From Flavobacteriaceae bacterium D16 (GTDB lineage Bacteria > Bacteroidota > Bacteroidia > Flavobacteriales > Flavobacteriaceae): DNA of 64,000 nt. The DNA is taken from NCBI GenBank assembly GCA_021295155.1, contig JAJTJC010000036.1, forward strand, positions 930,001 through 994,000, written 5' to 3'. The notes beneath the pieces are model-generated. The model did no database searches and had not been told where the DNA came from. It saw only the letters and a list, made by a program, of their open reading frames with translations. Below are positions 1 to 64,000 of the stretch, one piece after another; the stretch's first letter is position 1; every line of letters begins with the position of its first letter. Position numbers and translations under genes: made by a program.

Positions 1-23
1 ACCGAAACAAAACAAATAACATC

Positions 24-494
24 ATGGGAATAAAGAGTTTTCAAGGCAAAAGGGCCAAGTCGGATTCCAGGAAGGAGTATGACTCCCCTATTCTGGTGGA
101 AGATTACATGAGCAAAAAGTTGATCACTTTTAGTCCCGACCAGTCTATACTGGAGGTAATGGAAGCATTTGCCAAGTATCATATTTCCGGGGGACCTGTA
201 TTGGACAATAATGGATTCCTAGTTGGGATAATTTCTGAAGCAGATTGTATGAAGCAGATTTCAGAAAGTCGTTATTTCAACCAACCAATCCTCGATAAAA
301 GTGTAGAAAAATACATGACCAAAGAGGTCGAAACTATTTTGCATGACATGAGCATATTTGACGCTGCTGCAGTGTTCGACAAGCACAACCGCCGCAGGCT
401 TCCTGTAATGAAGAATGACCTCATTGTTGGACAGATAAGTCGCAAGGATGTAGTTATCGCTGCATTGAAGCTCAGTGGGCAGAACTGGCAATAG
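24..494 (+). CDS. CBS-pair domain protein
   Basis: This 156-residue protein consists of two CBS domains in tandem, roughly residues 25-80 and 88-148, after a basic N-terminal tail. The first repeat opens with VEDYMSKKLITFSPDQSI and the second with VEKYMTKEVETI, the usual CBS start. CBS pairs bind adenosine nucleotides and act as energy sensors. There is no fused catalytic or transport domain, so this is a stand-alone regulatory module whose partner cannot be told from context. It is probably cytoplasmic, as no signal peptide is visible. The gene starts at an ATG near the window edge and ends one base before the convergent gene at 496. Confidence 0.88.
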   Translation: MGIKSFQGKRAKSDSRKEYDSPILVEDYMSKKLITFSPDQSILEVMEAFAKYHISGGPVLDNNGFLVGIISEADCMKQISESRYFNQPILDKSVEKYMTKEVETILHDMSIFDAAAVFDKHNRRRLPVMKNDLIVGQISRKDVVIAALKLSGQNWQ

Positions 495-495
495 G

Positions 496-852
496 CTACC
501 CCCGTTTTACAATCATATAATAATCATTATCCAGGGGTAAGTATCCCAGATCGTACACAAAAAAGTAAGTACTTCCCTTTTTTGTAGTATACAGGCTTGT
601 GATATAGTCAAAGTCAAAACCTTTATCAATTAACCTGTTCTTGCTAGTTCGCGTCTTGCCATCTTTTAATGCGAAGCTATCCAGTATACGATAGTTCTTC
701 CTCAACCTGTTATTGATATTTCTGATGAAGTTTTTACTGTCCTTATTTCGCTTATTGTGATAGGCATTACGGCAATAATCGGAACAGAATTTTTTATCTG
801 CCCGACCCCTAATCGGCTCTTCGCACTCCAAACATTTCCTCTCCTTTTCCAT
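496..852 (-). CDS. small zinc-finger protein (unknown role)
   Basis: This 118-residue protein has an N-terminal treble-clef-like zinc site made by C7, C10, C23 and C27 (CLECEE then KFCSDYC), followed by RNAYHNK. The rest is basic and helical and matches no enzyme I recognise. Proteins of this layout are common unknowns in Flavobacteriaceae; nucleic-acid binding is a reasonable but unproven guess. It lies 59 nt downstream of the BNR-repeat gene on the same strand and may share its transcript. Confidence 0.8.
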   Translation of the reverse strand: MEKERKCLECEEPIRGRADKKFCSDYCRNAYHNKRNKDSKNFIRNINNRLRKNYRILDSFALKDGKTRTSKNRLIDKGFDFDYITSLYTTKKGSTYFFVYDLGYLPLDNDYYMIVKRG

Positions 853-911
853 AGATTATTGTCGGATTTCCCATTTGCAGATGCTTACCCACTGAACTCA
901 AGACCTGTTTA

Positions 912-3900
912 TTATTCCATGATTATCGCAGGTAATCCCAATGCAGAATACATCTGATTGTAGGCTTTCATTTCCCCATCGATAATTTTTTCCTTTTCCA
1001 GATGGAAGGCAGACCATTGGTTGAGCAAGTCTTTCAAGCGCGCTTTTGCACCCATAGTTACCCGGGGTTCCGCCGTATCGGCATATCCCTTTAGGTGCAT
1101 CAATTGGGCGTTTAACTGATTGTTAAAGTTGATCACGTCCTGGAAAGTTTTTTGTTTAGGTTGAATCAGGTTTTCTTCCCATTCACCTATTTTATCGGCA
1201 ATAGCCTCACCTTTTTCCAGCAGATCCCTGGCATCTTCATTGGCCTCTAAGAGTTTGGCGTAGTGTTCAACCTGTTTTCTGGCAGAACGCATCTGGTTTA
1301 CAGATTCGTGAATTTCCCGAATCGTATTCTCAATTTGCCCAAGGAACTCCTGTTGTTCGCGGAAGTCAGCTGCTGAAGCATTTACCTTAGGGTTGGGTAA
1401 AATGATCGCAGTGGTTTCAGAAGTTTGTTCACCCAAAGAAAGGCGAATGGTGTAGGTTCCCGGTCCTACACGAGCACCCCTGTAATCACCGTAAACAAAT
1501 ACATTATCTACTGCTGGCAGGGATTGTCGACTAAAATCCCAGGTAAACCTATTGAACCCTTTTTTAGCTGGCAATACTTCCGGCTTTGGTGGCCCACCTG
1601 GCCAGCTTCGGAAATCTTCAGGCTTATTGCTGCTATATTTTTTCAGGAGCTTTTCATCCTGAAAAATTTCTAGTGTCAGTTCCAGGGAGTCTACTTTGTC
1701 AGCAAGGTAGTAATCCATGGTTACCCCGGATTTGGGGTTTTTTCCCAATCCTGGTACAGGCCGGTCAACACTACCACCAATAATGAGATGTGAATCTTTT
1801 GGTTTAAACAGAGTGATTCCCTCAGGATTAGCCGGATAATTTTGCAAGGCAGACAGATCGTCCAGGATCCAGAATGAACGACCAGCAGTAGCAGCTACCA
1901 AATCATTTTGACGTATAGTCAGGTCATTGATGGGTACTACCGGTAAATTCAGTTGAAAGGCCTGCCAGTTTAGTCCATCGTCAAAGGAGATGTAAAGGCC
2001 GGTCTCCGTACCGGCATAAAGCAACCCCTTTCTTTTGGGGTCTTCCCTGACTACTCGCACAAAAGTATGCGCTCCTTCAATGCCATTGGCAATTGCTGAC
2101 CAGGTTTGTCCGTAATCCGAAGTTTTAAAGATGTAAGGTTTCAGGTCCATAAACTTATAGCGCATAACCACCACATAAGCGGTTGCAGGATCATGGGGAG
2201 AAACTTCAATGCTGTTTATAATGCTTTCAGGGAGATCAGGAGGAGTAACATCTATCCAGTTTTCGCCCCCATCCCGGGTAAGGTGCACCAGGCCGTCATC
2301 ACTTCCTGCCCAAAGCACTCCTTCCTCATGCGGGGATTCTACCAGTGCCATCAGGGTATTGTAATTTTCTCCCCCCGCAGCTTCATTGGTATAAGGTCCT
2401 CCACCTGGTCCTTGTTTGCTTTTTTCATTGCGGGTAAGATCCGGACTAACTACATCCCAACTATGCCCTCCATCCTTAGTTCGAAATACAACATTTCCGG
2501 CATGGTAGATCGTATTGCGGTCATGGGGTGAACTGATTATCGGCGCATTCCAGTTATACCGGAATTTAAAATCTTCCGGGGCAATGCTGAGCCCAAGTTC
2601 AGGATATTCCTTTATACTCTTGCCTTCATTAGAGGCCTTTACCCATTTTTCAATAATTCCCTGATAGCAACCTCCAAAGACGATCTCGGGATTATCCGGA
2701 TCAAAAGCGAGGAAGGCGCTCTCACATCCCGCTACAGAATACCAGTCTTTCCAGTCGATCCCGGCATCATTGGTCCTGCTGAGGATGGCAATAGCCGAAT
2801 TATCCTGCTGTCCGCCATATACATGATAGGGTACAAGGTTATCTGTAATAACGCGATAAAACTGAGCTGTGGGTTGATTTTGCTGACTGCTCCAGCTTTT
2901 ACCCCCATTATTGGATATGTTGACCCCACCGTCGTTCGAATTAATCATCTTCGAATTATCATATGGATGTATCCACAAATGGTGGTTATCTCCATGCGGA
3001 GTGGATAGAGGTGTAAATGACTTCCCTCCATCTATTGATTTGGTAACAGGTGCATTTAGCACATAAACTACGTTTTCATTCTGTGGATCGGCAAAAATCT
3101 CCATATAGTACCAGGAACGAGCAATGTTAATTCGGTCTTTATTTACCTGAGACCATTTTTTACCGGCATCATCAGAACGATACACCCCACCTTTGGTGCC
3201 TTCTGCCTCAATCACAGCAAAAACGCGTTCGGGATTTGCCCGGGAAACGGAGATCCCAGCCTTACCGAATACCTTTGGAAGGCCCTCTTTCATTTGTTCC
3301 CAACTATCACCTCCATCAGTAGATTTATAAAGCCCTGAAGCTTTACCTCCAGATTCCATGGTCCAGGGGTATCTGCGGTGTTGCCACATGGCGGCGTATA
3401 GTATTAAGGGATTTTTCATATCCATGGAAAGTGAAGACGCTCCCGTATTGGCATCCAGGTAAAACACCTTTTCCCAGCTTAGGCCGCCATCTTTAGAGCG
3501 GTAAATGCCCCTTTCGTTAGAGGGGCCATACTGTGCTCCCTGTGCGGCAACATAAATGATATCCGGATTGGAAGGGTGAATGATTACATCCGAGATGTGC
3601 CTGGTATAATCCAGGCCCATATGACTCCAGGATTTACCTGCATCTGTAGATTTGTAGATACCATCACCCATAGAGGTCATTACCCCTCGGGCGGCGTGTT
3701 CACCCATTCCGGCAAAGACAATATTGGGGTTGCTTTCAGAAACGGCTAATGCCCCTACGGTTCCAGTTTTTAAAAAGCCATCGGAAACATTTTTCCAGGT
3801 GATTCCATCATCCGTTGTTTTCCAGACGCCTCCTCCTGTACTACCCATGTAATAGGTCATAGGTTGCCCAACCACACCGGTAGAGGCTACACTTCTACCT

Positions 3901-4058
3901 CCGCGAAAAGGACCTATATTCCGCCATTTCAGGTTGTGGAACAGGGAATCGTGAATTTGTATGATTGCTTGCTGTTTTGTTTTTCGTTTTCTTCTCTGTG
4001 CATCTGCGCTAACGGGAAAAAACATGGCTGCAATCAGCAGCAGGGTAAGTGTTCTCAT
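912..4058 (-). CDS. secreted BNR/sortilin-like repeat protein
   Basis: This 1048-residue protein starts with a Sec signal peptide (about residues 1-20, ending SADAQ). It is built from many Asp-box (BNR) repeats of the S-x-D-x-G-x-x-W type, for example STDAGKSW, SKDGGLSW, STDGGDSW, TKDGGHSW and TRDGGENW. These are expected to form one or two large beta-propellers like VPS10/sortilin or glycosidase-like proteins. From about residue 880 the C-terminus is helical, with coiled-coil-like Glu/Lys/Gln-rich stretches. The family is often labelled glycosyl hydrolase, but no catalytic sialidase residues are evident, so enzyme activity is not claimed. No T9SS sorting domain was seen. It lies 40 nt downstream of the M28 peptidase gene and is probably co-transcribed with it. 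Confidence 0.88.
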   Translation of the reverse strand: MRTLTLLLIAAMFFPVSADAQRRKRKTKQQAIIQIHDSLFHNLKWRNIGPFRGGRSVASTGVVGQPMTYYMGSTGGGVWKTTDDGITWKNVSDGFLKTGTVGALAVSESNPNIVFAGMGEHAARGVMTSMGDGIYKSTDAGKSWSHMGLDYTRHISDVIIHPSNPDIIYVAAQGAQYGPSNERGIYRSKDGGLSWEKVFYLDANTGASSLSMDMKNPLILYAAMWQHRRYPWTMESGGKASGLYKSTDGGDSWEQMKEGLPKVFGKAGISVSRANPERVFAVIEAEGTKGGVYRSDDAGKKWSQVNKDRINIARSWYYMEIFADPQNENVVYVLNAPVTKSIDGGKSFTPLSTPHGDNHHLWIHPYDNSKMINSNDGGVNISNNGGKSWSSQQNQPTAQFYRVITDNLVPYHVYGGQQDNSAIAILSRTNDAGIDWKDWYSVAGCESAFLAFDPDNPEIVFGGCYQGIIEKWVKASNEGKSIKEYPELGLSIAPEDFKFRYNWNAPIISSPHDRNTIYHAGNVVFRTKDGGHSWDVVSPDLTRNEKSKQGPGGGPYTNEAAGGENYNTLMALVESPHEEGVLWAGSDDGLVHLTRDGGENWIDVTPPDLPESIINSIEVSPHDPATAYVVVMRYKFMDLKPYIFKTSDYGQTWSAIANGIEGAHTFVRVVREDPKRKGLLYAGTETGLYISFDDGLNWQAFQLNLPVVPINDLTIRQNDLVAATAGRSFWILDDLSALQNYPANPEGITLFKPKDSHLIIGGSVDRPVPGLGKNPKSGVTMDYYLADKVDSLELTLEIFQDEKLLKKYSSNKPEDFRSWPGGPPKPEVLPAKKGFNRFTWDFSRQSLPAVDNVFVYGDYRGARVGPGTYTIRLSLGEQTSETTAIILPNPKVNASAADFREQQEFLGQIENTIREIHESVNQMRSARKQVEHYAKLLEANEDARDLLEKGEAIADKIGEWEENLIQPKQKTFQDVINFNNQLNAQLMHLKGYADTAEPRVTMGAKARLKDLLNQWSAFHLEKEKIIDGEMKAYNQMYSALGLPAIIME

Positions 4059-4098
4059 GATTATGTAGGTGTGCTTATTATGCTATATGATTAGATAG

Positions 4099-5649
4099 TT
4101 AGTCCTGGCCACCGCTGCGATTGGGTGATCTGGGAGCAGGCCATTGCCTTTGCTGCCCTGTTCTTGGATTTACAGGCAATACCGCCTTTACTCTGGAAGT
4201 CTTCTCAGGATCTTCACTGGCCATATAGGTCAGGATAGCCGTTAGTAAAGCATTGCTGCGTACATCATCAAAAACGATCTTATCGTAGGTGTCCAGGTTG
4301 GTATGCCAGGTGTAATTCCAGTAACTCCAACTGAGGGAGCTCAGCGAAAATGCCGGGACTCCTTTGGCAACAAAAGAAGCATAGTCAGAACCTCCTCTGC
4401 CGGGGCTCCCCGGGAAAGTTGTCTCAATGTGCTGGGTAATCGTATCTGGAACTGCGGCCAGCCAACTTCCCATATAATCATATGCATGGAGAAATCCCTG
4501 GCCGGAGATCTGAACTACCCTCCCGGTACCATTGTCCTGGTTAAACAAGGCCTGCAGGCCTTCCACTACTTCAGGGCGATCTTCCACAAATGCCCTTGAA
4601 CCGTTCAACCCCTGTTCTTCGCTTCCCCATAGTCCAACAATAATGGTCCGTTTGGGATTGGGGTAGATCTTTTTGAGTATTCGGGCAGCCTCCATCATGG
4701 TTATGGTACCTGTACCATTGTCTGTTGCCCCAGTGCCCCCGTCCCATGAATCGAAATGAGCGGATAGCACAATATATTCGTCAGGTAGTTCCTTGCCTGG
4801 GATAGTCGCGATTGTATTGAATGTAGGCACACGCCCTAGTTCTTTGGATTCGGCCACTACGCGGAGTTCCGGTTTTTTTCCATTAATCGCCATGCGATAA
4901 AGCATACCATAATCTTCCAGAGACAGGTCTATTACGGGAATCTCTTTGGTATTGGCACTAAAGATTTTGTTCGCACCAAAGGCGCTGGACCACCTGGATT
5001 GCAGAATGCCTGCTGCCCCGGCCTCTTCTAAAGCCTGATTGATCGTCCTGGAATTATAACCAGTGTTCCTTATGTTTTGACGCCAGGCCTGAGTTTGCTC
5101 TTTTCGGTCGTCTTTCATTTTTTCGAAAGAGGCTTCGGTAGCAAATTCTTCCCAGTTATAATCGGGCCTGCCAGTAGGTTGTGGCATGGAAATACACACC
5201 CATTTTCCCTTTATGGTAGATAGCCATTGGGTAAATGCTACAGAATCGGAGACTTGGGGAAGCGTAATGATTTCTGCGGTAATCCCTCCGGGAGGTGTGC
5301 TTGGGCTCCATGCTAGCTGTCGTCCGTGGAGCGAAACTACCCTTGGTGAGATCAGATCGATATGGCAAATACCTCGTTCCCATCCACGCCAGGTACCCCA
5401 TTCTTCATTTTTCGCCTTAATACCCCATTCTGAAAAGGTTTCGACGGCCCAGTCGTGTGCCTTTTTCATTTGTGGGCTCCCCACTAAACGCGGACCAACA
5501 ACGTCCATGAGTTCATGGGCAAGTGTTTCCAGTTGTGAATTTTCATAGGCCTCTTTTTCCATTTGGGAGACAACTGACGCTGCAGTCTGTGCCTGTGCAG
5601 CAGTAAAAAGGAAAAGTGTACAGATAAGGGAAAACATCAATTTTTTCAT
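4099..5649 (-). CDS. M28 family zinc aminopeptidase, secreted
   Basis: This is a 516-residue exported peptidase. I chose the ATG at 5649 because it is followed directly by a signal peptide (MKKLMFSLICTLFLFTAAQA); the frame is open to 5745, but the upstream part is not signal-like. A protease-associated-like insert occupies the middle (around EEAGAAGILQS). The co-catalytic zinc site is clear: SAHFDSWDGG, ATDNGTG, WGSEEQGLNGS, a later NQDNGTG, and a final TWHTNLDT histidine. It should remove N-terminal residues from peptides in the periplasm or outside the cell. It is the first gene before the BNR-repeat protein, suggesting a peptide-scavenging pair. Confidence 0.9.
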   Translation of the reverse strand: MKKLMFSLICTLFLFTAAQAQTAASVVSQMEKEAYENSQLETLAHELMDVVGPRLVGSPQMKKAHDWAVETFSEWGIKAKNEEWGTWRGWERGICHIDLISPRVVSLHGRQLAWSPSTPPGGITAEIITLPQVSDSVAFTQWLSTIKGKWVCISMPQPTGRPDYNWEEFATEASFEKMKDDRKEQTQAWRQNIRNTGYNSRTINQALEEAGAAGILQSRWSSAFGANKIFSANTKEIPVIDLSLEDYGMLYRMAINGKKPELRVVAESKELGRVPTFNTIATIPGKELPDEYIVLSAHFDSWDGGTGATDNGTGTITMMEAARILKKIYPNPKRTIIVGLWGSEEQGLNGSRAFVEDRPEVVEGLQALFNQDNGTGRVVQISGQGFLHAYDYMGSWLAAVPDTITQHIETTFPGSPGRGGSDYASFVAKGVPAFSLSSLSWSYWNYTWHTNLDTYDKIVFDDVRSNALLTAILTYMASEDPEKTSRVKAVLPVNPRTGQQRQWPAPRSPNRSGGQD

Positions 5650-5864
5650 GGTGATATGCAGTTTGTTGAAGTGACCTAAGATAAGAATAAATAGGAATCT
5701 CAGAGACCTTATTTCAAGCACAATCCTGTTGACAAAAAAATACAAACGTTTACAAACGAAAATAAATAATTAACTGACAGCTGTTTGCATTCCTGGGCTT
5801 TATGTTTGCCATGTCGGTATATAATACTGATGGTATTAACTGTTTAACCATAAAATACATAGTC

Positions 5865-6197
5865 ATGAATGCACTTAGAAACAAAGTACAGTTGATTGGA
5901 CATCTGGGGCAGGACCCAGAAATTCTCAATCTGGACAGCGGGAAAAAGCTGGCTAAATTCTCTTTAGCTACCAATGAGGTTTACCGTGATGCACAGGGAG
6001 AAAAAACTACCGAAACCCAATGGCACAATGTGGTAGCCTGGGGAAAAACAGCAGACATTATTGAACAATATCTGGTGAAAGGAAATGAAGTTGCTATTGA
6101 AGGGAAACTAACCCACAGGAGTTATGAATCCAAGGAAGGGGATAAGCGCTACATCACAGAAGTTCGCTGCAATGAACTGCTGATGCTAGGTAAATAA
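5865..6197 (+). CDS. ssb: single-stranded DNA-binding protein, short form
   Basis: This 110-residue protein is a single OB fold of the bacterial SSB family. It starts MNALRNKVQLIGHLG, with the typical KFSLATNE and TQWHNVVAWGKTADI motifs. The ATG at 5865 was chosen because the family motif begins there; the frame is open upstream from 5802 but that part is not SSB-like. The protein ends right after the OB fold (CNELLMLGK) and lacks the acidic C-terminal tail and Phe tip that recruit repair proteins in canonical SSB. It is therefore probably a second, auxiliary SSB. A bidirectional terminator follows at once. Confidence 0.9.
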   Translation: MNALRNKVQLIGHLGQDPEILNLDSGKKLAKFSLATNEVYRDAQGEKTTETQWHNVVAWGKTADIIEQYLVKGNEVAIEGKLTHRSYESKEGDKRYITEVRCNELLMLGK

Positions 6198-6200
6198 CTA

Positions 6201-6231
6201 AAAAGGCCCCCGTTTTCCTACGGAGGCCTTT
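6201..6231. terminator. bidirectional rho-independent terminator
   Basis: AAAGGCC-type arms pair around a short TTTTCC-containing loop, with A-runs on the left and T-runs on the right. Read on either strand, the hairpin is followed by T residues. It lies between the convergent ssb and the small Lys/Cys-rich gene and can serve both. Confidence 0.85.
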
Positions 6232-6262
6232 CATATATAGATTATCTAATCTAAAATAAACA

Positions 6263-6445
6263 CTAAGCAACTTTCTTCAATAAATCGTAACAAGGGCAAC
6301 GGCCGCAGCGCTTCTTTCCACCCTTTTTATATTTCTTACAGCACTTACTTTTTACATTCTGGCGCAAAAGGTTTTTCAGGTTTTTGGGCTTCAGCCTAAT
6401 TGCCTTCAGCTCTTTTTGTTCCTTTTTGTCCTTTTTCTTACCCAT
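6263..6445 (-). CDS. small Lys/Cys-rich protein, unknown function
   Basis: This 60-residue, extremely basic protein starts MGKKKDKKEQKELK and carries a C-terminal cysteine cluster (KCCKKYKKG then RCGRCPCYD). The ATG at 6445 is preferred over the upstream in-frame start at 6469. A -7-like TATATTTG sequence lies at 6467-6474, so the upstream start would be untranscribed. The clustered cysteines could bind metal and the lysines nucleic acid; both are inferences. I do not recognise a named family, though similar short proteins occur in Flavobacteriaceae. Confidence 0.65.
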   Translation of the reverse strand: MGKKKDKKEQKELKAIRLKPKNLKNLLRQNVKSKCCKKYKKGGKKRCGRCPCYDLLKKVA

Positions 6446-6466
6446 GCTGTATCTACATCGATACAA

Positions 6467-6474
6467 CAAATATA
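6467..6474 (-). promoter_or_regulatory. -7 promoter element for the small basic protein
   Basis: On the minus strand this reads TATATTTG, which fits the Bacteroidota -7 consensus TAnnTTTG. It lies 22 nt before the chosen start codon. No TTG was found at the expected 17-23 nt further upstream, so only the -7 half is supported. Confidence 0.45.
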
Positions 6475-6510
6475 ATTATATTTATTTATTCTAAATAAGA
6501 ACAATTAAAA

Positions 6511-7026
6511 TTATTCCATCGGACCTGCGGCACTTTCCACTGCGATTTGCTGCACATCCCTGTCAAAGAGATAAAGACCGCCTTTATCATTTCCGATCAG
6601 TTTGATTTTATCCAGGATGGTCCTTGCCAATGCTTCTTCTTCAATTTGTTCAGCTACATACCATTGCAGGAAATTGTGTGTAGCATAGTCTTTTTCTTGT
6701 AGAGAAACATGCACAAGTTCGTTTATACTTTTGGAAACAAAAATTTCATGATCGTATAAATCCTGGAACATTTTCTGGAATGTGCCAAATTCGGTTTCCG
6801 GAGCAGAGAGGTCAGTAATATATGCATGTCCGCCACGTTCGTTAACGTATTTGATAAGTTTTAGCATGTGCATACGTTCCTCATCCGAGTGTTTATACAT
6901 AAACTGGGATATTCCTTCCAGTCCCTTTACCTCGGCCCAGGAAGCCATGGATAAATATATTTGTGAAGATTCGGCTTCCACCCTGATTTGCTGGTTGAGT
7001 GCAGCCTCCATGTTTTTTGTGAGCAT
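6511..7026 (-). CDS. ftnA: ferritin
   Basis: This 171-residue protein is a bacterial non-heme ferritin that oxidises Fe(II) and stores iron in a 24-mer shell. The four-helix ferritin fold is evident. Ferroxidase ligands are visible in the EAESSQIYLSMASW helix, the EERMHMLKLI motif (E-x-x-H) and EQIEEEALA. Length is normal for the family. It is a single-gene unit with its own well-matched promoter just upstream. No Fur-like palindrome was noted. Confidence 0.93.
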   Translation of the reverse strand: MLTKNMEAALNQQIRVEAESSQIYLSMASWAEVKGLEGISQFMYKHSDEERMHMLKLIKYVNERGGHAYITDLSAPETEFGTFQKMFQDLYDHEIFVSKSINELVHVSLQEKDYATHNFLQWYVAEQIEEEALARTILDKIKLIGNDKGGLYLFDRDVQQIAVESAAGPME

Positions 7027-7042
7027 AGTACTAGAGTTTTAC

Positions 7043-7073
7043 CAAATTTACAATTCTTTATGGCCTAATTCAA
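7043..7073 (-). promoter_or_regulatory. ferritin promoter (TTG-N20-TAAATTTG)
   Basis: On the minus strand, TTG (7071-7073) is followed after exactly 20 nt by TAAATTTG (7043-7050). This matches the Flavobacterium consensus TTG-N17-23-TAnnTTTG. The inferred transcription start is about 10 nt before the ferritin ATG, implying a very short leader. Confidence 0.65.
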
Positions 7074-7148
7074 TACTTGAGATCAAGTTTTATTGTTTTA
7101 AGATTTTGATAAACAGGGAATGGGAGAACTTATTGGATCGGTATCGTT

Positions 7149-8051
7149 CTAGAAGTAAATGCGCTGTGCCAATCTAAACGTATTGGCATGGGCCTGCACT
7201 ATGATTTTGATATCCGGAGAATAACCACCACCCATACTGCATTGTACCGGGATACTCCTGTTCCGGGACATTTCTAAAACCATCTTATCGCGCATACGGC
7301 AACCTTCAATGCTCAAGGAGAGAGTGCCCAATTTGTCTGAAGCCAGGATGTCTACACCACTTAGGTAAAAGATGAAGTCGGGCTTCACCTCCTTCATCAG
7401 GTGATCCAGGAGATCTTCCAGAATATCGAGGTATTCTTTATCAGTTGTTCCGGGGCTGAGGGCGATATCCAAATCTGAAACCTCTTTTTTAAAGGGGTAA
7501 TTTTTTGCCCCATGAACGGAGCAGGTAAATACGGAGGGATCATTTCTAAAAATTTCAGCCGTACCATTCCCCTGATGTACGTCCAGGTCCAGCATAAGGA
7601 CTTTTTTGGCTAGCCCTTTCTTCAGGAGGTATTTCGCGCCTATTGCCTGGTCGTTAAGCATGCAAAAGGCCTCACCCCGGTTGGTGTATGCATGGTGGGT
7701 GCCGCCTGCAATATTCATGGCTATCCCATATTTCAGTGCATAATGACAGCACTTGAGGGTACCATCTGCAATGATCCGTTCCCGAGCGACTAACTCCTCA
7801 CTTAAAGGGAAACCTATTTTACGAGCTTCTCTGGGCGGGATCTTAAGGTTTAGCAGATCGTAGAAATATTCCGGATCATGCACGGCAACAATATGCTTGT
7901 CATTGGGGATTTTGGGTTCAAAGAAGTTTTCAGGCTCACAGGTGCCCTCATGTAGTAATTGCTGTGGCAATAGTTCATACTTTAACATGGGAAAGCGATG
8001 CCCTTCTGGCAGAGGGTGTGTGTAGATAGGGTGGTAGGCAATTTTTAGCAT
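7149..8051 (-). CDS. histone deacetylase-like amidohydrolase
   Basis: This 300-residue protein belongs to the bacterial HDAC/acetoin-utilisation/acetylpolyamine amidohydrolase superfamily of zinc deacetylases. Typical motifs are present: GGTHHAYTNRGEAFCMLND (catalytic His pair), DLDVHQGNGTAEIF (zinc Asp and His), and YLSGVDILASDKLG with the third metal Asp. The substrate cannot be read from sequence; acetylated polyamines, acetyl-lysine or small amides are possible. It starts 3 nt after the stop of the plug-domain gene and is the last gene of the metG transcript. Confidence 0.88.
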   Translation of the reverse strand: MLKIAYHPIYTHPLPEGHRFPMLKYELLPQQLLHEGTCEPENFFEPKIPNDKHIVAVHDPEYFYDLLNLKIPPREARKIGFPLSEELVARERIIADGTLKCCHYALKYGIAMNIAGGTHHAYTNRGEAFCMLNDQAIGAKYLLKKGLAKKVLMLDLDVHQGNGTAEIFRNDPSVFTCSVHGAKNYPFKKEVSDLDIALSPGTTDKEYLDILEDLLDHLMKEVKPDFIFYLSGVDILASDKLGTLSLSIEGCRMRDKMVLEMSRNRSIPVQCSMGGGYSPDIKIIVQAHANTFRLAQRIYF

Positions 8052-8054
8052 GAA

Positions 8055-10412
8055 TCAATCCAGTCGGAGGTCTATAATACCTGAAACATATTCCGAATTG
8101 TTTACCACCCCTTCCAGGAAAAGTTTGATATCCGAAACTCCGTAGTCCTTAACTTTAATGGTAACAAATCCATCTGTTTCTAGCCTGAGGTCCGGTTGCC
8201 AGTCTACTGTCCCGTATTTCAAGAAAAAACCACTGTTAGTAGAGCTATAGATGGGATTATAAAAGCGTTTTTGAGCCTCAAAGGCTAAAGGGATTTCATA
8301 TTGGGTAAAACTGGTTTCAGAGGCACCACCAAACATTCTTCGATATGGATCAGTCACAATTTTGATTATTCCACCGCCTCCCATCAGTCCACCACCTATT
8401 CCAGAACGGTTGATTTCTACATAATCTACAATGTCCATACGAAACTGCCACAGGACACTAAAATCACCTAGTGGCGTACCATCTAGATATATCATTGGAG
8501 TGGCATTATTGGGCGAATTGGGATTCCTTGCCTCAATGAAGAAATTTCCGTTAGTAGATCTGGTGATAAATCCTTGTCCACTCAGATAGGCGCTGAGTGT
8601 CATATTTCTTCTAACATCATCGTCTTCAAAGATGTCCACACTCCCAAAAGTTCTTTCATTCAGACGTTCGAGGCGCGTTTTGGTCCGGTCCTTAATCACC
8701 AAAACCTCATCAAGTTGTTGTAATTTCTCCACGTTATCAAAAGAAATTACAGCTGCGTTGACCGCTTCATTTTGAGTTGTTATTTTATTGCCTAAAAGAG
8801 GATACGACAGGTCGTTGAATTCTGGTATGGAAGTGGGTTTGAACTGTATAAAAACCTTGGCCGGATTCATCCCGCCTTTTTTGATCTCCCCGATACCTAA
8901 TTTCTCATCTTCTACAGGGAAAAATTGATCTACCGAAAAATCCTGTCTTCCCTCTTCCATACTTAATAATTGAGAAGTGTGGTTGGAGGTAGGAAAAATG
9001 TAGAATTGATCCCCCTTTTTGTAATTGATGTTGACTTTGTAGGTGATGCCCTTTTCAAAGTCGAACAGATAATTCGGTGGTTTATTGAATACGGTATTCC
9101 AGTCGTAACTGCTCCATCCCTGTGTGATCAGCAAATTATCTAATTCAAAGGCTTTTTTAGGCGAAGGATCGAGAAAATAGTAGGCTGCGTTCTCTACACT
9201 CCCCCGGATGTAGGGACGTAATAAGTGATAGGAAGGAAGGTTATGGTGGCCTCCATAGGAAATGGTATTACTCGGAAGAGCAGATACACTCATACTATTC
9301 CATTGTCCTGCTAAAGCTCCTGGTACCTTCAGTTGAATTAAAAGGGAATCCCCCTGCTTTTTAACCTCGTGGGCAACTACTGACTTTAATGGTATGTTCT
9401 GCTGATTAAAGTAAAGGCGTTCTAAAATGGGCTTTCCTTGAGGATTAAAGAGGGTAATGATATTCATCCCTTTAAAAAGGTCCTTTTTAGGCAAGAGGCG
9501 GACTACCCGGTCTTTACCTTCAAAATTCAGGTCCAGCGCTTTTAGGTTCTTTCCATCATGGACGGTTATCAAATAAGGGACTTCCAAATGGGATTGGTCG
9601 CTGAAGCGGGCATTAAAAATAAGCCCAACCTGATCCTCAAGATCTTGTAATTTGAGCGCAATGCCCCGGGATTCCATGACCCCCAGCGGTATTTTATAGG
9701 TTTCTTCTTTATGTGTGAAGGAAGCAAAATAGCGACGGCCCGGTTGGGTGGGAAAGCCAAACCTTCCAATACCCATGGCATTTAGCTTGAAGTTTGAAAT
9801 AAAAATCTCCTGCTCGTCTGTGACAACCCCTTCCAGGAAAGGTATCCCAAAACCTCGGGAATCACGAACTATTGCGCCATACACCACCTCGAGGCCTGCC
9901 ACTGCGTGCCCTCCTTCCGGAAGGAACTGTGCATCAACGGTTCCTGATTTGGCGGTGTCCAGGTCGGGTTTAACGGCATCCGGATCCAACACCTGGATCT
10001 CCTGCTCATAATAGTTCGGTTCAGAGAAATTTCGCATCCAATTGGTATACGCACGGAACCGGTATTTCCCAGAAGTGATTAGGCTGTCTATTTCCATGAT
10101 CCCAGAACCAACACCCTGTTCTATTCGAATTAAGTGTTTCTTCATTATTTTGCCTTTCTCGTCAACCAATATGCAATACAGGTTTTTGGTTTCCTGAGAG
10201 GGTTGTTTCTTATCCTTGTCGTAAACATAGGCCTTGTAGCACAGTTGTTCTCCTTTTATGTAAGTGGATTTGTTGAGGTGCACATAGGCCACTTCCCGAG
10301 GTAATTCACTGTAGCTGCTAAATCGTTCATAAATATCAGGATAATGCGGATTCCCCTGAGCTGATAAAGAGGCGTGCAGAAGTATTGCAAAAGCAAAAAG
10401 TATCTTCTTCAT
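8055..10412 (-). CDS. exported protein with MG2-like domains and a TonB-plug domain, no barrel
   Basis: This 785-residue protein has a signal peptide (MKKILFAFAILLHASLSAQ), which fixes the start at 10412 rather than the open frame to 10478. The N-terminal part has macroglobulin-like motifs (VAYVHLNKSTYIKGEQLCYKAYVY). Around residues 600-720 there is a region like a TonB-receptor plug: LDEVLVIKDRTKTRLE, PMIYLDGTPLGDF, DYVEINRSGIGGGLMGGGG. A short C-terminal tail follows instead of a beta-barrel. Such proteins are frequent unknowns in Bacteroidota and probably reside in the periplasm or outer membrane. It lies between metG and the HDAC gene on one transcript. Confidence 0.75.
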   Translation of the reverse strand: MKKILFAFAILLHASLSAQGNPHYPDIYERFSSYSELPREVAYVHLNKSTYIKGEQLCYKAYVYDKDKKQPSQETKNLYCILVDEKGKIMKKHLIRIEQGVGSGIMEIDSLITSGKYRFRAYTNWMRNFSEPNYYEQEIQVLDPDAVKPDLDTAKSGTVDAQFLPEGGHAVAGLEVVYGAIVRDSRGFGIPFLEGVVTDEQEIFISNFKLNAMGIGRFGFPTQPGRRYFASFTHKEETYKIPLGVMESRGIALKLQDLEDQVGLIFNARFSDQSHLEVPYLITVHDGKNLKALDLNFEGKDRVVRLLPKKDLFKGMNIITLFNPQGKPILERLYFNQQNIPLKSVVAHEVKKQGDSLLIQLKVPGALAGQWNSMSVSALPSNTISYGGHHNLPSYHLLRPYIRGSVENAAYYFLDPSPKKAFELDNLLITQGWSSYDWNTVFNKPPNYLFDFEKGITYKVNINYKKGDQFYIFPTSNHTSQLLSMEEGRQDFSVDQFFPVEDEKLGIGEIKKGGMNPAKVFIQFKPTSIPEFNDLSYPLLGNKITTQNEAVNAAVISFDNVEKLQQLDEVLVIKDRTKTRLERLNERTFGSVDIFEDDDVRRNMTLSAYLSGQGFITRSTNGNFFIEARNPNSPNNATPMIYLDGTPLGDFSVLWQFRMDIVDYVEINRSGIGGGLMGGGGIIKIVTDPYRRMFGGASETSFTQYEIPLAFEAQKRFYNPIYSSTNSGFFLKYGTVDWQPDLRLETDGFVTIKVKDYGVSDIKLFLEGVVNNSEYVSGIIDLRLD

Positions 10413-10474
10413 AGCAGTAACTTTTACTTTTAAAGAAAGGAAATTCTGACTAAATAAACAAATAGAGAAACAGC

Positions 10475-12550
10475 TCAACTGATCACCGAGCCATTATTTA
10501 CCGATGCCTCATCAGGATTTAGAAAAACAAGTTTGCCATCAGCATTTTCGGTCATTAGGATCATGCCCTGGCTTTCCACACCCCTGAGCGGTCTTGGGGC
10601 CAGGTTTACTAATACAGTTACTTGCTTACCAATGATTTCCTCAGGTTTAAAATCTTCCGCAATCCCGGAGACAACGGTTCTTACATCAAGGCCTGTATCC
10701 ACTTTGATGACCATCAACTTTTTTGTTTTAGGCATTTTGGATGCTTCCAGAACGGTTCCAACCCGCATGTCCATTCTGCCAAAATCCTCAAAGCTTATGG
10801 TTTCTTTTTGATCCATGATTTCACTGTTTTCTTTTTCATTAGCCTTCTTGGTGGCTTCTAGTTTGTCTAACTGCTTTTGAATCTCGTTATCTTCTATCTT
10901 TCGAAAGAGCAAGGTGGCTTTATTGAGATGTGTTCCTGCTGGTAGCAGGCTTTCTTTGCTTCGTATTGTTGTCCAGCTCAAGTCGGGTTCTGATTCCAGA
11001 GCCAGCATTTTTTTGAGTTTTAAAGCTGTAAAAGGAAGGAAGGGTTCACTGAGAACAGAGAGGGCAGCGGCAACCTGAAGTCCAATGTAGATAATTGATT
11101 TAACACGTTCAGGATCTTCCTTAATTACCTTCCAGGGTTCTTCATCAGCAAGGTATTTGTTCCCTAAACGGGCCAAATTCATCAATTCCTGACTGGCTTC
11201 GCGAAAACGGTAACGCTCCAGTGAATCTGCCAAAGTATCCGGGAATTTCTTTAATTCCGCCAGAATACGCAGATCATCTTCATTGAGTTTTGCATGCTGA
11301 GGAACCTGACCATCAAAATATTTATGGGTCAGCACCACCACGCGATTTACAAAATTACCGAAGATAGCTACCAGTTCGTTATTGTTTCTGGCCTGGAAAT
11401 CCTTCCAGGTAAAATCATTGTCCTTGGTTTCCGGGGCATTAGCAGTAAGTGTATACCGCAAAACATCCTGCATATCCGGGAACTCTTCCAGATACTCGTG
11501 CAGCCATACGGCCCAATTTTTAGATGTAGATAATTTCTGTCCTTCAAGGTTCAGGAATTCGTTTGCCGGTACATTCTCGGGCAATACATAATCCCCATGC
11601 GCCTTAAGCATGCTGGGAAATATAATGCAGTGAAAAACAATATTGTCTTTTCCAATGAAGTGAACCAACTTGGTGTCCGGGCTTTTCCAGTATTTTTCCC
11701 AGTCTTTATTTTCTCTGCTAGCCCATTCCTTGGTGGAGGATATATATCCAATAGGGGCATCAAACCAGACATACAAAACCTTGCCTTCAGCATTTTCAAG
11801 AGGAACAGGGATCCCCCAATCCAGGTCCCTTGTTACCGCTCTTGGTTTGAGGCCTTCATCTATCCAGGATTTACATTGTCCGTAAACATTGGGCTTCCAA
11901 TCTTTTTTATGCCCTTCAAGTATCCAGGACTTTAAAAAATCTTCGTACCTGTCCAGTGGAAGGAACCAGTGTTTGGTGTCTTTAAGACTTGGTACTGCGC
12001 CACTTAAGACAGATTTTGGATTAATCAGGTCCGTGGCATTTAGTGAAGACCCACAGTTTTCGCACTGATCGCCATATGCTTCCTCATATCCGCATTTAGG
12101 GCAGGTACCTACTACAAAACGATCTGCCAAAAACTGACCTGCCTCTGCATCGTAAAGCTGTGCGGTTGTTTCCTCCATAAAATCGTTTTGCTTATAAAGC
12201 TTAAGGAAGAAATCTGAAGCGGTTTGGTGATGGATTGAGGCCGAAGTGCGGGAATAATTATCAAAAGAGATCCCAAAATCCTGAAATGACTTTTTAATGA
12301 TTCCATGATATTTATCAATGAGTTCTTTTGGAGATACCCCTTCTTTCTTGGCCTTCATGGGAATCGCCACTCCGTGTTCATCGCTGCCACAGACGTAAAC
12401 CACATCTTTGCCAATCCCACGGAGATAACGGGCATAAATATCTGCCGGTACGTATACTCCGGCCAAATGTCCAATGTGTATGGGGCCATTCGTATAAGGA
12501 AGTGCTGCCGTAATGGTGTATCTCGCCGGGGATGTTTTATCTAAGGCCAT
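10475..12550 (-). CDS. metG: methionyl-tRNA synthetase
   Basis: This 691-residue class I synthetase charges tRNA-Met. It shows the HIGH motif as HIGH-like H25-IG-H28 ([14 protein letters not shown]), a CxxC/CxxC zinc knuckle ([20 protein letters not shown]), and a KMSKS variant KLSTSKNW. After the anticodon-binding helices, a C-terminal EMAP/Trbp111-type tRNA-binding domain ([18 protein letters not shown] onward) ends the protein. The ATG at 12550 is preferred because homology begins there. It is the first gene of a minus-strand unit with the plug-domain and HDAC genes; a TATTTTTG -7-like element sits at 12569-12576. Confidence 0.95.
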
Positions 12551-12568
12551 GGACTCAAAGTTAAGCCA

Positions 12569-12576
12569 CAAAAATA
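12569..12576 (-). promoter_or_regulatory. -7 promoter element for metG
   Basis: The minus strand reads TATTTTTG, matching TAnnTTTG, 18 nt before the metG ATG. No matching TTG was found 17-23 nt upstream, so the call rests on one half of the consensus. Confidence 0.4.
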
Positions 12577-12614
12577 ACCAATTTTAATCCCTCTTGCTGA
12601 AATCTGAAAAAAAG

Positions 12615-12667
12615 AAAACCCTCAGGTCCGGACCCTTTTTAGCAGGTAATCCAAACATGAGGGTTTT
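12615..12667 (-). terminator. terminator of the DUF1800-DUF1501 operon
   Basis: A perfect 10-nt inverted repeat, AAAACCCTCA (12615-12624) and TGAGGGTTTT (12658-12667), encloses a second small palindrome GGTCCGGACC (12625-12634). On the minus strand it lies 18 nt past the DUF1501 stop and is followed by CTTTTTTTC. It separates this operon from metG. Confidence 0.8.
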
Positions 12668-12684
12668 ATGAAGTAGGTGTTTAT

Positions 12685-14379
12685 TTATGCTACCATAATT
12701 GATTTAGACATTTTTCGGTCTGAAACCTGGATCCGGTAGATATACTTTCCGGAAGACAGGTGCATGGGCATACGCTCACGAATATTGATTTCGGTAGTTC
12801 CTTCAATCATTATTTCGTTAATAACAGTACCCATATTCTGTCCGATAATATTATAAAGCTGAATATCCACATGCGCTGTAAAGGGCATTTCCAGAAAGAT
12901 ATGTGGTGCTTCCTTGGTTGGATAAAACGGCTTGTGCACAATGGCTTCCAAAAGTTCCGGAGTAGGGTCTTCTGCCACCGGATCTTCTGGTGTAGGAGGA
13001 GTAGGGGGATCATCGCTATACGCAATATCATCAAACACAACTCCACTACAATTGAAGCCAAGGTTAACCGGGGTATAGGGATGGTTAAGAAGGTGTTGTT
13101 CTACCAATGGGATTGGCACACAGAGCCATTCTGCCAATACTGTGGCATATAGATCCCTGAAGTCCATGGTGTACTCCAGATTACCTCTTCCGTTAGGGCT
13201 TTCCAGTGAAGGGTGATCCCCAACAAAAGCACTTCCGTTAAGACCGGAACCAAAAAACAAAGTAGGTGCAGCCTTTCCGTGGTCGGTACCATTAGAACCG
13301 TTTTCAAATATGCGCCGTCCAAACTCAGAAAAGGTCATACTCAATACTTTTTCATCTTGTTGGGTAAAAGCCAGATCTTCATAGAAGTTATTTACCGCTA
13401 TGGATAAATTAGACATCAGGCGCTCATGAGCCAGTGGTTGGTTACCATGGGTATCAAAGCCACCCATAGAGATCATATATACTTTGGTTCCCAGGTTACC
13501 TTTAATTAAGCGAGCCAGGAGTGCCAATTGTCTGGCAAATCCGTTGTCCTGGTATTGTACCTGGTTTTGTCCGCGTTCATAGGCTTCGTGAATCAAGCCG
13601 GCATACTCATAGGTAGTGTTTGCCACTCCCCTGAGGAATTTAAGCTGATCACCATACATACAGTCGTTAAATAAGGCAGGGTCCAGACTGTACTGCTGAC
13701 CGGTTTCTGCTATTTCTTCCAACTGATTAATATTTGAGGTTACGAAGGCGTAATTGGTTTCCTCTCCCTGGAAAACAAGGTTACCGAAGTTACCGATCTG
13801 AATAGCCGCCGGTGAGGCCGGAGGATTGATCAGGTAATCCGGGTAGAGGTCTTCAAAATATCGTCCCATCCAACCTGTATCCAGTCCGGTAAAACCAGTG
13901 GTAGTCAGGTCAGTGTTCGCATAAATATCCGATCCTGTAAAATGGGAAAGGCTTTGATTTTCATAACCTACACCATGTACGGCCTTGAATTGTCCCTCGC
14001 CCCACAGGGGTTCAAGGGCATTCATATACGTGGGTACGCCAAAATCATCCGTTAATTTGAGGATCTTACTTTCCGGAATATAGATATTCGGACGGGCGTT
14101 GGCATAGGTGTCATATTGTTGAATAGGAATCACCGTGCTCAGGCCATCGTTACCACCGGATAATCTAATCAGAATAAGGATGGAATCTGTATCGGAATTG
14201 GCAATGGCCGCAGTTAATGGCGATGGTGCCGAAGCCGAAAGTATATTACTTCCCAGCATCATGGAACCAGAGCCTGCTATACCCAGGGCCTGTAGAAAGG
14301 AACGCCTGCTCCAATACTTGTGTTCCTCATCGTGTTGATTCTGATCGTTTATATTTATAGGGATATGATTATTACACAT
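12685..14379 (-). CDS. DUF1501 protein with Tat signal and T9SS-like C-terminus
   Basis: This 564-residue protein belongs to the DUF1501 (sulfatase/alkaline-phosphatase-like fold) family. Core motifs include LIRLSGGNDGLSTVIP, MGGFDTHGNQ and TFSEFGRRIFENGSNGTDHG. The N-terminus carries a twin-arginine motif, SRRSFLQALG, followed by a Gly/Ser/Ala-rich hydrophobic stretch, so it is probably Tat-exported. A Pro-rich linker (about residues 455-475) leads to about 85 residues resembling a T9SS sorting domain (VDIQLYNIIGQNMG, SSGKYIYRIQVSDRK). It follows the DUF1800 gene after 10 nt; the two families are known to co-occur. Biochemical function is unknown. Confidence 0.87.
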   Translation of the reverse strand: MCNNHIPININDQNQHDEEHKYWSRRSFLQALGIAGSGSMMLGSNILSASAPSPLTAAIANSDTDSILILIRLSGGNDGLSTVIPIQQYDTYANARPNIYIPESKILKLTDDFGVPTYMNALEPLWGEGQFKAVHGVGYENQSLSHFTGSDIYANTDLTTTGFTGLDTGWMGRYFEDLYPDYLINPPASPAAIQIGNFGNLVFQGEETNYAFVTSNINQLEEIAETGQQYSLDPALFNDCMYGDQLKFLRGVANTTYEYAGLIHEAYERGQNQVQYQDNGFARQLALLARLIKGNLGTKVYMISMGGFDTHGNQPLAHERLMSNLSIAVNNFYEDLAFTQQDEKVLSMTFSEFGRRIFENGSNGTDHGKAAPTLFFGSGLNGSAFVGDHPSLESPNGRGNLEYTMDFRDLYATVLAEWLCVPIPLVEQHLLNHPYTPVNLGFNCSGVVFDDIAYSDDPPTPPTPEDPVAEDPTPELLEAIVHKPFYPTKEAPHIFLEMPFTAHVDIQLYNIIGQNMGTVINEIMIEGTTEINIRERMPMHLSSGKYIYRIQVSDRKMSKSIMVA

Positions 14380-14389
14380 AGCAGTAGGT

Positions 14390-15898
14390 TTATTTTAGTT
14401 GAAACTCTGGTTGTCTGGTAAGGTGCATTAGCAGGAAGAATACCTGTTGCGGCACCTCCGGACTCACGGCTAACATCCAGAGGCCAAGACCTCCGGGAAT
14501 ATAATCCGGTCCGTAATAATTCTCCGGGACGTCTTCAATCTTGAAAACAGACATGGCGTTTTCAAAATCCTGTGCAGTTAACAAGCCCTTTGGGGTAAAC
14601 TTGTTTACGAGTGCACTTACAACAGTTTCCGGGTTGCTGGTATTGCTATCGGCTGCTCCAACAGCATCCATAGCCAGAGTTCTAAATTGTTCCTGGTTAC
14701 TCTGAAAAGACATTTCCAGGAATACCTCAGAAGTAAGCCATCTACCAATAATAAAATTGGTATTGATCCAGGAGCGGTCCCGCTGCCAGCCTGCTACATC
14801 AAAAGGGTCAAAAAGGGTCTGACCCAGCATGCGACAGGTACTTACTATATTGAGTAATAAATTATCGTCATAGCCAAAGCTGGATTCATTAAGTAAGCCC
14901 AGGTATATATCGAATGGGCTCTTTATAATTACGCCAATGGCTTCATCATCAAAAAAGTGCTCACTTTTGAAGAGTTGCGCCAGTACAGGAGCAATCTCAA
15001 AATTATTTGCAACAAAGGTGCTCGCCATTCCTGAGATTATTGCCTGCGCATTGCCTGCATCATCATCAGCATCTGGGTGAACAAAGAATTCATATAGTTT
15101 CTGACAAATAAAACGAGCAATTTCATTGGGGCGTTCCTCAAACAGGATGTCGATAACATCATCGTAACCCCAGTTGCCGGTACGACCAAGAATAGTTTTA
15201 GTATCCGCGTCGAACCTGGTCGGGTCGAAGGTTACCTGTTCGCAACCGAGCTCTCCCCGCTCCACATAGCCCGTAAGGGCACGTGCAGTTTCGATGACAT
15301 CTTCTTCGGTATAACCGTTACCTTCACCCAGGGTGAACAGCTCATAGAGCTCCCTTGAATAGTTTTCATTCGGGTTGTTACCATTGTTGTAAGCCCCGTC
15401 AAGGTAAAACAACATGGCACTGGTAAGGCCTATTTCGCTTACGAAAGTTTTGAAATTTCCTATAGCATTACGCTGTAAACAATCCGTATAATAATATAGG
15501 AATGAATTACAGTCGTATACGTCTATTTCGGTAACGAAATGATTACTCCAGAAAAAACTCAGCCGATCCCTGAGGTTATCGTTGAGCATGGCGTTGGTGT
15601 ATGTGATACGCCATTCATCCAGTTGTTGCCGCCGGACTTGCCGTGCTGCATCATCATCTGCCGGATAGTTGCTATTATTCCAATCGGCCCAAATAGGAGG
15701 TGCCGATGGAGGCATATTAACGGCTTCATTGACCAGGGCATCCACAAGGGGACCTGCATTCTGACCAACCGCCTGATCGATGGTTTGGACTGAGGCACTG
15801 AAGCCTAGTCTTCGGTACAAATGCGCCGCCCTAAGTTTATCCAAAGGGGTTGTATATGGCGCTAATGTAGAGGTGTTACAATTAACGAAAAATTCCAT
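14390..15898 (-). CDS. DUF1800 family protein
   Basis: This 502-residue protein has the features of DUF1800: RAAHLYRRLGFSAS near the N-terminus, then RDRLSFFWSNHFVTE, NENYSRELYELFTLGEGNGYTEEDV and ARALTGY. No cleavable signal peptide or sorting domain is visible, in contrast to its partner. That leaves open whether it is exported together with the DUF1501 protein. It is the first gene of the two-gene operon, and the family has no established activity. The start ATG at 15898 is the first in frame. Confidence 0.87.
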   Translation of the reverse strand: MEFFVNCNTSTLAPYTTPLDKLRAAHLYRRLGFSASVQTIDQAVGQNAGPLVDALVNEAVNMPPSAPPIWADWNNSNYPADDDAARQVRRQQLDEWRITYTNAMLNDNLRDRLSFFWSNHFVTEIDVYDCNSFLYYYTDCLQRNAIGNFKTFVSEIGLTSAMLFYLDGAYNNGNNPNENYSRELYELFTLGEGNGYTEEDVIETARALTGYVERGELGCEQVTFDPTRFDADTKTILGRTGNWGYDDVIDILFEERPNEIARFICQKLYEFFVHPDADDDAGNAQAIISGMASTFVANNFEIAPVLAQLFKSEHFFDDEAIGVIIKSPFDIYLGLLNESSFGYDDNLLLNIVSTCRMLGQTLFDPFDVAGWQRDRSWINTNFIIGRWLTSEVFLEMSFQSNQEQFRTLAMDAVGAADSNTSNPETVVSALVNKFTPKGLLTAQDFENAMSVFKIEDVPENYYGPDYIPGGLGLWMLAVSPEVPQQVFFLLMHLTRQPEFQLK

Positions 15899-16088
15899 AG
15901 TCTTTTTTAGGCTTTAAGAACGTTCATGTGTTAGGGGCAAGTTCTTAACGATGAAACCTAATGTATATTATGGTAAAATAGGTTTTTTGGTTATTCTGCA
16001 AGGGAATTTACAATCTAATCACTAAAATGGGCTTAAATGCCCCTAAAATTCGATGAAATGCAGCTAATTAGTTAAAATCAACCCGTTT

Positions 16089-16448
16089 ATGGAGGATAGT
16101 TACCTTCTTGGAAGGCTTGGAGAAGAAACTGCAGCCCGCTTCTTGCAACAAGCTGGTTACCAGATTATAGCCCGTAATTTCCGATACCTAAAGGCCGAAA
16201 TAGACCTTATCGTCAGAAAAGGGGATGTTTTGGCAATTGTAGAGGTCAAAACCAGGACCGGACCTGCCCTGGAAAGGATGTTTGAAGCAGTGAATAGGCG
16301 GAAAAGAGCCCGACTCATACAGGCAGCGGACCATTTCATTACTTCCAACCAACTTCAGGTAGAAACCCGCTTTGATATTATCTGGATTACCCGGATGCAA
16401 GGGAAATTGGAACTCGAACATATTGAAAATGCCTTTTATTCTTTTTAA
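16089..16448 (+). CDS. YraN family (UPF0102) putative nuclease
   Basis: This 119-residue protein is a stand-alone restriction-endonuclease-like fold of the YraN/UPF0102 family. It shows LGRLGEETAARFLQQAGYQI, then AEIDLIVRKGDVLAIVEVKTRTG, containing the D-x(n)-E-x-K nuclease signature. The family is predicted to act on DNA or Holliday-junction-like structures, but function is not settled. Length is normal. It is transcribed divergently from DUF1800 and followed by a gene with its own promoter. Confidence 0.9.
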   Translation: MEDSYLLGRLGEETAARFLQQAGYQIIARNFRYLKAEIDLIVRKGDVLAIVEVKTRTGPALERMFEAVNRRKRARLIQAADHFITSNQLQVETRFDIIWITRMQGKLELEHIENAFYSF

Positions 16449-16459
16449 AATTTAACAAG

Positions 16460-16490
16460 TTGTGTTATTTGTAACAATATGTTAGTTTTG
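16460..16490 (+). promoter_or_regulatory. promoter of the ACT-domain gene (TTG-N20-TAGTTTTG)
   Basis: TTG at 16460-16462 is followed after 20 nt by TAGTTTTG at 16483-16490, an exact fit to the Flavobacterium promoter consensus. The inferred start site is about 10 nt ahead of the ATG at 16507. Confidence 0.65.
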
Positions 16491-16506
16491 CGTCAAATGG
16501 AATACT

Positions 16507-17166
16507 ATGAGAACTATTTCAGCGGTGGTAGAAAATTACATTAAGAAAAAACCATTTCTTCAAAGCGCTTTATCGCAGGGAATCATAAACCTAACCTCAT
16601 TGTCAAGGCTTGTTAAACCTGAGGTGGAGGAAGAATTGGGCAAAGAAGTCCGCAATGGGGCAATAGTAATGGCCCTGAAACGCCTATCCGATGATATGGA
16701 GTTCAGAGCTACACACAGAATTCTCAAGGTTTTAAAGAATATCGGGGAAATAACCGTAAGGTCTTCGCTAACAGACTTTACTTTCCTGGTATCGGATTCT
16801 ATTCTGGAAAACCAGAGCAGCTTACTTAAAGAAGTGAATAGAAACAAAGATGTATTCTACACTTCTTCCCGGGGGGTTAATGAGCTTAATATTGTGGTGA
16901 GCAACACCCTGGAAAGTACGGTTGAGGAACTATTTCAAGAGGAACGTTGTACACAGAAAGCAAGTAACCTATCCTCAATTACCGTAAAACTTCCAGCAGA
17001 AAATGTATCAGTGCCGGGGATTTATTACTTCATATTTCAACGACTAGCTTGGGAAGGAATTGTGCTTTATGAAGTGATCTCAACTACCAATGAATTTACG
17101 ATATTGGTCAATGATGAACAGGTGGAAAGTGCATTCAAGACAATCAAAGACTTAAAATCACTCTAA
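16507..17166 (+). CDS. ACT-domain protein with N-terminal HTH-like region
   Basis: This 219-residue protein is not an enzyme I recognise. Its last 65 or so residues look like an ACT domain: VSVPGIYYFIFQRLAWEGI, then VLYEVISTTNEFTILVND, then a closing helix, as in aspartokinase regulatory domains. The first 80 residues are helical and resemble a winged-helix-like region (LSRLVKPEVEEELGKEVRNG). The layout suggests a small-molecule-sensing regulator, but no ligand or target is known. It has its own promoter and converges on mfd with a 9-nt gap. Confidence 0.7.
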   Translation: MRTISAVVENYIKKKPFLQSALSQGIINLTSLSRLVKPEVEEELGKEVRNGAIVMALKRLSDDMEFRATHRILKVLKNIGEITVRSSLTDFTFLVSDSILENQSSLLKEVNRNKDVFYTSSRGVNELNIVVSNTLESTVEELFQEERCTQKASNLSSITVKLPAENVSVPGIYYFIFQRLAWEGIVLYEVISTTNEFTILVNDEQVESAFKTIKDLKSL

Positions 17167-17175
17167 CATCTTTTA

Positions 17176-20100
17176 TCAGTTAGCCGGAACTTTTTCTTGA
17201 AACACACCAAGTGCCTGTAGCGCAGCATCAATGTGGTTTATATTAGCTATGGTGAGCATTAACCTGAGTCCACTCCGGGTTTGTTTCTCTTTGATATTTA
17301 CATTGCCCGGATGAGCCTGTGCATATTGTAAAACCCTGGTGAAGATGGGACTATGGTAGTATTCCGACTCCTGATCTGAAATAAAATAGCCCAACAACTT
17401 ACCCTTTTTCATCACTACCTTTTCCAGACCCAATTCCTGCGCGACCCATTTAATCCTTACCGAATTCAGGAGGTCCCTTGCCGGGTCAGGAAGCGGCCCA
17501 AAACGGTCTACAACCTGGGCTTCAAATTCTTCCAGCTCTGTTTCATCCCTGACCTCATTAAGTCTGGTGTAGAGATTGAGTCGTTCCGAGATATTATTAA
17601 TATATGAATCCGGGAAAAGCAACTCAAAATCACTATCTAACTGGGATTCTTTTACAAAGCTCCCCTTATGAGCTGTATCTGCATAAAGTTCTTTGAATTC
17701 TTTTTCCTTAAGTTCTTCTATTGCCTCAGCGAGGATTTTTTGATAAGTTTCAAAGCCAATTTCATTGATAAACCCGCTCTGTTCTCCTCCAAGTAAATCT
17801 CCAGCGCCTCTAATTTCCAAATCTTTCATGGCTATATTAAAGCCGCTGCCCAGGGCCGTAAATTGTTCTAATGCCTGGATGCGTTTACGGGCATCTGCAG
17901 TCATCATGTCATAAGGTGGAGTGATAAAATAGCAAAAGGCCTTTTTGTTGCTTCTTCCCACACGTCCTCGCATCTGGTGTAAGTCACTTAAGCCAAAATT
18001 ATTCGCGTTGTTGATAAAGATGGTATTGGCATTGGTTACATCCAATCCGCTTTCCACAATGGTAGTGGATACCAGTACATCGAATTCCCCATTCATAAAC
18101 GCCAGCATAAGTTGTTCCAGCTTGCGCCCTTCCATTTGCCCATGGCCTATTCCAATTTTGGCATCAGGAACTAGTCGCTGCAGCATACCTGCCACTTCTT
18201 TAATATTTTCAATTCGGTTGTGGATAAAGAAAACTTGTCCGCCTCGCTGAATCTCATAAATAACAGCATCTCTGATAATGGCTTCGTTAAAGTGGACTAC
18301 CTGGCTTTCTATTGGGTAGCGGTTCGGAGGAGGAGTATTGATCACAGAAAGGTCTCTGGCAGACATCAGGCTAAACTGCAGGGTTCTTGGAATAGGCGTT
18401 GCGGTGAGGGTTAGCACATCCACATTTTCTTTCATGGCTTTCAGCTTGTCTTTTACAGAAACTCCAAATTTCTGTTCCTCGTCTACAATCAATAAACCAA
18501 GGTCCTTAAACGCAATAGCCTTGTTCACCAACTGGTGGGTTCCAATAACTATATCTAACTTACCAGAGGCGAGCTTTTCCTGAATTTCACGGCGCTCTTT
18601 AGTCGTTCGGAATCGGTTCAGATAATCCACAGAAACCGGCATATCCTTTAAACGTTCTGTAAAGGTGCGATTATGCTGGAAGGCGAGGATAGTGGTTGGT
18701 ACCAGAACGGCTACCTGTTTGCCGTTTTCCACTGCCTTGAAAGCTGCCCTTATGGCTACTTCCGTTTTTCCAAAGCCAACATCTCCACAGACGAGACGAT
18801 CCATTGGCCGGGTACTTTCCATATCTTTTTTGATATCTGCCGTGGCCTTACTCTGGTCCGGGGTATCCTCATACAGGAAGGATGCTTCCAGTTCATGTTG
18901 GAGGTAACTATCTGGTGAGTACTGAAAACCTTTTCGCAACCTGCGTTTTGCATATACTTTAATGAGGTCGAAGGCAATTTTCTTAACCCGAGATTTGGTC
19001 TTTTGTTTGAGCTTTTTCCATGCTGCCGATCCCAGTTTGTATATTTTAGGGACGGCACCGTCTTTACCATTGTATTTGGCAATTTTGTGGAGGGAATGGA
19101 TACTTACATACAAGATGTCCCGGTCTCCATACATTAACTTGATAGCTTCCTGCTTTTTGCCTTCTACCTCAATTTTTTTCAGGCCTCCAAATTTCCCTAT
19201 TCCATGGTCAATATGGGTTACATAATCTCCTGTTTCAAGTTTATTCAGCTCTTTCAGGGTGATTGCCTGCTTTTTGGCATACCCATTTTTAAGGTGAAAT
19301 TTATGATAGCGTTCAAAGATCTGATGATCGGTAAGGCATACCAATTTAAGGTCATCACTAATGAACCCCTGGAATAAGGGAAGTACGAGTGTTTTGTAAT
19401 GTACTACCTCATCCATCTGATCAAAAATGTCATGAAACCGTTGTGCCTGTTGCTCGGTAGCGCAGCATAATATATTCTCATAACCAGATTCATGACGCTG
19501 GTTGAGGAATTCGATTAAAAGATCAAACTTTTTGTTGAATGCAGGCTGAGGATGGGAGGTAAAGGAAATCTCTGTTATTTTCTGGTCTGCACTATGAATA
19601 AGTGGAGCCAGAGCGGCTTTTTTCCCAAGGGTGATCACAGAATCAGATGCAAGTTGTTCCTTTAGTAAATTACTATTAACAAAGAGTTCATCCGGAGTGC
19701 TGTGGGCTAATTCAGATACCAGTTTGGTAAATTCTATTTGTGCCTTTTCGTAAAAGTCATCAATCCGGTGGAATAATATTTCCGGATTTTTAAGGAAAAC
19801 CCGTGTATTTCCTGTTATATACTTCAGAAAGCTTTCACGTGATTCCTGCAGAAACTTGTTTGCTACATTGGGAATTATCCGGATGCGCTTTACCTGCCCG
19901 GAGGAAAGTTGTGTTTCCACATCAAAAGTCCGGATACTGTCAACTTCATTTCCAAAGAATTCAATTCGATAGGGCTCATCATGTGAAAAGGAAAAAACAT
20001 CAACGATACCTCCCCGAACTGAAAATTCCCCTGGCTCAGTAACAAAATCAACACGCTTGAATTCATATTCAAATAGCACCTCGTTTAAGAAATCAAGAGA

Positions 20101-20553
20101 ATATGAATCCTGAACATTAACCTTCAAGGTATTTTTTTCCAACTCCTTACGGGTAACCACCTTTTCAAAAAGGGCGTCCGCATAGGTAACAATCAAAGCC
20201 GGTTTTTTTCTGGAGTTGATCCTGTTTAGCACTTCTGCGCGGAGCAGGACGTTGGCGTTGTCTGTTTCTTCAATCTGATAGGGCCTCCTGTAACTTCCGG
20301 GAAAGAAAAGTACATCTTTGTCGCCCAAAAGATGCTCCAGGTCATTTAAATAATAGGCCGCTTCTTCCTTGTCGTTAAAAACCAGAAGAAAAGGTTCCGT
20401 TGAGGATTTAAATAGTGTAGCGAAGACAAATGAAAGGGCAGAACCAGGAAGATCATTTATTGCTGCTATGTGTCCTTTTTGGGCAATAGCTTCCCTCAGA
20501 ATCCCAACTTGAGGAGCCTGTGCAAAAAGATGTTCTAAGGTGGATTTGGTCAA
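17176..20553 (-). CDS. mfd: transcription-repair coupling factor
   Basis: This roughly 1125-residue ATP-dependent translocase removes RNA polymerase stalled at lesions and recruits UvrA. It has an N-terminal UvrB-like module, a CarD-like RNAP-interacting domain (LKELNKLETGDYVTHIDHGIGKF), RecG-like translocase motifs (GDVGFGKTEVAIR Walker A, IVDEEQKFGV) and a C-terminal TRCF domain. The start is uncertain: no ATG is available. A TTG at 20553 gives TKSTLEHLFAQAPQ, which aligns with the family N-terminus. The TTG at 20571 would lie within a TATATTTG -7 box (20569-20576), so I chose 20553. Confidence 0.93.
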   Translation of the reverse strand: MTKSTLEHLFAQAPQVGILREAIAQKGHIAAINDLPGSALSFVFATLFKSSTEPFLLVFNDKEEAAYYLNDLEHLLGDKDVLFFPGSYRRPYQIEETDNANVLLRAEVLNRINSRKKPALIVTYADALFEKVVTRKELEKNTLKVNVQDSYSLDFLNEVLFEYEFKRVDFVTEPGEFSVRGGIVDVFSFSHDEPYRIEFFGNEVDSIRTFDVETQLSSGQVKRIRIIPNVANKFLQESRESFLKYITGNTRVFLKNPEILFHRIDDFYEKAQIEFTKLVSELAHSTPDELFVNSNLLKEQLASDSVITLGKKAALAPLIHSADQKITEISFTSHPQPAFNKKFDLLIEFLNQRHESGYENILCCATEQQAQRFHDIFDQMDEVVHYKTLVLPLFQGFISDDLKLVCLTDHQIFERYHKFHLKNGYAKKQAITLKELNKLETGDYVTHIDHGIGKFGGLKKIEVEGKKQEAIKLMYGDRDILYVSIHSLHKIAKYNGKDGAVPKIYKLGSAAWKKLKQKTKSRVKKIAFDLIKVYAKRRLRKGFQYSPDSYLQHELEASFLYEDTPDQSKATADIKKDMESTRPMDRLVCGDVGFGKTEVAIRAAFKAVENGKQVAVLVPTTILAFQHNRTFTERLKDMPVSVDYLNRFRTTKERREIQEKLASGKLDIVIGTHQLVNKAIAFKDLGLLIVDEEQKFGVSVKDKLKAMKENVDVLTLTATPIPRTLQFSLMSARDLSVINTPPPNRYPIESQVVHFNEAIIRDAVIYEIQRGGQVFFIHNRIENIKEVAGMLQRLVPDAKIGIGHGQMEGRKLEQLMLAFMNGEFDVLVSTTIVESGLDVTNANTIFINNANNFGLSDLHQMRGRVGRSNKKAFCYFITPPYDMMTADARKRIQALEQFTALGSGFNIAMKDLEIRGAGDLLGGEQSGFINEIGFETYQKILAEAIEELKEKEFKELYADTAHKGSFVKESQLDSDFELLFPDSYINNISERLNLYTRLNEVRDETELEEFEAQVVDRFGPLPDPARDLLNSVRIKWVAQELGLEKVVMKKGKLLGYFISDQESEYYHSPIFTRVLQYAQAHPGNVNIKEKQTRSGLRLMLTIANINHIDAALQALGVFQEKVPAN

Positions 20554-20568
20554 CCGTAAAACTTTGTG

Positions 20569-20576
20569 CAAATATA
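20569..20576 (-). promoter_or_regulatory. -7 promoter element for mfd
   Basis: The minus strand reads TATATTTG, matching TAnnTTTG. It places the transcription start near 20562, just before the TTG at 20553 and after the alternative TTG at 20571. The nearest upstream TTG gives a spacing of 25 nt, slightly too long. Confidence 0.4.
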
Positions 20577-20609
20577 CTTACTCCATATGGGATATGAAAT
20601 GCAAGGTCC

Positions 20610-21758
20610 TTAATCTTGAAAACAGCGGGCTAGTTGTTCAAAATCTGAAGGGGTGTTATACAGGTGAGGGCTTACCCGAATGGCGTCTCCCCGGAATGAT
20701 ACAAATATCTTATTGTTTTGCAGCCGTTTTTTGATGCGCTCTAATTCCTGTCCGGAACGCAGATAAATCCCAAATAGATGTTTGGCCCGGAATGGATCTT
20801 CCTCAATAAAAAACCCACTTTCCTTAATGGCTTGAATTGCCTTAGCAGAGATGTCATGGCAATATTGCTGGATCTTATACGGTTGCCAGACCAGTAGTTG
20901 CTCGAGGGCTTCCAGCAGCATGGGAAGATGATTGAAATTACTGGATTCCCCTACAGAATAGCGTTCTGCTCCGGGTTGGAATGCCTCTTGATATGCCGTC
21001 AGGCCTTTGAAATCTTCACTATTGAGCCGGTTAATCCAATTCTCTTCTATTGGAATGCCGTCATTAAAGGATTCCCCGTAATATGCCAATCCTAGTGAGT
21101 AAGGACCTAAAAGCCATTTATAACCTGCACATACCAATACATCTGGTTCCAGTTCCTGAACGGAGAAAGGTAAGGCACCAACACTCTGCGTACCATCGAT
21201 AATCATCAGAGCACCATGCTCCCGGCTTTTTTTTCGTATAGCCTTTAGATCAAACAGAGTTCCGTCTGCCCAATGTACATGTGGAATGGCCACCACTGCA
21301 GTCTTATCGGTAATTGCATTTAGTATGGCTTCATTCCATTTTTCACCCCTGTGTTCAAAAGTATTCGGGGGATTTACAATTCGGAGGAAACCTGCATGAG
21401 ATGTTGCCAGCCTCTTCCAGGAATACACATGGCTGGGAAACTGTTCTGCAACCATCAGGATTTCCTCTCCCGGCCTGAGGGAAATGTTGTGAGCTGCGTT
21501 GGCAATGCCATACGAAGCCGATGGAATGATTGCTATTTGTTCCGGAGCTTGCAGCTCAATTAGTTCTGCAAATTTCTTCTTCAACAGATTTCTATTTGCA
21601 AAGAAATCGTCTGCAGTAATTCCATTGGGTTGATTCTTTTTCCTCAACGCTGCTATTCCTGCCTCCTCCACTGTTTTAAGCTGGGGAGACATAAATGCGG
21701 CGTTCAGATAGGTTACATCTTCCGAAAGGCTAAATTTATCTTTTTGGCATTTGATCAT
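20610..21758 (-). CDS. class V aminotransferase (PLP-dependent)
   Basis: This 382-residue protein has the fold-type I class V signature of the cysteine desulfurase/kynureninase/isopenicillin-N-epimerase group. It shows IIPSASYGIANAAHN, VPHVHWADGTLFDL, MIIDGTQSVGALPFSV and the PLP lysine in VCAGYKWLLGPYSLG. No desulfurase-specific cysteine loop is evident, so the substrate is unknown. The ATG at 21758 is preferred over the TTG at 21764. It starts 2 nt after pdeM stops, indicating coupled translation, although no functional link to DNA repair is known. Confidence 0.87.
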   Translation of the reverse strand: MIKCQKDKFSLSEDVTYLNAAFMSPQLKTVEEAGIAALRKKNQPNGITADDFFANRNLLKKKFAELIELQAPEQIAIIPSASYGIANAAHNISLRPGEEILMVAEQFPSHVYSWKRLATSHAGFLRIVNPPNTFEHRGEKWNEAILNAITDKTAVVAIPHVHWADGTLFDLKAIRKKSREHGALMIIDGTQSVGALPFSVQELEPDVLVCAGYKWLLGPYSLGLAYYGESFNDGIPIEENWINRLNSEDFKGLTAYQEAFQPGAERYSVGESSNFNHLPMLLEALEQLLVWQPYKIQQYCHDISAKAIQAIKESGFFIEEDPFRAKHLFGIYLRSGQELERIKKRLQNNKIFVSFRGDAIRVSPHLYNTPSDFEQLARCFQD

Positions 21759-21760
21759 AT

Positions 21761-22405
21761 TCAAATTGTAGGCGATACATCAATTACTTCATTACTTGCA
21801 ATAGCATAGATATGATCTTTTTTCCCGGGGGATAATACATGGGTTCCGGTAAATTCCCCAAAAGCGGGTAGGATCATTTGTTTTTCATTGTGATAAAAAC
21901 AAGGCAGTTTCAGGGATTGCCTTCCCATTCCCCTCAGGCGCACTGCAGGGTGCAGGTGTCCTGAAAAATTAAAGTAGCCTTCCTCTTCCGATGGGTGGTG
22001 AGTAAAAAAGAAAGGGTACTTGCGCAACACAGGACATACACGTATACCCAGGGATTCAAATTTCAGAGGAGAAATGATGTCATGATTTCCTGTAATTAAA
22101 GTGGTCTGTTTGTTTTGTTTCTGAATCCATGATTCAAATAATTGCCATTCACCATTGAGATACGAGTGAAATAAGTCGCCCAGAAAATAGACCTCAAGAG
22201 GGTTGAAATAGTTGATTACCTCATTGAGCAGGTCAAAATTCTTATGAATGGCACCCCTGGGAACAGCCGCCCCGGATTTCCTGAAATGAGATACTTTACC
22301 CAGGTGTACATCACTAATAAGCAGGATTTGCGGAGCCCTCCAATAGAGTGCTCCCGATGGGTGTAAGGTAAAGGTCTCTTCGAATATGGTTATGTCCAGG
22401 GTCAT
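21761..22405 (-). CDS. pdeM: ligase-associated DNA damage response endonuclease PdeM
   Basis: This 214-residue metallophosphoesterase has the dinuclear metal motifs LLISDVHLGK, FLGDLFHS, ITGNHD and FSGHLHPAVRL. It fits PdeM, encoded near the Lhr-like helicase in ligase-associated repair clusters. The helicase gene lies 68 nt upstream on the same strand, supporting the call. The usual ATP-dependent ligase and exonuclease genes are not adjacent. It is probably a cytoplasmic, metal-dependent nuclease or phosphodiesterase. Confidence 0.88.
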   Translation of the reverse strand: MTLDITIFEETFTLHPSGALYWRAPQILLISDVHLGKVSHFRKSGAAVPRGAIHKNFDLLNEVINYFNPLEVYFLGDLFHSYLNGEWQLFESWIQKQNKQTTLITGNHDIISPLKFESLGIRVCPVLRKYPFFFTHHPSEEEGYFNFSGHLHPAVRLRGMGRQSLKLPCFYHNEKQMILPAFGEFTGTHVLSPGKKDHIYAIASNEVIDVSPTI

Positions 22406-22473
22406 CTTACGTACAAAGGTAAAAAAGAACAGGGTATGGCCCGGGTACTAATTGGTTTTGAATTTCAGTTTAT

Positions 22474-24936
22474 TCAGCGCGTAAGGATGGCCGTCATTTT
22501 GCGTATTCGGTCTGCGAGCTTTTCACTGGATAGTTTCTCACGCAGTCGGTCAGTAATAATTGGAAAAGAAAAAGGTGTGGGTTTCAGACAGGGCTTCCAA
22601 ATAATCTCCTGTCGGGCAATACGCTCAAGAGCCAGCCTTAGACGTCCTTCCTCAAGCTGATGTTCAAAGGTTTCCCTGTAAGCCTGCAGGTAGAGCAGAT
22701 TATCCGGTTCGTAGTCTTTAAAAACATCAAACAACAATTGTGAACTGCTTTGGAGGTGCTTCATTTTAACTCCTTTTTCCGGGTATCCCGTAAATACCAA
22801 TCCACTAATTACCGCAATATCCCGGAATTTTCTCCGGGCCATTTCTGTGGAGTTCAGGCTTTTTTGGAGGTCTTCAAATAAGTAATCCGTTGTGAATAGG
22901 TTGTTATCAAGTACCTGCTGCATATCCACCTCCTTATCCGATAATAATTCAAAACCGTAATCATTAAAAGCCAGTGAAAACGATATAGGCATAAGCAAAC
23001 TTATGCGATAGCTCAGAAGACTTCCGAGGGCTTCATGCACAAATCGTCCCTCAAAAGGATAAAATACATGGTGGAAGCCATCACGTGTTTTAAAAGTTTC
23101 AATAAGAAATTCATCGGGTTTTGGGACTGTACTTTCCTTCCGTTGCCTATCAAATACAGGCTCCAGGGATTGTATTTCAACAGACTGTTCGCGTGGATGC
23201 TGACTCGCTGTATATAATTCTTCGCGCAGGATTTTAGACATCTGCGCAGATAGGGTCAGTCGGCCCCCCATCCAGGCTGGAACCTTACTGGTTTTTTTTC
23301 GGGAATTTCTAACATGAACCTGCATTTCCTTAATCCGGATAAACTCGAGGTTACGTCCGGCAAAAGTAAAAACATCGCCCTTTTTCAATTTGGAAATAAA
23401 GTACTCTTCAATAGTGCCAATATATCCTCCCTTTTGGTAACGCACTGTGAGATTGGCATCACCCACGATAGTCCCGATCTGAAACCTATGCCGCATGGCT
23501 ACACCCCGATTGGTTACTATAAAGCATCCGTCTTCTGTTACGGACACTTTTTTGTATTCATCATAGGCCTGTAGGCTTTGGCTGCCAAGTGCTATAAAAT
23601 TCAGTAACCATTCCCATTCTTCCCTACTCATACCCTGGTAACAAAAAGTGCTTTTTATTTCCGGAAAAATTTCTTCAGGATAAAAACCATTTGAAACCGC
23701 AAGTGTGGTAAGATACTGTACCAGCACATCATAGCTATTCAGATAGGGGATGCGGTCTTCCACAGCTTTGGACTTCACTGCCTGTTGCAGCGCAGATGCC
23801 TCCACTAATTCTATAGCATGCGTAGGGAGAAAATAGATAACACTTTCCTTTCCGGGACGATGGCCACTCCTTCCAGCACGCTGAAGAAAACGAGCCACCC
23901 CCTTTGGTCCTCCAATCTGTACAACGGTTTCTACCGGGGCAAAATCGACACCCAGATCAAGACTTGAGGTGCAAACAACAGCTTTCAGGCTTTCATTTCG
24001 GATGGCCTGTTCCACCCAAAGCCGCGTTTCTTTATTGATGCTCCCATGGTGCATGGCTATTTCCCCGGCCAATTCCGGGTGTTTTTCTAAAATCTTCTGA
24101 AACCAGATCTCACATTGACTCCTGGTATTGGTAAAAATCAGTGTTGTTTTACTTTGTGCGATAATAGGAATTACCGATTCCAGTAACCGCAAACCCAAAT
24201 GCCCTCGCCAGGGAAAGGTCTCCATTGTTTTGGGAATGATGCTTTTTACCGTAATCTTTTTGTTGAGTTCCGCTCTAATCAGAACAGAGTTTTTTAATTG
24301 AGGGGTGTCAGGTCCTAATAATACTTCCCGAGCTTCCTCGAGGTTACCTATGGTAGCAGATATGCCCCAGATCCTGAGGTTTTTAGCAATGCTTTTCAGT
24401 CGAGAAAGACCCAGTTCCATCTGTACTCCTCGTTTGGTGCCGAGTAGCTCATGCCATTCGTCCACTACAATGGCAAAACAGGAATTAAAAATATCCGGAT
24501 AGCCTTTGGTGGCCAATAATAGCTGAAGGCTTTCCGGTGTTGTAATGAGCAAATCCGGCATGGATCTCCGTTGTTTTTGTCTTTCGGATGTTGAAGTATC
24601 ACCTGTTCGAATACCAACTGTCAGTTGAGTGTCGAGATCTTTACATACCCTTTCCGCAGATTGCTTGATTTCCTGAGAAAGAGCACGTAGCGGTGTAATC
24701 CATATGGCCTTCAGGCCTTTTTTATGTTTGGTTTTATAGTCCGGATTCTGGGCGATGTGTTGCAAAACAATTGGGAACCAAAGGGCATAGGTCTTTCCAC
24801 TCCCGGTTGGAGCATTTAGTAAGCCGTTTTTGCCCCTCATAAAGGCAGTCCAGGCATCTTTTTGGAAGGCGTGTGGAGTCCAGTCCTGCCGTCTAAACCA
24901 GTGTTCTGCGATTTGAAAAAGTTTTGGGTTGGTCAT
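22474..24936 (-). CDS. ligase-associated DEXH-box helicase (Lhr-like)
   Basis: This 820-residue superfamily 2 helicase has Walker A at residues 45-49 (NAPTGSGKTYALW), a DEWH box (VVDEWHELLGTKRG), a SAT-type motif (GISATIGN) and motif VI (FLQRAGRSGHRPG). The long C-terminal region matches the Lhr-core winged-helix and accessory domains. The subfamily is found with pdeM, an ATP-dependent ligase and a beta-lactamase-fold exonuclease. Here only pdeM accompanies it. The gene is divergent from the TerB-like gene, leaving about 220 nt for promoters. Confidence 0.92.
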   Translation of the reverse strand: MTNPKLFQIAEHWFRRQDWTPHAFQKDAWTAFMRGKNGLLNAPTGSGKTYALWFPIVLQHIAQNPDYKTKHKKGLKAIWITPLRALSQEIKQSAERVCKDLDTQLTVGIRTGDTSTSERQKQRRSMPDLLITTPESLQLLLATKGYPDIFNSCFAIVVDEWHELLGTKRGVQMELGLSRLKSIAKNLRIWGISATIGNLEEAREVLLGPDTPQLKNSVLIRAELNKKITVKSIIPKTMETFPWRGHLGLRLLESVIPIIAQSKTTLIFTNTRSQCEIWFQKILEKHPELAGEIAMHHGSINKETRLWVEQAIRNESLKAVVCTSSLDLGVDFAPVETVVQIGGPKGVARFLQRAGRSGHRPGKESVIYFLPTHAIELVEASALQQAVKSKAVEDRIPYLNSYDVLVQYLTTLAVSNGFYPEEIFPEIKSTFCYQGMSREEWEWLLNFIALGSQSLQAYDEYKKVSVTEDGCFIVTNRGVAMRHRFQIGTIVGDANLTVRYQKGGYIGTIEEYFISKLKKGDVFTFAGRNLEFIRIKEMQVHVRNSRKKTSKVPAWMGGRLTLSAQMSKILREELYTASQHPREQSVEIQSLEPVFDRQRKESTVPKPDEFLIETFKTRDGFHHVFYPFEGRFVHEALGSLLSYRISLLMPISFSLAFNDYGFELLSDKEVDMQQVLDNNLFTTDYLFEDLQKSLNSTEMARRKFRDIAVISGLVFTGYPEKGVKMKHLQSSSQLLFDVFKDYEPDNLLYLQAYRETFEHQLEEGRLRLALERIARQEIIWKPCLKPTPFSFPIITDRLREKLSSEKLADRIRKMTAILTR

Positions 24937-25128
24937 TGGGAACTATGGCTGGTTTTGACTACTTACCTCTTTATTTTGGATTATTCTATACCGGTTGCCA
25001 TGTGGTTTTATAACAGCCCACTTAAATTACGAATTTCAGAAGGACCAAAGAAGGTTTTCGTAGAGTTTTGGGAATCCCTGCTGCTGAAAATTTTCATTTT
25101 GCCCGGCGGAATTGCGAATGAAAAAAAG

Positions 25129-25136
25129 TATCTTTG
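25129..25136 (+). promoter_or_regulatory. -7 promoter element for the TerB-like gene
   Basis: TATCTTTG matches TAnnTTTG and lies 22 nt before the ATG at 25159. No TTG lies 17-23 nt upstream (the nearest give 14 and 27 nt), so the call is partial. The rest of the 222-nt divergent interval (24937-25158) shows nothing else I can name. Confidence 0.45.
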
Positions 25137-25158
25137 TTAGATAAAAATTTTAGTATTT

Positions 25159-25581
25159 ATGCCCATTGTAGATTTATACAGACATAGTGCAAAGAGGAAA
25201 AACATGGCGCATTTCGCAACCCTGGCATCTCTTGCTGCAGTAGATGGCGAATTAAATCCCCAGGAGAAAAAATTAATAGATCGATTTGCCAATAAAATGG
25301 ACATTACCAAGGCAGAGTATAAGGAGGTAATGAAGAAATCCAATAAATATCCAATTGATCCCATACATAGTAAGAAAGAACGATACGAAAGGTTGTTCGA
25401 CTTATTTCGTATTATTTATGCCGATCATGAGTTTGATCCCGATGAATTGGGCCTTGTCAAAAAATATGTGCTAGGATTAGGATTCCCTACTAATCAGGCA
25501 GATAGTATTATTGAAAGATCTATTGCCATATTTACCGGTAGGATTCGATTTGAAGATTACTTCCACTTCATGACCAAATAG
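25159..25581 (+). CDS. TerB-like protein
   Basis: This 140-residue all-helical protein resembles the TerB (tellurite-resistance) family. It shows two acidic helix-loop elements typical of the fold: LAAVDGELNPQEKKLID and IYADHEFDPDELGLV. TerB domains bind metal ions and often serve in membrane-associated stress complexes. No other ter genes are nearby, so tellurite resistance is not implied. No signal peptide is seen. It converges on fbp with a 7-nt gap. Confidence 0.82.
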   Translation: MPIVDLYRHSAKRKNMAHFATLASLAAVDGELNPQEKKLIDRFANKMDITKAEYKEVMKKSNKYPIDPIHSKKERYERLFDLFRIIYADHEFDPDELGLVKKYVLGLGFPTNQADSIIERSIAIFTGRIRFEDYFHFMTK

Positions 25582-25588
25582 TACGGAT

Positions 25589-26602
25589 TCAGGAATCCGT
25601 ATACTGGGCCATAAAGGATTCTGCTTTTTCCACCATTTTACGACTTCCACAGAAAAAGGGTGCACGTTCGTGTAGTTCTGTGGGTTGAATCTCCATAATG
25701 CGCCTGTAACCGTCACTAGCCAGGCCGTTGGCTTGTTCTGCGAGGAAAGCCATAGGATTGCACTCGTAAAGCAGGCGGAGTTTTCCTTTTCGGGCTTTAC
25801 TACTTCTCGGATAGATATAGATACCCCCTTTAATCATATTACGGTGGAAATCTGAAACCAGGGATCCAATATATCGGGAGGTGTATGGGCGATCGTCTTC
25901 TTCCTCCTGACAGTATTTGATATAATCCTTGACCCCTTGCGGAAAATGTACATAATTTCCTTCATTGATGGAATAGATATTCCCTGTTTCAGGAAATTGC
26001 ATTTTAGGGTGCGACAGATAGAATGTTCCGATAGCCGGGTTCAGTGTGAAGCCATTAACGCCATGCCCGGTGGTGTAGACTAACATGGTCGACGTACCGT
26101 AAACAATGTAACCTGCAGCTACCTGGTTGATTCCGGGTTGCAGAAAATCCTCAAGGGTCACCGGTGTACCAATTGGAGTAACCCTCCTGTAGATAGAAAA
26201 GATGGTACCCACGGGCACGTTCACGTCTATATTGGAAGATCCATCCAGGGGATCAATCAGCACTACATATTTGTTCTGATGCTGTTCATCCTGGCTGTTA
26301 ATGGAAATAAAGTCATCTTCTTCCTCGGAGCCAATTCCACAAACAATCTCTCTGTTTTTTAATGTTTGGATAAATTTTTCATTTGCGAGTACATCCAGTT
26401 TTTGTTGATCTTCACCCTGAATATTGGTTTCACCTGCAGCTCCCAGAATGTCTACCAAACCCGCCTTATTTACTTCGTGATTGACCACTTTTGCAGCCAA
26501 TCTAAGCGCATTGATGAGTTTGGAAAGCTCTCCTGTAGAATACTTAAAAGCCGTCTGGTGCTCAATCAAAAATTCCCCTAATGTTTTATTTCTTTGTTCC
26601 AT
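25589..26602 (-). CDS. fbp: class I fructose-1,6-bisphosphatase
   Basis: This 337-residue enzyme hydrolyses fructose-1,6-bisphosphate to fructose-6-phosphate, the committed step of gluconeogenesis. Family motifs are [30 protein letters not shown] (metal-binding DPLDGSSN) and, near the C-terminus, [22 protein letters not shown], the class I active site. Length fits the family. The gene stands alone on the minus strand, divergent from the GNAT-lysC unit. Confidence 0.95.
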
Positions 26603-26685
26603 GAACAGGTCAGGTTATTGTCTAAACAAATATCGGGTATTTTGTGATACTTTTCCCATGTGCTCGACAAAGCATGATAAATATT

Positions 26686-26693
26686 TAACTTTG
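26686..26693 (+). promoter_or_regulatory. -7 promoter element for the GNAT-lysC unit
   Basis: TAACTTTG fits TAnnTTTG and lies 16 nt before the ATG at 26710. No consensus TTG was found at the right spacing upstream. Confidence 0.45.
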
Positions 26694-26709
26694 AGTTTTA
26701 TTTATAACA

Positions 26710-27192
26710 ATGAAACAGATTGTCATCCGCGAAGCAGGTCCATTGGATATGCCCAGGGTTTTGGAATTGATACGGGAATTAGCCGTTTTTGAACGTGAAC
26801 CTGAGGCTGTTGAGGTCACCGCTGCACACTTGGAGAAAGATGGGTTTGGAGACCGCCCTGCTTTTAAATGTTTTGTGGCAGAAGTAGAGGGTTATGTTGG
26901 TGGTATGGCCTTAGTGTATCCCCGATACTCCACCTGGAAAGGCGTGGTACTCCACCTGGAAGACCTGATTGTCACAGAGTCTATGAGAGGTATCGGGCTT
27001 GGTGTTGCTTTACTCAACAGGGTGGTACAGTATGGTGCCGAAAAGGGCGTAAAAAGGATAAGCTGGGAAGTGTTGGATTGGAATAAACCGGCTATTGATT
27101 TTTACAAGAATAAAGGGGCATTGCTTTTAAGAGATTGGGATGTGGTACACCTGGATGAACTGGGAATTCAAAATTATTTGAACAACATATGA
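26710..27192 (+). CDS. GNAT family N-acetyltransferase
   Basis: This 160-residue protein is a single GNAT domain of the diamine/polyamine-acetyltransferase-like group: IREAGPLDMPRVLELIRELA at the start, HLEDLIVTESMRGIGLGVALL (acetyl-CoA-binding loop) and WEVLDWNKPAIDFYKNKGA. It transfers acetyl groups from acetyl-CoA to an amine not identifiable from sequence. Its stop overlaps the lysC start by 4 nt (ATGA), so the two are translationally coupled. Confidence 0.88.
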   Translation: MKQIVIREAGPLDMPRVLELIRELAVFEREPEAVEVTAAHLEKDGFGDRPAFKCFVAEVEGYVGGMALVYPRYSTWKGVVLHLEDLIVTESMRGIGLGVALLNRVVQYGAEKGVKRISWEVLDWNKPAIDFYKNKGALLLRDWDVVHLDELGIQNYLNNI

Positions 27193-28439
27193 GGGTATAT
27201 AAATTTGGAGGGGCCTCGGTAAAAGATGCCAATGGGGTAAGAAACCTTGTGGCGGTGCTTAATACGACAGGAAAGGATAACATCTTTTTGGTAATTTCAG
27301 CTATGGGCAAAACCACGAATGCTATGGAAGCGGTTGTAGATGCTTACTTCAGCGATCGGTCTGCCGTAAAGCAGGCTGTGCAGGATGTTCGTAAGTTTCA
27401 TCTAGGCATATTAGGTGAGCTGTTTCCTGAAAAACAACATCCGGTTTATGAAAAAGTAGAAGAACTTTTTGAGGAAATCACTGGATTTCTCGCTTGGAAC
27501 AAATCTCCAAAATACAATTTTGTCTATGACCAGATCGTAGGTTACGGGGAGCTTCTGTCTACCACCATTGTGAATGCTTTTTTAAATAAGTCCGGTATTC
27601 CGTGCGAATTCCTGGATGTACGGAATCTTATAAAAACAGACAGCAATTACCGGGACGTTAAGGTCAACTGGGAAAAGACACAGGAAAGAGTTAACAATGG
27701 CATCCAAAAAGGCAAGCTTTATATTACCCAGGGATTTCTGGGGAGTGATGACAACAATTTTACCACTACCCTGGGTAGAGAAGGTTCGGATTATACGGCG
27801 GCCATTCTGGCTTACTGCCTGAATGCTGAATCTGTTACTATTTGGAAGGATGTGCCCGGAGTGCTCAATGCCGATCCGCGCTATTTTAAAGAAACCCAGC
27901 TACTGAACAAGATCTCCTACCGGGAAGCCATAGAATTAGCTTTTTACGGAGCCTCTGTTATCCACCCCAAAACACTACAGCCCCTTCAACGAAAAGAAAT
28001 CCCACTTCGGGTTAAGTCCTTTTTGAACCCTGAAGATCCTGGTACTACGGTAGGTAAAGGCGTTAAGATTGCCCCAGAAGTGCCCTGCTTTATTGTGAAA
28101 AAGGACCAGGTGTTGATGAAGTTGTCTTCTCTTGATTTTTCATTTATTGTGGAAGATAGCATTGGAGATCTTTTTAAGTTGTTACACGATCACAAAATGA
28201 AAGTAGACCTTATCCAGAATTCGGCTATCAGCTTTTCGGTTTGTGTAGACAATACCCTGGGCCGACTAGAAGATTTGTTAGACATCTTAAAAGGTAAATT
28301 TAAGGTGGTGCACCATGAAGGAGTTTCACTCTATACCATTCGTCATTTTAATTCCGAAGCCATTGAATCTCTGCAAAATGGCAAGGAGGTTTTATTGGAA
28401 CAGCGAGGCAGAGAAACCATACAATTGGTTGTCAGATAG
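27189..28439 (+). CDS. lysC: aspartate kinase (monofunctional)
   Basis: This 416-residue kinase phosphorylates aspartate at the entry to lysine, threonine and methionine synthesis. It starts MRVYKFGGASVKD (the family KFGGTS motif with A for T). It shows ITQGFLGSD with TTLGREGSDYTAA, the substrate and nucleotide loops, and ends with a C-terminal ACT regulatory region. No homoserine dehydrogenase is fused. It is coupled to the GNAT gene, and the OlsF-like gene follows after 81 nt. Confidence 0.93.
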   Translation: MRVYKFGGASVKDANGVRNLVAVLNTTGKDNIFLVISAMGKTTNAMEAVVDAYFSDRSAVKQAVQDVRKFHLGILGELFPEKQHPVYEKVEELFEEITGFLAWNKSPKYNFVYDQIVGYGELLSTTIVNAFLNKSGIPCEFLDVRNLIKTDSNYRDVKVNWEKTQERVNNGIQKGKLYITQGFLGSDDNNFTTTLGREGSDYTAAILAYCLNAESVTIWKDVPGVLNADPRYFKETQLLNKISYREAIELAFYGASVIHPKTLQPLQRKEIPLRVKSFLNPEDPGTTVGKGVKIAPEVPCFIVKKDQVLMKLSSLDFSFIVEDSIGDLFKLLHDHKMKVDLIQNSAISFSVCVDNTLGRLEDLLDILKGKFKVVHHEGVSLYTIRHFNSEAIESLQNGKEVLLEQRGRETIQLVVR

Positions 28440-28520
28440 TTTCTCTGTCCCCTATGAACTTCAAAAAAACCCGGGCTCAACTGTGCATTTTCCTATATTT
28501 ACCAGAAGATTTGTAGCAGT

Positions 28521-30332
28521 ATGTCCTTAGTAACCGGAAAAGAAGTAGCCAAGGCAGTTAACCTTGATAAATATGGGTTCGCAGGAACCTTCATGGCCTG
28601 GTTATTAATGCGGGTTACTCAAATAACCAGCATCAATCGGTTCTATAAAAAGCACAAACACCTGGAAGCTCAGGAATTCCTGGAAAGTATACTCGATCAT
28701 TACGAGATCCGATTTGAGATTCCTGAGGAGGATTTTAAAAGGTTGCCCAGTCAGGGACCATATATCACAATCAGTAATCACCCCTTGGGAGGAATTGACG
28801 GAGTATTGCTCTTAAAATTATTATTACAGCGTCGTCCAGATTTTAAAATTATTGCCAACTTCCTGCTACACCGAGTAGCACCTTTAGCACCTTATATCCT
28901 TCCAGTGAATCCTTTTGAGGATAGAAAGGAGGTTAAAAGCAGTATTGCGGGGTTTAAAAATGCTATCGCTCATCTTCGTGACGGTCACCCCTTGGGGATA
29001 TTTCCAGCGGGTGAAGTATCGACCTATAAAGATGGAAAATTGATTGTGGACAGGCCCTGGGAAGAGGCAGCTATTAAATTGATTAGAAAAGCTGAGGTTC
29101 CTGTTGTCCCGATTTATTTTCATGCCCGTAACAGTAAAATGTTCTATCGCTTATCCAAGATTCACGATATTTTCAGAACAGCCAAACTACCCTCAGAATT
29201 AAACACACAACGTAACAGGGTGATTCGGGTACGTATTGGTCAACCTATTAATGTGGCCACCCAAAAAGATCAGGGCAACCTGGAGGAATTTGCTGATTTA
29301 TTAAGGCGAAAAACCTACATGTTAGCCAATGCTTATGAAAAGGAACGCCTCATTGACCAAATTCCATCTACTCTGAAGATTCCTAAGCCTCCAAGAAAGA
29401 TTGCCAGTGCTGTTCGCACAGAAGTTATTGAAGGTGAAATTGAAAAACTAAGGGAAAAAGATTGCCGTTTGTTGGAAAGCAGGAACTACGAGGTATTCCT
29501 GGCCCAAAAACAGGATATGCCATTTATTCTCAAGGAGATCGGGAGGCAACGGGAAGTTACCTTTCGAGCCATAGGGGAGGGCACCAATAACCCTATAGAT
29601 CTTGACCGTTTTGATGACTATTATCACCATCTGTTTTTATGGGACAACCAGGAAAAGGCCATAGTTGGCGCCTACAGAATGGGTATGGGTGCCGAGATTT
29701 TTGCAACCCATGGCATTGACGGGTTCTACCTGCAGGATCTGTTCGGTTTTGAACCGGAATTATATGGCATGATGAGGAAATCTATTGAAATGGGCAGGGC
29801 CTATATCATTGAGGAGTACCAGCAGAAACCCATGCCTCTATTTTTGCTCTGGAAAGGCATTGTGCACACCACATTGCGTTTTCCTGAACACAAATATCTC
29901 ATCGGGGGGGTGAGTATCAGCAATCAGTTCTCCAATTTTTCCAAGTCACTGATGATTGAATTCATGAAGTCTAACTACTGGGATCCTTATGTAGCTCAAT
30001 ACGTACGCCCAAAAAAGGAATTCAAGGTAAAGCTCAACGACGCGGATAAGGAATTTATTTTTGATGAGACCAAAGCAGACCTGAATAAGTTCGACAAACT
30101 CATAGAGGAGGTAGAACCAGGTAGCCTGAGACTACCCGTACTGATTAAAAAATATATCAAACAGAATGCTAAGGTTGTAGCCTTTAATGTAGACCCCCTT
30201 TTCAATAATTCAGTGGATGGTTTGATGTATATAAAAATTGCCGACCTTCCCGAAAGCACTGTAAAACCAGTTATGGAAGAATTCCAGGCAGAACTGGAAA
30301 GACGCCATATGGAAGGGAATCTGCCTAGTTAA
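28521..30332 (+). CDS. bifunctional acyltransferase, OlsF-like (candidate ornithine-lipid synthase)
   Basis: This 603-residue protein joins two acyltransferases. Residues about 70-290 form a PlsC-type glycerophosphate/lysolipid acyltransferase with the HX4D motif (SNHPLGGIDG) and FPAGEVST. Residues about 300-600 form an OlsB/hemolysin-like GNAT N-acyltransferase (QREVTFRAIGEGTNNP, GAYRMGMGAEIF, MGRAYIIEEYQ). This order matches OlsF, which makes ornithine lipid in Serratia and Flavobacterium. Amino-acid or other N-acyl lipids are an alternative product. It probably acts at the inner face of the cytoplasmic membrane. Confidence 0.8.
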   Translation: MSLVTGKEVAKAVNLDKYGFAGTFMAWLLMRVTQITSINRFYKKHKHLEAQEFLESILDHYEIRFEIPEEDFKRLPSQGPYITISNHPLGGIDGVLLLKLLLQRRPDFKIIANFLLHRVAPLAPYILPVNPFEDRKEVKSSIAGFKNAIAHLRDGHPLGIFPAGEVSTYKDGKLIVDRPWEEAAIKLIRKAEVPVVPIYFHARNSKMFYRLSKIHDIFRTAKLPSELNTQRNRVIRVRIGQPINVATQKDQGNLEEFADLLRRKTYMLANAYEKERLIDQIPSTLKIPKPPRKIASAVRTEVIEGEIEKLREKDCRLLESRNYEVFLAQKQDMPFILKEIGRQREVTFRAIGEGTNNPIDLDRFDDYYHHLFLWDNQEKAIVGAYRMGMGAEIFATHGIDGFYLQDLFGFEPELYGMMRKSIEMGRAYIIEEYQQKPMPLFLLWKGIVHTTLRFPEHKYLIGGVSISNQFSNFSKSLMIEFMKSNYWDPYVAQYVRPKKEFKVKLNDADKEFIFDETKADLNKFDKLIEEVEPGSLRLPVLIKKYIKQNAKVVAFNVDPLFNNSVDGLMYIKIADLPESTVKPVMEEFQAELERRHMEGNLPS

Positions 30333-30371
30333 GCGATTCTGCCTTTAAAAATATTCTGCAGTATTCCCGCA

Positions 30372-30872
30372 TCAATCTTTTCCCACCTTTGGACTGCGTC
30401 GTTCATAAATTAAATTATCATGCCAAACCCCATTAAGCTTTCCGATGCGTTCCCTGCATCCAACCAAACGGAACCCCAATTTTTCGTGCAGGCGGATGCT
30501 ACCCTTGTTCTGTGGAAAAATTCCGGATTGAAGTGTCCACATTCCTTCTGATTCACTGGCAGTAATCAATACCTCCATTAAAGCTTGCCCTACACCTTTG
30601 CTGCGGGCGTTTTCGGAGGTGTAAACGCTCACTTCCGACACACCGCCATACACACATCTGCCAGAAACCGGGGACAAGGCTGACCACCCTAACAGGGAGT
30701 CTCCTTTTACGGCAACAAAACGACAAGAAGGAAGATGGGCGCTGTTCCACGAATCGTAGTCAGGGACCTCCGTTTCAAAAGTAGCAAAACCTGTGGCTAT
30801 ACCTTCAGCATATATCCTGCTCACTTCGGGCCAATCAGTACGAGTCATTTTTCGGATGGTGAATGCTGCCAC
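30372..30872 (-). CDS. GNAT acetyltransferase (phosphinothricin-acetyltransferase-like)
   Basis: This 166-residue GNAT protein resembles the PAT/MnaT group: RKMTRTDWPEVSRIYAEGIATG, SGRCVYGGVSEVSVYTSENARSKGVG (acetyl-CoA loop) and a final GFRLVGCRERIGKLNGVWHD. Members acetylate phosphinothricin or methionine sulfone-like amines; the natural substrate here is unknown. It starts with GTG at 30872. It is convergent with the OlsF-like gene. Confidence 0.86.
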   Translation of the reverse strand: MAAFTIRKMTRTDWPEVSRIYAEGIATGFATFETEVPDYDSWNSAHLPSCRFVAVKGDSLLGWSALSPVSGRCVYGGVSEVSVYTSENARSKGVGQALMEVLITASESEGMWTLQSGIFPQNKGSIRLHEKLGFRLVGCRERIGKLNGVWHDNLIYERRSPKVGKD

Positions 30873-30891
30873 GAAAGGAAATAATTATTAC

Positions 30892-30914
30892 AAAAAGCCA
30901 GAACATTAGTCTGG
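30892..30914 (-). terminator. weak terminator after the TM2-domain gene
   Basis: CCAGA and TCTGG arms (30898-30902 and 30910-30914) form a short hairpin. On the minus strand it is followed by CTTTTTG. The stem is only 5 bp, so termination may be partial. Confidence 0.45.
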
Positions 30915-30924
30915 TTGTAATTTT

Positions 30925-31359
30925 TTAGAACCAGGGTTTTTTGCCTGCCTGATAGGTGTTGTAAAATTCTTCATCCGATTTGGTCAGATAGATGATCCCT
31001 TCAATCAACCCAATAAGCATGGTGATCCATACAATGAAGACACCAACCCCTACGCAAGTCAGCACATATCCAATAAGTGTTATGGCCAATAGGATTATAC
31101 CTTCCTTTTGGTAGCCTAGAACAAATTTGTGTATACCCAGGGAACCCAGAACAATGGCAAGAATTCCAGCAAGGATCTTTTTGTTGTCGCCTCCAGCATC
31201 TTGGAGACCTTCTTTAAATTCTTCTGCTGTTTTCTTTGCTTCCTCTTTAAAATCTCCGGCCTTCTCCTTGGCCTCTTCTGCAGCCTCCTTGGCGGTTTCC
31301 TTGGCTTCTTCGAAAACTTTCTTGGCCTTATCTCCTAAATCCTCTTTATCGTCAGACAT
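30925..31359 (-). CDS. TM2-domain protein with helical Lys/Glu/Ala repeat
   Basis: This 144-residue protein has two parts. Residues 1-58 are a charged, repetitive amphipathic region (AKKVFEEAKETAKEAAEEAK and similar) like LEA or apolipoprotein repeats. Residues 60-135 form a TM2 domain: KKILAGILAIVLGSLGIHKFVLG, the loop, then a second helix region VFIVWITMLIGLIEGIIYL. TM2 proteins are small inner-membrane proteins of unclear function. The repeat may associate with membrane or undergo desiccation-type folding; this is inference. Confidence 0.85.
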   Translation of the reverse strand: MSDDKEDLGDKAKKVFEEAKETAKEAAEEAKEKAGDFKEEAKKTAEEFKEGLQDAGGDNKKILAGILAIVLGSLGIHKFVLGYQKEGIILLAITLIGYVLTCVGVGVFIVWITMLIGLIEGIIYLTKSDEEFYNTYQAGKKPWF

Positions 31360-31460
31360 GGTCTATGGTGTTGGTTAATGATTTTTAAAAGTAGCAAAAT
31401 ATTCGTTTCAGGAAAATATCAGGATCGAAATAAAATTAGAAGTATAATCAAAGGTTCTTT

Positions 31461-31847
31461 CTAGAGGAAAGCCTTGTCTACAGGTTCCCAAAGTTCAATC
31501 TTATTGCCTTCAGGATCCATTATCCAGCCAAACTTCCCGTAGTCATACTCTTCTATCTCACCTATAACGGTTACTCCTTCTTCTTTTAAAGTGTCCAATA
31601 ATTCAACCAGGTTTTCCACACGGAAATTCATCATAAACGGTTTTTCACTTGGCTGGAAATAGGCAGTATCCTCTTTAAAAGGACTCCACTGTGTAGAACA
31701 GGATTTTCCGGAATCGTCCTTCCACCAGAAGGTACAGCCATACTGATCTGTATTCAGTCCGAGGCGATCCCGATACCATTCTTTAATCATATCAGGGTTT
31801 TGGGTTTTAAAAAAAATTCCCCCCAGGCCAATTACTCTTTTTTTCAT
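31461..31847 (-). CDS. VOC (glyoxalase/bleomycin-resistance) family protein
   Basis: This 128-residue protein carries one vicinal-oxygen-chelate domain: GLGGIFFKTQNPDMIKEWYR, FMMNFRVENLVELLDTLKEEG, and the closing WIMDPEGNKIELWEP with the metal Glu. The reaction cannot be assigned. It starts 4 nt after DUF1801 ends and is the last gene of the DUF4199-DUF1801-VOC unit. Confidence 0.86.
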   Translation of the reverse strand: MKKRVIGLGGIFFKTQNPDMIKEWYRDRLGLNTDQYGCTFWWKDDSGKSCSTQWSPFKEDTAYFQPSEKPFMMNFRVENLVELLDTLKEEGVTVIGEIEEYDYGKFGWIMDPEGNKIELWEPVDKAFL

Positions 31848-31851
31848 ACTG

Positions 31852-32307
31852 TTAGCGCTTTACCGTGTTTTCATATTTGCTAATCCAGTCGGCCACACTC
31901 ATTTTACCAAGGAGTTGCCCCAGCAGTTCGTAGGGAATATCATTTGGGTTTTTAAAACGGATACAACTTTTACCCATATCCAATTTGCGTTTACTGTGTT
32001 TAGGGAATTCATCAGTAAACCATTTTAATAGTTTCGGGTCAGAATAGATGCCCATATGGTAAAATCCAATATGGTTCTTTTGCGAGGCTATGCTTAGAAA
32101 AGGAAGTGGCAATTCTGTTGCGCAGTGGTAGCCATCAGGATAAATGCTGTGTGGAACCACATAGCCAATCATCCCGTAATTCATGGTTTCTTCAAATCCT
32201 TCGGGGAGGTTGCTGAGTATAACCCGCCTTAATTCTTCCATTACGTCCCTGCGCTCGGAAGGTAATTCAGCCAGATAGGCTTCCGGTGTTTTCGCTTTAG
32301 AGATCAT
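31852..32307 (-). CDS. DUF1801 family protein
   Basis: This 151-residue protein belongs to the DUF1801/YdhG-like family: TPEAYLAELPSERRDVMEELRRVI at the start, FEETMNYGMIGYVVP, then KNHIGFYHMGIY and a C-terminal MGKSCIRFKNPNDIP. The fold is known in several structures, but function is not established. It lies 6 nt after DUF4199 and 4 nt before VOC, so the three are one operon. Confidence 0.84.
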   Translation of the reverse strand: MISKAKTPEAYLAELPSERRDVMEELRRVILSNLPEGFEETMNYGMIGYVVPHSIYPDGYHCATELPLPFLSIASQKNHIGFYHMGIYSDPKLLKWFTDEFPKHSKRKLDMGKSCIRFKNPNDIPYELLGQLLGKMSVADWISKYENTVKR

Positions 32308-32313
32308 GACGCA

Positions 32314-32772
32314 TTATTTTTTTTGAAGGATCAATGCCGAGATGATGGAGATAATCAGTCCTAACACGGTAACGGTTAAAAACATTAAGAGTGCCGCGAG
32401 GCTACTGGTAAATTCAGGAATTTCCCCTTCATGGCCCTGGGCGAGCATGGCCGCTTCGTAATCCTTAAAGAAATCAGGATTTATTACTGTGGTGTAGATA
32501 TAATCGGCAACGGCAAAACCAACTGCTGTGATTACCGAGATTAAAAGGCCTATAATCAGGGCTTTTCCAAAACTTACTTTACCCTCGTTTTCCCTATCCC
32601 GGAAATGTTTAATTCCAAAAAAGACAAACATCAGGGAAACGATCATTGAGGTATACCCCAATACTTCCTGAGTGCTGTAAGACAGTTCTCGCCCAAAATA
32701 CAGGGCACTTAAGAAAATGACCATGGCCAGGATAAGGCCATAGATACCAAATTTGATTACAGTTGTTTTCAT
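32314..32772 (-). CDS. DUF4199 membrane protein
   Basis: This 152-residue integral membrane protein has about four hydrophobic segments: YGLILAMVIFLSALYFG, an ALIIGLLISVITAVGFAVA stretch, and a final LLMFLTVTVLGLIISIISAL. This fits the DUF4199 family, which has no known role. I chose the ATG at 32772 because a -7 box lies at 32797-32804, so the in-frame upstream start at 32799 would not be transcribed. Two identical 10-bp sites upstream suggest control by the neighbouring LuxR-type regulator. Confidence 0.85.
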   Translation of the reverse strand: MKTTVIKFGIYGLILAMVIFLSALYFGRELSYSTQEVLGYTSMIVSLMFVFFGIKHFRDRENEGKVSFGKALIIGLLISVITAVGFAVADYIYTTVINPDFFKDYEAAMLAQGHEGEIPEFTSSLAALLMFLTVTVLGLIISIISALILQKK

Positions 32773-32796
32773 AATGCGATACGTTTTGATTTCTCC

Positions 32797-32804
32797 CAAA
32801 TGTA
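32797..32804 (-). promoter_or_regulatory. -7 element of the DUF4199 promoter
   Basis: The minus strand reads TACATTTG, matching TAnnTTTG, 24 nt before the DUF4199 ATG. There is no TTG at the -33 position, which fits an activator-dependent promoter together with the repeats at 32831-32862. Confidence 0.55.
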
Positions 32805-32830
32805 TCCTGTCTTCCCTAAGGAGGATTCAT

Positions 32831-32862
32831 ACTAAAGTACCAAAAAGCTCCGACTAAAGTAC
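32831..32862. promoter_or_regulatory. tandem operator-like repeat, ACTAAAGTAC twice
   Basis: The 10-bp sequence ACTAAAGTAC occurs at 32831-32840 and again, identically, at 32853-32862. The start-to-start distance is 22 bp, about two helical turns. On the minus strand the proximal copy ends 26 bp upstream of the -7 box of DUF4199. The sites sit between a LuxR-type DNA-binding gene and the DUF4199 operon, so binding by that regulator is the natural inference. Confidence 0.6.
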
Positions 32863-32873
32863 TAATCAGCGCT

Positions 32874-33284
32874 TTAGAGGATGTTTAACTGCCTGGCAAT
32901 CCTGACTGCCTGGGTGCGTCTTTGGGCATCGAGTTTGACCAAAAGATTGGAGACATGTGTTTTTACAGTGCTCTCGGAGACGAAAAGACTATTTGCGATT
33001 TCCTTGTTGGAAAGCCCCTTGGATATTTCTACTAATACCTCGTATTCCCTTTTGCTTAATCCGAGTTCGGCAATTTTATTTTTATCAACCTCAGGTTTTT
33101 TTTGTGGGTTTCGGGAAAGCGTTTTTTTGTTGAGATAGATACCAATGATGAAAAAAACCAGTGCCACAGCGGCAATCACCAGTTCTATCTTCATATTGCC
33201 GTCAACTATCGCATAGGTACTAATTTTGAACAGCAACATGATGGCCAGAGCCAGGAGACCAAATATCCAAATTGTTTTTCTCAC
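32874..33284 (-). CDS. membrane-anchored LuxR-type (GerE) transcriptional regulator
   Basis: This 136-residue protein has two N-terminal transmembrane segments (about residues 5-25 and 34-50) and a C-terminal GerE helix-turn-helix (LSKREYEVLVEISKGLSNKE, FVSESTVKTHVSNLLVKLDA). There is no receiver, ligand-binding or kinase domain. It should bind DNA from the inner membrane. It begins with GTG at 33284, 9 nt after the dehydrogenase gene, so it may be partly transcribed with the nitrilase operon. Its likely targets are the tandem repeats just downstream. Confidence 0.85.
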   Translation of the reverse strand: MRKTIWIFGLLALAIMLLFKISTYAIVDGNMKIELVIAAVALVFFIIGIYLNKKTLSRNPQKKPEVDKNKIAELGLSKREYEVLVEISKGLSNKEIANSLFVSESTVKTHVSNLLVKLDAQRRTQAVRIARQLNIL

Positions 33285-33293
33285 CTAATAAAG

Positions 33294-34232
33294 TTAAGAA
33301 AATCGTTGGCTGATCTTATCCAGTATTGTTTGGGCGAGTTTTACCTTACTTTCCTTACTCCACCCTGCCACATGGGGGGTGAGCAATACATTATCGGCAT
33401 TAATCAGGTATTGGAAAGCCTTGGGTAAAGTTCCTTTTGTGAAGAGGTTTTCAAAGGAGGCTTTTTCGTACTCCAGTACATCTAAACCTGCCCCCAGGAT
33501 TTTACCGAATTTCAAGGCTGCAACAAGGTCATCCGTGTTTACACATTTACCCCTGGCCGTATTAAGTAACCAGAATGGTTTGTGAAACGCTTCAATGAAT
33601 GAGGTGTTGATCATATTTTTAGTGAGCGGAGTTTGCGGTACATGCAAACTCAACACATCGGTACGTTGTTGAAGTTCCATAATCCCAACCTGACGAGCAT
33701 TGGCATCGCCTACACCCCCTAGTATGTCGTAACATATCACCTCCACATCAAAACCGGTTAATTTTTGAGCAAAGGCTTTACCCGTGTTACCGTAGCCAAT
33801 TATACCCACTGTTTTACCTTCCAGCTCTACCCCGCGGTTTCCTTCTCTTTCCCAGATCCCCTGTTGTATTTCGCGATGGGCTTTGTTGAAGTTATTGAAC
33901 AATGATAATAACATGCCCAGGCAATGTTCTCCAACAGCATTCCTGTTGCCTTCAGGTGCAGCAGCAAGGAAAATATTCCGTTCTATTGCGTAGGCCATAT
34001 CGATATTTTCAAGACCTGCACCGACCCGTCCGATAAATTTTAAATTAACTGCTTTTTCCAGTAACGATTTGTCCAGACTAATCCTGCTGCGGATAATTAT
34101 ACCCTGGTATTCGGCAATGATCTCTTCTATTTCATTCTTAGTTGAAGTGTAGTCGGCTTCATTGTCAAAACCGAGCTTTTCAAGCCCTTCCCAAAGTAAG
34201 GGGTGATTTGTGTCCAGATGCAGTACTTTCAT
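33294..34232 (-). CDS. D-isomer 2-hydroxyacid dehydrogenase (PGDH-like)
   Basis: This 312-residue oxidoreductase belongs to the D-2-hydroxyacid dehydrogenase family. It shows FIGRVGAGLENIDM, GKTVGIIGYGNTGKAFAQKL (NAD-binding Rossmann loop), LLNTARGKCVNTDDL (catalytic Arg region) and LLTPHVAGWSKES (catalytic His). It lacks the C-terminal ACT domain of full-length SerA. Phosphoglycerate, glyoxylate or another 2-oxo acid are possible substrates. Its ATG directly abuts the cupin stop, so it is the third gene of the nitrilase operon. Confidence 0.85.
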   Translation of the reverse strand: MKVLHLDTNHPLLWEGLEKLGFDNEADYTSTKNEIEEIIAEYQGIIIRSRISLDKSLLEKAVNLKFIGRVGAGLENIDMAYAIERNIFLAAAPEGNRNAVGEHCLGMLLSLFNNFNKAHREIQQGIWEREGNRGVELEGKTVGIIGYGNTGKAFAQKLTGFDVEVICYDILGGVGDANARQVGIMELQQRTDVLSLHVPQTPLTKNMINTSFIEAFHKPFWLLNTARGKCVNTDDLVAALKFGKILGAGLDVLEYEKASFENLFTKGTLPKAFQYLINADNVLLTPHVAGWSKESKVKLAQTILDKISQRFS

Positions 34233-34598
34233 TTAAATTTTGGGATAATAGGTTTTGGTTTTTGTATCTATGACGGAGCCGGTGTGTTTGGTGGATTTTT
34301 TCTCAAAAAGCAGCAAATGAACCTCCTCACCAGTAGCTGTGGACGGGCAGTGTTCCACACCTTTTGGAACTACGATTAGTTCCCCTTCTTTAACCTCTTC
34401 AGTTCGATCCCTGAATCGCATTTGAAGGGTTCCCTTAACAACGTAGAACAATTCATCTTCCTCCTCATGTTTGTGCCATACAAATTCGCCTTCTACCTTG
34501 GCCAGTAATACCTGCATATCTTCAATTTCTGCGATCTGGTGTGGATGCCACCGGGTATTGAAAGTTTCAAATTTTGACTTGAGGTTTATCGGGATCAT
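34233..34598 (-). CDS. cupin-domain protein
   Basis: This 121-residue single-domain cupin has the two conserved motifs: FVWHKHEEEDELFYVVKG, with metal-binding His and Glu, and PKGVEHCPSTATGEEVHLLLFE. It could be an isomerase, a dioxygenase-like enzyme or a sugar-binding protein. It overlaps the nitrilase stop by 4 nt (ATGA) and runs straight into the dehydrogenase gene, so all three are co-translated. The N-terminal NLKSKFETFNTRWHPHQIAE fits soluble cytoplasmic cupins. Confidence 0.85.
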   Translation of the reverse strand: MIPINLKSKFETFNTRWHPHQIAEIEDMQVLLAKVEGEFVWHKHEEEDELFYVVKGTLQMRFRDRTEEVKEGELIVVPKGVEHCPSTATGEEVHLLLFEKKSTKHTGSVIDTKTKTYYPKI

Positions 34599-35521
34599 AG
34601 TTCTTCTTTTTGTGTATCCGGTTGTCCTTCCACTTCAAATCGGAAGAGATCATTTCTACTGTAGTGACCAACAGGATCAAAATCCAGTCTGCTTTGGGCT
34701 ACTTCATCCAGATCGAGGGAACATATCAGGGCATCTGCCTTGTTCCATAGAGGCCCTTCAATTATTTTTCCCAAGGGAGAAACAACAACGCTACCTCCGG
34801 GACATATTTCTTCCGTTTCTTCAGGCAACAAGGCCCTGAAAGATTCGGGATACATGGACCTGGTGAAATACTGATTACAGCCAATCACAAAACAGCGGCC
34901 CTCCAATGCAATATGTTGCAGGCTTGCTATCCATTCCGGACGAGCATCCGCCGTTGGAGCCAGGTATATCTGAACTCCTTTTTGATACATAGACAGCCTG
35001 GCAAGGGGCATATAATTTTCCCAACATATCAGTCCGCCTAATAGACCCACCCGGGTATCAAAAGTCACTAGTGAAGAAGCATCACCTTCAGCCCAAACAA
35101 TTCTTTCTGTTCCAGTGGGTTTGATTTTCCTGTGTACCCCTAGCAATCCGGCCGATGGAGATATATAAAGCATGGAACAGTACAAACTACCGTGTTTTTT
35201 TTCTTTTTCGGTTACTCCCAGAACAAGGTAAATGCCGTTTTCTCGCGCCACATCCTCCAGGAATTGAAGATCCTGTCCTTCAAGGGAAATGCTCTGTTTG
35301 TGATATTGGGCATAAAGGCTCCGGCCGGCTTTGGTCCGATTGCCGATAGTAGCTCCAAAGGTGAACCCTCTGGGATAACCCGGAATAAATGATTCTGGAA
35401 ATACGAGGAGCTGGCAGCCTTTGGCAGCATAGGTTTTGCACAAAGAGGATACCTTCTGTAAGCTAGCATCTTTATTGAAAAATACCGGACTTTCCTGTAT
35501 TACGGCGACTTTAACCTTCAT
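34595..35521 (-). CDS. nitrilase-family hydrolase
   Basis: This 308-residue protein has the Glu-Lys-Cys triad of carbon-nitrogen hydrolases: FPESFIPGYPRG (Glu), HRKIKPTGTERIVWAEGD (Lys) and LGGLICWENYMPLARL (Cys). The CWEN context is that of true nitrilases (branch 1), which turn a nitrile into a carboxylate, rather than of amidases. It is the first gene of a coupled unit with a cupin and a dehydrogenase, which would fit conversion of a hydroxynitrile or similar to an acid and on to a keto acid. That pathway is inferred only from context. Confidence 0.88.
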   Translation of the reverse strand: MKVKVAVIQESPVFFNKDASLQKVSSLCKTYAAKGCQLLVFPESFIPGYPRGFTFGATIGNRTKAGRSLYAQYHKQSISLEGQDLQFLEDVARENGIYLVLGVTEKEKKHGSLYCSMLYISPSAGLLGVHRKIKPTGTERIVWAEGDASSLVTFDTRVGLLGGLICWENYMPLARLSMYQKGVQIYLAPTADARPEWIASLQHIALEGRCFVIGCNQYFTRSMYPESFRALLPEETEEICPGGSVVVSPLGKIIEGPLWNKADALICSLDLDEVAQSRLDFDPVGHYSRNDLFRFEVEGQPDTQKEEL

Positions 35522-35586
35522 TTTTATAGGGGAACAATCTTACTCGCTTTTGTCCAAGTTAGCCATTTTTGAAATAAGGCAAGACT

Positions 35587-36939
35587 TCAAATACCCAGGA
35601 CCAGTTTCGCTATCCAGAAATATATGAGGATCCCGAAAATGTCATTGCTCGTGGTGATAAAAGGACCCGTAGCAATGGCGGGGTCAATACCTCTTTTATG
35701 GAGAAATAAGGGGATAAAAGTGCCTATAATTCCGGCTACAATAATTACCGCTATGAGGGAAATGGATATAGCAAGCGCTGTCGGAAAATTACCTTTCCAA
35801 AACCAGGTGAACAACAAAAGTACCAGGGCGAGAACCAATCCATTCAAGGTGGCTAGAAGAATTTCTTTTATAAGCCTGTTCGAGACGCTGCCTTTTAGAT
35901 CGTCGTTGGCCAGCCCCTGCACGATTATCGCACTGGATTGCACCCCCACATTACCAGCCATAGCAGCAATAAGTGGAGTAAAAAAGAACAGGATAGCATG
36001 TTTACTGATCATGGCTTCAAATCCTCCCATGATTGCAGCTGCGCCCACACCTCCGATGAGACCGAGAAAGAGCCAGGGCAATCTCGCACGAGTGAGTTCC
36101 CAAATACTGTCATCTGCTTCCACCACCTGTGAGATACCTGCAGCAAGCTGGTAATCCTTTTCTGCTTCCTCGCGGATAACATCAACGATGTCATCAATGG
36201 TGATGCGGCCAACGAGTCGCCCCAATTCATCCACAACAGGGATGGCCTCCAGGTCGTATTTAGACATAATCCTGGCCACCTCTTCCGGGTTTTCATTGAC
36301 ATTCACGGAATCCACTTTGGGGATGTAGACATCTTTAATGGGCGCCGTTGTTGAAGTAGTTAGTAAATCTTTGAGGGAGAGCCGACCCTTCAGGACATCC
36401 TGATCATCTACCACATATATGGAATGTACCCGTGTTACATTTTCGGCCTGGGCACGCATTTCTTTCACACAGGTGAGGACGTTCCAGTTTTCATTAACCT
36501 TGACTAATTCCTTTGCCATAAGCCCCCCGGCTGAATTCTCGTCGTACCGCAAGAGATCTACGATAGCCTGGGCATGTTCCCGGTCCTCGATTTCAGAAAT
36601 CACCTCCTTAACAATTTCATCCGGAAGTTCTGCCACAATATCGGCGGCGTCATCCGTATCCAACTCCCCTAATTCCCCGGCGATCTCCTTGGAAGAAAGG
36701 TTATTGAGTATGGCCTCCCTTACATCGTCATCCAGTTCCGTAAGAATGTCAGATGTTTTATCACTCTCGAGTAGCTTAATGAGGTAGGTAGCCTGATCTA
36801 CTTCGAGTTCATTGGCAATTTCAGCGACATCCGCATAGTGAACGTCATCCAGGATGGAGAGTAGCCTGGCGTCCTGTTGCTGTTCTACCAGCTGTTCAAT
36901 TTCAGCCAGCAGTTCATCTGTAAGCTTAAACGGTGTCAT
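35587..36939 (-). CDS. mgtE: magnesium transporter MgtE
   Basis: This 450-residue transporter has the MgtE order: an N-terminal superhelical domain (about 1-130), a CBS pair (about 135-255, with [12 protein letters not shown] and [20 protein letters not shown]), a plug helix and a membrane domain of about five helices (for example [23 protein letters not shown]). It imports Mg2+ and is gated by its CBS and N domains. It is the third gene of a unit with the DUF4286-GGCT fusion and rsmA, and it overlaps rsmA by 14 nt. No M-box leader is present. Confidence 0.94.
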
Positions 36940-37810
36940 GTTCTATCTTCTGAGTAAGCGCAATGAAATCGGAAACGCTCAATTGCTCCGGGCGCTGGTC
37001 AAATATAGTATCTTCTTTGAGATTATCGGATAAGTCAAAGGGTTTTAAGCTATTGCGAAGTGTTTTACGTCTGTGGTTGAAAGCCGCTTTAACTACCCTG
37101 AAAAACAGGGATTCATCACAGGGCAAATGGTAAGGATCTTTCCTGACAAGGTGAATTACTCCGGATTGTACCTTTGGTGGAGGATCAAATACTTCCGGAT
37201 GAACAGTAAAAAGGTAGTTCGCCTCATAGAATGCCTGTGTCAATACCGAAAGGATACCATAAGCCTTACTCCCTTTTTTTTCGCAAATTCTTTTGGCCAC
37301 CTCCTTTTGGAACATACCAGAGAATTCAGGAATTCTGTCCCGGTATTCCAGCATCCTGAAAACAATTTGTGTAGAAATATTGTAGGGAAAATTCCCGGTG
37401 ATGGCAAAAGGTTCCCCATTGAAAAGGGGAGTGAGATTTTCTTTGAGAAAATCGGATTCCAGTATTCGTAATTTTTTAAGGTGTGGTAGAATTTCCGGAT
37501 TGAGGATAGGAAATTGATCCCTGAGATAGGATACAGATTCTGAATCGATTTCCATCACAGTGAGGGCAATGTCTTTCTCCAGCAAGAATCGGGTTAGAAC
37601 TCCGGTTCCTGGGCCTATTTCCAAGACATTGGAACAGGTGCTCAGTGAAAGTGTGTCGGCGATTTTCCCGGCAATATTTTCATCTTTGAGGAAATGTTGT
37701 CCCAGGTATTTTTTGGCTCGTACGTCAGTTGCTCCTCTCTGTTCCTTTGGGGATCTTCCTTTTTTTCTGTAAGATTTATGCTTTTTACCTTTCACCGATG
37801 TGATTTTCAA
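36926..37810 (-). CDS. rsmA: 16S rRNA dimethyladenosine transferase
   Basis: This 294-residue SAM-dependent enzyme dimethylates two adjacent adenosines near the 3' end of 16S rRNA during 30S maturation. Motifs: [37 protein letters not shown] (SAM loop), and [20 protein letters not shown] (NFPY catalytic). A basic extension of about 30 residues precedes AKKYLGQ. The start codon is TTG at 37810, overlapping the DUF4286-GGCT stop as TTGA; GTG at 37795 is an alternative. MgtE overlaps the 3' end. Confidence 0.93.
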
Positions 37811-38445
37811 TCAGATTTTTCCTGATAAACCCAGGCTTCCGTTCCAGAAGCGAGTAATACCCGTTTACGCGTGTATGCCTCACCTTCGTACTGGTCTGCA
37901 CGTTTGAGGTCTTTTGTGCTAACTACAAACACTTCTCCGTTTACCTGGTCTTCATCCTGACCGGTGGCTTCAACTGAAGGATAAAGTCCTGAAACCTTAT
38001 TTCTGTGAATACGATAGCCAGAAAGCAGGTCCTTTCTGCCGTCCAATTCCCGGGTAAAGACCAACTTCCTTACATCTCGTTCCAACAACGTACCATAAAC
38101 AAACAGATATTCCGTTGCTCTCTCAACAGTATTTTGCTGTATGTTGAGTACTTCCAGCTCTGTACGGAAGGCTACAAATTGACCCCCAAAACGTTGCTGG
38201 GTGTCTTGCCTCAGGCGCTGCGCATCTTCATTGTAATATTGCTGAAGCATTTCCCGGTTAATTGCGGTATACTGAACGGAATAGGTAATACCGCCCATTT
38301 CCTCATCCACCAATACCCGACTCATTTTTGCCTCGATAAATTTGCCGGTAGACAGCATGTCCGGGATATGTATGGTTTGCATCCAATCTAACCACGCCTG
38401 TTGCACTTTTTCGTCAATATTTATGGTTACATTATATATAATCAT
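37807..38445 (-). CDS. DUF4286 and gamma-glutamylcyclotransferase-like fusion protein
   Basis: This 212-residue protein combines two families usually found apart. Residues 1-100 are DUF4286 ([44 protein letters not shown]). Residues about 112-212 are AIG2/GGCT-like ([27 protein letters not shown], then [13 protein letters not shown] with the expected catalytic Glu). The reading frame is continuous. GGCT-like domains cleave gamma-glutamyl amines to 5-oxoproline. Its TTGA overlap with rsmA couples the two. Confidence 0.85.
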
Positions 38446-38521
38446 GGTTCCTGGTTTGGAAGTTTCAGGTCGATAATTGCGGCTAATTTGTTCAAAGGAG
38501 GTTGCTATGGATTGCCTGAGA

Positions 38522-40306
38522 TCAATTTACGACATCTCCCCTCAAGATCCTGAAATTTTTTCTGGCCAAGGGAAAATAATAGCTATCCTGATAATTATAA
38601 ATTATTTGTTCGTAGTGGTATTTGGCCTTCTCCGGTTGATCCAGGTATTTTCTGTACAGTTCAGCAATTGCAAAATGGGCGTCGTCGGCAAGTATATCCT
38701 GACCGTAGAACTCTACGATCTTAAGGTAATTGAGCCTGGCAGCATCAAAATCCTTCCTTGCTTCCAGTAACCGCCCCTGTTTTAGTAGTGCCTCATCTTC
38801 AATTTTTTCACCCTTATGATTTTTGAGTATTTCATCCAGGGTTTCAATGGCCTCCTTGTCTTTGTTCTGGTAGGCCAGAAAATCGGCTCGGGCGTATTTT
38901 TTAAGGGCAGTTTGGGTGGAATCTTCCAGGGTATTGTCAGCAATCAGCAGGCTTAATTGCATGGCGTCATTGGCAATTAGCTGGGTGGTAGATCCGCGGA
39001 GGACTTTCAGTTGAGTAAGGGCCCAGTCAAAGTCGCCTTTGTAAAAACTTGTCTGGGCCACCCGGAAGCGTGCTTCCTGCCCCAGGGGATCGTTTTTTAG
39101 CCTTTTCTGGATCTGGGAGAAATTGATGAGGGCCTCATTGAATTTTTGCCCAAAGACCAGGATGTCACCCAGGGCAATTTTAACATAGGCCTCAGAATAT
39201 TTGGTAAGCGGCAATTCCAGTGATTTTTTCAGAATAGCTTCACCTTCTCCTGGAAGGCTTTTTCTGAAAGTTAGAAAATTGGCATATGCGATTTGAAGTT
39301 GTAGGGTCTCCGGCCGATACCCGTATTCGTCGATAAGATTTTCGAATTTCCCATTTACACGATCCAATATTTTATCTGACGTCTCCAGCAATTCAATATC
39401 AATCAGGTTGAGTTGTGCATTCAGGCGTGTAACGGGATTGATGCTGTTTTTTTCTATGAATTCAAATATGGGAACAGCCTGATTCACTGCACCATCTTCA
39501 AGGGCTATTTCTCCCAGACCTTCCATACGTTGCAGATCGTTTTCCGCAGCTCGTCTGAAAATTGCTTTTTCCTGAATGAAGGCAAGGTTGAATTGTCGTT
39601 GCTGAACAAACAGCCAGCTGAGTAACTCGTTCCACAGAAGATCCGGATTAGCCTGGGCTTTTTGGAGCAATAGTCTCTTAAGCGTAAGATTGTTGGGATC
39701 TTCCGGGTTTTGGGAGATGAAGTTGTCAATATTACGAAGGATACTTGTCTTGGGAGATTTACCCCTTACTAGTAATTCCAGAAATGCTTCGTACATCTTT
39801 TCAATATTTCCCTTTTCGCCGTAGATCCTTGCTATGTAATAGTTGTAGTCTAATTGAGGATTAAGGGTCATCGCCTTCGAGTAGGCCCGCAATGCGTAGT
39901 CCAACAAGGCATATCGCTCAAATCTCATCCCGATCAAATACCCAAAGTTGGGATTGGAATCAATATAAGTCAGCGCTTTTTCATAAGCCTGTTCAGCCTC
40001 TTCCGGCATATTTTGGAGCAGGTAATTATATCCTAGCTCAATGTGTAATGAAGGAGAGGCGCTCTTACTATTGATACGGTCTGTCAGGAGTTTTTCTGCC
40101 TCCTGAAACCTTTCCAGTTGCTGATAGCATGATAACAGGCCCTCCACATAATCAGGCCTTCGCGGATTGGACTTTACCAGTCGTTCGTAGAAAACCACGG
40201 CTTTATCATAATCGCCATCATTGAGATATTGCTTGGCCAGGAAATCTGTCTGACCCATGGCTGGAATACTCAATAATAAAATCAGTATGAACAAAATATG
40301 CTTCAT
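38522..40306 (-). CDS. tetratricopeptide-repeat protein, exported
   Basis: This 594-residue protein has a signal peptide (MKHILFILILLLSIPAMGQ) and many TPR units along its length, for example YDKAVVFYERLVKSNPRRPDYVE, EEAEQAYEKALTYIDSNPN and KEAIETLDEILKNHKGEK. It is a periplasmic scaffold of the kind common in Bacteroidota; the partner is unknown. It follows the NTF2-like gene after 73 nt. A TATCTTTG -7-like element lies at 40320-40327. Confidence 0.88.
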   Translation of the reverse strand: MKHILFILILLLSIPAMGQTDFLAKQYLNDGDYDKAVVFYERLVKSNPRRPDYVEGLLSCYQQLERFQEAEKLLTDRINSKSASPSLHIELGYNYLLQNMPEEAEQAYEKALTYIDSNPNFGYLIGMRFERYALLDYALRAYSKAMTLNPQLDYNYYIARIYGEKGNIEKMYEAFLELLVRGKSPKTSILRNIDNFISQNPEDPNNLTLKRLLLQKAQANPDLLWNELLSWLFVQQRQFNLAFIQEKAIFRRAAENDLQRMEGLGEIALEDGAVNQAVPIFEFIEKNSINPVTRLNAQLNLIDIELLETSDKILDRVNGKFENLIDEYGYRPETLQLQIAYANFLTFRKSLPGEGEAILKKSLELPLTKYSEAYVKIALGDILVFGQKFNEALINFSQIQKRLKNDPLGQEARFRVAQTSFYKGDFDWALTQLKVLRGSTTQLIANDAMQLSLLIADNTLEDSTQTALKKYARADFLAYQNKDKEAIETLDEILKNHKGEKIEDEALLKQGRLLEARKDFDAARLNYLKIVEFYGQDILADDAHFAIAELYRKYLDQPEKAKYHYEQIIYNYQDSYYFPLARKNFRILRGDVVN

Positions 40307-40319
40307 GCCGTCTTTTTTA

Positions 40320-40327
40320 CAAAGATA
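40320..40327 (-). promoter_or_regulatory. -7 promoter element for the TPR gene
   Basis: The minus strand reads TATCTTTG, matching TAnnTTTG, 14 nt before the ATG at 40306. A short inverted repeat ATAGCA/TGCTAT overlaps it. No TTG at -33 was found. Confidence 0.4.
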
Positions 40328-40379
40328 GCACAGTTGCTATTTATCCACTGTTAACGAGAATACAAGGTGTACTTTATGC

Positions 40380-40763
40380 CTATTCCTGCTGGCGAAGTGA
40401 TGCTATTTTTTTAGAAGTTTCCCGACTGTCATAGATGATGGTCAGCCCCTTGATTTTGTCATTATCATCCAGCACAAGAATATCTACTACATCAAAAATC
40501 AGTTGGGAATCATCCTTGAGGGTCCAGTGGTAGGTAAAATAAACGGCCATTTTACGCCCTTCCCGATCACAAATATTGTGATGAAGTTGTAATTGGGAAC
40601 TTTTTGTGTCTGCCAGCAGTGAAGTATAGAATTTATGGGCATCTAAGCGCCCATATACTGGTGAAACTACCTGAGCATCAGCTGCAAAAAGTTCAAGTAT
40701 TTCCTGAAGTTCTCCCTTTTGCAGGGCTTCAATATAGCGGGCACTCAGATCACAAAAATCCAT
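40380..40763 (-). CDS. NTF2-like (SnoaL) family protein
   Basis: This 127-residue protein has the NTF2/SnoaL fold: DLSARYIEALQKGELQEILELFA at the start, then YHWTLKDDSQLIFDVVDILV and KGLTIIYDSRETSKK. Such proteins are binding proteins, isomerases or unknown; no catalytic residue set is clear. Its ATG overlaps the serS stop by one base (TAATG), so it is co-translated with serS. Confidence 0.83.
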   Translation of the reverse strand: MDFCDLSARYIEALQKGELQEILELFAADAQVVSPVYGRLDAHKFYTSLLADTKSSQLQLHHNICDREGRKMAVYFTYHWTLKDDSQLIFDVVDILVLDDNDKIKGLTIIYDSRETSKKIASLRQQE

Positions 40764-42037
40764 TATCCAATGCGATCAAACCTGGTGTAGGGTACCAATA
40801 TTTCCGGGATTCTGATATGGTCCTCTTCCTGGTAATTTTCAAGTATTCCGGCAAGGACCCGGGGTAGAGCCAGGGCACTGCCGTTAAGGGTGTGCGCCAA
40901 TTGCGTTTTCTTGTTATTATCTCCACGGTAGCGCAATTTTAAGCGATTCGCCTGAAAGGTTTCAAAATTGGAAATTGAACTGATTTCCAGCCAACGCTGC
41001 TGTGCGGTGGAATAAACCTCAAAATCATAGGTCAATGCAGAGGTAAAACCAAGATCACCCCCGCACAGCCTCAAAATCCGGTAAGGTAACTGCAATTCGC
41101 GTAACAGCATTTTAACATGCTCTACCATCTTATCCAGGGCTGCATACGAGTTGTCCGGGTGTTCTACTCGAACTATTTCCACCTTGTCAAACTGATGCAA
41201 TCGGTTCAACCCCCTGACGTGGGCCCCATAACTTCCGGCTTCCCTCCTGAAACAGGGGGTGTATCCCGTATAGGCAATAGGGAGTTCTTTTTGCTCGAGG
41301 ATTACATCCCGAAACATATTGGTTACAGGTACTTCCGCTGTGGGAATTAAATAGAGGTCGTCACCACCCACATGGTACATCATCCCTTCTTTGTCTGGTA
41401 ATTGTCCTGTGCCATATCCTGAAGCCTCGTTAACCAGGTGAGGTACTTGCATCTCGGTGTATCCGGCGTCGGTGTTCTTGTCCAGAAAGTACTGAATTAA
41501 GGCGCGTTGTAATTTCGCCCCTTTTCCTTTGTATACCGGAAATCCTGCCCCCGTAATCTTAACCCCCAGCTCAAAATCGATGATATCATACTGCTGTGCC
41601 AGTTCCCAGTGTGGCTTGGCATGGGCTCCCAATTCTGGAATATTTCCTTCCCGGAAAACTTCTTCATTATCTTCCTCATTGCTCCCGGCAGGCACAAGTT
41701 CATGGGGTATGTTGGGAATCTGGTACAAGGCTTCCTCTAATTCACTTGCCGTGCTGTTTAGGCTCTCACCCAGTGTTTTGGCCACCTCCTTCAGGGATGA
41801 AGTTTTTGCTTTCAGTGCATTGGCCTCTTCAACCTGCTTGTTTTTAAATAAAATACCAATCTCTTTGGAAAGCTTGTTAGACTCTGCCAGGGTGTTGTCT
41901 AGTTGTGTTTGTAAGGAACGCCTATTTTCATCAAGAGCAAGCACCTGATCGATCAGAGGGCGAGCTTCGATGTTTCTTTTTTCGAGGGCTTTGCAAATGT
42001 CTTCTGCCTTTTCCCGGAGGATATTCAGTTGGAGCAT
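40763..42037 (-). CDS. serS: seryl-tRNA synthetase
   Basis: This 424-residue class II synthetase charges tRNA-Ser (and tRNA-Sec where present). It begins MLQLNILREKAEDICKALEKR, a long antiparallel coiled-coil arm (about residues 30-105) that grips the tRNA, followed by motifs 1-3, including TPCFRREAGSYGA and a final NGSALALPRVLAGILENYQ. The ATG at 42037 is preferred over 42058 and lies just after a strong promoter. The NTF2-like gene is coupled downstream. Confidence 0.95.
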   Translation of the reverse strand: MLQLNILREKAEDICKALEKRNIEARPLIDQVLALDENRRSLQTQLDNTLAESNKLSKEIGILFKNKQVEEANALKAKTSSLKEVAKTLGESLNSTASELEEALYQIPNIPHELVPAGSNEEDNEEVFREGNIPELGAHAKPHWELAQQYDIIDFELGVKITGAGFPVYKGKGAKLQRALIQYFLDKNTDAGYTEMQVPHLVNEASGYGTGQLPDKEGMMYHVGGDDLYLIPTAEVPVTNMFRDVILEQKELPIAYTGYTPCFRREAGSYGAHVRGLNRLHQFDKVEIVRVEHPDNSYAALDKMVEHVKMLLRELQLPYRILRLCGGDLGFTSALTYDFEVYSTAQQRWLEISSISNFETFQANRLKLRYRGDNNKKTQLAHTLNGSALALPRVLAGILENYQEEDHIRIPEILVPYTRFDRIG

Positions 42038-42055
42038 TAGGTATGGTTTAGAGCA

Positions 42056-42086
42056 CAAATTTAGGGCTAAAAGCCCAATGAATCAA
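42056..42086 (-). promoter_or_regulatory. serS promoter (TTG-N20-TAAATTTG)
   Basis: On the minus strand, TTG (42084-42086) is followed after 20 nt by TAAATTTG (42056-42063), an exact consensus match. It places the start site about 10 nt before the serS ATG and argues against the longer start at 42058. Confidence 0.65.
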
Positions 42087-42123
42087 AGGTACTTTGGATA
42101 GGGATTATGCTTTATGAAAAGGT

Positions 42124-43464
42124 TTATTGGTTTACCTCTCCTCCTTTGGCAGACCAGGGTGAAGGCATGATCCATTGATGATGCTGCAAAGGGAGCCATT
42201 GCTCCTGAGCGAGATCTACATTGAGATCGATCAGAGGAGCAAAGTCGTGCTTATTTACCCGTACCCTGGAGTCTGCATAGACTGCAATTTCCTTCCCTTC
42301 TTTTGCATAGGTTTCCTTTAGGTATTGAGCAAACTGCCAGATAAAATCAGGGTATGCAGCAACCTTTTGCCGCTGTTTTGGAGTTAAATATTCACGTTGA
42401 TCTACTAGTTGTCTTTCCCCCGTCTCTTTATTTACTACAGTAAATGTTACTTGACCCATGCGGGTCCTGAGCATCATTCGCCAACTCAACCGATGTCCTT
42501 CCTCAGTCCATAGCACATCTCCTGGTATCCAATGGTGCCGCAGCGGTAGAAGTAGCTGAATAAGAAAATATAACGCACTTATTAACAACAGGGGCTTGCG
42601 GTATAGCGGTTTTCCTATTTCGTTCCCTGAGTATGCGTTTTTTTTGCGAAGGAATATCCGACGAATTGTTTCCGGGGGATAAAAAAACACGATAAAGGCC
42701 AGGGACAAATAGGGAAATATCCCGATCTGAAATACAATGGAATTAAACAGGTGGAAAAATATAGAGCACACAAAAGCAAGATTGCGGGTAGGCTTCCATA
42801 GCAGAGCCGGTACCACGAGCAGGTCAAATAGAATGCCTGAGACTCCTATGATCTGATGAACGGGTTCTAACTGCAACCATTCTCCAATAATTGGATAATG
42901 GCTTCTGCCCTTCATCAATACTTCGATGATGCTAAAATCGAACCAGTCCTGGTACCATTTGGCTATGGATGCATAGGTGTATACAATAAATAATTGCAAA
43001 ATAACAAGCCATTTGACATAGCTGTACATCCATTCCCTGCGAATTCCGGGATTTATCCTTGCATCAAGAGAGGCACTATTCTGAGCAGGAAGAAAGCTCA
43101 TGATTCCAGAAATCAGGATTAACAGGTAGTAATGATTGTTGTAGGATGTTTTTTGCATCAGGTATGCTCCTGTCCACATCAGGGTAAAGGAGATCATGCT
43201 AAGGCGGTAGCGGTAGCCAAGAGCAATTAAAACGCCCAGGGAGCCCATGATAAAGAAGTATACATACATGCCTGGTCCAAGCAGGTTGCGCAGCCATTCA
43301 AAACCTATAAAGGTAAAAGTAAAATCAGGTGTTACCAGATTGGTCTTTACCCAACCGGTGATGATCGCTCCATAGCACTCCAGGCTGATGAGTATTCCGA
43401 AAAAAATACGGAAAAGTACCAGCGCACTGTTGTCGATTTTGGAGAATAGAAAGCGGTTAAACAT
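42124..43464 (-). CDS. HTTM-domain membrane protein (vitamin-K carboxylase-like)
   Basis: This 446-residue membrane protein has the HTTM (horizontally transferred transmembrane) domain shared with vitamin-K-dependent gamma-carboxylase. It shows SALVLFRIFFGILISLECYG, several further helices, and YNNHYYLLILISGIMSFLPA. The last 150 or so residues are soluble-looking (RMMLRTRMGQVTFTVVNKET). Bacterial members are mostly uncharacterised; carboxylase activity is not implied. It starts 3 nt after ribF and is co-transcribed with it. Confidence 0.85.
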   Translation of the reverse strand: MFNRFLFSKIDNSALVLFRIFFGILISLECYGAIITGWVKTNLVTPDFTFTFIGFEWLRNLLGPGMYVYFFIMGSLGVLIALGYRYRLSMISFTLMWTGAYLMQKTSYNNHYYLLILISGIMSFLPAQNSASLDARINPGIRREWMYSYVKWLVILQLFIVYTYASIAKWYQDWFDFSIIEVLMKGRSHYPIIGEWLQLEPVHQIIGVSGILFDLLVVPALLWKPTRNLAFVCSIFFHLFNSIVFQIGIFPYLSLAFIVFFYPPETIRRIFLRKKNAYSGNEIGKPLYRKPLLLISALYFLIQLLLPLRHHWIPGDVLWTEEGHRLSWRMMLRTRMGQVTFTVVNKETGERQLVDQREYLTPKQRQKVAAYPDFIWQFAQYLKETYAKEGKEIAVYADSRVRVNKHDFAPLIDLNVDLAQEQWLPLQHHQWIMPSPWSAKGGEVNQ

Positions 43465-43467
43465 AGA

Positions 43468-44391
43468 TCAGGATATTAGTGCGAGTGCATTTTTCCTGTC
43501 CTTCTTAAGTTGCTGCCGTAAGGCTTCAACCGAGTCAAATCTTTGTTCGTCTCTTAACCTATGGAGAATTTCAACCTGTATTTTCTTGTGATAGAGGTCG
43601 GCCTTAAAATCCAGGAAGTGGATTTCAATACTCCGTTTTGAGCCATCAACCGTGGGGTTTACGCCAATATTCATCATGCCATGTACAAGCCTTCCGTTTA
43701 AATGACTTTGAATTACATAAACCCCATTCTTGGGAATAAGTTTATGGCTTTCCGGAATATGCAGGTTGGCTGTTGGGAAATCCATCGTTCTGCCCAGTCC
43801 CTTACCTTTTTCAACCGTACCCGTTAACATATAGGGATAGCCCAGATAGCTATTTGCCATTTGGATATTCCCTTCTTCAAGGGCCTTTCGAATCTTGGTA
43901 GAACTTACCGAGACTTCATCTATCTCCTGAGCCGGAATTTCCTCAACTTCAAAATCCAAAGTATTGCCAAAAGCTATAAGATCCTGGATGTTGGCATTTC
44001 GGTTGCGACCAAATCTGTGATCATATCCAATGATGATCTTTTTGGTTTTTAGTTGATTTACTAGGATATCCCGAACAAAATCTGTAGCCGTGAGACGTGA
44101 AAATTCCTTGGTAAATGGGTGAATAATCAGACAATCCAGCCCTATCTTTTCCATAATCGAGGCCCTTTCTTCAATGGTATTCAGTAATTTGATGTCTGTA
44201 TCCTTCTGTAATACCATTCTAGGATGGGGATAGAAAGTGAGGACTGTCGCGCGCATTCCGGCTGTTTTGGCACTATTTATGAGACGTTCTAGTATTTTAC
44301 GGTGTCCTATATGCACTCCATCGAATGTTCCAATGGTAATCGCGGTATTTTGCCGTTGGTCGTATTTGGAAATGCTTTGGACTGTAATCAC
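43468..44391 (-). CDS. ribF: bifunctional riboflavin kinase/FAD synthetase
   Basis: This 307-residue enzyme turns riboflavin into FMN and then FAD. The N-terminal adenylyltransferase half has ITIGTFDGVHIGHRKILERL and IIGYDHRFGRNRNA. The C-terminal kinase half has GYPYMLTGTVEKGKGLGRT and MDFPTANL. It starts with GTG at 44391; no upstream ATG fits. It is divergent from the metalloprotease gene, with only about 50 nt between them. No FMN riboswitch was seen. Confidence 0.93.
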   Translation of the reverse strand: MITVQSISKYDQRQNTAITIGTFDGVHIGHRKILERLINSAKTAGMRATVLTFYPHPRMVLQKDTDIKLLNTIEERASIMEKIGLDCLIIHPFTKEFSRLTATDFVRDILVNQLKTKKIIIGYDHRFGRNRNANIQDLIAFGNTLDFEVEEIPAQEIDEVSVSSTKIRKALEEGNIQMANSYLGYPYMLTGTVEKGKGLGRTMDFPTANLHIPESHKLIPKNGVYVIQSHLNGRLVHGMMNIGVNPTVDGSKRSIEIHFLDFKADLYHKKIQVEILHRLRDEQRFDSVEALRQQLKKDRKNALALIS

Positions 44392-44441
44392 AGAATGAAA
44401 TTAATAAAAAGGCTTATTTTTAGCGCAATAAACTCCCCTTG

Positions 44442-47400
44442 ATGATAGCAAAATTACGTCTTGTTTTATCAATTCCTATTTTCTTTTTTTCCTTTTGCCT
44501 ATGGTCACAGTCGGAGTATTGGGTGGCAGCATCTCCAGGAGAGACCCTGCCTGACCATTTTCAGACAGAGATAAATGGAAAGGAACCAACACTATTCAAC
44601 CTCAACGAGGTAGTGTTAGCACAAAAGCTCAAGGGTGTAAAACCACAATTGCTTTCCCGGGAAACCATATCTTTTCCAGACGCCGACGGAAAACTTATTG
44701 AATTCCGGGTAAAGGAAACTCCAGTTTTTGCTCCGGAACTATCTGCCAAATATCCAAATATAAGGTCATTTACAGGATATAGTACAGGATCCAACGCTTT
44801 AAAAATACGGTTTAGTTATTCCCATAAGGGTTTGCAAAGTATGATGATCTCATCGGAAAAAGGCCAGCCTACCTTTATTGAGAAAGTAAACAAGGAAAAG
44901 GGCATCTATGCTATCTATAATCGTGATGGTCTCTCATCCAGTGAGGAAGATTTTATATGCAATACCCAAACTTCCAGGATGCCTGAGATTTCACAATCAT
45001 TTCCTTTGTTTGACGACCGGATATTGCGCAGGTACAGAATTGCCGTTTCCACCACTGGCGAGTATACGGCATATCATGGCGGCGCCGTTGTAGATGCCCT
45101 GGCTGCTATAAATGCCACACTTACCAGGGTCAATGAAGTTTTTGAAGCGGATATGGCCATTACCCTGCAATTGGTTGCCAATAATGACCAGCTAATATTT
45201 ACAGATGCGGAAACCGATCCTTATGGTGGAAACCTGAATACCGAAACACAAAATACCATAAACAATGCAATCGGAGCCTTGAATTATGATGTAGGCCACC
45301 TGTTCCATGAAGAGAATATCGGGGGTAATGCAGGTTTTATAGGAGCTGTTTGCCAGGACACTAAAAAAGCAAGTGCCTTTTCAGCAGCGATAGTTCCGGA
45401 AGGAGATCGATTTGATATTGATTTAGTAGCCCACGAATTGGGTCATCAATTTGGGGCCAATCATACCTTTTCCCATGATCCGGAGGGTACTCTTGTACAA
45501 ATGGAACCTGGAAGCGGGACTACAATCATGAGTTATGCAGGGATTACAGGTGAAAATGATGTAGCCGGTTTCAGTGACCCCTACTTTCATTATATCAGCA
45601 TATTACAGGTGGCCAATTATGTGGAAAACAACTTCTGTGTTGAAGAATTGCCCCTCACCAATAACCCGCCAATAATTCAGCCCTTAACGGATTACAACAT
45701 TCCCAAAGGAACGGCTTTTGTTCTCAGCGGTGATGCTACTGATCCGGATACGGCAGATGAACTCACTTATACCTGGGAGCAGGTAGATAATGGGATTGTA
45801 ACCTCAAATTCTTTTGGTCCGGAAAATGTAAGCGGAGCCAATTTTCGTTCCCTCCCACCAACTTTGAGTCCGCAACGTTATTTTCCAAAACTTTCCAGAG
45901 TAGCCAGTGGCGACCTGACCCAAATAAACCCAACCGAGAATTCTGCCTGGGAAACAGTGTCTGATGTTGAACGCGAAATGAACTTCGCCCTTACGGTACG
46001 GGACAATGCTCCAGGAGGGGGACAGGTTAGGTCGGAGCTGATGATGGTTTCTGTGGTTAATAATGCAGGGCCTTTCGTAGTCACCTCGCAGGCCAATACT
46101 GTTTCTTATGCCGGGGGTTCTGTTCAAACAGTGAACTGGGATGTTTCCGGAACCGACGAACGACCAATATTTGCGCAAGAAGTTGATATTTACCTTTCAC
46201 TTGATAGTGGCGAAAGTTTTCCGATAATTCTGGCAGAACAGGTACCCAATGATGGGGAACAAGAGGTTTTATTGCCTGGGACGGCCACCAGTGGCGGACG
46301 GATCATGGTAAAGGCCGCGAACAATATCTTTTTTGCCATTAACGACGCGGATTTTTCTATAACGGAATCCGAAGTTGTTATGGATTTTGAATCACTGGAC
46401 TATGAAGTCTGCCAACCTGCTGATCTGATCATCCCTTTTCAACTTGAGACCTACCAGGGTTTCAGTGAAACGGTGACATTTTCAGTGCCAGATGCTCCGG
46501 CAGGGCTTGGAGTAAGCTTTAACCCTGTTTCTGCGGGTGCCAACTCTGCCGTAAACCTTACTTTTTCCAATACGGGGGCTATTGCCGAAGGATCTTACCC
46601 TGTTACTGTCACCGCCAGTAGTGCAAGCCAGACCACCACGGTTCCCTTGCAGCTAAATATATATGATAATTCTTTTGTTGAAGTCCCTTTGCTTAGTCCG
46701 TCCAATGCAGCAGCAGATATAAGCTTACGTACCCTCTTACAATGGGAAGATAATAGCAACTATAACGCCTATGAGGTAGAAATAGCAACAGATGCCGGCT
46801 TTACTAATGTTGTGGATTCTGGCAATGTAATTCAGAATCAATTCAGGCCACAGGGATTGCAGGAAAATACCACCTACTTCTGGAGGGTAAAACCACAAAA
46901 CTCTTGTGGTGAGGGAACTTTTTCAACAGCATTCAGTTTTACTACCATTCAATTGGAATGTAAAATACGAGGCGCCTCAGGATTGCCGAAGTCGATTTCT
47001 TCTTCAGGAACCCCAACGGTTACCTCGGAGATTACCTTTATAAATGATCTGCCCATTGGGGATATTGATGTGCGATTGGATATAGATCATACCTATTTGT
47101 CTGATTTGGTTATCCGTTTGATATCACCCTCCGGAACTGCGGTAACCCTTCTATCGAATTCCTGTGGCAGTAATCAGAACATCAATGCTGTTTTTGATGA
47201 TGATGCTCCTGCATTTACTTGTGGAGGTAATCCCGGGATATCCGGAACGGTAAAACCACTTGGCACCCTCTCTTCGTTTAATGGAGAGTCAACATTGGGC
47301 ACCTGGACCCTTGAGGTTAGTGATACCGTTACTTCAGACGGAGGTTTGATCAATGGTTTTTCTTTAACAATATGTGCAGAAGGTCAATACCGACGCGATG

Positions 47401-48212
47401 ACGATAACGACGGGGTCTTTGATGATACAGACGACCTTTGCCTTGGCACCCCGGAAGGCACAGAAGTGAATACGGATGGCTGCCCGGTTTATCGGTTTGA
47501 CCAGGATAACTTCACCCTTGCCATCACCAGTGAATCCTGCATAGGGAATAATGATGGTGTAATTGAGATAGTTCCTTCTCAGTCTCTGGATTACAATATT
47601 AGTGTCAGCGGTCCGGGCACTGACGTCAATGACAGTTTTACCAACGGGTATTCCCTCTCTGATCTGGGTGCCGGTATATATCAGATGTGTATCAGTGGTA
47701 CCGATGGCACCATCATTTATGAAACCCTTTGTTTTGAGGCCGTAATATCAGAACCGGAACCTTTAAATGTAAATGCTATTGTTTCACCAGATGGTATAGA
47801 CCTCGCCCTGAACCTGAGCGGTGCAGATTTCTTTAATATTGAACTCAACGGGATATTAACCCGTACTTCAGAGTCTGTTGTAATGCTTAAACTGGATGCA
47901 GGTCCTAATACCTTAAGAGTTAGCGGAGACTTACCTTGCCAGGGTCAATTTGAGGAAACCTATTTCCAGGGCGATCGGACCTTACTGTTTCCCAACCCTG
48001 TTGAAAACGAGTTTTCAATTTTTATTGTTGAACCACAAAGGGATCTTGAAGTAATTGTATTTGACCTTCAGGGGAGATTATTCAAGCGATTCCAATATAC
48101 CGATTCCTTAAATCAGTTCGAAGTAGATGCCAGTGATTGGCCGTCTGGTTTGTATTTTATTTACCTAAAGGGTAGATCGTTCACTGAAACCCATAAATTG
48201 ATCAAGCGATGA
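44442..48212 (+). CDS. T9SS-secreted reprolysin-like metalloprotease with P domain
   Basis: This 1256-residue exoprotein has a signal peptide (LSIPIFFFSFCLWSQ), a propeptide of about 170 residues, and a metzincin zinc site HELGHQFGANH (ligands near H331, H335 and H341) with a Met-turn IMSYAGI. It then has Ig/FnIII-like modules and a proprotein-convertase P domain (about 850-975, IDVRLDIDHTYLSDLVIRL). A calcium thrombospondin-3-like motif (DDDNDGVFDDTDD) and a T9SS type A sorting domain (LFPNPVENEFSI to LIKR) close it. It is likely a secreted, calcium-stabilised protease. The ATG at 44442 is preferred over the TTG at 44439. Confidence 0.92.
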   Translation: MIAKLRLVLSIPIFFFSFCLWSQSEYWVAASPGETLPDHFQTEINGKEPTLFNLNEVVLAQKLKGVKPQLLSRETISFPDADGKLIEFRVKETPVFAPELSAKYPNIRSFTGYSTGSNALKIRFSYSHKGLQSMMISSEKGQPTFIEKVNKEKGIYAIYNRDGLSSSEEDFICNTQTSRMPEISQSFPLFDDRILRRYRIAVSTTGEYTAYHGGAVVDALAAINATLTRVNEVFEADMAITLQLVANNDQLIFTDAETDPYGGNLNTETQNTINNAIGALNYDVGHLFHEENIGGNAGFIGAVCQDTKKASAFSAAIVPEGDRFDIDLVAHELGHQFGANHTFSHDPEGTLVQMEPGSGTTIMSYAGITGENDVAGFSDPYFHYISILQVANYVENNFCVEELPLTNNPPIIQPLTDYNIPKGTAFVLSGDATDPDTADELTYTWEQVDNGIVTSNSFGPENVSGANFRSLPPTLSPQRYFPKLSRVASGDLTQINPTENSAWETVSDVEREMNFALTVRDNAPGGGQVRSELMMVSVVNNAGPFVVTSQANTVSYAGGSVQTVNWDVSGTDERPIFAQEVDIYLSLDSGESFPIILAEQVPNDGEQEVLLPGTATSGGRIMVKAANNIFFAINDADFSITESEVVMDFESLDYEVCQPADLIIPFQLETYQGFSETVTFSVPDAPAGLGVSFNPVSAGANSAVNLTFSNTGAIAEGSYPVTVTASSASQTTTVPLQLNIYDNSFVEVPLLSPSNAAADISLRTLLQWEDNSNYNAYEVEIATDAGFTNVVDSGNVIQNQFRPQGLQENTTYFWRVKPQNSCGEGTFSTAFSFTTIQLECKIRGASGLPKSISSSGTPTVTSEITFINDLPIGDIDVRLDIDHTYLSDLVIRLISPSGTAVTLLSNSCGSNQNINAVFDDDAPAFTCGGNPGISGTVKPLGTLSSFNGESTLGTWTLEVSDTVTSDGGLINGFSLTICAEGQYRRDDDNDGVFDDTDDLCLGTPEGTEVNTDGCPVYRFDQDNFTLAITSESCIGNNDGVIEIVPSQSLDYNISVSGPGTDVNDSFTNGYSLSDLGAGIYQMCISGTDGTIIYETLCFEAVISEPEPLNVNAIVSPDGIDLALNLSGADFFNIELNGILTRTSESVVMLKLDAGPNTLRVSGDLPCQGQFEETYFQGDRTLLFPNPVENEFSIFIVEPQRDLEVIVFDLQGRLFKRFQYTDSLNQFEVDASDWPSGLYFIYLKGRSFTETHKLIKR

Positions 48213-48889
48213 GAAGAATAGCTATGTTTATGGCCGTGGCACTCCTGGTGAGTTGCAGTAAAGATTCTCCTCCCAAGCCGCCGGAAGCTGCACTTTTGGT
48301 TTTTCCCGATCGCAATTCCGAATGCACTACAGGAGTGGATCTGAATGAAGAAACGAGTCAGGTGGAATTTAGGTGGCAGCAAGCAAAGTTTACAGACAGC
48401 TATGAATTAAACGTTACAAATCTTAATACGGGGGTATCCCAAACGGTTACCACTACTGCACTTTCGGCACGCCGTCCACTAGAGAAAGGAGCACTTTTTC
48501 GCTGGAATATCCGAACGCTAAATAATAAAACCGAAGATATTGCTACCAGTGAAACCTGGTTATTCTATAATGCCGGGTCAGAAACCAGTTATGCTCCATT
48601 TCCAGCCGAAGTTGTAGCTCCTCTCTCCGGAGCTTCGGTTGTAAGAGACATCAATAATGAAATTACAATTCAGTGGGTTGGCGTCGATATTGATAATGAT
48701 ATTCAGGGTTATGAGATATACCTGGACAACAGTAATCCCCCGACAACACTTATAGCAAGTCCGTCTGTAAGCCTAAGTAGTGTAGATATAGGGGTGGAAC
48801 GAGATACCGTTTATTATTGGAAAATAATCACCAGGGATAGGGAAAACAATACCTCCGATTCCGGGGTGTATAGTTTTCGTGTGCTCTAG
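48209..48889 (+). CDS. lipoprotein with fibronectin-III-like domains
   Basis: This 226-residue protein has a lipoprotein signal (MRRIAMFMAVALLVSC, lipobox LVSC) and two beta-sandwich FnIII-like repeats (VEFRWQQAKFTDSYELNVTN; ITIQWVGVDIDNDIQGYEIY). Its start overlaps the protease stop by 4 nt (ATGA), so both are co-translated. It may be a surface partner or chaperone of the protease; that is inferred from linkage only. Confidence 0.8.
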   Translation: MRRIAMFMAVALLVSCSKDSPPKPPEAALLVFPDRNSECTTGVDLNEETSQVEFRWQQAKFTDSYELNVTNLNTGVSQTVTTTALSARRPLEKGALFRWNIRTLNNKTEDIATSETWLFYNAGSETSYAPFPAEVVAPLSGASVVRDINNEITIQWVGVDIDNDIQGYEIYLDNSNPPTTLIASPSVSLSSVDIGVERDTVYYWKIITRDRENNTSDSGVYSFRVL

Positions 48890-48890
48890 G

Positions 48891-49526
48891 CTAGGTCCCG
48901 TTGAATATATTCATGGTAATCTTTGGTCCCGCCAGAATGAAGGAGGGGATCAATTCCATGATACGTTCCAGGCGTTCCGGTAGCGCTTCTTCTTCATCAG
49001 GCCCCCATTTACCCAGAACATAATCTACTTGCCTTCCTTTGCTAAAATCGGCACCCACACCAAATCTGAGCCTGTGGTATTGGGTGGTTTGAAGTATTTG
49101 CTGAATATCCTTTAGCCCATTATGGCCGCCATCGCTGCCTTTGGCTTTGAGTCTAAGTGTACCGAAAGGGAGGTTTATATCGTCAGCAATGATGAGCACG
49201 TTTTCCAGGGGAATTTTTTCCTTATCCATCCAGTATTTTACCGCCTTCCCGCTACGGTTCATATAGGTGGATGGTTTGAGGCAAAGAACCTGCCTTCCTT
49301 TGACACGAAAAGTGCCAATATCACCAAGTTTTGCCGATTCAAAAGAGAAATCCATTTTAGCAGCAAGGGTATCCAATATGCGGAACCCTACATTATGGCG
49401 GGTATTATGGTATTCAGACCCAATATTGCCCAAGCCTACTAGCATAAACTTCTTCATAACCTCTTCTGTTTCACTCAGGATACTTTTTTGATTCTTAAAT
49501 AGCTTCGATAAATAGCGTATTAACAT
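48891..49526 (-). CDS. pth: peptidyl-tRNA hydrolase
   Basis: This enzyme (211 residues from 49526) releases tRNA from peptidyl-tRNA dropped by ribosomes. It shows MLVGLGNIGSEYHNTRHNVGF (catalytic His), KPSTYMNRSGKAVKYW and LKAKGSDGGHNGLKDI. The start is uncertain: ATG at 49457 begins at MKKFMLVGLGN, the usual start, while 49526 adds 23 residues (KLFKNQKS), an extension seen in some flavobacterial homologues. A terminator hairpin ends just upstream of 49526, which slightly favours the short form. Confidence 0.93.
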   Translation of the reverse strand: MLIRYLSKLFKNQKSILSETEEVMKKFMLVGLGNIGSEYHNTRHNVGFRILDTLAAKMDFSFESAKLGDIGTFRVKGRQVLCLKPSTYMNRSGKAVKYWMDKEKIPLENVLIIADDINLPFGTLRLKAKGSDGGHNGLKDIQQILQTTQYHRLRFGVGADFSKGRQVDYVLGKWGPDEEEALPERLERIMELIPSFILAGPKITMNIFNGT

Positions 49527-49530
49527 AGCC

Positions 49531-49576
49531 TAAAAATACAAAAGCATCCCGGAAGCCATTAGCCGCAGGGATGCTT
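49531..49576 (-). terminator. terminator after rplY
   Basis: AAGCATCCC (49542-49550) and GGGATGCTT (49568-49576) form a perfect 9-bp stem. On the minus strand it is followed by TTGTATTTTTA. It lies 20 nt past the rplY stop and directly before pth, so it separates prs-rplY from pth. Confidence 0.75.
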
Positions 49577-49595
49577 GTATCTGAATGTTGTAAAA

Positions 49596-50252
49596 CTATT
49601 CGTTGCTTTCTGCAGGAGCTTCTGCGCCTTCAGCGGCAGCTTCTGCACCTTCAGCAGCTTCACCTTCAAGTCCTTCTTCTTCTTCCTCATCGTCGACCAC
49701 AACCGCAGCACGAGCCATTTTGACCTGAACTACAACTGAAGCATCCGGGTGAAGAACAGAGAAATCACCTTTTTTAAGCGTATCTACGGAAACATGATCT
49801 CCGATTTTCAACTTGGAGATATCCACGTCAAAGAAATCGGGCAGGTTATCCGGTAAGGCCTTAATGGTAAGTTTACGCCTTCTGAACAGAAGCCTTCCTC
49901 CGTTTCGTACCCCTGGAGAGTTACCCTGCAATCTTACAGGGATTTCCATAGTAACTTCCTTGTCTGGGAATAACTGGTAAAAGTCGATGTGCAGAATACG
50001 GTCCGTTACCGGGTGGAATTGAATGTCCTGCAATACCGCTTTAATCTTTTCACCCCCTTCAAAATCAACCACAACGGTGTGGGCTTTGGAGGTGTACACT
50101 AAGTCTTTGAATGCGAGTTCATCCGCTGAAAAGTGTAATGGTTTATCCCCCCCGTATATCACGCAAGGGACCTTTCCAGCATTACGTAGGGCTTTCGTTG
50201 CCTTCTTGCCCACGCTTTCTCTTTCTGATCCTTTGATTGTAATTGATTTCAT
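49596..50252 (-). CDS. rplY: 50S ribosomal protein L25/Ctc (long form)
   Basis: This 218-residue L25/Ctc protein binds 5S rRNA. It shows [30 protein letters not shown] and [30 protein letters not shown] split over the L25 core, then the Ctc TL5 domain (about 100-190). It ends with an acidic, Ala/Glu-rich tail (from about residue 188). The tail is common in Bacteroidota homologues. It follows prs after 26 nt and is terminated by a clear hairpin. Confidence 0.93.
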
Positions 50253-50278
50253 TGTGTTTTATATAATGAATTATAGAT

Positions 50279-51220
50279 TTACATTAGAAATTTTGATGCA
50301 ATGGAGGTGTTGTTATGGACACGGTGCATTACATCGGCAAACAAATCGGCACAACTCAATACCCTGATCTTATCACTTTTGGGTTGGATAGGGATTGAAT
50401 CGGTGACAATGAGTTCTAAAAGTTTGGAATTTTCTATTTTTTCATAAGCGTTGCCAGACAGCAGTGCATGGGTTGTAATAGCCCGCACACTTAAGGCTCC
50501 TCGTTCCATCATCAGGTCGGCTGCTTTAGTAAGGGTTCCGGCAGTATCCACCAGGTCGTCTACCAGGACTACGTTCTTATCCGTTACATCCCCTATAAGT
50601 TCCATATGGGAAATGACATTGGCTTTGGCCCGTTGTTTATAACATATCACTACATCACTTTGCAGTGCTCTGGAATAGGCGTAAGCCCTTTTGGAGCCAC
50701 CCATATCAGGTGATGCAATCGTGAGATTATCCAGATTCAGGCTTCTCAGATAAGGGAGAAATAGGGTAGAGGCATATAAATGGTCTACCGGCTTTTCAAA
50801 AAATCCCTGGATTTGATCTGCGTGAAGGTCCATGGTAATGATACGGGTAGCACCTGCAGCCTCCAGCATTTTGGCAATAAGTTTGGCAGCAATTGGCACC
50901 CGGGGTTTATCTTTACGGTCTTGCCTGGCCCATCCGTAATAGGGAATAACAGCAGTTATATGACGCGCTGAAGCCCTTTTCGCAGCATCTATCATCAGCA
51001 GCATTTCCATCAAATTCTCCGAGCTCGGATTGGTAGAACCGATAATAAAAATGCGTGTCCCACGAATGGATTCTTCAAAGGAGGGCTGGTATTCTCCATC
51101 ACTGAATCTTGAGAAATGCACATTTCCCAATTCCATCCCGTAAGATGCGGCTATTTTTTCTCCGAGTATCCTGCTTTGGGAGCAGGCAAATATTTTTGGT
51201 TCGGGAACTTGATAAGGCAT
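50279..51220 (-). CDS. prs: ribose-phosphate pyrophosphokinase
   Basis: This 313-residue enzyme makes PRPP for purine, pyrimidine, histidine and tryptophan synthesis. It shows IFACSQSRILGEKIAASYG, IRGTRIFIIGSTNPSSENLM, ITAVIPYYGWARQDRK (flexible loop and ATP site) and VVLVDDLVDTAGTL (PRPP-binding loop). The ATG at 51220 fits the family; the longer open frame to 51517 runs through the tRNA antisense and is rejected. A TAAATTTG -7 box sits at 51272-51279. rplY follows. Confidence 0.95.
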   Translation of the reverse strand: MPYQVPEPKIFACSQSRILGEKIAASYGMELGNVHFSRFSDGEYQPSFEESIRGTRIFIIGSTNPSSENLMEMLLMIDAAKRASARHITAVIPYYGWARQDRKDKPRVPIAAKLIAKMLEAAGATRIITMDLHADQIQGFFEKPVDHLYASTLFLPYLRSLNLDNLTIASPDMGGSKRAYAYSRALQSDVVICYKQRAKANVISHMELIGDVTDKNVVLVDDLVDTAGTLTKAADLMMERGALSVRAITTHALLSGNAYEKIENSKLLELIVTDSIPIQPKSDKIRVLSCADLFADVMHRVHNNTSIASKFLM

Positions 51221-51271
51221 GCCAGTATAATTCTTGTCTAAATTTTTGGTACCCTGTATTTTAAGGAGGTG

Positions 51272-51279
51272 CAAATTTA
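51272..51279 (-). promoter_or_regulatory. -7 promoter element for prs-rplY
   Basis: The minus strand reads TAAATTTG, matching TAnnTTTG, about 50 nt before the prs start. No exact TTG was found at the -33 position. Confidence 0.45.
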
Positions 51280-51344
51280 AACAATTATTTGGGTTGCTAA
51301 AGGATAAAACTGAAATTTTAATTTTTCTAATGAGCAGGATTTTA

Positions 51345-51352
51345 TAGCTTTG
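51345..51352 (+). promoter_or_regulatory. -7 promoter element for tRNA-Leu
   Basis: TAGCTTTG matches TAnnTTTG and lies 10 nt before the mature tRNA 5' end. The AT-rich stretch upstream has no exact TTG at -33. Confidence 0.5.
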
Positions 51353-51362
51353 CAAACCCTTT

Positions 51363-51446
51363 GCCTCGGTGGCGGAATTGGTAGACGCGCTGGATTCAAA
51401 ATCCAGTGATAGCAATATCGTGTGGGTTCGATTCCCACCCGAGGTA
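51363..51446 (+). tRNA. tRNA-Leu (anticodon CAA)
   Basis: This 84-nt cloverleaf has acceptor GCCTCGG pairing with CCGAGGT, D-arm GGCGGAATTGGTAGACGC, anticodon stem CTGGA/TCCAG around loop TTCAAAA (anticodon CAA), a variable arm of class II size and T-arm GTGGG-TTCGATT-CCCAC. CCA is not encoded. The class II arm and the identity bases support leucine. It stands alone, divergent from prs. Confidence 0.93.
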
Positions 51447-51474
51447 CGGATAAACCACCAAAGAGTGGAAGTGC

Positions 51475-51510
51475 AAGCGAGTTTCAAAAATGAAGCTCGC
51501 TTCTTTTTTT
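51475..51510 (+). terminator. rho-independent terminator of tRNA-Leu
   Basis: AAGCGAG (51475-51481) and CTCGCTT (51496-51502), with inner TTCA/TGAA pairing around AAAA, form a strong stem followed by CTTTTTTT. It lies about 30 nt past the tRNA. Confidence 0.85.
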
Positions 51511-51537
51511 GGAACAAGCGCAGTAATTCCTTTGGTG

Positions 51538-51683
51538 GTTTTCAAAACGAGCTTGAAGGGAAGCTTTCCGAGAGGAAAGCATTCCCGTCGAGTTTTGATT
51601 TCATTTATCGGTTTAAAGGCTTCGTAATTTGAAGCGAACGTCGTATGTCTTTTTGCAGTTTTCAAAACGAGCATGAAGGGAAG
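51538..51683 (+). repeat. 26-nt direct repeat pair, 120 bp apart
   Basis: GTTTTCAAAACGAGCTTGAA with GGGAAG after it (51538-51563) recurs at 51658-51683 with a single T-to-A change. The period is exactly 120 bp. The first copy also carries a hairpin built from GGGAAGCTTTCC and GGAAAGC-A-TTCCC, enclosed by TCAAAAC/GTTTTGA. The origin is unknown. Confidence 0.75.
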
Positions 51684-51871
51684 GATTAGCAGTAAGTCAT
51701 TCCAAACAAGGGCCATAAAGGTCTGTTCAACATATCCATTTGTACTCGATATTCTTTGATCAATACTTCAAATGAATCCACAGCGGTTTGAATTTAAAGG
51801 ATGCCGATCTGGAAATGATTGTTGGAATTATTTAAAAAACCGCTATATTAATTCCAAATTATCTTAGACAT

Positions 51872-52303
51872 ATGGCAACGTGGTTTACGAACAAATGGCT
51901 CATTTTGGGAATCGATCTGTTAACGATTGCGGTTTCTTTTGTTCTGGCCTACTTCATCCGGTTTAACCTGAGCATGAATTTTGATCTGTCAGTATTGGCC
52001 CTGCAGTTGCCAATGGTCGTACTGATTGCTTTGATGGCTTTCCTGATTACGGGTTCTTACAAGGGGGTGTTTCGGCACACCGGTGTCCGGGATGTTAACA
52101 CTATTTTCAAGGCAATTTGCCTATCGAGTGTTCTCATTATTCTGTTGACGATAATCAACCGGAATTTGTGGATTTATCCAGAGTTCAACCTGCCGCTTTC
52201 TATTATATTGATATATAGTCTACTTTCCTTATTGGGACTGACAGGTTCCCATTATCTTCTTAAGGTTTTGTACAATGTTATTGTCAATAAAAACCTCAAA
52301 TGA
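51872..52303 (+). pseudogene. truncated PglF/WbpM-like polysaccharide-biosynthesis protein (membrane part only)
   Basis: This 143-residue ORF has four hydrophobic helices (LTIAVSFVLAYFIRF, LPMVVLIALMAFLI, VLIILLTIIN, LPLSIILIYSLLSLLGLTG) and ends KVLYNVIVNKNLK. That matches the N-terminal membrane domain of PglF/CapD-type nucleotide-sugar 4,6-dehydratases, which normally continue with a Rossmann/SDR domain of about 450 residues. That domain is missing and no continuation was found in the next 280 nt. The stop falls at the domain boundary, so it looks like a decayed gene rather than a functional short protein. Confidence 0.7.
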
Positions 52304-52587
52304 TTAGCTCCTAAAGAAAGAATTAGCCTGGCATTTCAGACAATATTCTAAAAAAAGAAACTACAAGAACTATAGGATCAGGCAAGAGCTAAAAAAGCAG
52401 GTCTTTAAAATAACAATAATCCGAGTCCATCCCGGGAGGTAGGCTCCCTGGAGTGAGAGGATTGGAGTAATATAACCCCACCTTTGGAATAAAAAGCCTT
52501 ATCCTAAGTAGCTTTAAGAGGAAGTGTATTTATCAAGGCATTACTTAATGGAAAATCCAGTTTTAATATAGTAGGGAAATACCCATC
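52304..52587. other. gene-free stretch after the truncated gene
   Basis: This 284-nt stretch shows no supported ORF, promoter or terminator. A short dyad (CTCCCTGGAG region, about 52440-52460) was the only structure noticed. It is probably decayed sequence between the truncated gene and the exported unknowns. Confidence 0.5.
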
Positions 52588-53172
52588 TTACCACATTGTG
52601 GTAGGAATTGATTTTACAACATGCCAACTTTCTTTTTCTTTCTCAAGACAAAATATGGTTGCAGAACCCCAAAGTCTGCTTCGGCTTACTCCTAACTCAA
52701 ATACAGCTTTTGTTTTTTCAGTGTTATACCAAATCCTGCTGAAAGAGAACAGCATATCAAAGTCATCGAAATCGTATGATTTTTTTAGTTCTAATGTGTC
52801 GGCCAGCACAATTGTATGCCTTTTTTTACTGTAAAAATCTTTAACAGTATTAATGTAATTATTGTGAAGAGTAGTGTCGATAAAGGTTTTAAACTCTTGA
52901 GGAATCTCTTTCATTCCACGTGAGTCCAAATAGCGTCCCATTCTTGGATGAACTGCAACAGTCATTTTAACTTCGCGCAATGAATCTATAATTCTTTCAG
53001 GAATTACGGTATCCTTACTGTCTAGTGGAGGTGGTGGAGGTAATGGAAGGGAAAATTTATCTACCATTAGGGTTATAATCCTTTTATCATCGGGACATAG
53101 TTCTTGAGAATCGCATTGAATAACAGTTCCTGATAAAATCAAAATGAAGCATAATGAAGTTAGCTTATTCAC
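52588..53172 (-). CDS. exported protein of unknown function
   Basis: This 194-residue protein starts with a signal sequence (MNKLTSLCFILILSGTVIQC). The cysteine could be lipidated, but Q before it is atypical for a lipobox. It has a proline run (LPLPPPPPLDS) and no domain I recognise. The start is GTG at 53172, overlapping the stop of the upstream gene as GTGA, so the two are co-translated. It lies in the low-density region downstream of the truncated polysaccharide gene. Confidence 0.65.
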   Translation of the reverse strand: MNKLTSLCFILILSGTVIQCDSQELCPDDKRIITLMVDKFSLPLPPPPPLDSKDTVIPERIIDSLREVKMTVAVHPRMGRYLDSRGMKEIPQEFKTFIDTTLHNNYINTVKDFYSKKRHTIVLADTLELKKSYDFDDFDMLFSFSRIWYNTEKTKAVFELGVSRSRLWGSATIFCLEKEKESWHVVKSIPTTMW

Positions 53173-53837
53173 AAATTTTTGAGTCCGTTTATTAATAGAA
53201 CCACATCTCGCTCTCTACTTAAATTCAAATTATTTTCCTTTACGATTTTGGATGCTTCCTTGGTATCTCCCAAAGCTTTTAAAATGGTTTTTTTACGAAG
53301 TTTTACCGGTTCGGCAGGGCTATCACCAGACTTCAGGTAGTATTCAGTAAGATCGGTAAACCTTGGCGGCTTCGCCGCGGTATACCCATCGCCCTGAGTT
53401 CCGTAATGGAAGGTCTTCGATTTCTTTTTTAAAAGCATCACAGGTCCTTCTGTTAGTTGGACAAAATATCCCTGGTTTAGTTCTCCTTTAACGCTCAGAT
53501 ACTTAAATATCCCAAATAATTCCCCATTAATGCTAGCTCGGATATAATCTCTTTTAAATAATGCGAACGATCCGCCTTTCTCCTGTATTTCAATATTATC
53601 CCGATAAGCGTCATATCGCAACATGGCATTTTTTACAATACTATCTCTAATGATCGTTTTTCCCAACTGAAACTCTTCATTGTCATAGGGAGAATCCGTC
53701 ATGCCAGGCGGAAGATCTGCCCCCCGCATGATGAGCCGTCTGACTATTTGTTCATCGGTTTCAATCGAATTGAGCTGGCCACTAACGGTATAGCCTAGAA
53801 AAAACAGGAAGATCAAAAGTAAAGGTGTTTTGTTCAT
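53169..53837 (-). CDS. exported protein of unknown function, partner of the next gene
   Basis: This 222-residue protein begins with a signal peptide (MNKTPLLLIFLFFLGYTVSG), which places the start at 53837 rather than 53927. It has ADLPPGMTDSPYDNEEFQLGK, a central beta-rich segment (SFALFKRDYIRASINGELFG) and a lysine-rich C-terminus. No family is recognised. It is the first gene of a two-gene unit with the 194-residue exported protein. Confidence 0.7.
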   Translation of the reverse strand: MNKTPLLLIFLFFLGYTVSGQLNSIETDEQIVRRLIMRGADLPPGMTDSPYDNEEFQLGKTIIRDSIVKNAMLRYDAYRDNIEIQEKGGSFALFKRDYIRASINGELFGIFKYLSVKGELNQGYFVQLTEGPVMLLKKKSKTFHYGTQGDGYTAAKPPRFTDLTEYYLKSGDSPAEPVKLRKKTILKALGDTKEASKIVKENNLNLSRERDVVLLINGLKNL

Positions 53838-54056
53838 GAGTTGGAAATGAAGAGTGATAGATTCCAAATGAAAATACAGGATATTTGCTAGCAGACCTAA
53901 AACATTGGTCTGAAATTTAAAAATCACAGAGACCGGGGATATTGTATCTGGTTAACTGTTTACAGCTGGTTTTGGGTTAGGTAAACCCCTGACAGCAAGC
54001 ATAATTTACAATTTCTTAACAGTATTATTCAACGTCTTGGCTTACTTTCGTGCCGA

Positions 54057-54359
54057 ATGGGAACTCGTTATTTTAAAAAAGGATTACCGCTTTTGTTTTT
54101 ACTGCTTTTTCTAGGAGTAAAAGCATCTGCCTTCCATCCGCTTACTCATGAGGAATCCGAGGAACCCACACCCTGCGAGTTTTGCACCCTCGTAATACAA
54201 AAGGAGCTTGAAGATTTTGACTCTCCGGAAGTACAAATTGTACCTGAGAAGGTGGTTCAGCCCGATGCCGAGGAAGAGCAGGCTTCATATTTAAGCACCC
54301 CATACCTTAGGGATGCATGGATGCGGTATTTTTCCCGCCCTCCACCTCAATTGGCCTAG
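54057..54359 (+). CDS. small exported protein with CEFC motif, in front of a TonB receptor
   Basis: This 100-residue protein has a signal peptide (PLLFLLLFLGVKASAF) and a short mature part with HPLTHEESEEPTPCEFCTLV, giving an acidic, His/Cys-rich possible metal site. It is followed after 66 nt by a TonB receptor and then a lipoprotein. Such triads occur in Bacteroidota and have been suggested to handle metal; zinc or copper is possible here but not shown. No regulator box was identified. Confidence 0.7.
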   Translation: MGTRYFKKGLPLLFLLLFLGVKASAFHPLTHEESEEPTPCEFCTLVIQKELEDFDSPEVQIVPEKVVQPDAEEEQASYLSTPYLRDAWMRYFSRPPPQLA

Positions 54360-54425
54360 TCTTCAATAGCCAATTTCGCCTTTGAAACAAGAGGGCGAAC
54401 CCCTTTGTTAATTATTCTCTTTTTT

Positions 54426-56822
54426 ATGAAATTCAAGATAGCTTGCTTAATAATGCTGCTTCCTTCGGCTATAATATTCGCCCAGGAATGCAGGTATGTG
54501 TTTAAAGGACAGGTGGTGGACTTTCACGATAAATCACCCCTGGCTGAGGCAAGTATTTTTATCAATCAAATAGGTCGCTCTGCGGTCACCGATGCTCAGG
54601 GAAATTTTGAATTCGAGGAAATGTGTCCGGGGACCTACCAGATACAGGCAGCACATTCAGGATGTCAAACGCTTTTTCTTGAAGTAGAAATATCAGGCGA
54701 TACCTATACAGAAATCCTATTGGAACACCATCGTGTAGAATTGGAAGAAGTCCGTGTATTTGGTGCTCCCCTGGCAGACAAGACTATTTCTGCCATTGAG
54801 CAAAGCCTGGAAGAGGAGACTTTGGAACAATTTAGTGGGGCCAGTTTAGGAGATGCACTAAAAACCATTTCTGGCGTATCCAGTTTGAATACGGGAGCAA
54901 ACATAGTAAAACCGGCGATCCACGGCTTAAATGGAAGTCGCGTCCTTATCTTAAATGATGGTGTACGTATGCAGGATATGGAATGGGGCGATGAGCATGC
55001 ACCTAACGTTGATCTTAATGCGGCTAATTCGGTTACTGTGATTAAGGGAGCTTCTGCTCTAAAATATGGTGGAGACGCTATAGGTGGGGTTATCCTTCTG
55101 GAGCAGAAAAACCTTGCAGTTAAGGATACACTTTTTGGTAAAACCCTGTTGACAGGATTAACCAATGGACGTGGCGGAACCATCACATCTGAACTTAATA
55201 AGTCATTTCATAGCGGTTTGTATCTTAAGGGACAGGCCTCTTTTAAGCGACTGGGAGATGCTGAGGCGCCTGATTATATCTTGTCTAACACAGGGATCAG
55301 TGAGGTAGGAGCATCATTCCAACTTGGGCGAAAACAATTGGCCTGGGGCTGGGATGTGCGTTATGCCTTTTACAATGCGGAGATCGCCATATTGCGTTCT
55401 TCTCACATCGGGAATATAGATGACCTGATAAGAAGCATCAATAGTGGTGAGCCTGAAATAATTCGTGATTTCACCTATGACCTGCAGAATCCAAGGCAGG
55501 AAGTCACCCACCATTTAGCTAAAGCCAAAATTTATAGGCGGTTTGAGGGTCTGGGCCGATTGAATGTCCAATACGATTTTCAGAATAACAGACGCTTTGA
55601 ATATGATGTGAGGAGAGGGGAACGTGATGACACCCCATCGATTGACCTGGAATTGCAAACCCACACCCTGACCACAGACTTCAAGCTGGATGCCAACGAG
55701 CGCTACGAGTTACAATTTGGTTTATTGGGGCGCTACCAGGACAATTTTGCCAATCCGGCAACGGGGGTCAGAAGACTTATTCCGGATTATCAGAAATACG
55801 ATCTGGGCAGTTTTATTACCGGGGAGTATTTCCTTTCTGAGTTGTGGACCCTGGAAGCTGGCCTGCGCTATGATTTCAATCGCATTGACGCCCAGAAGTT
55901 TTATCGGGTCTCGCGATGGGAAGAAAGGGGGTACGATCAGGATTTTGCAGATATTATCGTAGAGGATCTGGGCACGCAATACCTTACAAATCCGGTATTT
56001 AATTATCACAACATTTCTGTTTCTGCAGGGGTTGCCTACAAAGATGAAGATCAAAATTTCCGATTCAATTATGCTTTGTCCCAGCGGGCACCAAATCCCT
56101 CAGAATTGTTCAGTGATGGCTTGCACCATTCCGCTGCCAGAATTGAGCTAGGGGACCTCCGAATTGATCAGGAAACCTCCCATAAGTTTTCGTTCTCTTT
56201 TGAAAAAGATTTTGATTACTGGGGCTTTACCATTGAACCCTATGCCAATTTTATACAGGATTTTGTGTTACTGGAACCCACCGGGGTAGAATTTACCCTC
56301 AGAGGGGCATTTCCGGTCTGGAGTTTCCGACAAACCGATGCCAGGCTTTTAGGGGTTGACGTATCTGCCTATGTAGACTATACCCAAAATTGGCGGTCAG
56401 ATCACCGGTTTTCATTGGTGAAGGGGAATGATACAGATACTGATATTCCTCTGATCAATATCCCGGCCGCCAACATCGTGAACCAAATATCTTATACCCA
56501 ACTGGATTGGCACAACTTTGAAATCTCCCTGGAAAGCCAATATGTTTTCAGGCAGAATGAAACACCAGACGATATCATTGTATTCTCCCCGGACCAGCAG
56601 CAGAACGTCTTACTGGAGATTAACACCGCACCGGAGGCTTATCATTTGCTGAACCTTAACAGCAGTATGTCATTTCCACTGGGCGGACGAACACAATTAA
56701 CCACTTCCTTATCGGTAAATAACCTGCTTGATACATCGTTCCGCGATTATTTAAACAGGCAACGATTCTTTGCAGATGACCTTGGGAGAAACATCATTTT
56801 ACAATTAAAACTTAATTATTAA
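54426..56822 (+). CDS. TonB-dependent outer-membrane receptor (ZnuD-like)
   Basis: This 798-residue receptor has a signal peptide (MKFKIACLIMLLPSAIIFAQ), an N-terminal carboxypeptidase-like beta domain (about 25-110, FKGQVVDFHDKSPLAEASIF), a plug (about 120-250, with DALKTISGVSSLNTGANIVK and VTVIKGASALKYGGDAIGGV) and a C-terminal barrel. The EWGDEHAPNVDLN plug motif resembles metal-uptake receptors such as ZnuD. The ATG at 54426 is preferred because the signal starts there. It is flanked by the CEFC protein and a lipoprotein. Confidence 0.87.
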   Translation: MKFKIACLIMLLPSAIIFAQECRYVFKGQVVDFHDKSPLAEASIFINQIGRSAVTDAQGNFEFEEMCPGTYQIQAAHSGCQTLFLEVEISGDTYTEILLEHHRVELEEVRVFGAPLADKTISAIEQSLEEETLEQFSGASLGDALKTISGVSSLNTGANIVKPAIHGLNGSRVLILNDGVRMQDMEWGDEHAPNVDLNAANSVTVIKGASALKYGGDAIGGVILLEQKNLAVKDTLFGKTLLTGLTNGRGGTITSELNKSFHSGLYLKGQASFKRLGDAEAPDYILSNTGISEVGASFQLGRKQLAWGWDVRYAFYNAEIAILRSSHIGNIDDLIRSINSGEPEIIRDFTYDLQNPRQEVTHHLAKAKIYRRFEGLGRLNVQYDFQNNRRFEYDVRRGERDDTPSIDLELQTHTLTTDFKLDANERYELQFGLLGRYQDNFANPATGVRRLIPDYQKYDLGSFITGEYFLSELWTLEAGLRYDFNRIDAQKFYRVSRWEERGYDQDFADIIVEDLGTQYLTNPVFNYHNISVSAGVAYKDEDQNFRFNYALSQRAPNPSELFSDGLHHSAARIELGDLRIDQETSHKFSFSFEKDFDYWGFTIEPYANFIQDFVLLEPTGVEFTLRGAFPVWSFRQTDARLLGVDVSAYVDYTQNWRSDHRFSLVKGNDTDTDIPLINIPAANIVNQISYTQLDWHNFEISLESQYVFRQNETPDDIIVFSPDQQQNVLLEINTAPEAYHLLNLNSSMSFPLGGRTQLTTSLSVNNLLDTSFRDYLNRQRFFADDLGRNIILQLKLNY

Positions 56823-56840
56823 TCTTAAAATTGCAATCAT

Positions 56841-57395
56841 ATGAAAACCTTTAAAACCATTTTATCACTGGTATTTGTTGGAGTATTATTTGTTTCCTGT
56901 TCTAATGATGATGATAGTCCGGAACCGGTAAATGAAGAAGAACTTATCACTACCATGACGTTAACATTAACCCCTCAGGCAGGTGGGGCAGACATTACGC
57001 TGTCGGTCCAGGACCTGGATGGAGACGGGCCGAATCCTCCAATTTTCGCAGTGGCAGAAGCTCTGGATGCAAATGCCACCTACACAGGGTCAATCACGCT
57101 GCTAAATGAAACGGAGAATCCGCCAGAAAATATTACACTGGAAGTGGCAGAAGAAGACGAAGAGCACCAGTTCTTCTATATAGCTACCGGAGCCATAACA
57201 GCGGTTGCCTATTCTGATCAGGATGGAAATGGAAATCCGGTTGGACTCACTTTTGAGTTGATTACAGGGGCTGCTGGAGATGCCACTTTGCAAGTGACCC
57301 TTCGCCATGAGCCTAAGAAGCCAAACGATGGAACTTTAGCAGATGCTGGCGGGGAAACTGACATTGCTCAGACTTTCAATGTAACGGTTCAGTAA
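56841..57395 (+). CDS. surface-type lipoprotein linked to the TonB receptor
   Basis: This 184-residue lipoprotein has the signal MKTFKTILSLVFVGVLFVSC and a following SNDDD acidic patch, which resembles the Bacteroidota lipoprotein export signal and suggests surface exposure. The mature part is beta-rich and acidic: TMTLTLTPQAGGADITLSVQ, LDGDGPNPPIF and HEPKKPNDGTLADAGGETD. It resembles proteins often annotated as periplasmic-binding-fold lipoproteins. It lies 18 nt after the receptor and is closed by a terminator. Confidence 0.8.
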   Translation: MKTFKTILSLVFVGVLFVSCSNDDDSPEPVNEEELITTMTLTLTPQAGGADITLSVQDLDGDGPNPPIFAVAEALDANATYTGSITLLNETENPPENITLEVAEEDEEHQFFYIATGAITAVAYSDQDGNGNPVGLTFELITGAAGDATLQVTLRHEPKKPNDGTLADAGGETDIAQTFNVTVQ

Positions 57396-57414
57396 ATAAA
57401 TATTGCCTTATAGT

Positions 57415-57456
57415 AAAGATGCCCCGGATATCATATCCGAGGCATCTTTGTTTTTA
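57415..57456 (+). terminator. terminator of the TonB-receptor operon
   Basis: AAAGATGCC pairs with GGCATCTTT around a CGGATAT/ATCCG inner stem, followed by GTTTTTA. It lies 20 nt past the lipoprotein stop. The right arm is partly duplicated just after (ATCCGAGG-TG-TCTTTGTT). Confidence 0.85.
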
Positions 57457-57634
57457 TCCGAGGTGTCTTTGTTGCCTTACCGTCACCGACGAATTCTTCG
57501 TTTTATCTATATCGCACTTTATAAGCCATTTCCCATGAACATATCGGTTTTATAGACCATTGGTAAACACCCTGTTGTTCATCGCTTTTTTGTGTAATAA
57601 GACCATTTACAAGAACTCCACGCAATAATGAAAA

Positions 57635-57642
57635 TATATTTG
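57635..57642 (+). promoter_or_regulatory. -7 promoter element before the small membrane ORFs
   Basis: TATATTTG matches TAnnTTTG, 42 nt before the start at 57685. No TTG was found at the expected spacing. The stretch 57457-57684 otherwise holds no gene; it has three rough repeats of the form ATA(A/G)-N-CCATT that I could not interpret. Confidence 0.4.
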
Positions 57643-57684
57643 AACCGAACAGATTAATGAAAAATACTAACTCAAATATCGCAT

Positions 57685-57855
57685 ATGAGAACAGTTTTAC
57701 TAATTAAGGAAATTTATAAAGAAGGATTCAGAAATTTAGGGCACTACCTGCTAAAACGCTATTTCAAGATTTTTGCCTGGTTTAGTTTTGTAATGTTTAC
57801 CATTGTGCTTTATGCATTTATATACCGGGTTGTAACCGGGTTCCCGTTTGATTAG
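57685..57855 (+). CDS. 56-residue membrane protein, DUF6747-like (copy 1)
   Basis: This short ORF starts MRTVLLIKEIYKEGFRNLGH. It has one transmembrane helix (FAWFSFVMFTIVLYAFIY) and ends TGFPFD. It shares about 35 of 56 residues with the ORF at 58186, including KEIY, E-x-FRNLG, FAWFSF and TGF-x-FD. The conservation of two copies argues that it is a real gene. It resembles small proteins I recall as DUF6747 of Flavobacteriaceae; the family name is a memory-based match. Function is unknown. Confidence 0.7.
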   Translation: MRTVLLIKEIYKEGFRNLGHYLLKRYFKIFAWFSFVMFTIVLYAFIYRVVTGFPFD

Positions 57856-57878
57856 ATCCTTCGGGCAGTTTAAAATAT

Positions 57879-57986
57879 ATGTGGAGACCTAAGAAGTTCA
57901 ATTATATCAACTTATTCCTGATTGTAGGATACCTTTATATCTCTTGTATGGTATTCCTTATAATCAACGCCATGGATACTTTTTGA
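57879..57986 (+). CDS. 35-residue membrane micro-ORF
   Basis: This ORF encodes MWRPKKFNYINLFLIVGYLY followed by a hydrophobic end (ISCMVFLIINAMDTF): a basic start and one transmembrane helix. It lies 23 nt after the 56-residue gene and before a terminator at 58044, so it is likely on the same transcript. It is too short for confidence on coding potential alone; the membrane-protein pattern and position are the support. Confidence 0.45.
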   Translation: MWRPKKFNYINLFLIVGYLYISCMVFLIINAMDTF

Positions 57987-58043
57987 TATGCTGACCTCCC
58001 GGGTTTGCCCTTAGAATTACCATAGCCAAGAGTGCAATTTTCC

Positions 58044-58073
58044 AATCCCGCGATTTTGCGGGATTTTTCTTTT
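58044..58073 (+). terminator. terminator after the first small-ORF pair
   Basis: AATCCCGC (58044-58051) and GCGGGATT (58058-58065) form a perfect stem around GATTTT, followed by TTTCTTTT. It closes the transcript carrying the 56- and 35-residue ORFs. Confidence 0.8.
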
Positions 58074-58185
58074 CTAGCCCTCAAAATGGGCTTTTTGTCC
58101 TTTTTTTCCGCAGTTTAACCAAAATATCTTCCAGGGGTTTAAACCTGGTACAGGCTTTGCCTTCTTACTTATAAAAGCAATAGTT

Positions 58186-58356
58186 ATGAAAACAGCAGTT
58201 ATAATTAAAGAGATTTACGCAGAGGCTTTCAGAAACCTTGGCAATTATATGGTGAAGCATACATTTAAAGTATTCGCCTGGTTTAGTTTTATCCTATTTT
58301 TCATTGGCTTGTATGCCTTGATTTTTAGAATGTCTACAGGCTTCGCTTTTGATTAA
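58186..58356 (+). CDS. 56-residue membrane protein, DUF6747-like (copy 2)
   Basis: This ORF starts MKTAVIIKEIYAEAFRNLGN, with a single helix (FAWFSFILFFIGLYALIF) and the end STGFAFD. It is the same length as the copy at 57685 and about 60% identical, most strongly in the charged N-terminus and the FAWFSF helix start. A Flavobacteria-wide small membrane protein is inferred. It is separated from copy 1 by the micro-ORF and a terminator, so each copy seems to have its own transcript. Confidence 0.7.
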   Translation: MKTAVIIKEIYAEAFRNLGNYMVKHTFKVFAWFSFILFFIGLYALIFRMSTGFAFD

Positions 58357-58535
58357 ACACTTAGACTTTGGTAAGATTTTGTCTTTGGTTTGATCATAGG
58401 TCAAAACCCTTGAACCGGCAAAAGTTGGTGTATTTTTAGAGAAGGCTTGACATTATTGTAGGTAATTTGTTAATTTAAGCAGCAACCCGATTATTGTATC
58501 GGGTGAAAAATCTACAATACTAATCAAGCACTACC

Positions 58536-59048
58536 ATGAAAAAAGTTATTTATTTTACACTTATTACACTCTTTCTGGCTGCCTGCGGCGAGGGACAAAA
58601 ACAAGTTTCGGAAGAAGAACTGGCCACGCAGGCCGAAAAAGAAAGCAGCCTTGCCCTGCAGGCTATTGAAGATGCAAACGCTACGATTCCCGCGTTGATT
58701 CGCGAAGGAAAATACGAGGAAGCTGGAAAATATTTTGCTCCGGATGTGGTTCAGATGATCTCTGGTCAACCGCCTATTTATAGTCGTGAGGCTTGGATTA
58801 CCGCACAACGTGAAGCAGCAAAGATTGGTGATTGGAACCTTGAACTTGAAGTGCTCAACTTTGAATATCTGGGAGACCGTGCTGTGGAACGTGGACGTGG
58901 GATCCAGACGTTTACCGCCAATGAAGACAGTCCTATCCCTTCCATGCAACTGACGGGCGACTATCTGGTTATGTGGAAGAAAACCGAAGAGGGCTGGCAA
59001 ATCCAGTACGATTATGTGGTTATACTTCCTCCCGAGGCTACTGAATAA
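58536..59048 (+). CDS. SnoaL/DUF4440-like lipoprotein
   Basis: This 170-residue lipoprotein has signal MKKVIYFTLITLFLAAC (lipobox LAAC). The mature part has a SnoaL/DUF4440-like fold: ANATIPALIREGKYEEAGKY, DVVQMISGQPPIYSREAW and LTGDYLVMWKKTEEGWQIQY. It is probably anchored in the cell envelope with a periplasmic or surface binding domain. No ligand is known. It stands alone before the dinB unit. Confidence 0.82.
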   Translation: MKKVIYFTLITLFLAACGEGQKQVSEEELATQAEKESSLALQAIEDANATIPALIREGKYEEAGKYFAPDVVQMISGQPPIYSREAWITAQREAAKIGDWNLELEVLNFEYLGDRAVERGRGIQTFTANEDSPIPSMQLTGDYLVMWKKTEEGWQIQYDYVVILPPEATE

Positions 59049-59125
59049 AACCGTGCTAAATACTACTTTTTATTGCCGGAGAATATCCTGCTATTCATCC
59101 TGATGGTATTTGTGGATATTTAAAT

Positions 59126-59160
59126 TAGGAAATAATCCATAAAATAGGATATATTCCATA
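59126..59160 (+). promoter_or_regulatory. tandem 16-bp operator-like repeats upstream of dinB
   Basis: TAGGAAATAATCCATA (59126-59141) and TAGGATATATTCCATA (59145-59160) match at 14 of 16 positions and start 19 bp apart. Each has a GGA-N5-TCC dyad. They lie 27-61 bp before dinB. The layout suggests a repressor-binding site, perhaps for a damage-response regulator. Confidence 0.55.
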
Positions 59161-59166
59161 TCTTAG

Positions 59167-59184
59167 CTATCCTTTTTTGGATAG
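59167..59184 (+). promoter_or_regulatory. inverted repeat CTATCC-N6-GGATAG just before dinB
   Basis: A perfect 6-bp dyad (59167-59172 and 59179-59184) with a TTTTTT spacer ends 2 nt before the dinB ATG. It could be an operator overlapping the start region or a leader hairpin. It shares the GGATA/TATCC core with the repeats at 59126-59160. Confidence 0.5.
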
Positions 59185-59186
59185 TA

Positions 59187-60401
59187 ATGCAAAAGACCAT
59201 ACTTCATCTGGACCTGGATACTTTTTTTGTATCCGTAGAGCGACTCATTAATAGTGAATTGCGTGACAAGCCACTGCTGGTAGGGGGTACAAGTGACCGG
59301 GGCGTGGTTGCAGCCTGTAGCTATGAGACCCGGGGTTTTGGCGTGCATTCCGGCATGCCCATGAAGATGGCCCGTGAACTTTGCCCGGAAGCCGTGGTGA
59401 TCCGCGGTAATGCAGGGACCTATAGTAAACACTCCGATGTAGTAACCGACATTATTAAAGAGCAGGTGCCTGTCTTTGAGAAATCGAGCATAGATGAGTT
59501 CTATGCAGACCTTTCAGGGATGGACCGTTTTTTTGGGGCTTACCGTTACGCTTCCGAATTACGTAAGAAGATCACGAAGGAAACAGGGCTTCCCATTTCC
59601 TTTGGGCTTTCGGTAAACAAGGTGGTTTCCAAGGTGGCTACCAACGAAGCCAAACCCAACAACCAGCTTAAAGTAGACCTGGGATATGAAAAACCCTTCC
59701 TCGCCCCCTTGTCGATCAAAAAAATCCCCATGGTAGGCGATAAAACCTACCAGACCCTTCGGAATCTGGGACTTCGAAAAATTCAAACCATCCAGGAGAT
59801 GCCGGTAGATATCATGCAGCGGGTGCTGGGCGCCAATGGCAGGGTGATCTGGAAACGCGCCAATGGAGTAGACCATAGCCCGGTGATCCCTTTTTCAGAG
59901 CGCAAATCCATTTCTACTGAACGCACTTTTGATAAGGATACTATTGATGTGAATAAGCTTCGGGGTATCCTGATAGCCATGACGGAAAACCTGGCCTATC
60001 AGTTGCGCAGGGGGGAAAAACTTACGGCCTGCATTGCGGTGAAGATCAGGTATTCGGATTTTAACACCTATTCCAAGCAGATGCGGATTCCCTATACCAG
60101 CGCAGACCATATTCTGATCCCGAGGATACTGGACCTTTTCAGGACGTTGTACAACAGGCGGTTGCTGGTTCGTTTGGTGGGGATTCGTTTCAGTCACCTG
60201 GTTTCGGGGAATTACCAAATTAACCTGTTTGAGGATACCGAGGAGGCCCTGAACCTGTATGCGGCCATGGATTCCATCCGCAAACGATATGGAGATAAAA
60301 GTGTGCTGCGTGCCTCGGGCATGGGAGCTAAGACTATTGGAAGGATGACCAATCCATTTAATGGACAACCTCCGATTATTCTGGCACATCGGAAACAATA
60401 G
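59187..60401 (+). CDS. dinB: Y-family DNA polymerase IV
   Basis: This 404-residue translesion polymerase has DLDTFFVSVERL (catalytic Asp region), AACSYETRGFGVHSGMPM, KSSIDEFYADLSGMDRFFG (second catalytic pair) and GISFGLS-type palm motifs (PISFGLSVNKVVSKVATNEA). Near residues 344-348 it has QINLF, which fits the sliding-clamp-binding motif. It is followed by a second alpha subunit on the same strand, a pairing that often forms damage-inducible mutagenesis cassettes. Confidence 0.93.
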   Translation: MQKTILHLDLDTFFVSVERLINSELRDKPLLVGGTSDRGVVAACSYETRGFGVHSGMPMKMARELCPEAVVIRGNAGTYSKHSDVVTDIIKEQVPVFEKSSIDEFYADLSGMDRFFGAYRYASELRKKITKETGLPISFGLSVNKVVSKVATNEAKPNNQLKVDLGYEKPFLAPLSIKKIPMVGDKTYQTLRNLGLRKIQTIQEMPVDIMQRVLGANGRVIWKRANGVDHSPVIPFSERKSISTERTFDKDTIDVNKLRGILIAMTENLAYQLRRGEKLTACIAVKIRYSDFNTYSKQMRIPYTSADHILIPRILDLFRTLYNRRLLVRLVGIRFSHLVSGNYQINLFEDTEEALNLYAAMDSIRKRYGDKSVLRASGMGAKTIGRMTNPFNGQPPIILAHRKQ

Positions 60402-60743
60402 TTCTTCAGATGGCTTCCCTTTTCTTTGCCCGTCCAAAGAAAAGGGAGAAAAGAAAAGACGCCTTATCTGAGGAATTTTACCCGACAAGCGGGTAAACCG
60501 GTCTCGAAACTCCGCCATCCCGCCCTTAGCGGGACGAGTACCACCGGAGCTTTCTCGACCCTATTCTTAAGATAAGGTTCAGCTCTAATTTGAACCTTTA
60601 TCGTCAGCGAAGGAGTTAGCCTCCGTAAAAAATCGCTGAAGCCTTGGAAGCGATTTAGGGGTCTGGCTCCGGTTTTAATGCTTGCATTAAAATCGCCTAC
60701 GAAAAAGGAAGAACAAAAGAAATAAAGAGATAAATAAAAGAAC
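60402..60743. other. highly structured gene-free element between dinB and dnaE
   Basis: This 342-nt stretch is full of dyads. CCCTTTTCTTTG/CAAAGAAAAGGG (60417-60446) is a perfect 12-bp stem. CCTTATCT (60462-60469) and AGATAAGG (60570-60577) enclose TTTACCCG/CGGGTAAA (60477-60497) and a nested hairpin 60500-60560 (GGTC/GACC, GAAA/TTTC, CTCCG/CGGAG, TCCCGC/GCGGGA). AAGGTTCA/TGAACCTT (60574-60598) follows, and further on TTTTAATG/CATTAAAA. No convincing ORF is present; it looks like an inserted or repeated structured element. Confidence 0.75.
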
Positions 60744-63700
60744 ATGTATTTAAACTGCCATACCTACTACAGTCTCCGCTACGGAACCTTTTCCGAGGTG
60801 GAATTGTTGGAGCTGGCACGTAAAAACCAGTTAACCCGACTGGCACTAACCGACATCAACAATACGTCGGCAGGACTTAATTTTGTCCGTAAGGCTCAGG
60901 AGTATGGTATTGCTCCGGTTCTGGGGATCGATTTTCGCAACGGGGTGGTTCCCTGCTTTGTGGGGCTTGCCCGGAATAATGAGGGCTATCAGGAACTGAA
61001 CACCTTCCTTTCCGAATACCTGCACGAAGAAAAACCCTTTCCGCCCAAAGCGCCCCATTTTCACAATGCCTTTGTAGTCTACCCCTTTGAGCATGTACAG
61101 CAGCATAACCTGGATCATTTCCTGCCTCATGAGTATATAGGGGTGTCCCTGAATGACCTACGGCGACTGCCCTTTTCCCGCTATGGGGACTATCGTAAAA
61201 AACTGGTACTACTACAGTCCGTCACTTTTCGCAATAAAAGGGATTTTAACGCCCATAGATTGCTCAGGGCCATAGACAACAATGTGCTGCTAAGTAAGCT
61301 GCTCCCGGAAGAGCAGGCCAACCCGGAGGAGAAGATGTACCCTGTTGCCAACCTGGCTGAGGCCTGTAAAGAATATCCCTATATCCTTGAAAATACAGAG
61401 CATTTGTTGCGGAGTTGCCAAATCCATTTCGATTTTTCCCAGGACCGGGTACCACAAAACCTGAAGACCTATACGGGTACAACAACAGCAGATGAGGAAC
61501 TGCTGGTAAAACTTTGTCAGGAGGGGCTCCCATATCGATACCCTGAAGGGGGAGATCATATCCATACCCGCTTGCAAAAGGAACTGGAACTTATTAAGGA
61601 AAAGGGCTTTGTCTCTTATTTTTTGATCAACTGGGATATCGTTTCTTATGCACGCAAGAAGAATTTCTTCTATGTGGGCAGGGGGAGCGGTGCCAATAGT
61701 ATTGTAGCCTATCTGCTGCGTATTACGGATGTGGACCCTATTGACCTGGACCTCTATTTTGAACGCTTTATCAATCTCTATCGCACCAACCCACCCGATT
61801 TCGATATTGATTTTTCCTGGCGCGATAGGGAAGAGATGACGCAGTATATTTTTGGGCGGTTTGAAAATGTAGCCTTGCTGGGGACCTATGTTACCTTCAG
61901 GGATCGTGGAATCATCCGGGAGTTGGGGAAGGTTTTCGGACTACCCAAGGCTGAAATTGATTTTCTGTCTGAGGGACGTTACCATTTTGATAAACTCGAC
62001 GGAGTGGCCCAGCTGGTACTTCGCTATGGGCAACTCATCAGGGGGATGCCCAATTACCTGAGTATCCACGCCGGGGGGATTCTGATCAGCGAAAACCCCA
62101 TTCATTATTTCTCTGCCACCCACCTTCCTCCAAAGGGGTTTCCTACCACCCAGTTCGATATGGTAATTGCGGAAGATGTGGGCTTGTACAAGTTTGATAT
62201 CCTGGCCCAGCGGGGCCTGGCCAAGATCAAGGAAGCTTTGCAGATTGCCCGCGAGAACCAGCCAGAAGTTGCAGCAGCGGTTGATATTCATGATATCAAG
62301 CGATTTGTCAGGGACCCGGTGATCAACAATCTGGTGAAAACAGCCCAGTGCATGGGATGCTTTTATGTGGAATCTCCCGCCATGCGGATGTTATTGAGAA
62401 AATTGGAAGTAGACAATTACCTGGGGCTGGTGGCCGCCAGTTCCATCATAAGGCCGGGGGTATCCAAAAGCGGGATGATGCGGGAATACATCCTCAGGCA
62501 CCGGCACAAGGGACGGGCTGAAAGGGAGGCCCACCCGGTAATGCTGGATATTATGCCCGACACTTATGGGGTAATGGTTTACCAGGAAGACGTAATTAAA
62601 GTAGCCCACTATTTCGCAGGGCTGAGCCTGGGGGAAGCTGATGTGCTACGACGGGGGATGAGCGGCAAGTTCAGGTCGCGGGAAGAATTTCAAAAGGTCC
62701 GGGATAAGTTCATTCAGAATTGCCGGAGGAAAGGTTTTGGGGAGGAGCTTATTAACGAGATTTGGAACCAGGTGGCCAGTTTTGCCGGCTATGCTTTTGC
62801 CAAGGGTCATTCTGCCTCCTATGCGGTGGAGAGTTACCAAAGTCTGTTCCTCAGGGCCTATTTTCCTCTGGAATATATGGTGGCTGTACTGAACAACGGA
62901 GGTGGGTTTTATCGGCCTGAGTTCTATGTACATGAGGCCCGGATGCTGGGGGCAGTGATCCACGCGCCCTGTATTAATAAAAGCCAGGCCGCCAATTGTA
63001 TATGCGGGAAGCATATCTACCTGGGGTTTATATACCTGCGTGAATTAGAAAGTCGGGTCATGGATCGTATCCTGAAGGCACGTGCAAAGGAAGGTCCATT
63101 CACTTCCCTGGAGGATTTCCTGGACCGGGTCTTTATTTCTATTGAACAGCTGAGTATATTGATCCGTATTGATGCCTTTCGTTTTACCGGGATCAATAAA
63201 CACGAATTGTTGTGGCAGGCCCACTTGTTCCTGGGACATGGAAATCCGCTGGAACACCCTAAACTCTTTCCTCCGGCACAGCAGGATTTTCAGATACCCA
63301 AGCTCCATACCACAGATCTGGAGGCCGCTTTCACCCAGCTGGAATTACTTGGATTTGCCCTTTGCAGCCCTTTTAAGTTGTTAAAAGCCAGGCCTCAAAA
63401 CCGTATGGGAAGCCGGCACTTTGCACAATACCTGAATGGGCATATCGATATTTATGGTTATCTGGTAACGGTGAAGAATACGAAGACCCATAGCGTAAAG
63501 CGCATGCATTTTGCCACCTTTGTAGACCAGTACGGGGAGGTTTTTGATACAGTGCTCTTCCCTCCTGTAGCTGCCAAATATTCTTTCCGGGGTCGGGGTA
63601 TCTATCGTTCCTATGGCAAGGTGGTCAGCGAATTTGGCTTTCTCAGTATTGAGGTAATCAAAATGGAAAAACAGGATTATGTACAGGATCCGCGTTATGC

Positions 63701-63788
63701 CGAAATAAAAACAGCAACCAAAAGGCTTTCAAACAAGACAACCACTGACGATTCTACAAATTCTTATTTATCAGAAGCTCCTGAATAA
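60744..63788 (+). CDS. DNA polymerase III alpha subunit, DnaE2-type (second copy)
   Basis: This 1014-residue C-family polymerase starts with a PHP domain (MYLNCHTYYSLRYGTFSEVE), with the first His kept but a degenerate His-x-His-like set. The catalytic region includes PPDFDIDFSW at about residues 350-357 and AYAFAKGHSASYAVESYQS. The C-terminus has an OB fold (HIDIYGYLVTVKNTKTHS). Replicative DnaE in Bacteroidota is much longer (about 1450 residues), so this is probably the error-prone, DinB-linked form. It ends 8 nt before galK on the opposite strand. Confidence 0.88.
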   Translation: MYLNCHTYYSLRYGTFSEVELLELARKNQLTRLALTDINNTSAGLNFVRKAQEYGIAPVLGIDFRNGVVPCFVGLARNNEGYQELNTFLSEYLHEEKPFPPKAPHFHNAFVVYPFEHVQQHNLDHFLPHEYIGVSLNDLRRLPFSRYGDYRKKLVLLQSVTFRNKRDFNAHRLLRAIDNNVLLSKLLPEEQANPEEKMYPVANLAEACKEYPYILENTEHLLRSCQIHFDFSQDRVPQNLKTYTGTTTADEELLVKLCQEGLPYRYPEGGDHIHTRLQKELELIKEKGFVSYFLINWDIVSYARKKNFFYVGRGSGANSIVAYLLRITDVDPIDLDLYFERFINLYRTNPPDFDIDFSWRDREEMTQYIFGRFENVALLGTYVTFRDRGIIRELGKVFGLPKAEIDFLSEGRYHFDKLDGVAQLVLRYGQLIRGMPNYLSIHAGGILISENPIHYFSATHLPPKGFPTTQFDMVIAEDVGLYKFDILAQRGLAKIKEALQIARENQPEVAAAVDIHDIKRFVRDPVINNLVKTAQCMGCFYVESPAMRMLLRKLEVDNYLGLVAASSIIRPGVSKSGMMREYILRHRHKGRAEREAHPVMLDIMPDTYGVMVYQEDVIKVAHYFAGLSLGEADVLRRGMSGKFRSREEFQKVRDKFIQNCRRKGFGEELINEIWNQVASFAGYAFAKGHSASYAVESYQSLFLRAYFPLEYMVAVLNNGGGFYRPEFYVHEARMLGAVIHAPCINKSQAANCICGKHIYLGFIYLRELESRVMDRILKARAKEGPFTSLEDFLDRVFISIEQLSILIRIDAFRFTGINKHELLWQAHLFLGHGNPLEHPKLFPPAQQDFQIPKLHTTDLEAAFTQLELLGFALCSPFKLLKARPQNRMGSRHFAQYLNGHIDIYGYLVTVKNTKTHSVKRMHFATFVDQYGEVFDTVLFPPVAAKYSFRGRGIYRSYGKVVSEFGFLSIEVIKMEKQDYVQDPRYAEIKTATKRLSNKTTTDDSTNSYLSEAPE

Positions 63789-63796
63789 ACACATGA

Positions 63797-64000
63797 TTAA
63801 GTCCAGCTAAAGGAAGTGCCTCCGGAAGGTTTAGCCACGAACCAACTTAGGGTTTTACCAAATTCTTGTTTGTAGGCAGGGGCCAAGCGACTGATAAGAT
63901 TGGATACAGCCTTTTTATGGATTACGTTCAGGGAACAACCTCCAAAACCACCTCCCATAATACGGGATCCTAGAACCTCAGGATTATCCCGGGTGAAATC
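63797..64000 (-). CDS. galK: galactokinase, 3' part only
   Basis: The minus strand reads the C-terminal 67 residues of a GHMP kinase: VLGSRIMGGGFGGCSLNVIH, then SNLISRLAPAYKQEFG and the end SGGTSFSWT. The GGGFGGC motif is the third conserved GHMP motif of galactokinases. The gene continues beyond the window, so length and start cannot be given. It phosphorylates galactose in the Leloir pathway. It converges on the dnaE copy with 8 nt between. Confidence 0.85.
   Translation of the reverse strand, partial: DFTRDNPEVLGSRIMGGGFGGCSLNVIHKKAVSNLISRLAPAYKQEFGKTLSWFVAKPSGGTSFSWT

Follow-up and report, generated by a model that had tools for sequence, protein, structure and literature searches.

The tandem repeats in front of the dinB gene of Flavobacteriaceae bacterium D16 are, in all probability, the paired operator of a non-canonical, CI-like LexA (S24 family, GGA-N5-TCC), a reading that follows from sequence comparison. 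Between these boxes and the start codon, an inverted repeat is maintained among orthologues as a foldback, for which some selected base-pairing role is highly likely. Tentatively, we propose that dinB and the dnaE-type gene behind it may be under two independent locks, i.e., a LexA pair of fixed pitch in the style of CI and a foldback at the start site, such that only mRNA initiated by the SOS response would be translatable. The features concerned are located in Table 1, in coordinates of the window, i.e., the whole stretch of 64,000 nucleotides that was analysed.

Table 1. Features of the dinB promoter and of its surroundings (window coordinates).
Feature	Position	Strand	Basis or remark
Co-directional gene upstream of dinB, 170 aa	58536-59048	+	ORF list
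SOS box 1 (presumed operator), TAGGAAATAATCCATA	59126-59141	+	core GGA-N5-TCC at 59128-59138
SOS box 2 (presumed operator), TAGGATATATTCCATA	59145-59160	+	core GGA-N5-TCC at 59147-59157
Probable sigma-A -7 element, TATCTTAG	59159-59166	+	consensus TAnnTTTG
Foldback 5' arm, GCTATCC	59166-59172	+	covariation of arms
Predicted transcription start	59171	+	by analogy with F. psychrophilum, whose -7 element spans -12 to -5 (PMC9723704)
Foldback 3' arm, GGATAGT	59179-59185	+	ends 1 nt ahead of the dinB start codon
dinB, Y-family DNA polymerase IV, 404 aa	59187-60401	+	PF00817, PF11799
dnaE-type DNA polymerase III alpha subunit, 1014 aa	60744-63788	+	PF07733, PF17657, PF14579, PF02811

The two 16-mers are identical at 14 of 16 positions and start 19 bp apart, each with a GGA-N5-TCC dyad, which confirms the preliminary description, as does the second dyad that it had reported, CTATCC-TTTTTT-GGATAG (59167-59184), ending 2 nt before the ATG of dinB. 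A single nucleotide lies between the core of box 2 and the -7 element. Pairs of GGA-[AT]5-TCC cores at most 40 bp apart occur once in the window and in 0/300 dinucleotide shuffles, while pairs with any spacer are present in 45/200 shuffles, so that the AT-rich spacer matters for significance. A third GGA-N5-TCC core at 59078 was considered as a further dinB box and rejected as a chance occurrence, since it is missing in the nearest relative (L161). Neither a plasmid search with the dinB promoter nor an Rfam search at dinB (E ≤ 1) returned a match. As had been claimed, the LexA boxes of other phyla are not visible in the dinB promoter: it contains no CTGT-N8-ACAG, GAAC-N4-GTTC or GTTC-N7-GTTC, and the same holds for CTAA-N5-TTAG, so these canonical and non-canonical motifs were all discarded as the dinB operator.

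Of the non-canonical LexA proteins of Bacteroidetes, two types were published in 2021 (PMC8565304), and GGA-N5-TCC is the operator of one of them; the dominant target of this type is dinB, which frequently shares an operon with a Pol III alpha gene. For S. agarivorans, the same publication reports binding of LexA to GGA-N5-TCC by EMSA with dyad and spacer mutants, as well as mitomycin-C induction by RT-qPCR, and it argues for an origin of the non-canonical LexA from a phage repressor (PMC8565304). The preliminary description had proposed an operator of an uncharacterised SOS-type repressor in Flavobacteriaceae: the operator part is thus supported, both by this published LexA and by the co-occurrence described below, while “uncharacterised” has to be dropped, because the operator type is already known SOS biology and its repressor has been characterised. 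With the published regulon, the D16 locus shares the box, the main target, the repressor domains, the boxes at the repressor gene and the bacterial family; by contrast, the pitch of the boxes, their register with the -7 element, the leader foldback and the 85-aa gene discussed below were not found in the main text of PMC8565304. This main text mentions two or more sites in several promoters but contains no word beginning with “cooperativ” and nothing on the spacing between boxes. It was the only report on flavobacterial LexA operators that we found in the open-access literature, where we likewise found pitch, -7 register and foldback nowhere in print. The identity of the operator is directly usable for annotation.

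With PF00717 as the query, a single S24 gene is detected in the D16 genome. Its product (250 aa) matches HTH_3 (PF01381, 31.7 bits) and Peptidase_S24 (PF00717, 50.1 bits), both above cut-off, and shows no match to the LexA winged helix PF01726 at E ≤ 0.001. The D16 system has in common with the SOS system of the E. coli type an S24 repressor of the autocleavable type and a palindrome lying over the promoter, but differs from it by a CI-type HTH in place of the LexA winged helix. A103-G104, S142 and K181 are invariant in 18 aligned sequences including the D16 repressor, and their position in the S24 motif suggests that they correspond to the scissile Ala-Gly bond and to the Ser-Lys dyad, respectively. 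In the model of the L. aurantiacus protein, a predicted C-terminal helix (230-249) has a pLDDT of about 37-45 and the whole model only 56.5, and a PDB sequence search yielded weak matches to a chain named DBP48 and to the 434 repressor only. The repressor gene is divergent to a TIGR03915-like gene (104.7 bits, below the cut-off of 112.25; DUF4130 above cut-off), downstream of which lies a gene that reads as uvrA by a look at the sequence, and the shared promoter carries three GGA-N5-TCC boxes, 22 and 18 bp apart.

Elsewhere in the D16 genome, 19-bp pairs precede a PA0069-family radical-SAM gene (family score 466.8 bits, cut-off 360) and an orphan gene of 85 aa. A fourth match to the 19-bp pattern (C22:1046949) looks like chance, given that its second half is richer in G+C and that it lies inside an ORF. 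The preliminary description had suggested looking for its 16-mer ahead of recA, uvrA and other dinB genes, in this genome and in related ones, and this expectation was borne out in part: the box is present at other damage genes of D16 (in the promoter shared by the repressor gene and the TIGR03915-like gene, and at the radical-SAM gene) and at the dinB genes of relatives, but none was found upstream of recA (314 bp) or of the uvrA-like gene (195 bp examined). In S. agarivorans, recA is not induced (PMC8565304). As genome-wide motifs, neither TNGGA-N5-TCCATA (9 matches on both strands vs. 18 for the reversed control) nor the 16-mer with two mismatches (45 vs. 35 in the control) was clean enough to be retained. 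AT-rich boxes are more frequent than their control (50 vs. 23); 13 are intergenic according to a crude gene caller, including 9/13 in four clusters, and only multi-box clusters ahead of genes stand out in this genome. Single AT-rich boxes were also observed about 20 bp before two genes (at C11:1218822, L203, and C22:687833, L007), which look like a solute symporter and a large secreted protein, these names resting on a look at the sequence only.

Across 199 genomes of the family, the pattern GGA-N5-TCC-N8-GGA-N5-TCC is found at 132 sites in 69 genomes, while the reversed control is found at 18 sites in 16 genomes. Of the 72 genomes that encode a close homologue of LexA (E ≤ 1e-60; matches beyond this limit begin at about 6e-33), 64 have pairs at 19 bp, vs. 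5/127 genomes without one (Fisher p 9e-37, a guide only, the genomes being related). This association of box pairs with the GGA-type LexA also weighs against the idea that the tandem boxes are the sites of another regulator, such as a LexA paralogue of the CTAA-N5-TTAG type or an unknown repressor. Some Flavobacteriaceae possess both repressor types, GGA and CTAA-N5-TTAG (PMC8565304), and the protein query P0001 has a second match in the D16 genome, but the PF00717 search yields a single S24 gene there and the dinB promoter is devoid of CTAA-N5-TTAG, so that we regard such a regulator as very improbable and retain the GGA-type LexA.

The distance between the boxes is conserved at dinB. Among 68 dinB orthologues (70 loci minus L295 and L313, for which no start was found), the pitch is exactly 19 bp in 64, the exceptions being L170 and L184 (each with one box degenerate), L189 (22) and L281, while the 8-nt gap between the boxes shows 39 distinct sequences across these 64; as the orthologues are mutually related, such counts are not independent events. 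The same pitch is observed at splB-type, umuD, dnaE and 85-aa genes of relatives: when the protein starts of 30 tandem loci were read, 24 pairs faced dinB (4), splB-type (7), umuD (3), dnaE (4) or lexA/TIGR03915-type genes (6), the rest lying inside genes (4) or being other cases (2). In 75 forward pairs with AT spacers among the matches listed (pitches 11-41, i.e., gaps 0-30), 35 are at 19 bp and 69 at 18-23 bp (18 ×11, 22 ×8, 23 ×8, 21 ×5, 20 ×2), the remaining six being at 14 (×3), 27, 35 and 40 bp. Two sets were left aside, 18 more distant dinB upstream regions (L208-L225) and L050-L079. Yet 19 bp is not obligatory, since eight of the 72 genomes with a GGA-type LexA have no exact 19-bp pair and lexA itself uses other intervals: among named relatives (best 80 of 501, all fairly close), 80/80 lexA promoters have at least three cores, spaced by 18 then 22/23 bp in 79 and by 23 then 41 bp in one.

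The boxes also keep a register with the promoter. In F. psychrophilum, TAnnTTTG is located at -12 to -5 (PMC9723704). At dinB, TAnnTT(x)G follows a GGA-N5-TCC box by 0-1 nt in 64/68 orthologues. The element reads TAnnTT(A/T)G in 61 of these, and its commonest form is TAnnTTAG (50 loci). At dnaE (4/4) and splB-type genes (6/8), TAnnTTTG falls exactly between the boxes (TCC-A-TAnnTTT-GGA), and at umuD it follows the second box in 2/3 loci, the third being beyond the view of the script. At lexA-type loci, the register is found in at least one direction in 5/6 cases, with none at L042. Finally, TCC-(0/1)-TAnnTTTG precedes the 85-aa gene in 3/5 copies, while in D16 and a same-genus relative (G126), it is TAATTTTG that adjoins box 1 on its upstream side instead.

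Such a register raises the question of what fixes the pitch, because a -7 element inserted exactly between two boxes, as at dnaE and splB-type genes, would alone impose 19 bp. That the pitch stems from shared ancestry or from this placement, and not from repressor-repressor contact, nevertheless seems unlikely to us. At dinB, both boxes lie upstream of the -7 element and their gap varies widely in sequence, yet the pitch is kept in nearly all orthologues. Moreover, pairs of the sister motif CTAA-N5-TTAG are mostly 22-25 bp apart in families f3, f4, f8 and f9 (15/19, for a control of 4 there), even though these four were chosen after looking and all 296 genomes taken together show no excess (44 pairs vs. 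about 64 in the control).

In our interpretation, two adjacent LexA dimers, spaced by 19 bp and with one of them directly at the upstream edge of the -7 element, would hold dinB-dnaE silent until RecA stimulated the self-cleavage of the repressor; both the contact between neighbouring dimers and the self-cleavage are inferred for D16. The operators of lambda CI have a pitch of about 20-24 bp. With lambda OR/OL, the system described here has in common a repressor with a CI-type HTH, adjacent palindromes about two turns apart and arrays of three sites in the divergent promoter of the repressor gene itself, but its pitch is 18-23 bp with a mode at 19, and no Cro-like switch is known. A search of the open-access literature for cooperative, spaced SOS boxes found none. 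The kept pitch predicts cooperative, CI-like repression by a LexA for which a phage origin has been argued (PMC8565304).

As for the second dyad, its mere presence says little: perfect 6-bp stems with loops of 3-8 nt number 134 in the window vs. a mean of 121 in 10 shuffles, so that the dyad alone is not above chance, and the dinB leader alone folds with a z of about -2.5. Its support comes from conservation among orthologues, not from rarity in the window. Leader folding reaches p < 0.05 in 13/29 orthologues (30 minus L184, which has a 6-nt leader), and the arms covary (GCTATCC/GGATAGC, GCATACC/GGTATGC, GCTTAC/GTAAGC, GCATTG/CAATGC, GCTTC/GAAGC and others). That the dyad could be a further LexA operator was rejected, because in many other species the arms lack TCC/GGA and yet retain complementarity. 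When arms were swapped between leaders, pairing energies dropped from -5.74 to -3.28 kcal/mol (n = 29) and from -5.41 to -3.26 kcal/mol (n = 64, leaving out L165, L182 and L279, without a -7 match, and L184, with fewer than 15 nt), with 0/20,000 permutations as good as the own arms in either set. Among the 50 TTAG leaders, keeping one sequence per distinct 5' arm (21) still gave -5.12 vs. -2.94, and in each of 200 draws, none of the 500 permutations equalled the own arms. Strong own pairing (≤ -5) is seen in 35/64 leaders, and swaps between different arms reach this level in 22% of cases; by the same threshold, 35/60 dinB leaders pair vs. 18/119 control promoters. Start codons were assigned by rule, 8/68 being GTG or TTG.

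Of 11 leaders exceeding 30 nt, the longest having 171 nt, nine (all but L188 and L310) show pairing of ≤ -6.4 kcal/mol between the 5' arm and the 14 nt that precede the start codon. For 5/9 of these pairing leaders, no interior stretch does equally well, while in L171, L185, L280 and L281, 10-21% of the interior stretches do. By eye, the foldback appears multiplied in L280, which has four consecutive units, and in L177, which has two. Conversely, a strong foldback is missing in 16/50 TTAG leaders (five of which, L163, L178, L276, L301 and L303, fold to nothing), in 9/10 TTTG leaders and in 4/4 leaders with shorter elements; the association with the element (34/50 TTAG vs. 1/10 TTTG) has a p of 0.001 with no kinship correction. 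Instead of pairing as RNA, the dyad might act as DNA, through a cruciform or a single-strand hairpin in the open complex, or bind another dimeric regulator. Its overlap with the -7 element as well as with the predicted start would fit such roles, but the arms differ widely in sequence and the loops in length (leaders of 18-171 nt), which is unexpected for a dimer site or a cruciform and makes this interpretation improbable.

If the foldback acts in RNA, its position suggests a function. With the -7 element at -12 to -5 as in F. psychrophilum (PMC9723704), transcription of dinB would start near 59171, a position within the 5' arm; in most foldback leaders of the TTAG set, the first base of this arm is also the final one of the -7 element. 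An mRNA initiated under SOS conditions would then begin within the 5' arm, lack most of it and stay open. In contrast, read-through mRNA from the co-directional gene upstream, a possible source of such transcripts, would carry both arms, form a foldback that ends 1 nt short of the ATG and hide the start codon, thereby adding a translational lock to the transcriptional one. No terminator-like site was found on the + strand between that gene and dinB. The lock predicts co-directional upstream genes at foldback loci, for which only a trend is seen: among 43 loci having long flanks, 39 were counted, and such a gene is present at 16/23 with the foldback vs. 6/16 others (p = 0.059, with a crude gene caller). 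The host phylum does not rely on Shine-Dalgarno sequences (PMC9723704). We put forward such a lock against read-through mRNA as a tentative interpretation; weighing against it are a predicted start borrowed from another species, the leaders devoid of a strong foldback, the swapped arms that pair strongly and the interior stretches that do so in four long leaders.

The covariation of the arms would also fit a hairpin at work in the SOS mRNA itself, which would start no later than the G of the -7 element and whose foldback would throttle translation or protect the 5' end. TTAG elements go with the foldback and TTTG elements rarely do, which suggests that the promoter may be unusual. Nonetheless, with TAnnTTTG at -12 to -5 (PMC9723704), the transcript would contain no more than about 2 nt of the 5' arm, and an arm that shares its first base with the end of the -7 element, as in most foldback leaders, is better explained by a start inside the dyad, so we deem a hairpin in the SOS mRNA rather unlikely.

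For the lock against read-through, there are precedents: start-codon hairpins directed against read-through are known from the transposase mRNA of IS10 and the early transcripts of phage T4 lysozyme. The dinB foldback shares with them an inverted repeat over the start site (predicted here) and a 3' arm at or over the start region; in IS10 and T4, only transcripts initiated upstream fold, and the same is expected here. The difference is that the device would guard a chromosomal error-prone polymerase. Searching the open-access literature for read-through hairpins of transposase genes gave no relevant title among those listed. Should the foldback indeed lock translation, it would illustrate the lengths to which selection goes to silence a mutagenic polymerase and would extend a transposon and phage device to a chromosomal SOS gene; the reading with two locks, if true, would amount to start-site-gated control of translation for a chromosomal error-prone polymerase.

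Paired boxes further provide a low-noise signature for new SOS genes, as illustrated by the orphan 85-aa gene. In D16, it is located at C22:188086-188371 (L206, L256; relatives L257-L274), and this copy has no match in Pfam, NCBIfam or PHROGs. The family of small proteins (82-91 aa) comprises 19 copies in 15/199 genomes. All five copies in genomes with a GGA-type LexA have a box pair at most 40 bp from the ATG (pitch 19 ×4, 20 ×1), vs. none among the 14 copies of the 10 remaining genomes, where L270 has a single core at -132. In 12/14 of these pairless copies (L258-L274), CTACA-N7-GCAA precedes a TAnnTTTG element at a start-to-start distance of exactly 36 nt and might be a promoter element or an activator site.

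Concerning the flanks, the dnaE-type product scores above cut-off for TIGR00594 and below that of NF004225 (“error-prone DNA polymerase”). Being on the same strand with a gap of 342 bp, dinB and the dnaE-type gene possibly form one operon. Their gap (60402-60743, about 340 bp) has no + strand ORF of 60 aa and no repeat of at least 30 bp elsewhere in the window, but includes a short inverted repeat, CCCGC..GCGGG. Further upstream, 58011-58107 matches the Rfam rimP leader slightly below the gathering score (44.3 vs. 47 bits); no tRNA was found in this stretch, where a hairpin (CCCGC-GATTTT-GCGGG) with a T-rich tail resembles a terminator. On either side of it, two paralogous ORFs of 56 aa at 57685-57855 and 58186-58356 (MRTVLLIKEIYKEGFRNLG.. 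and MKTAVIIKEIYAEAFRNLG.., respectively) probably encode small membrane proteins.
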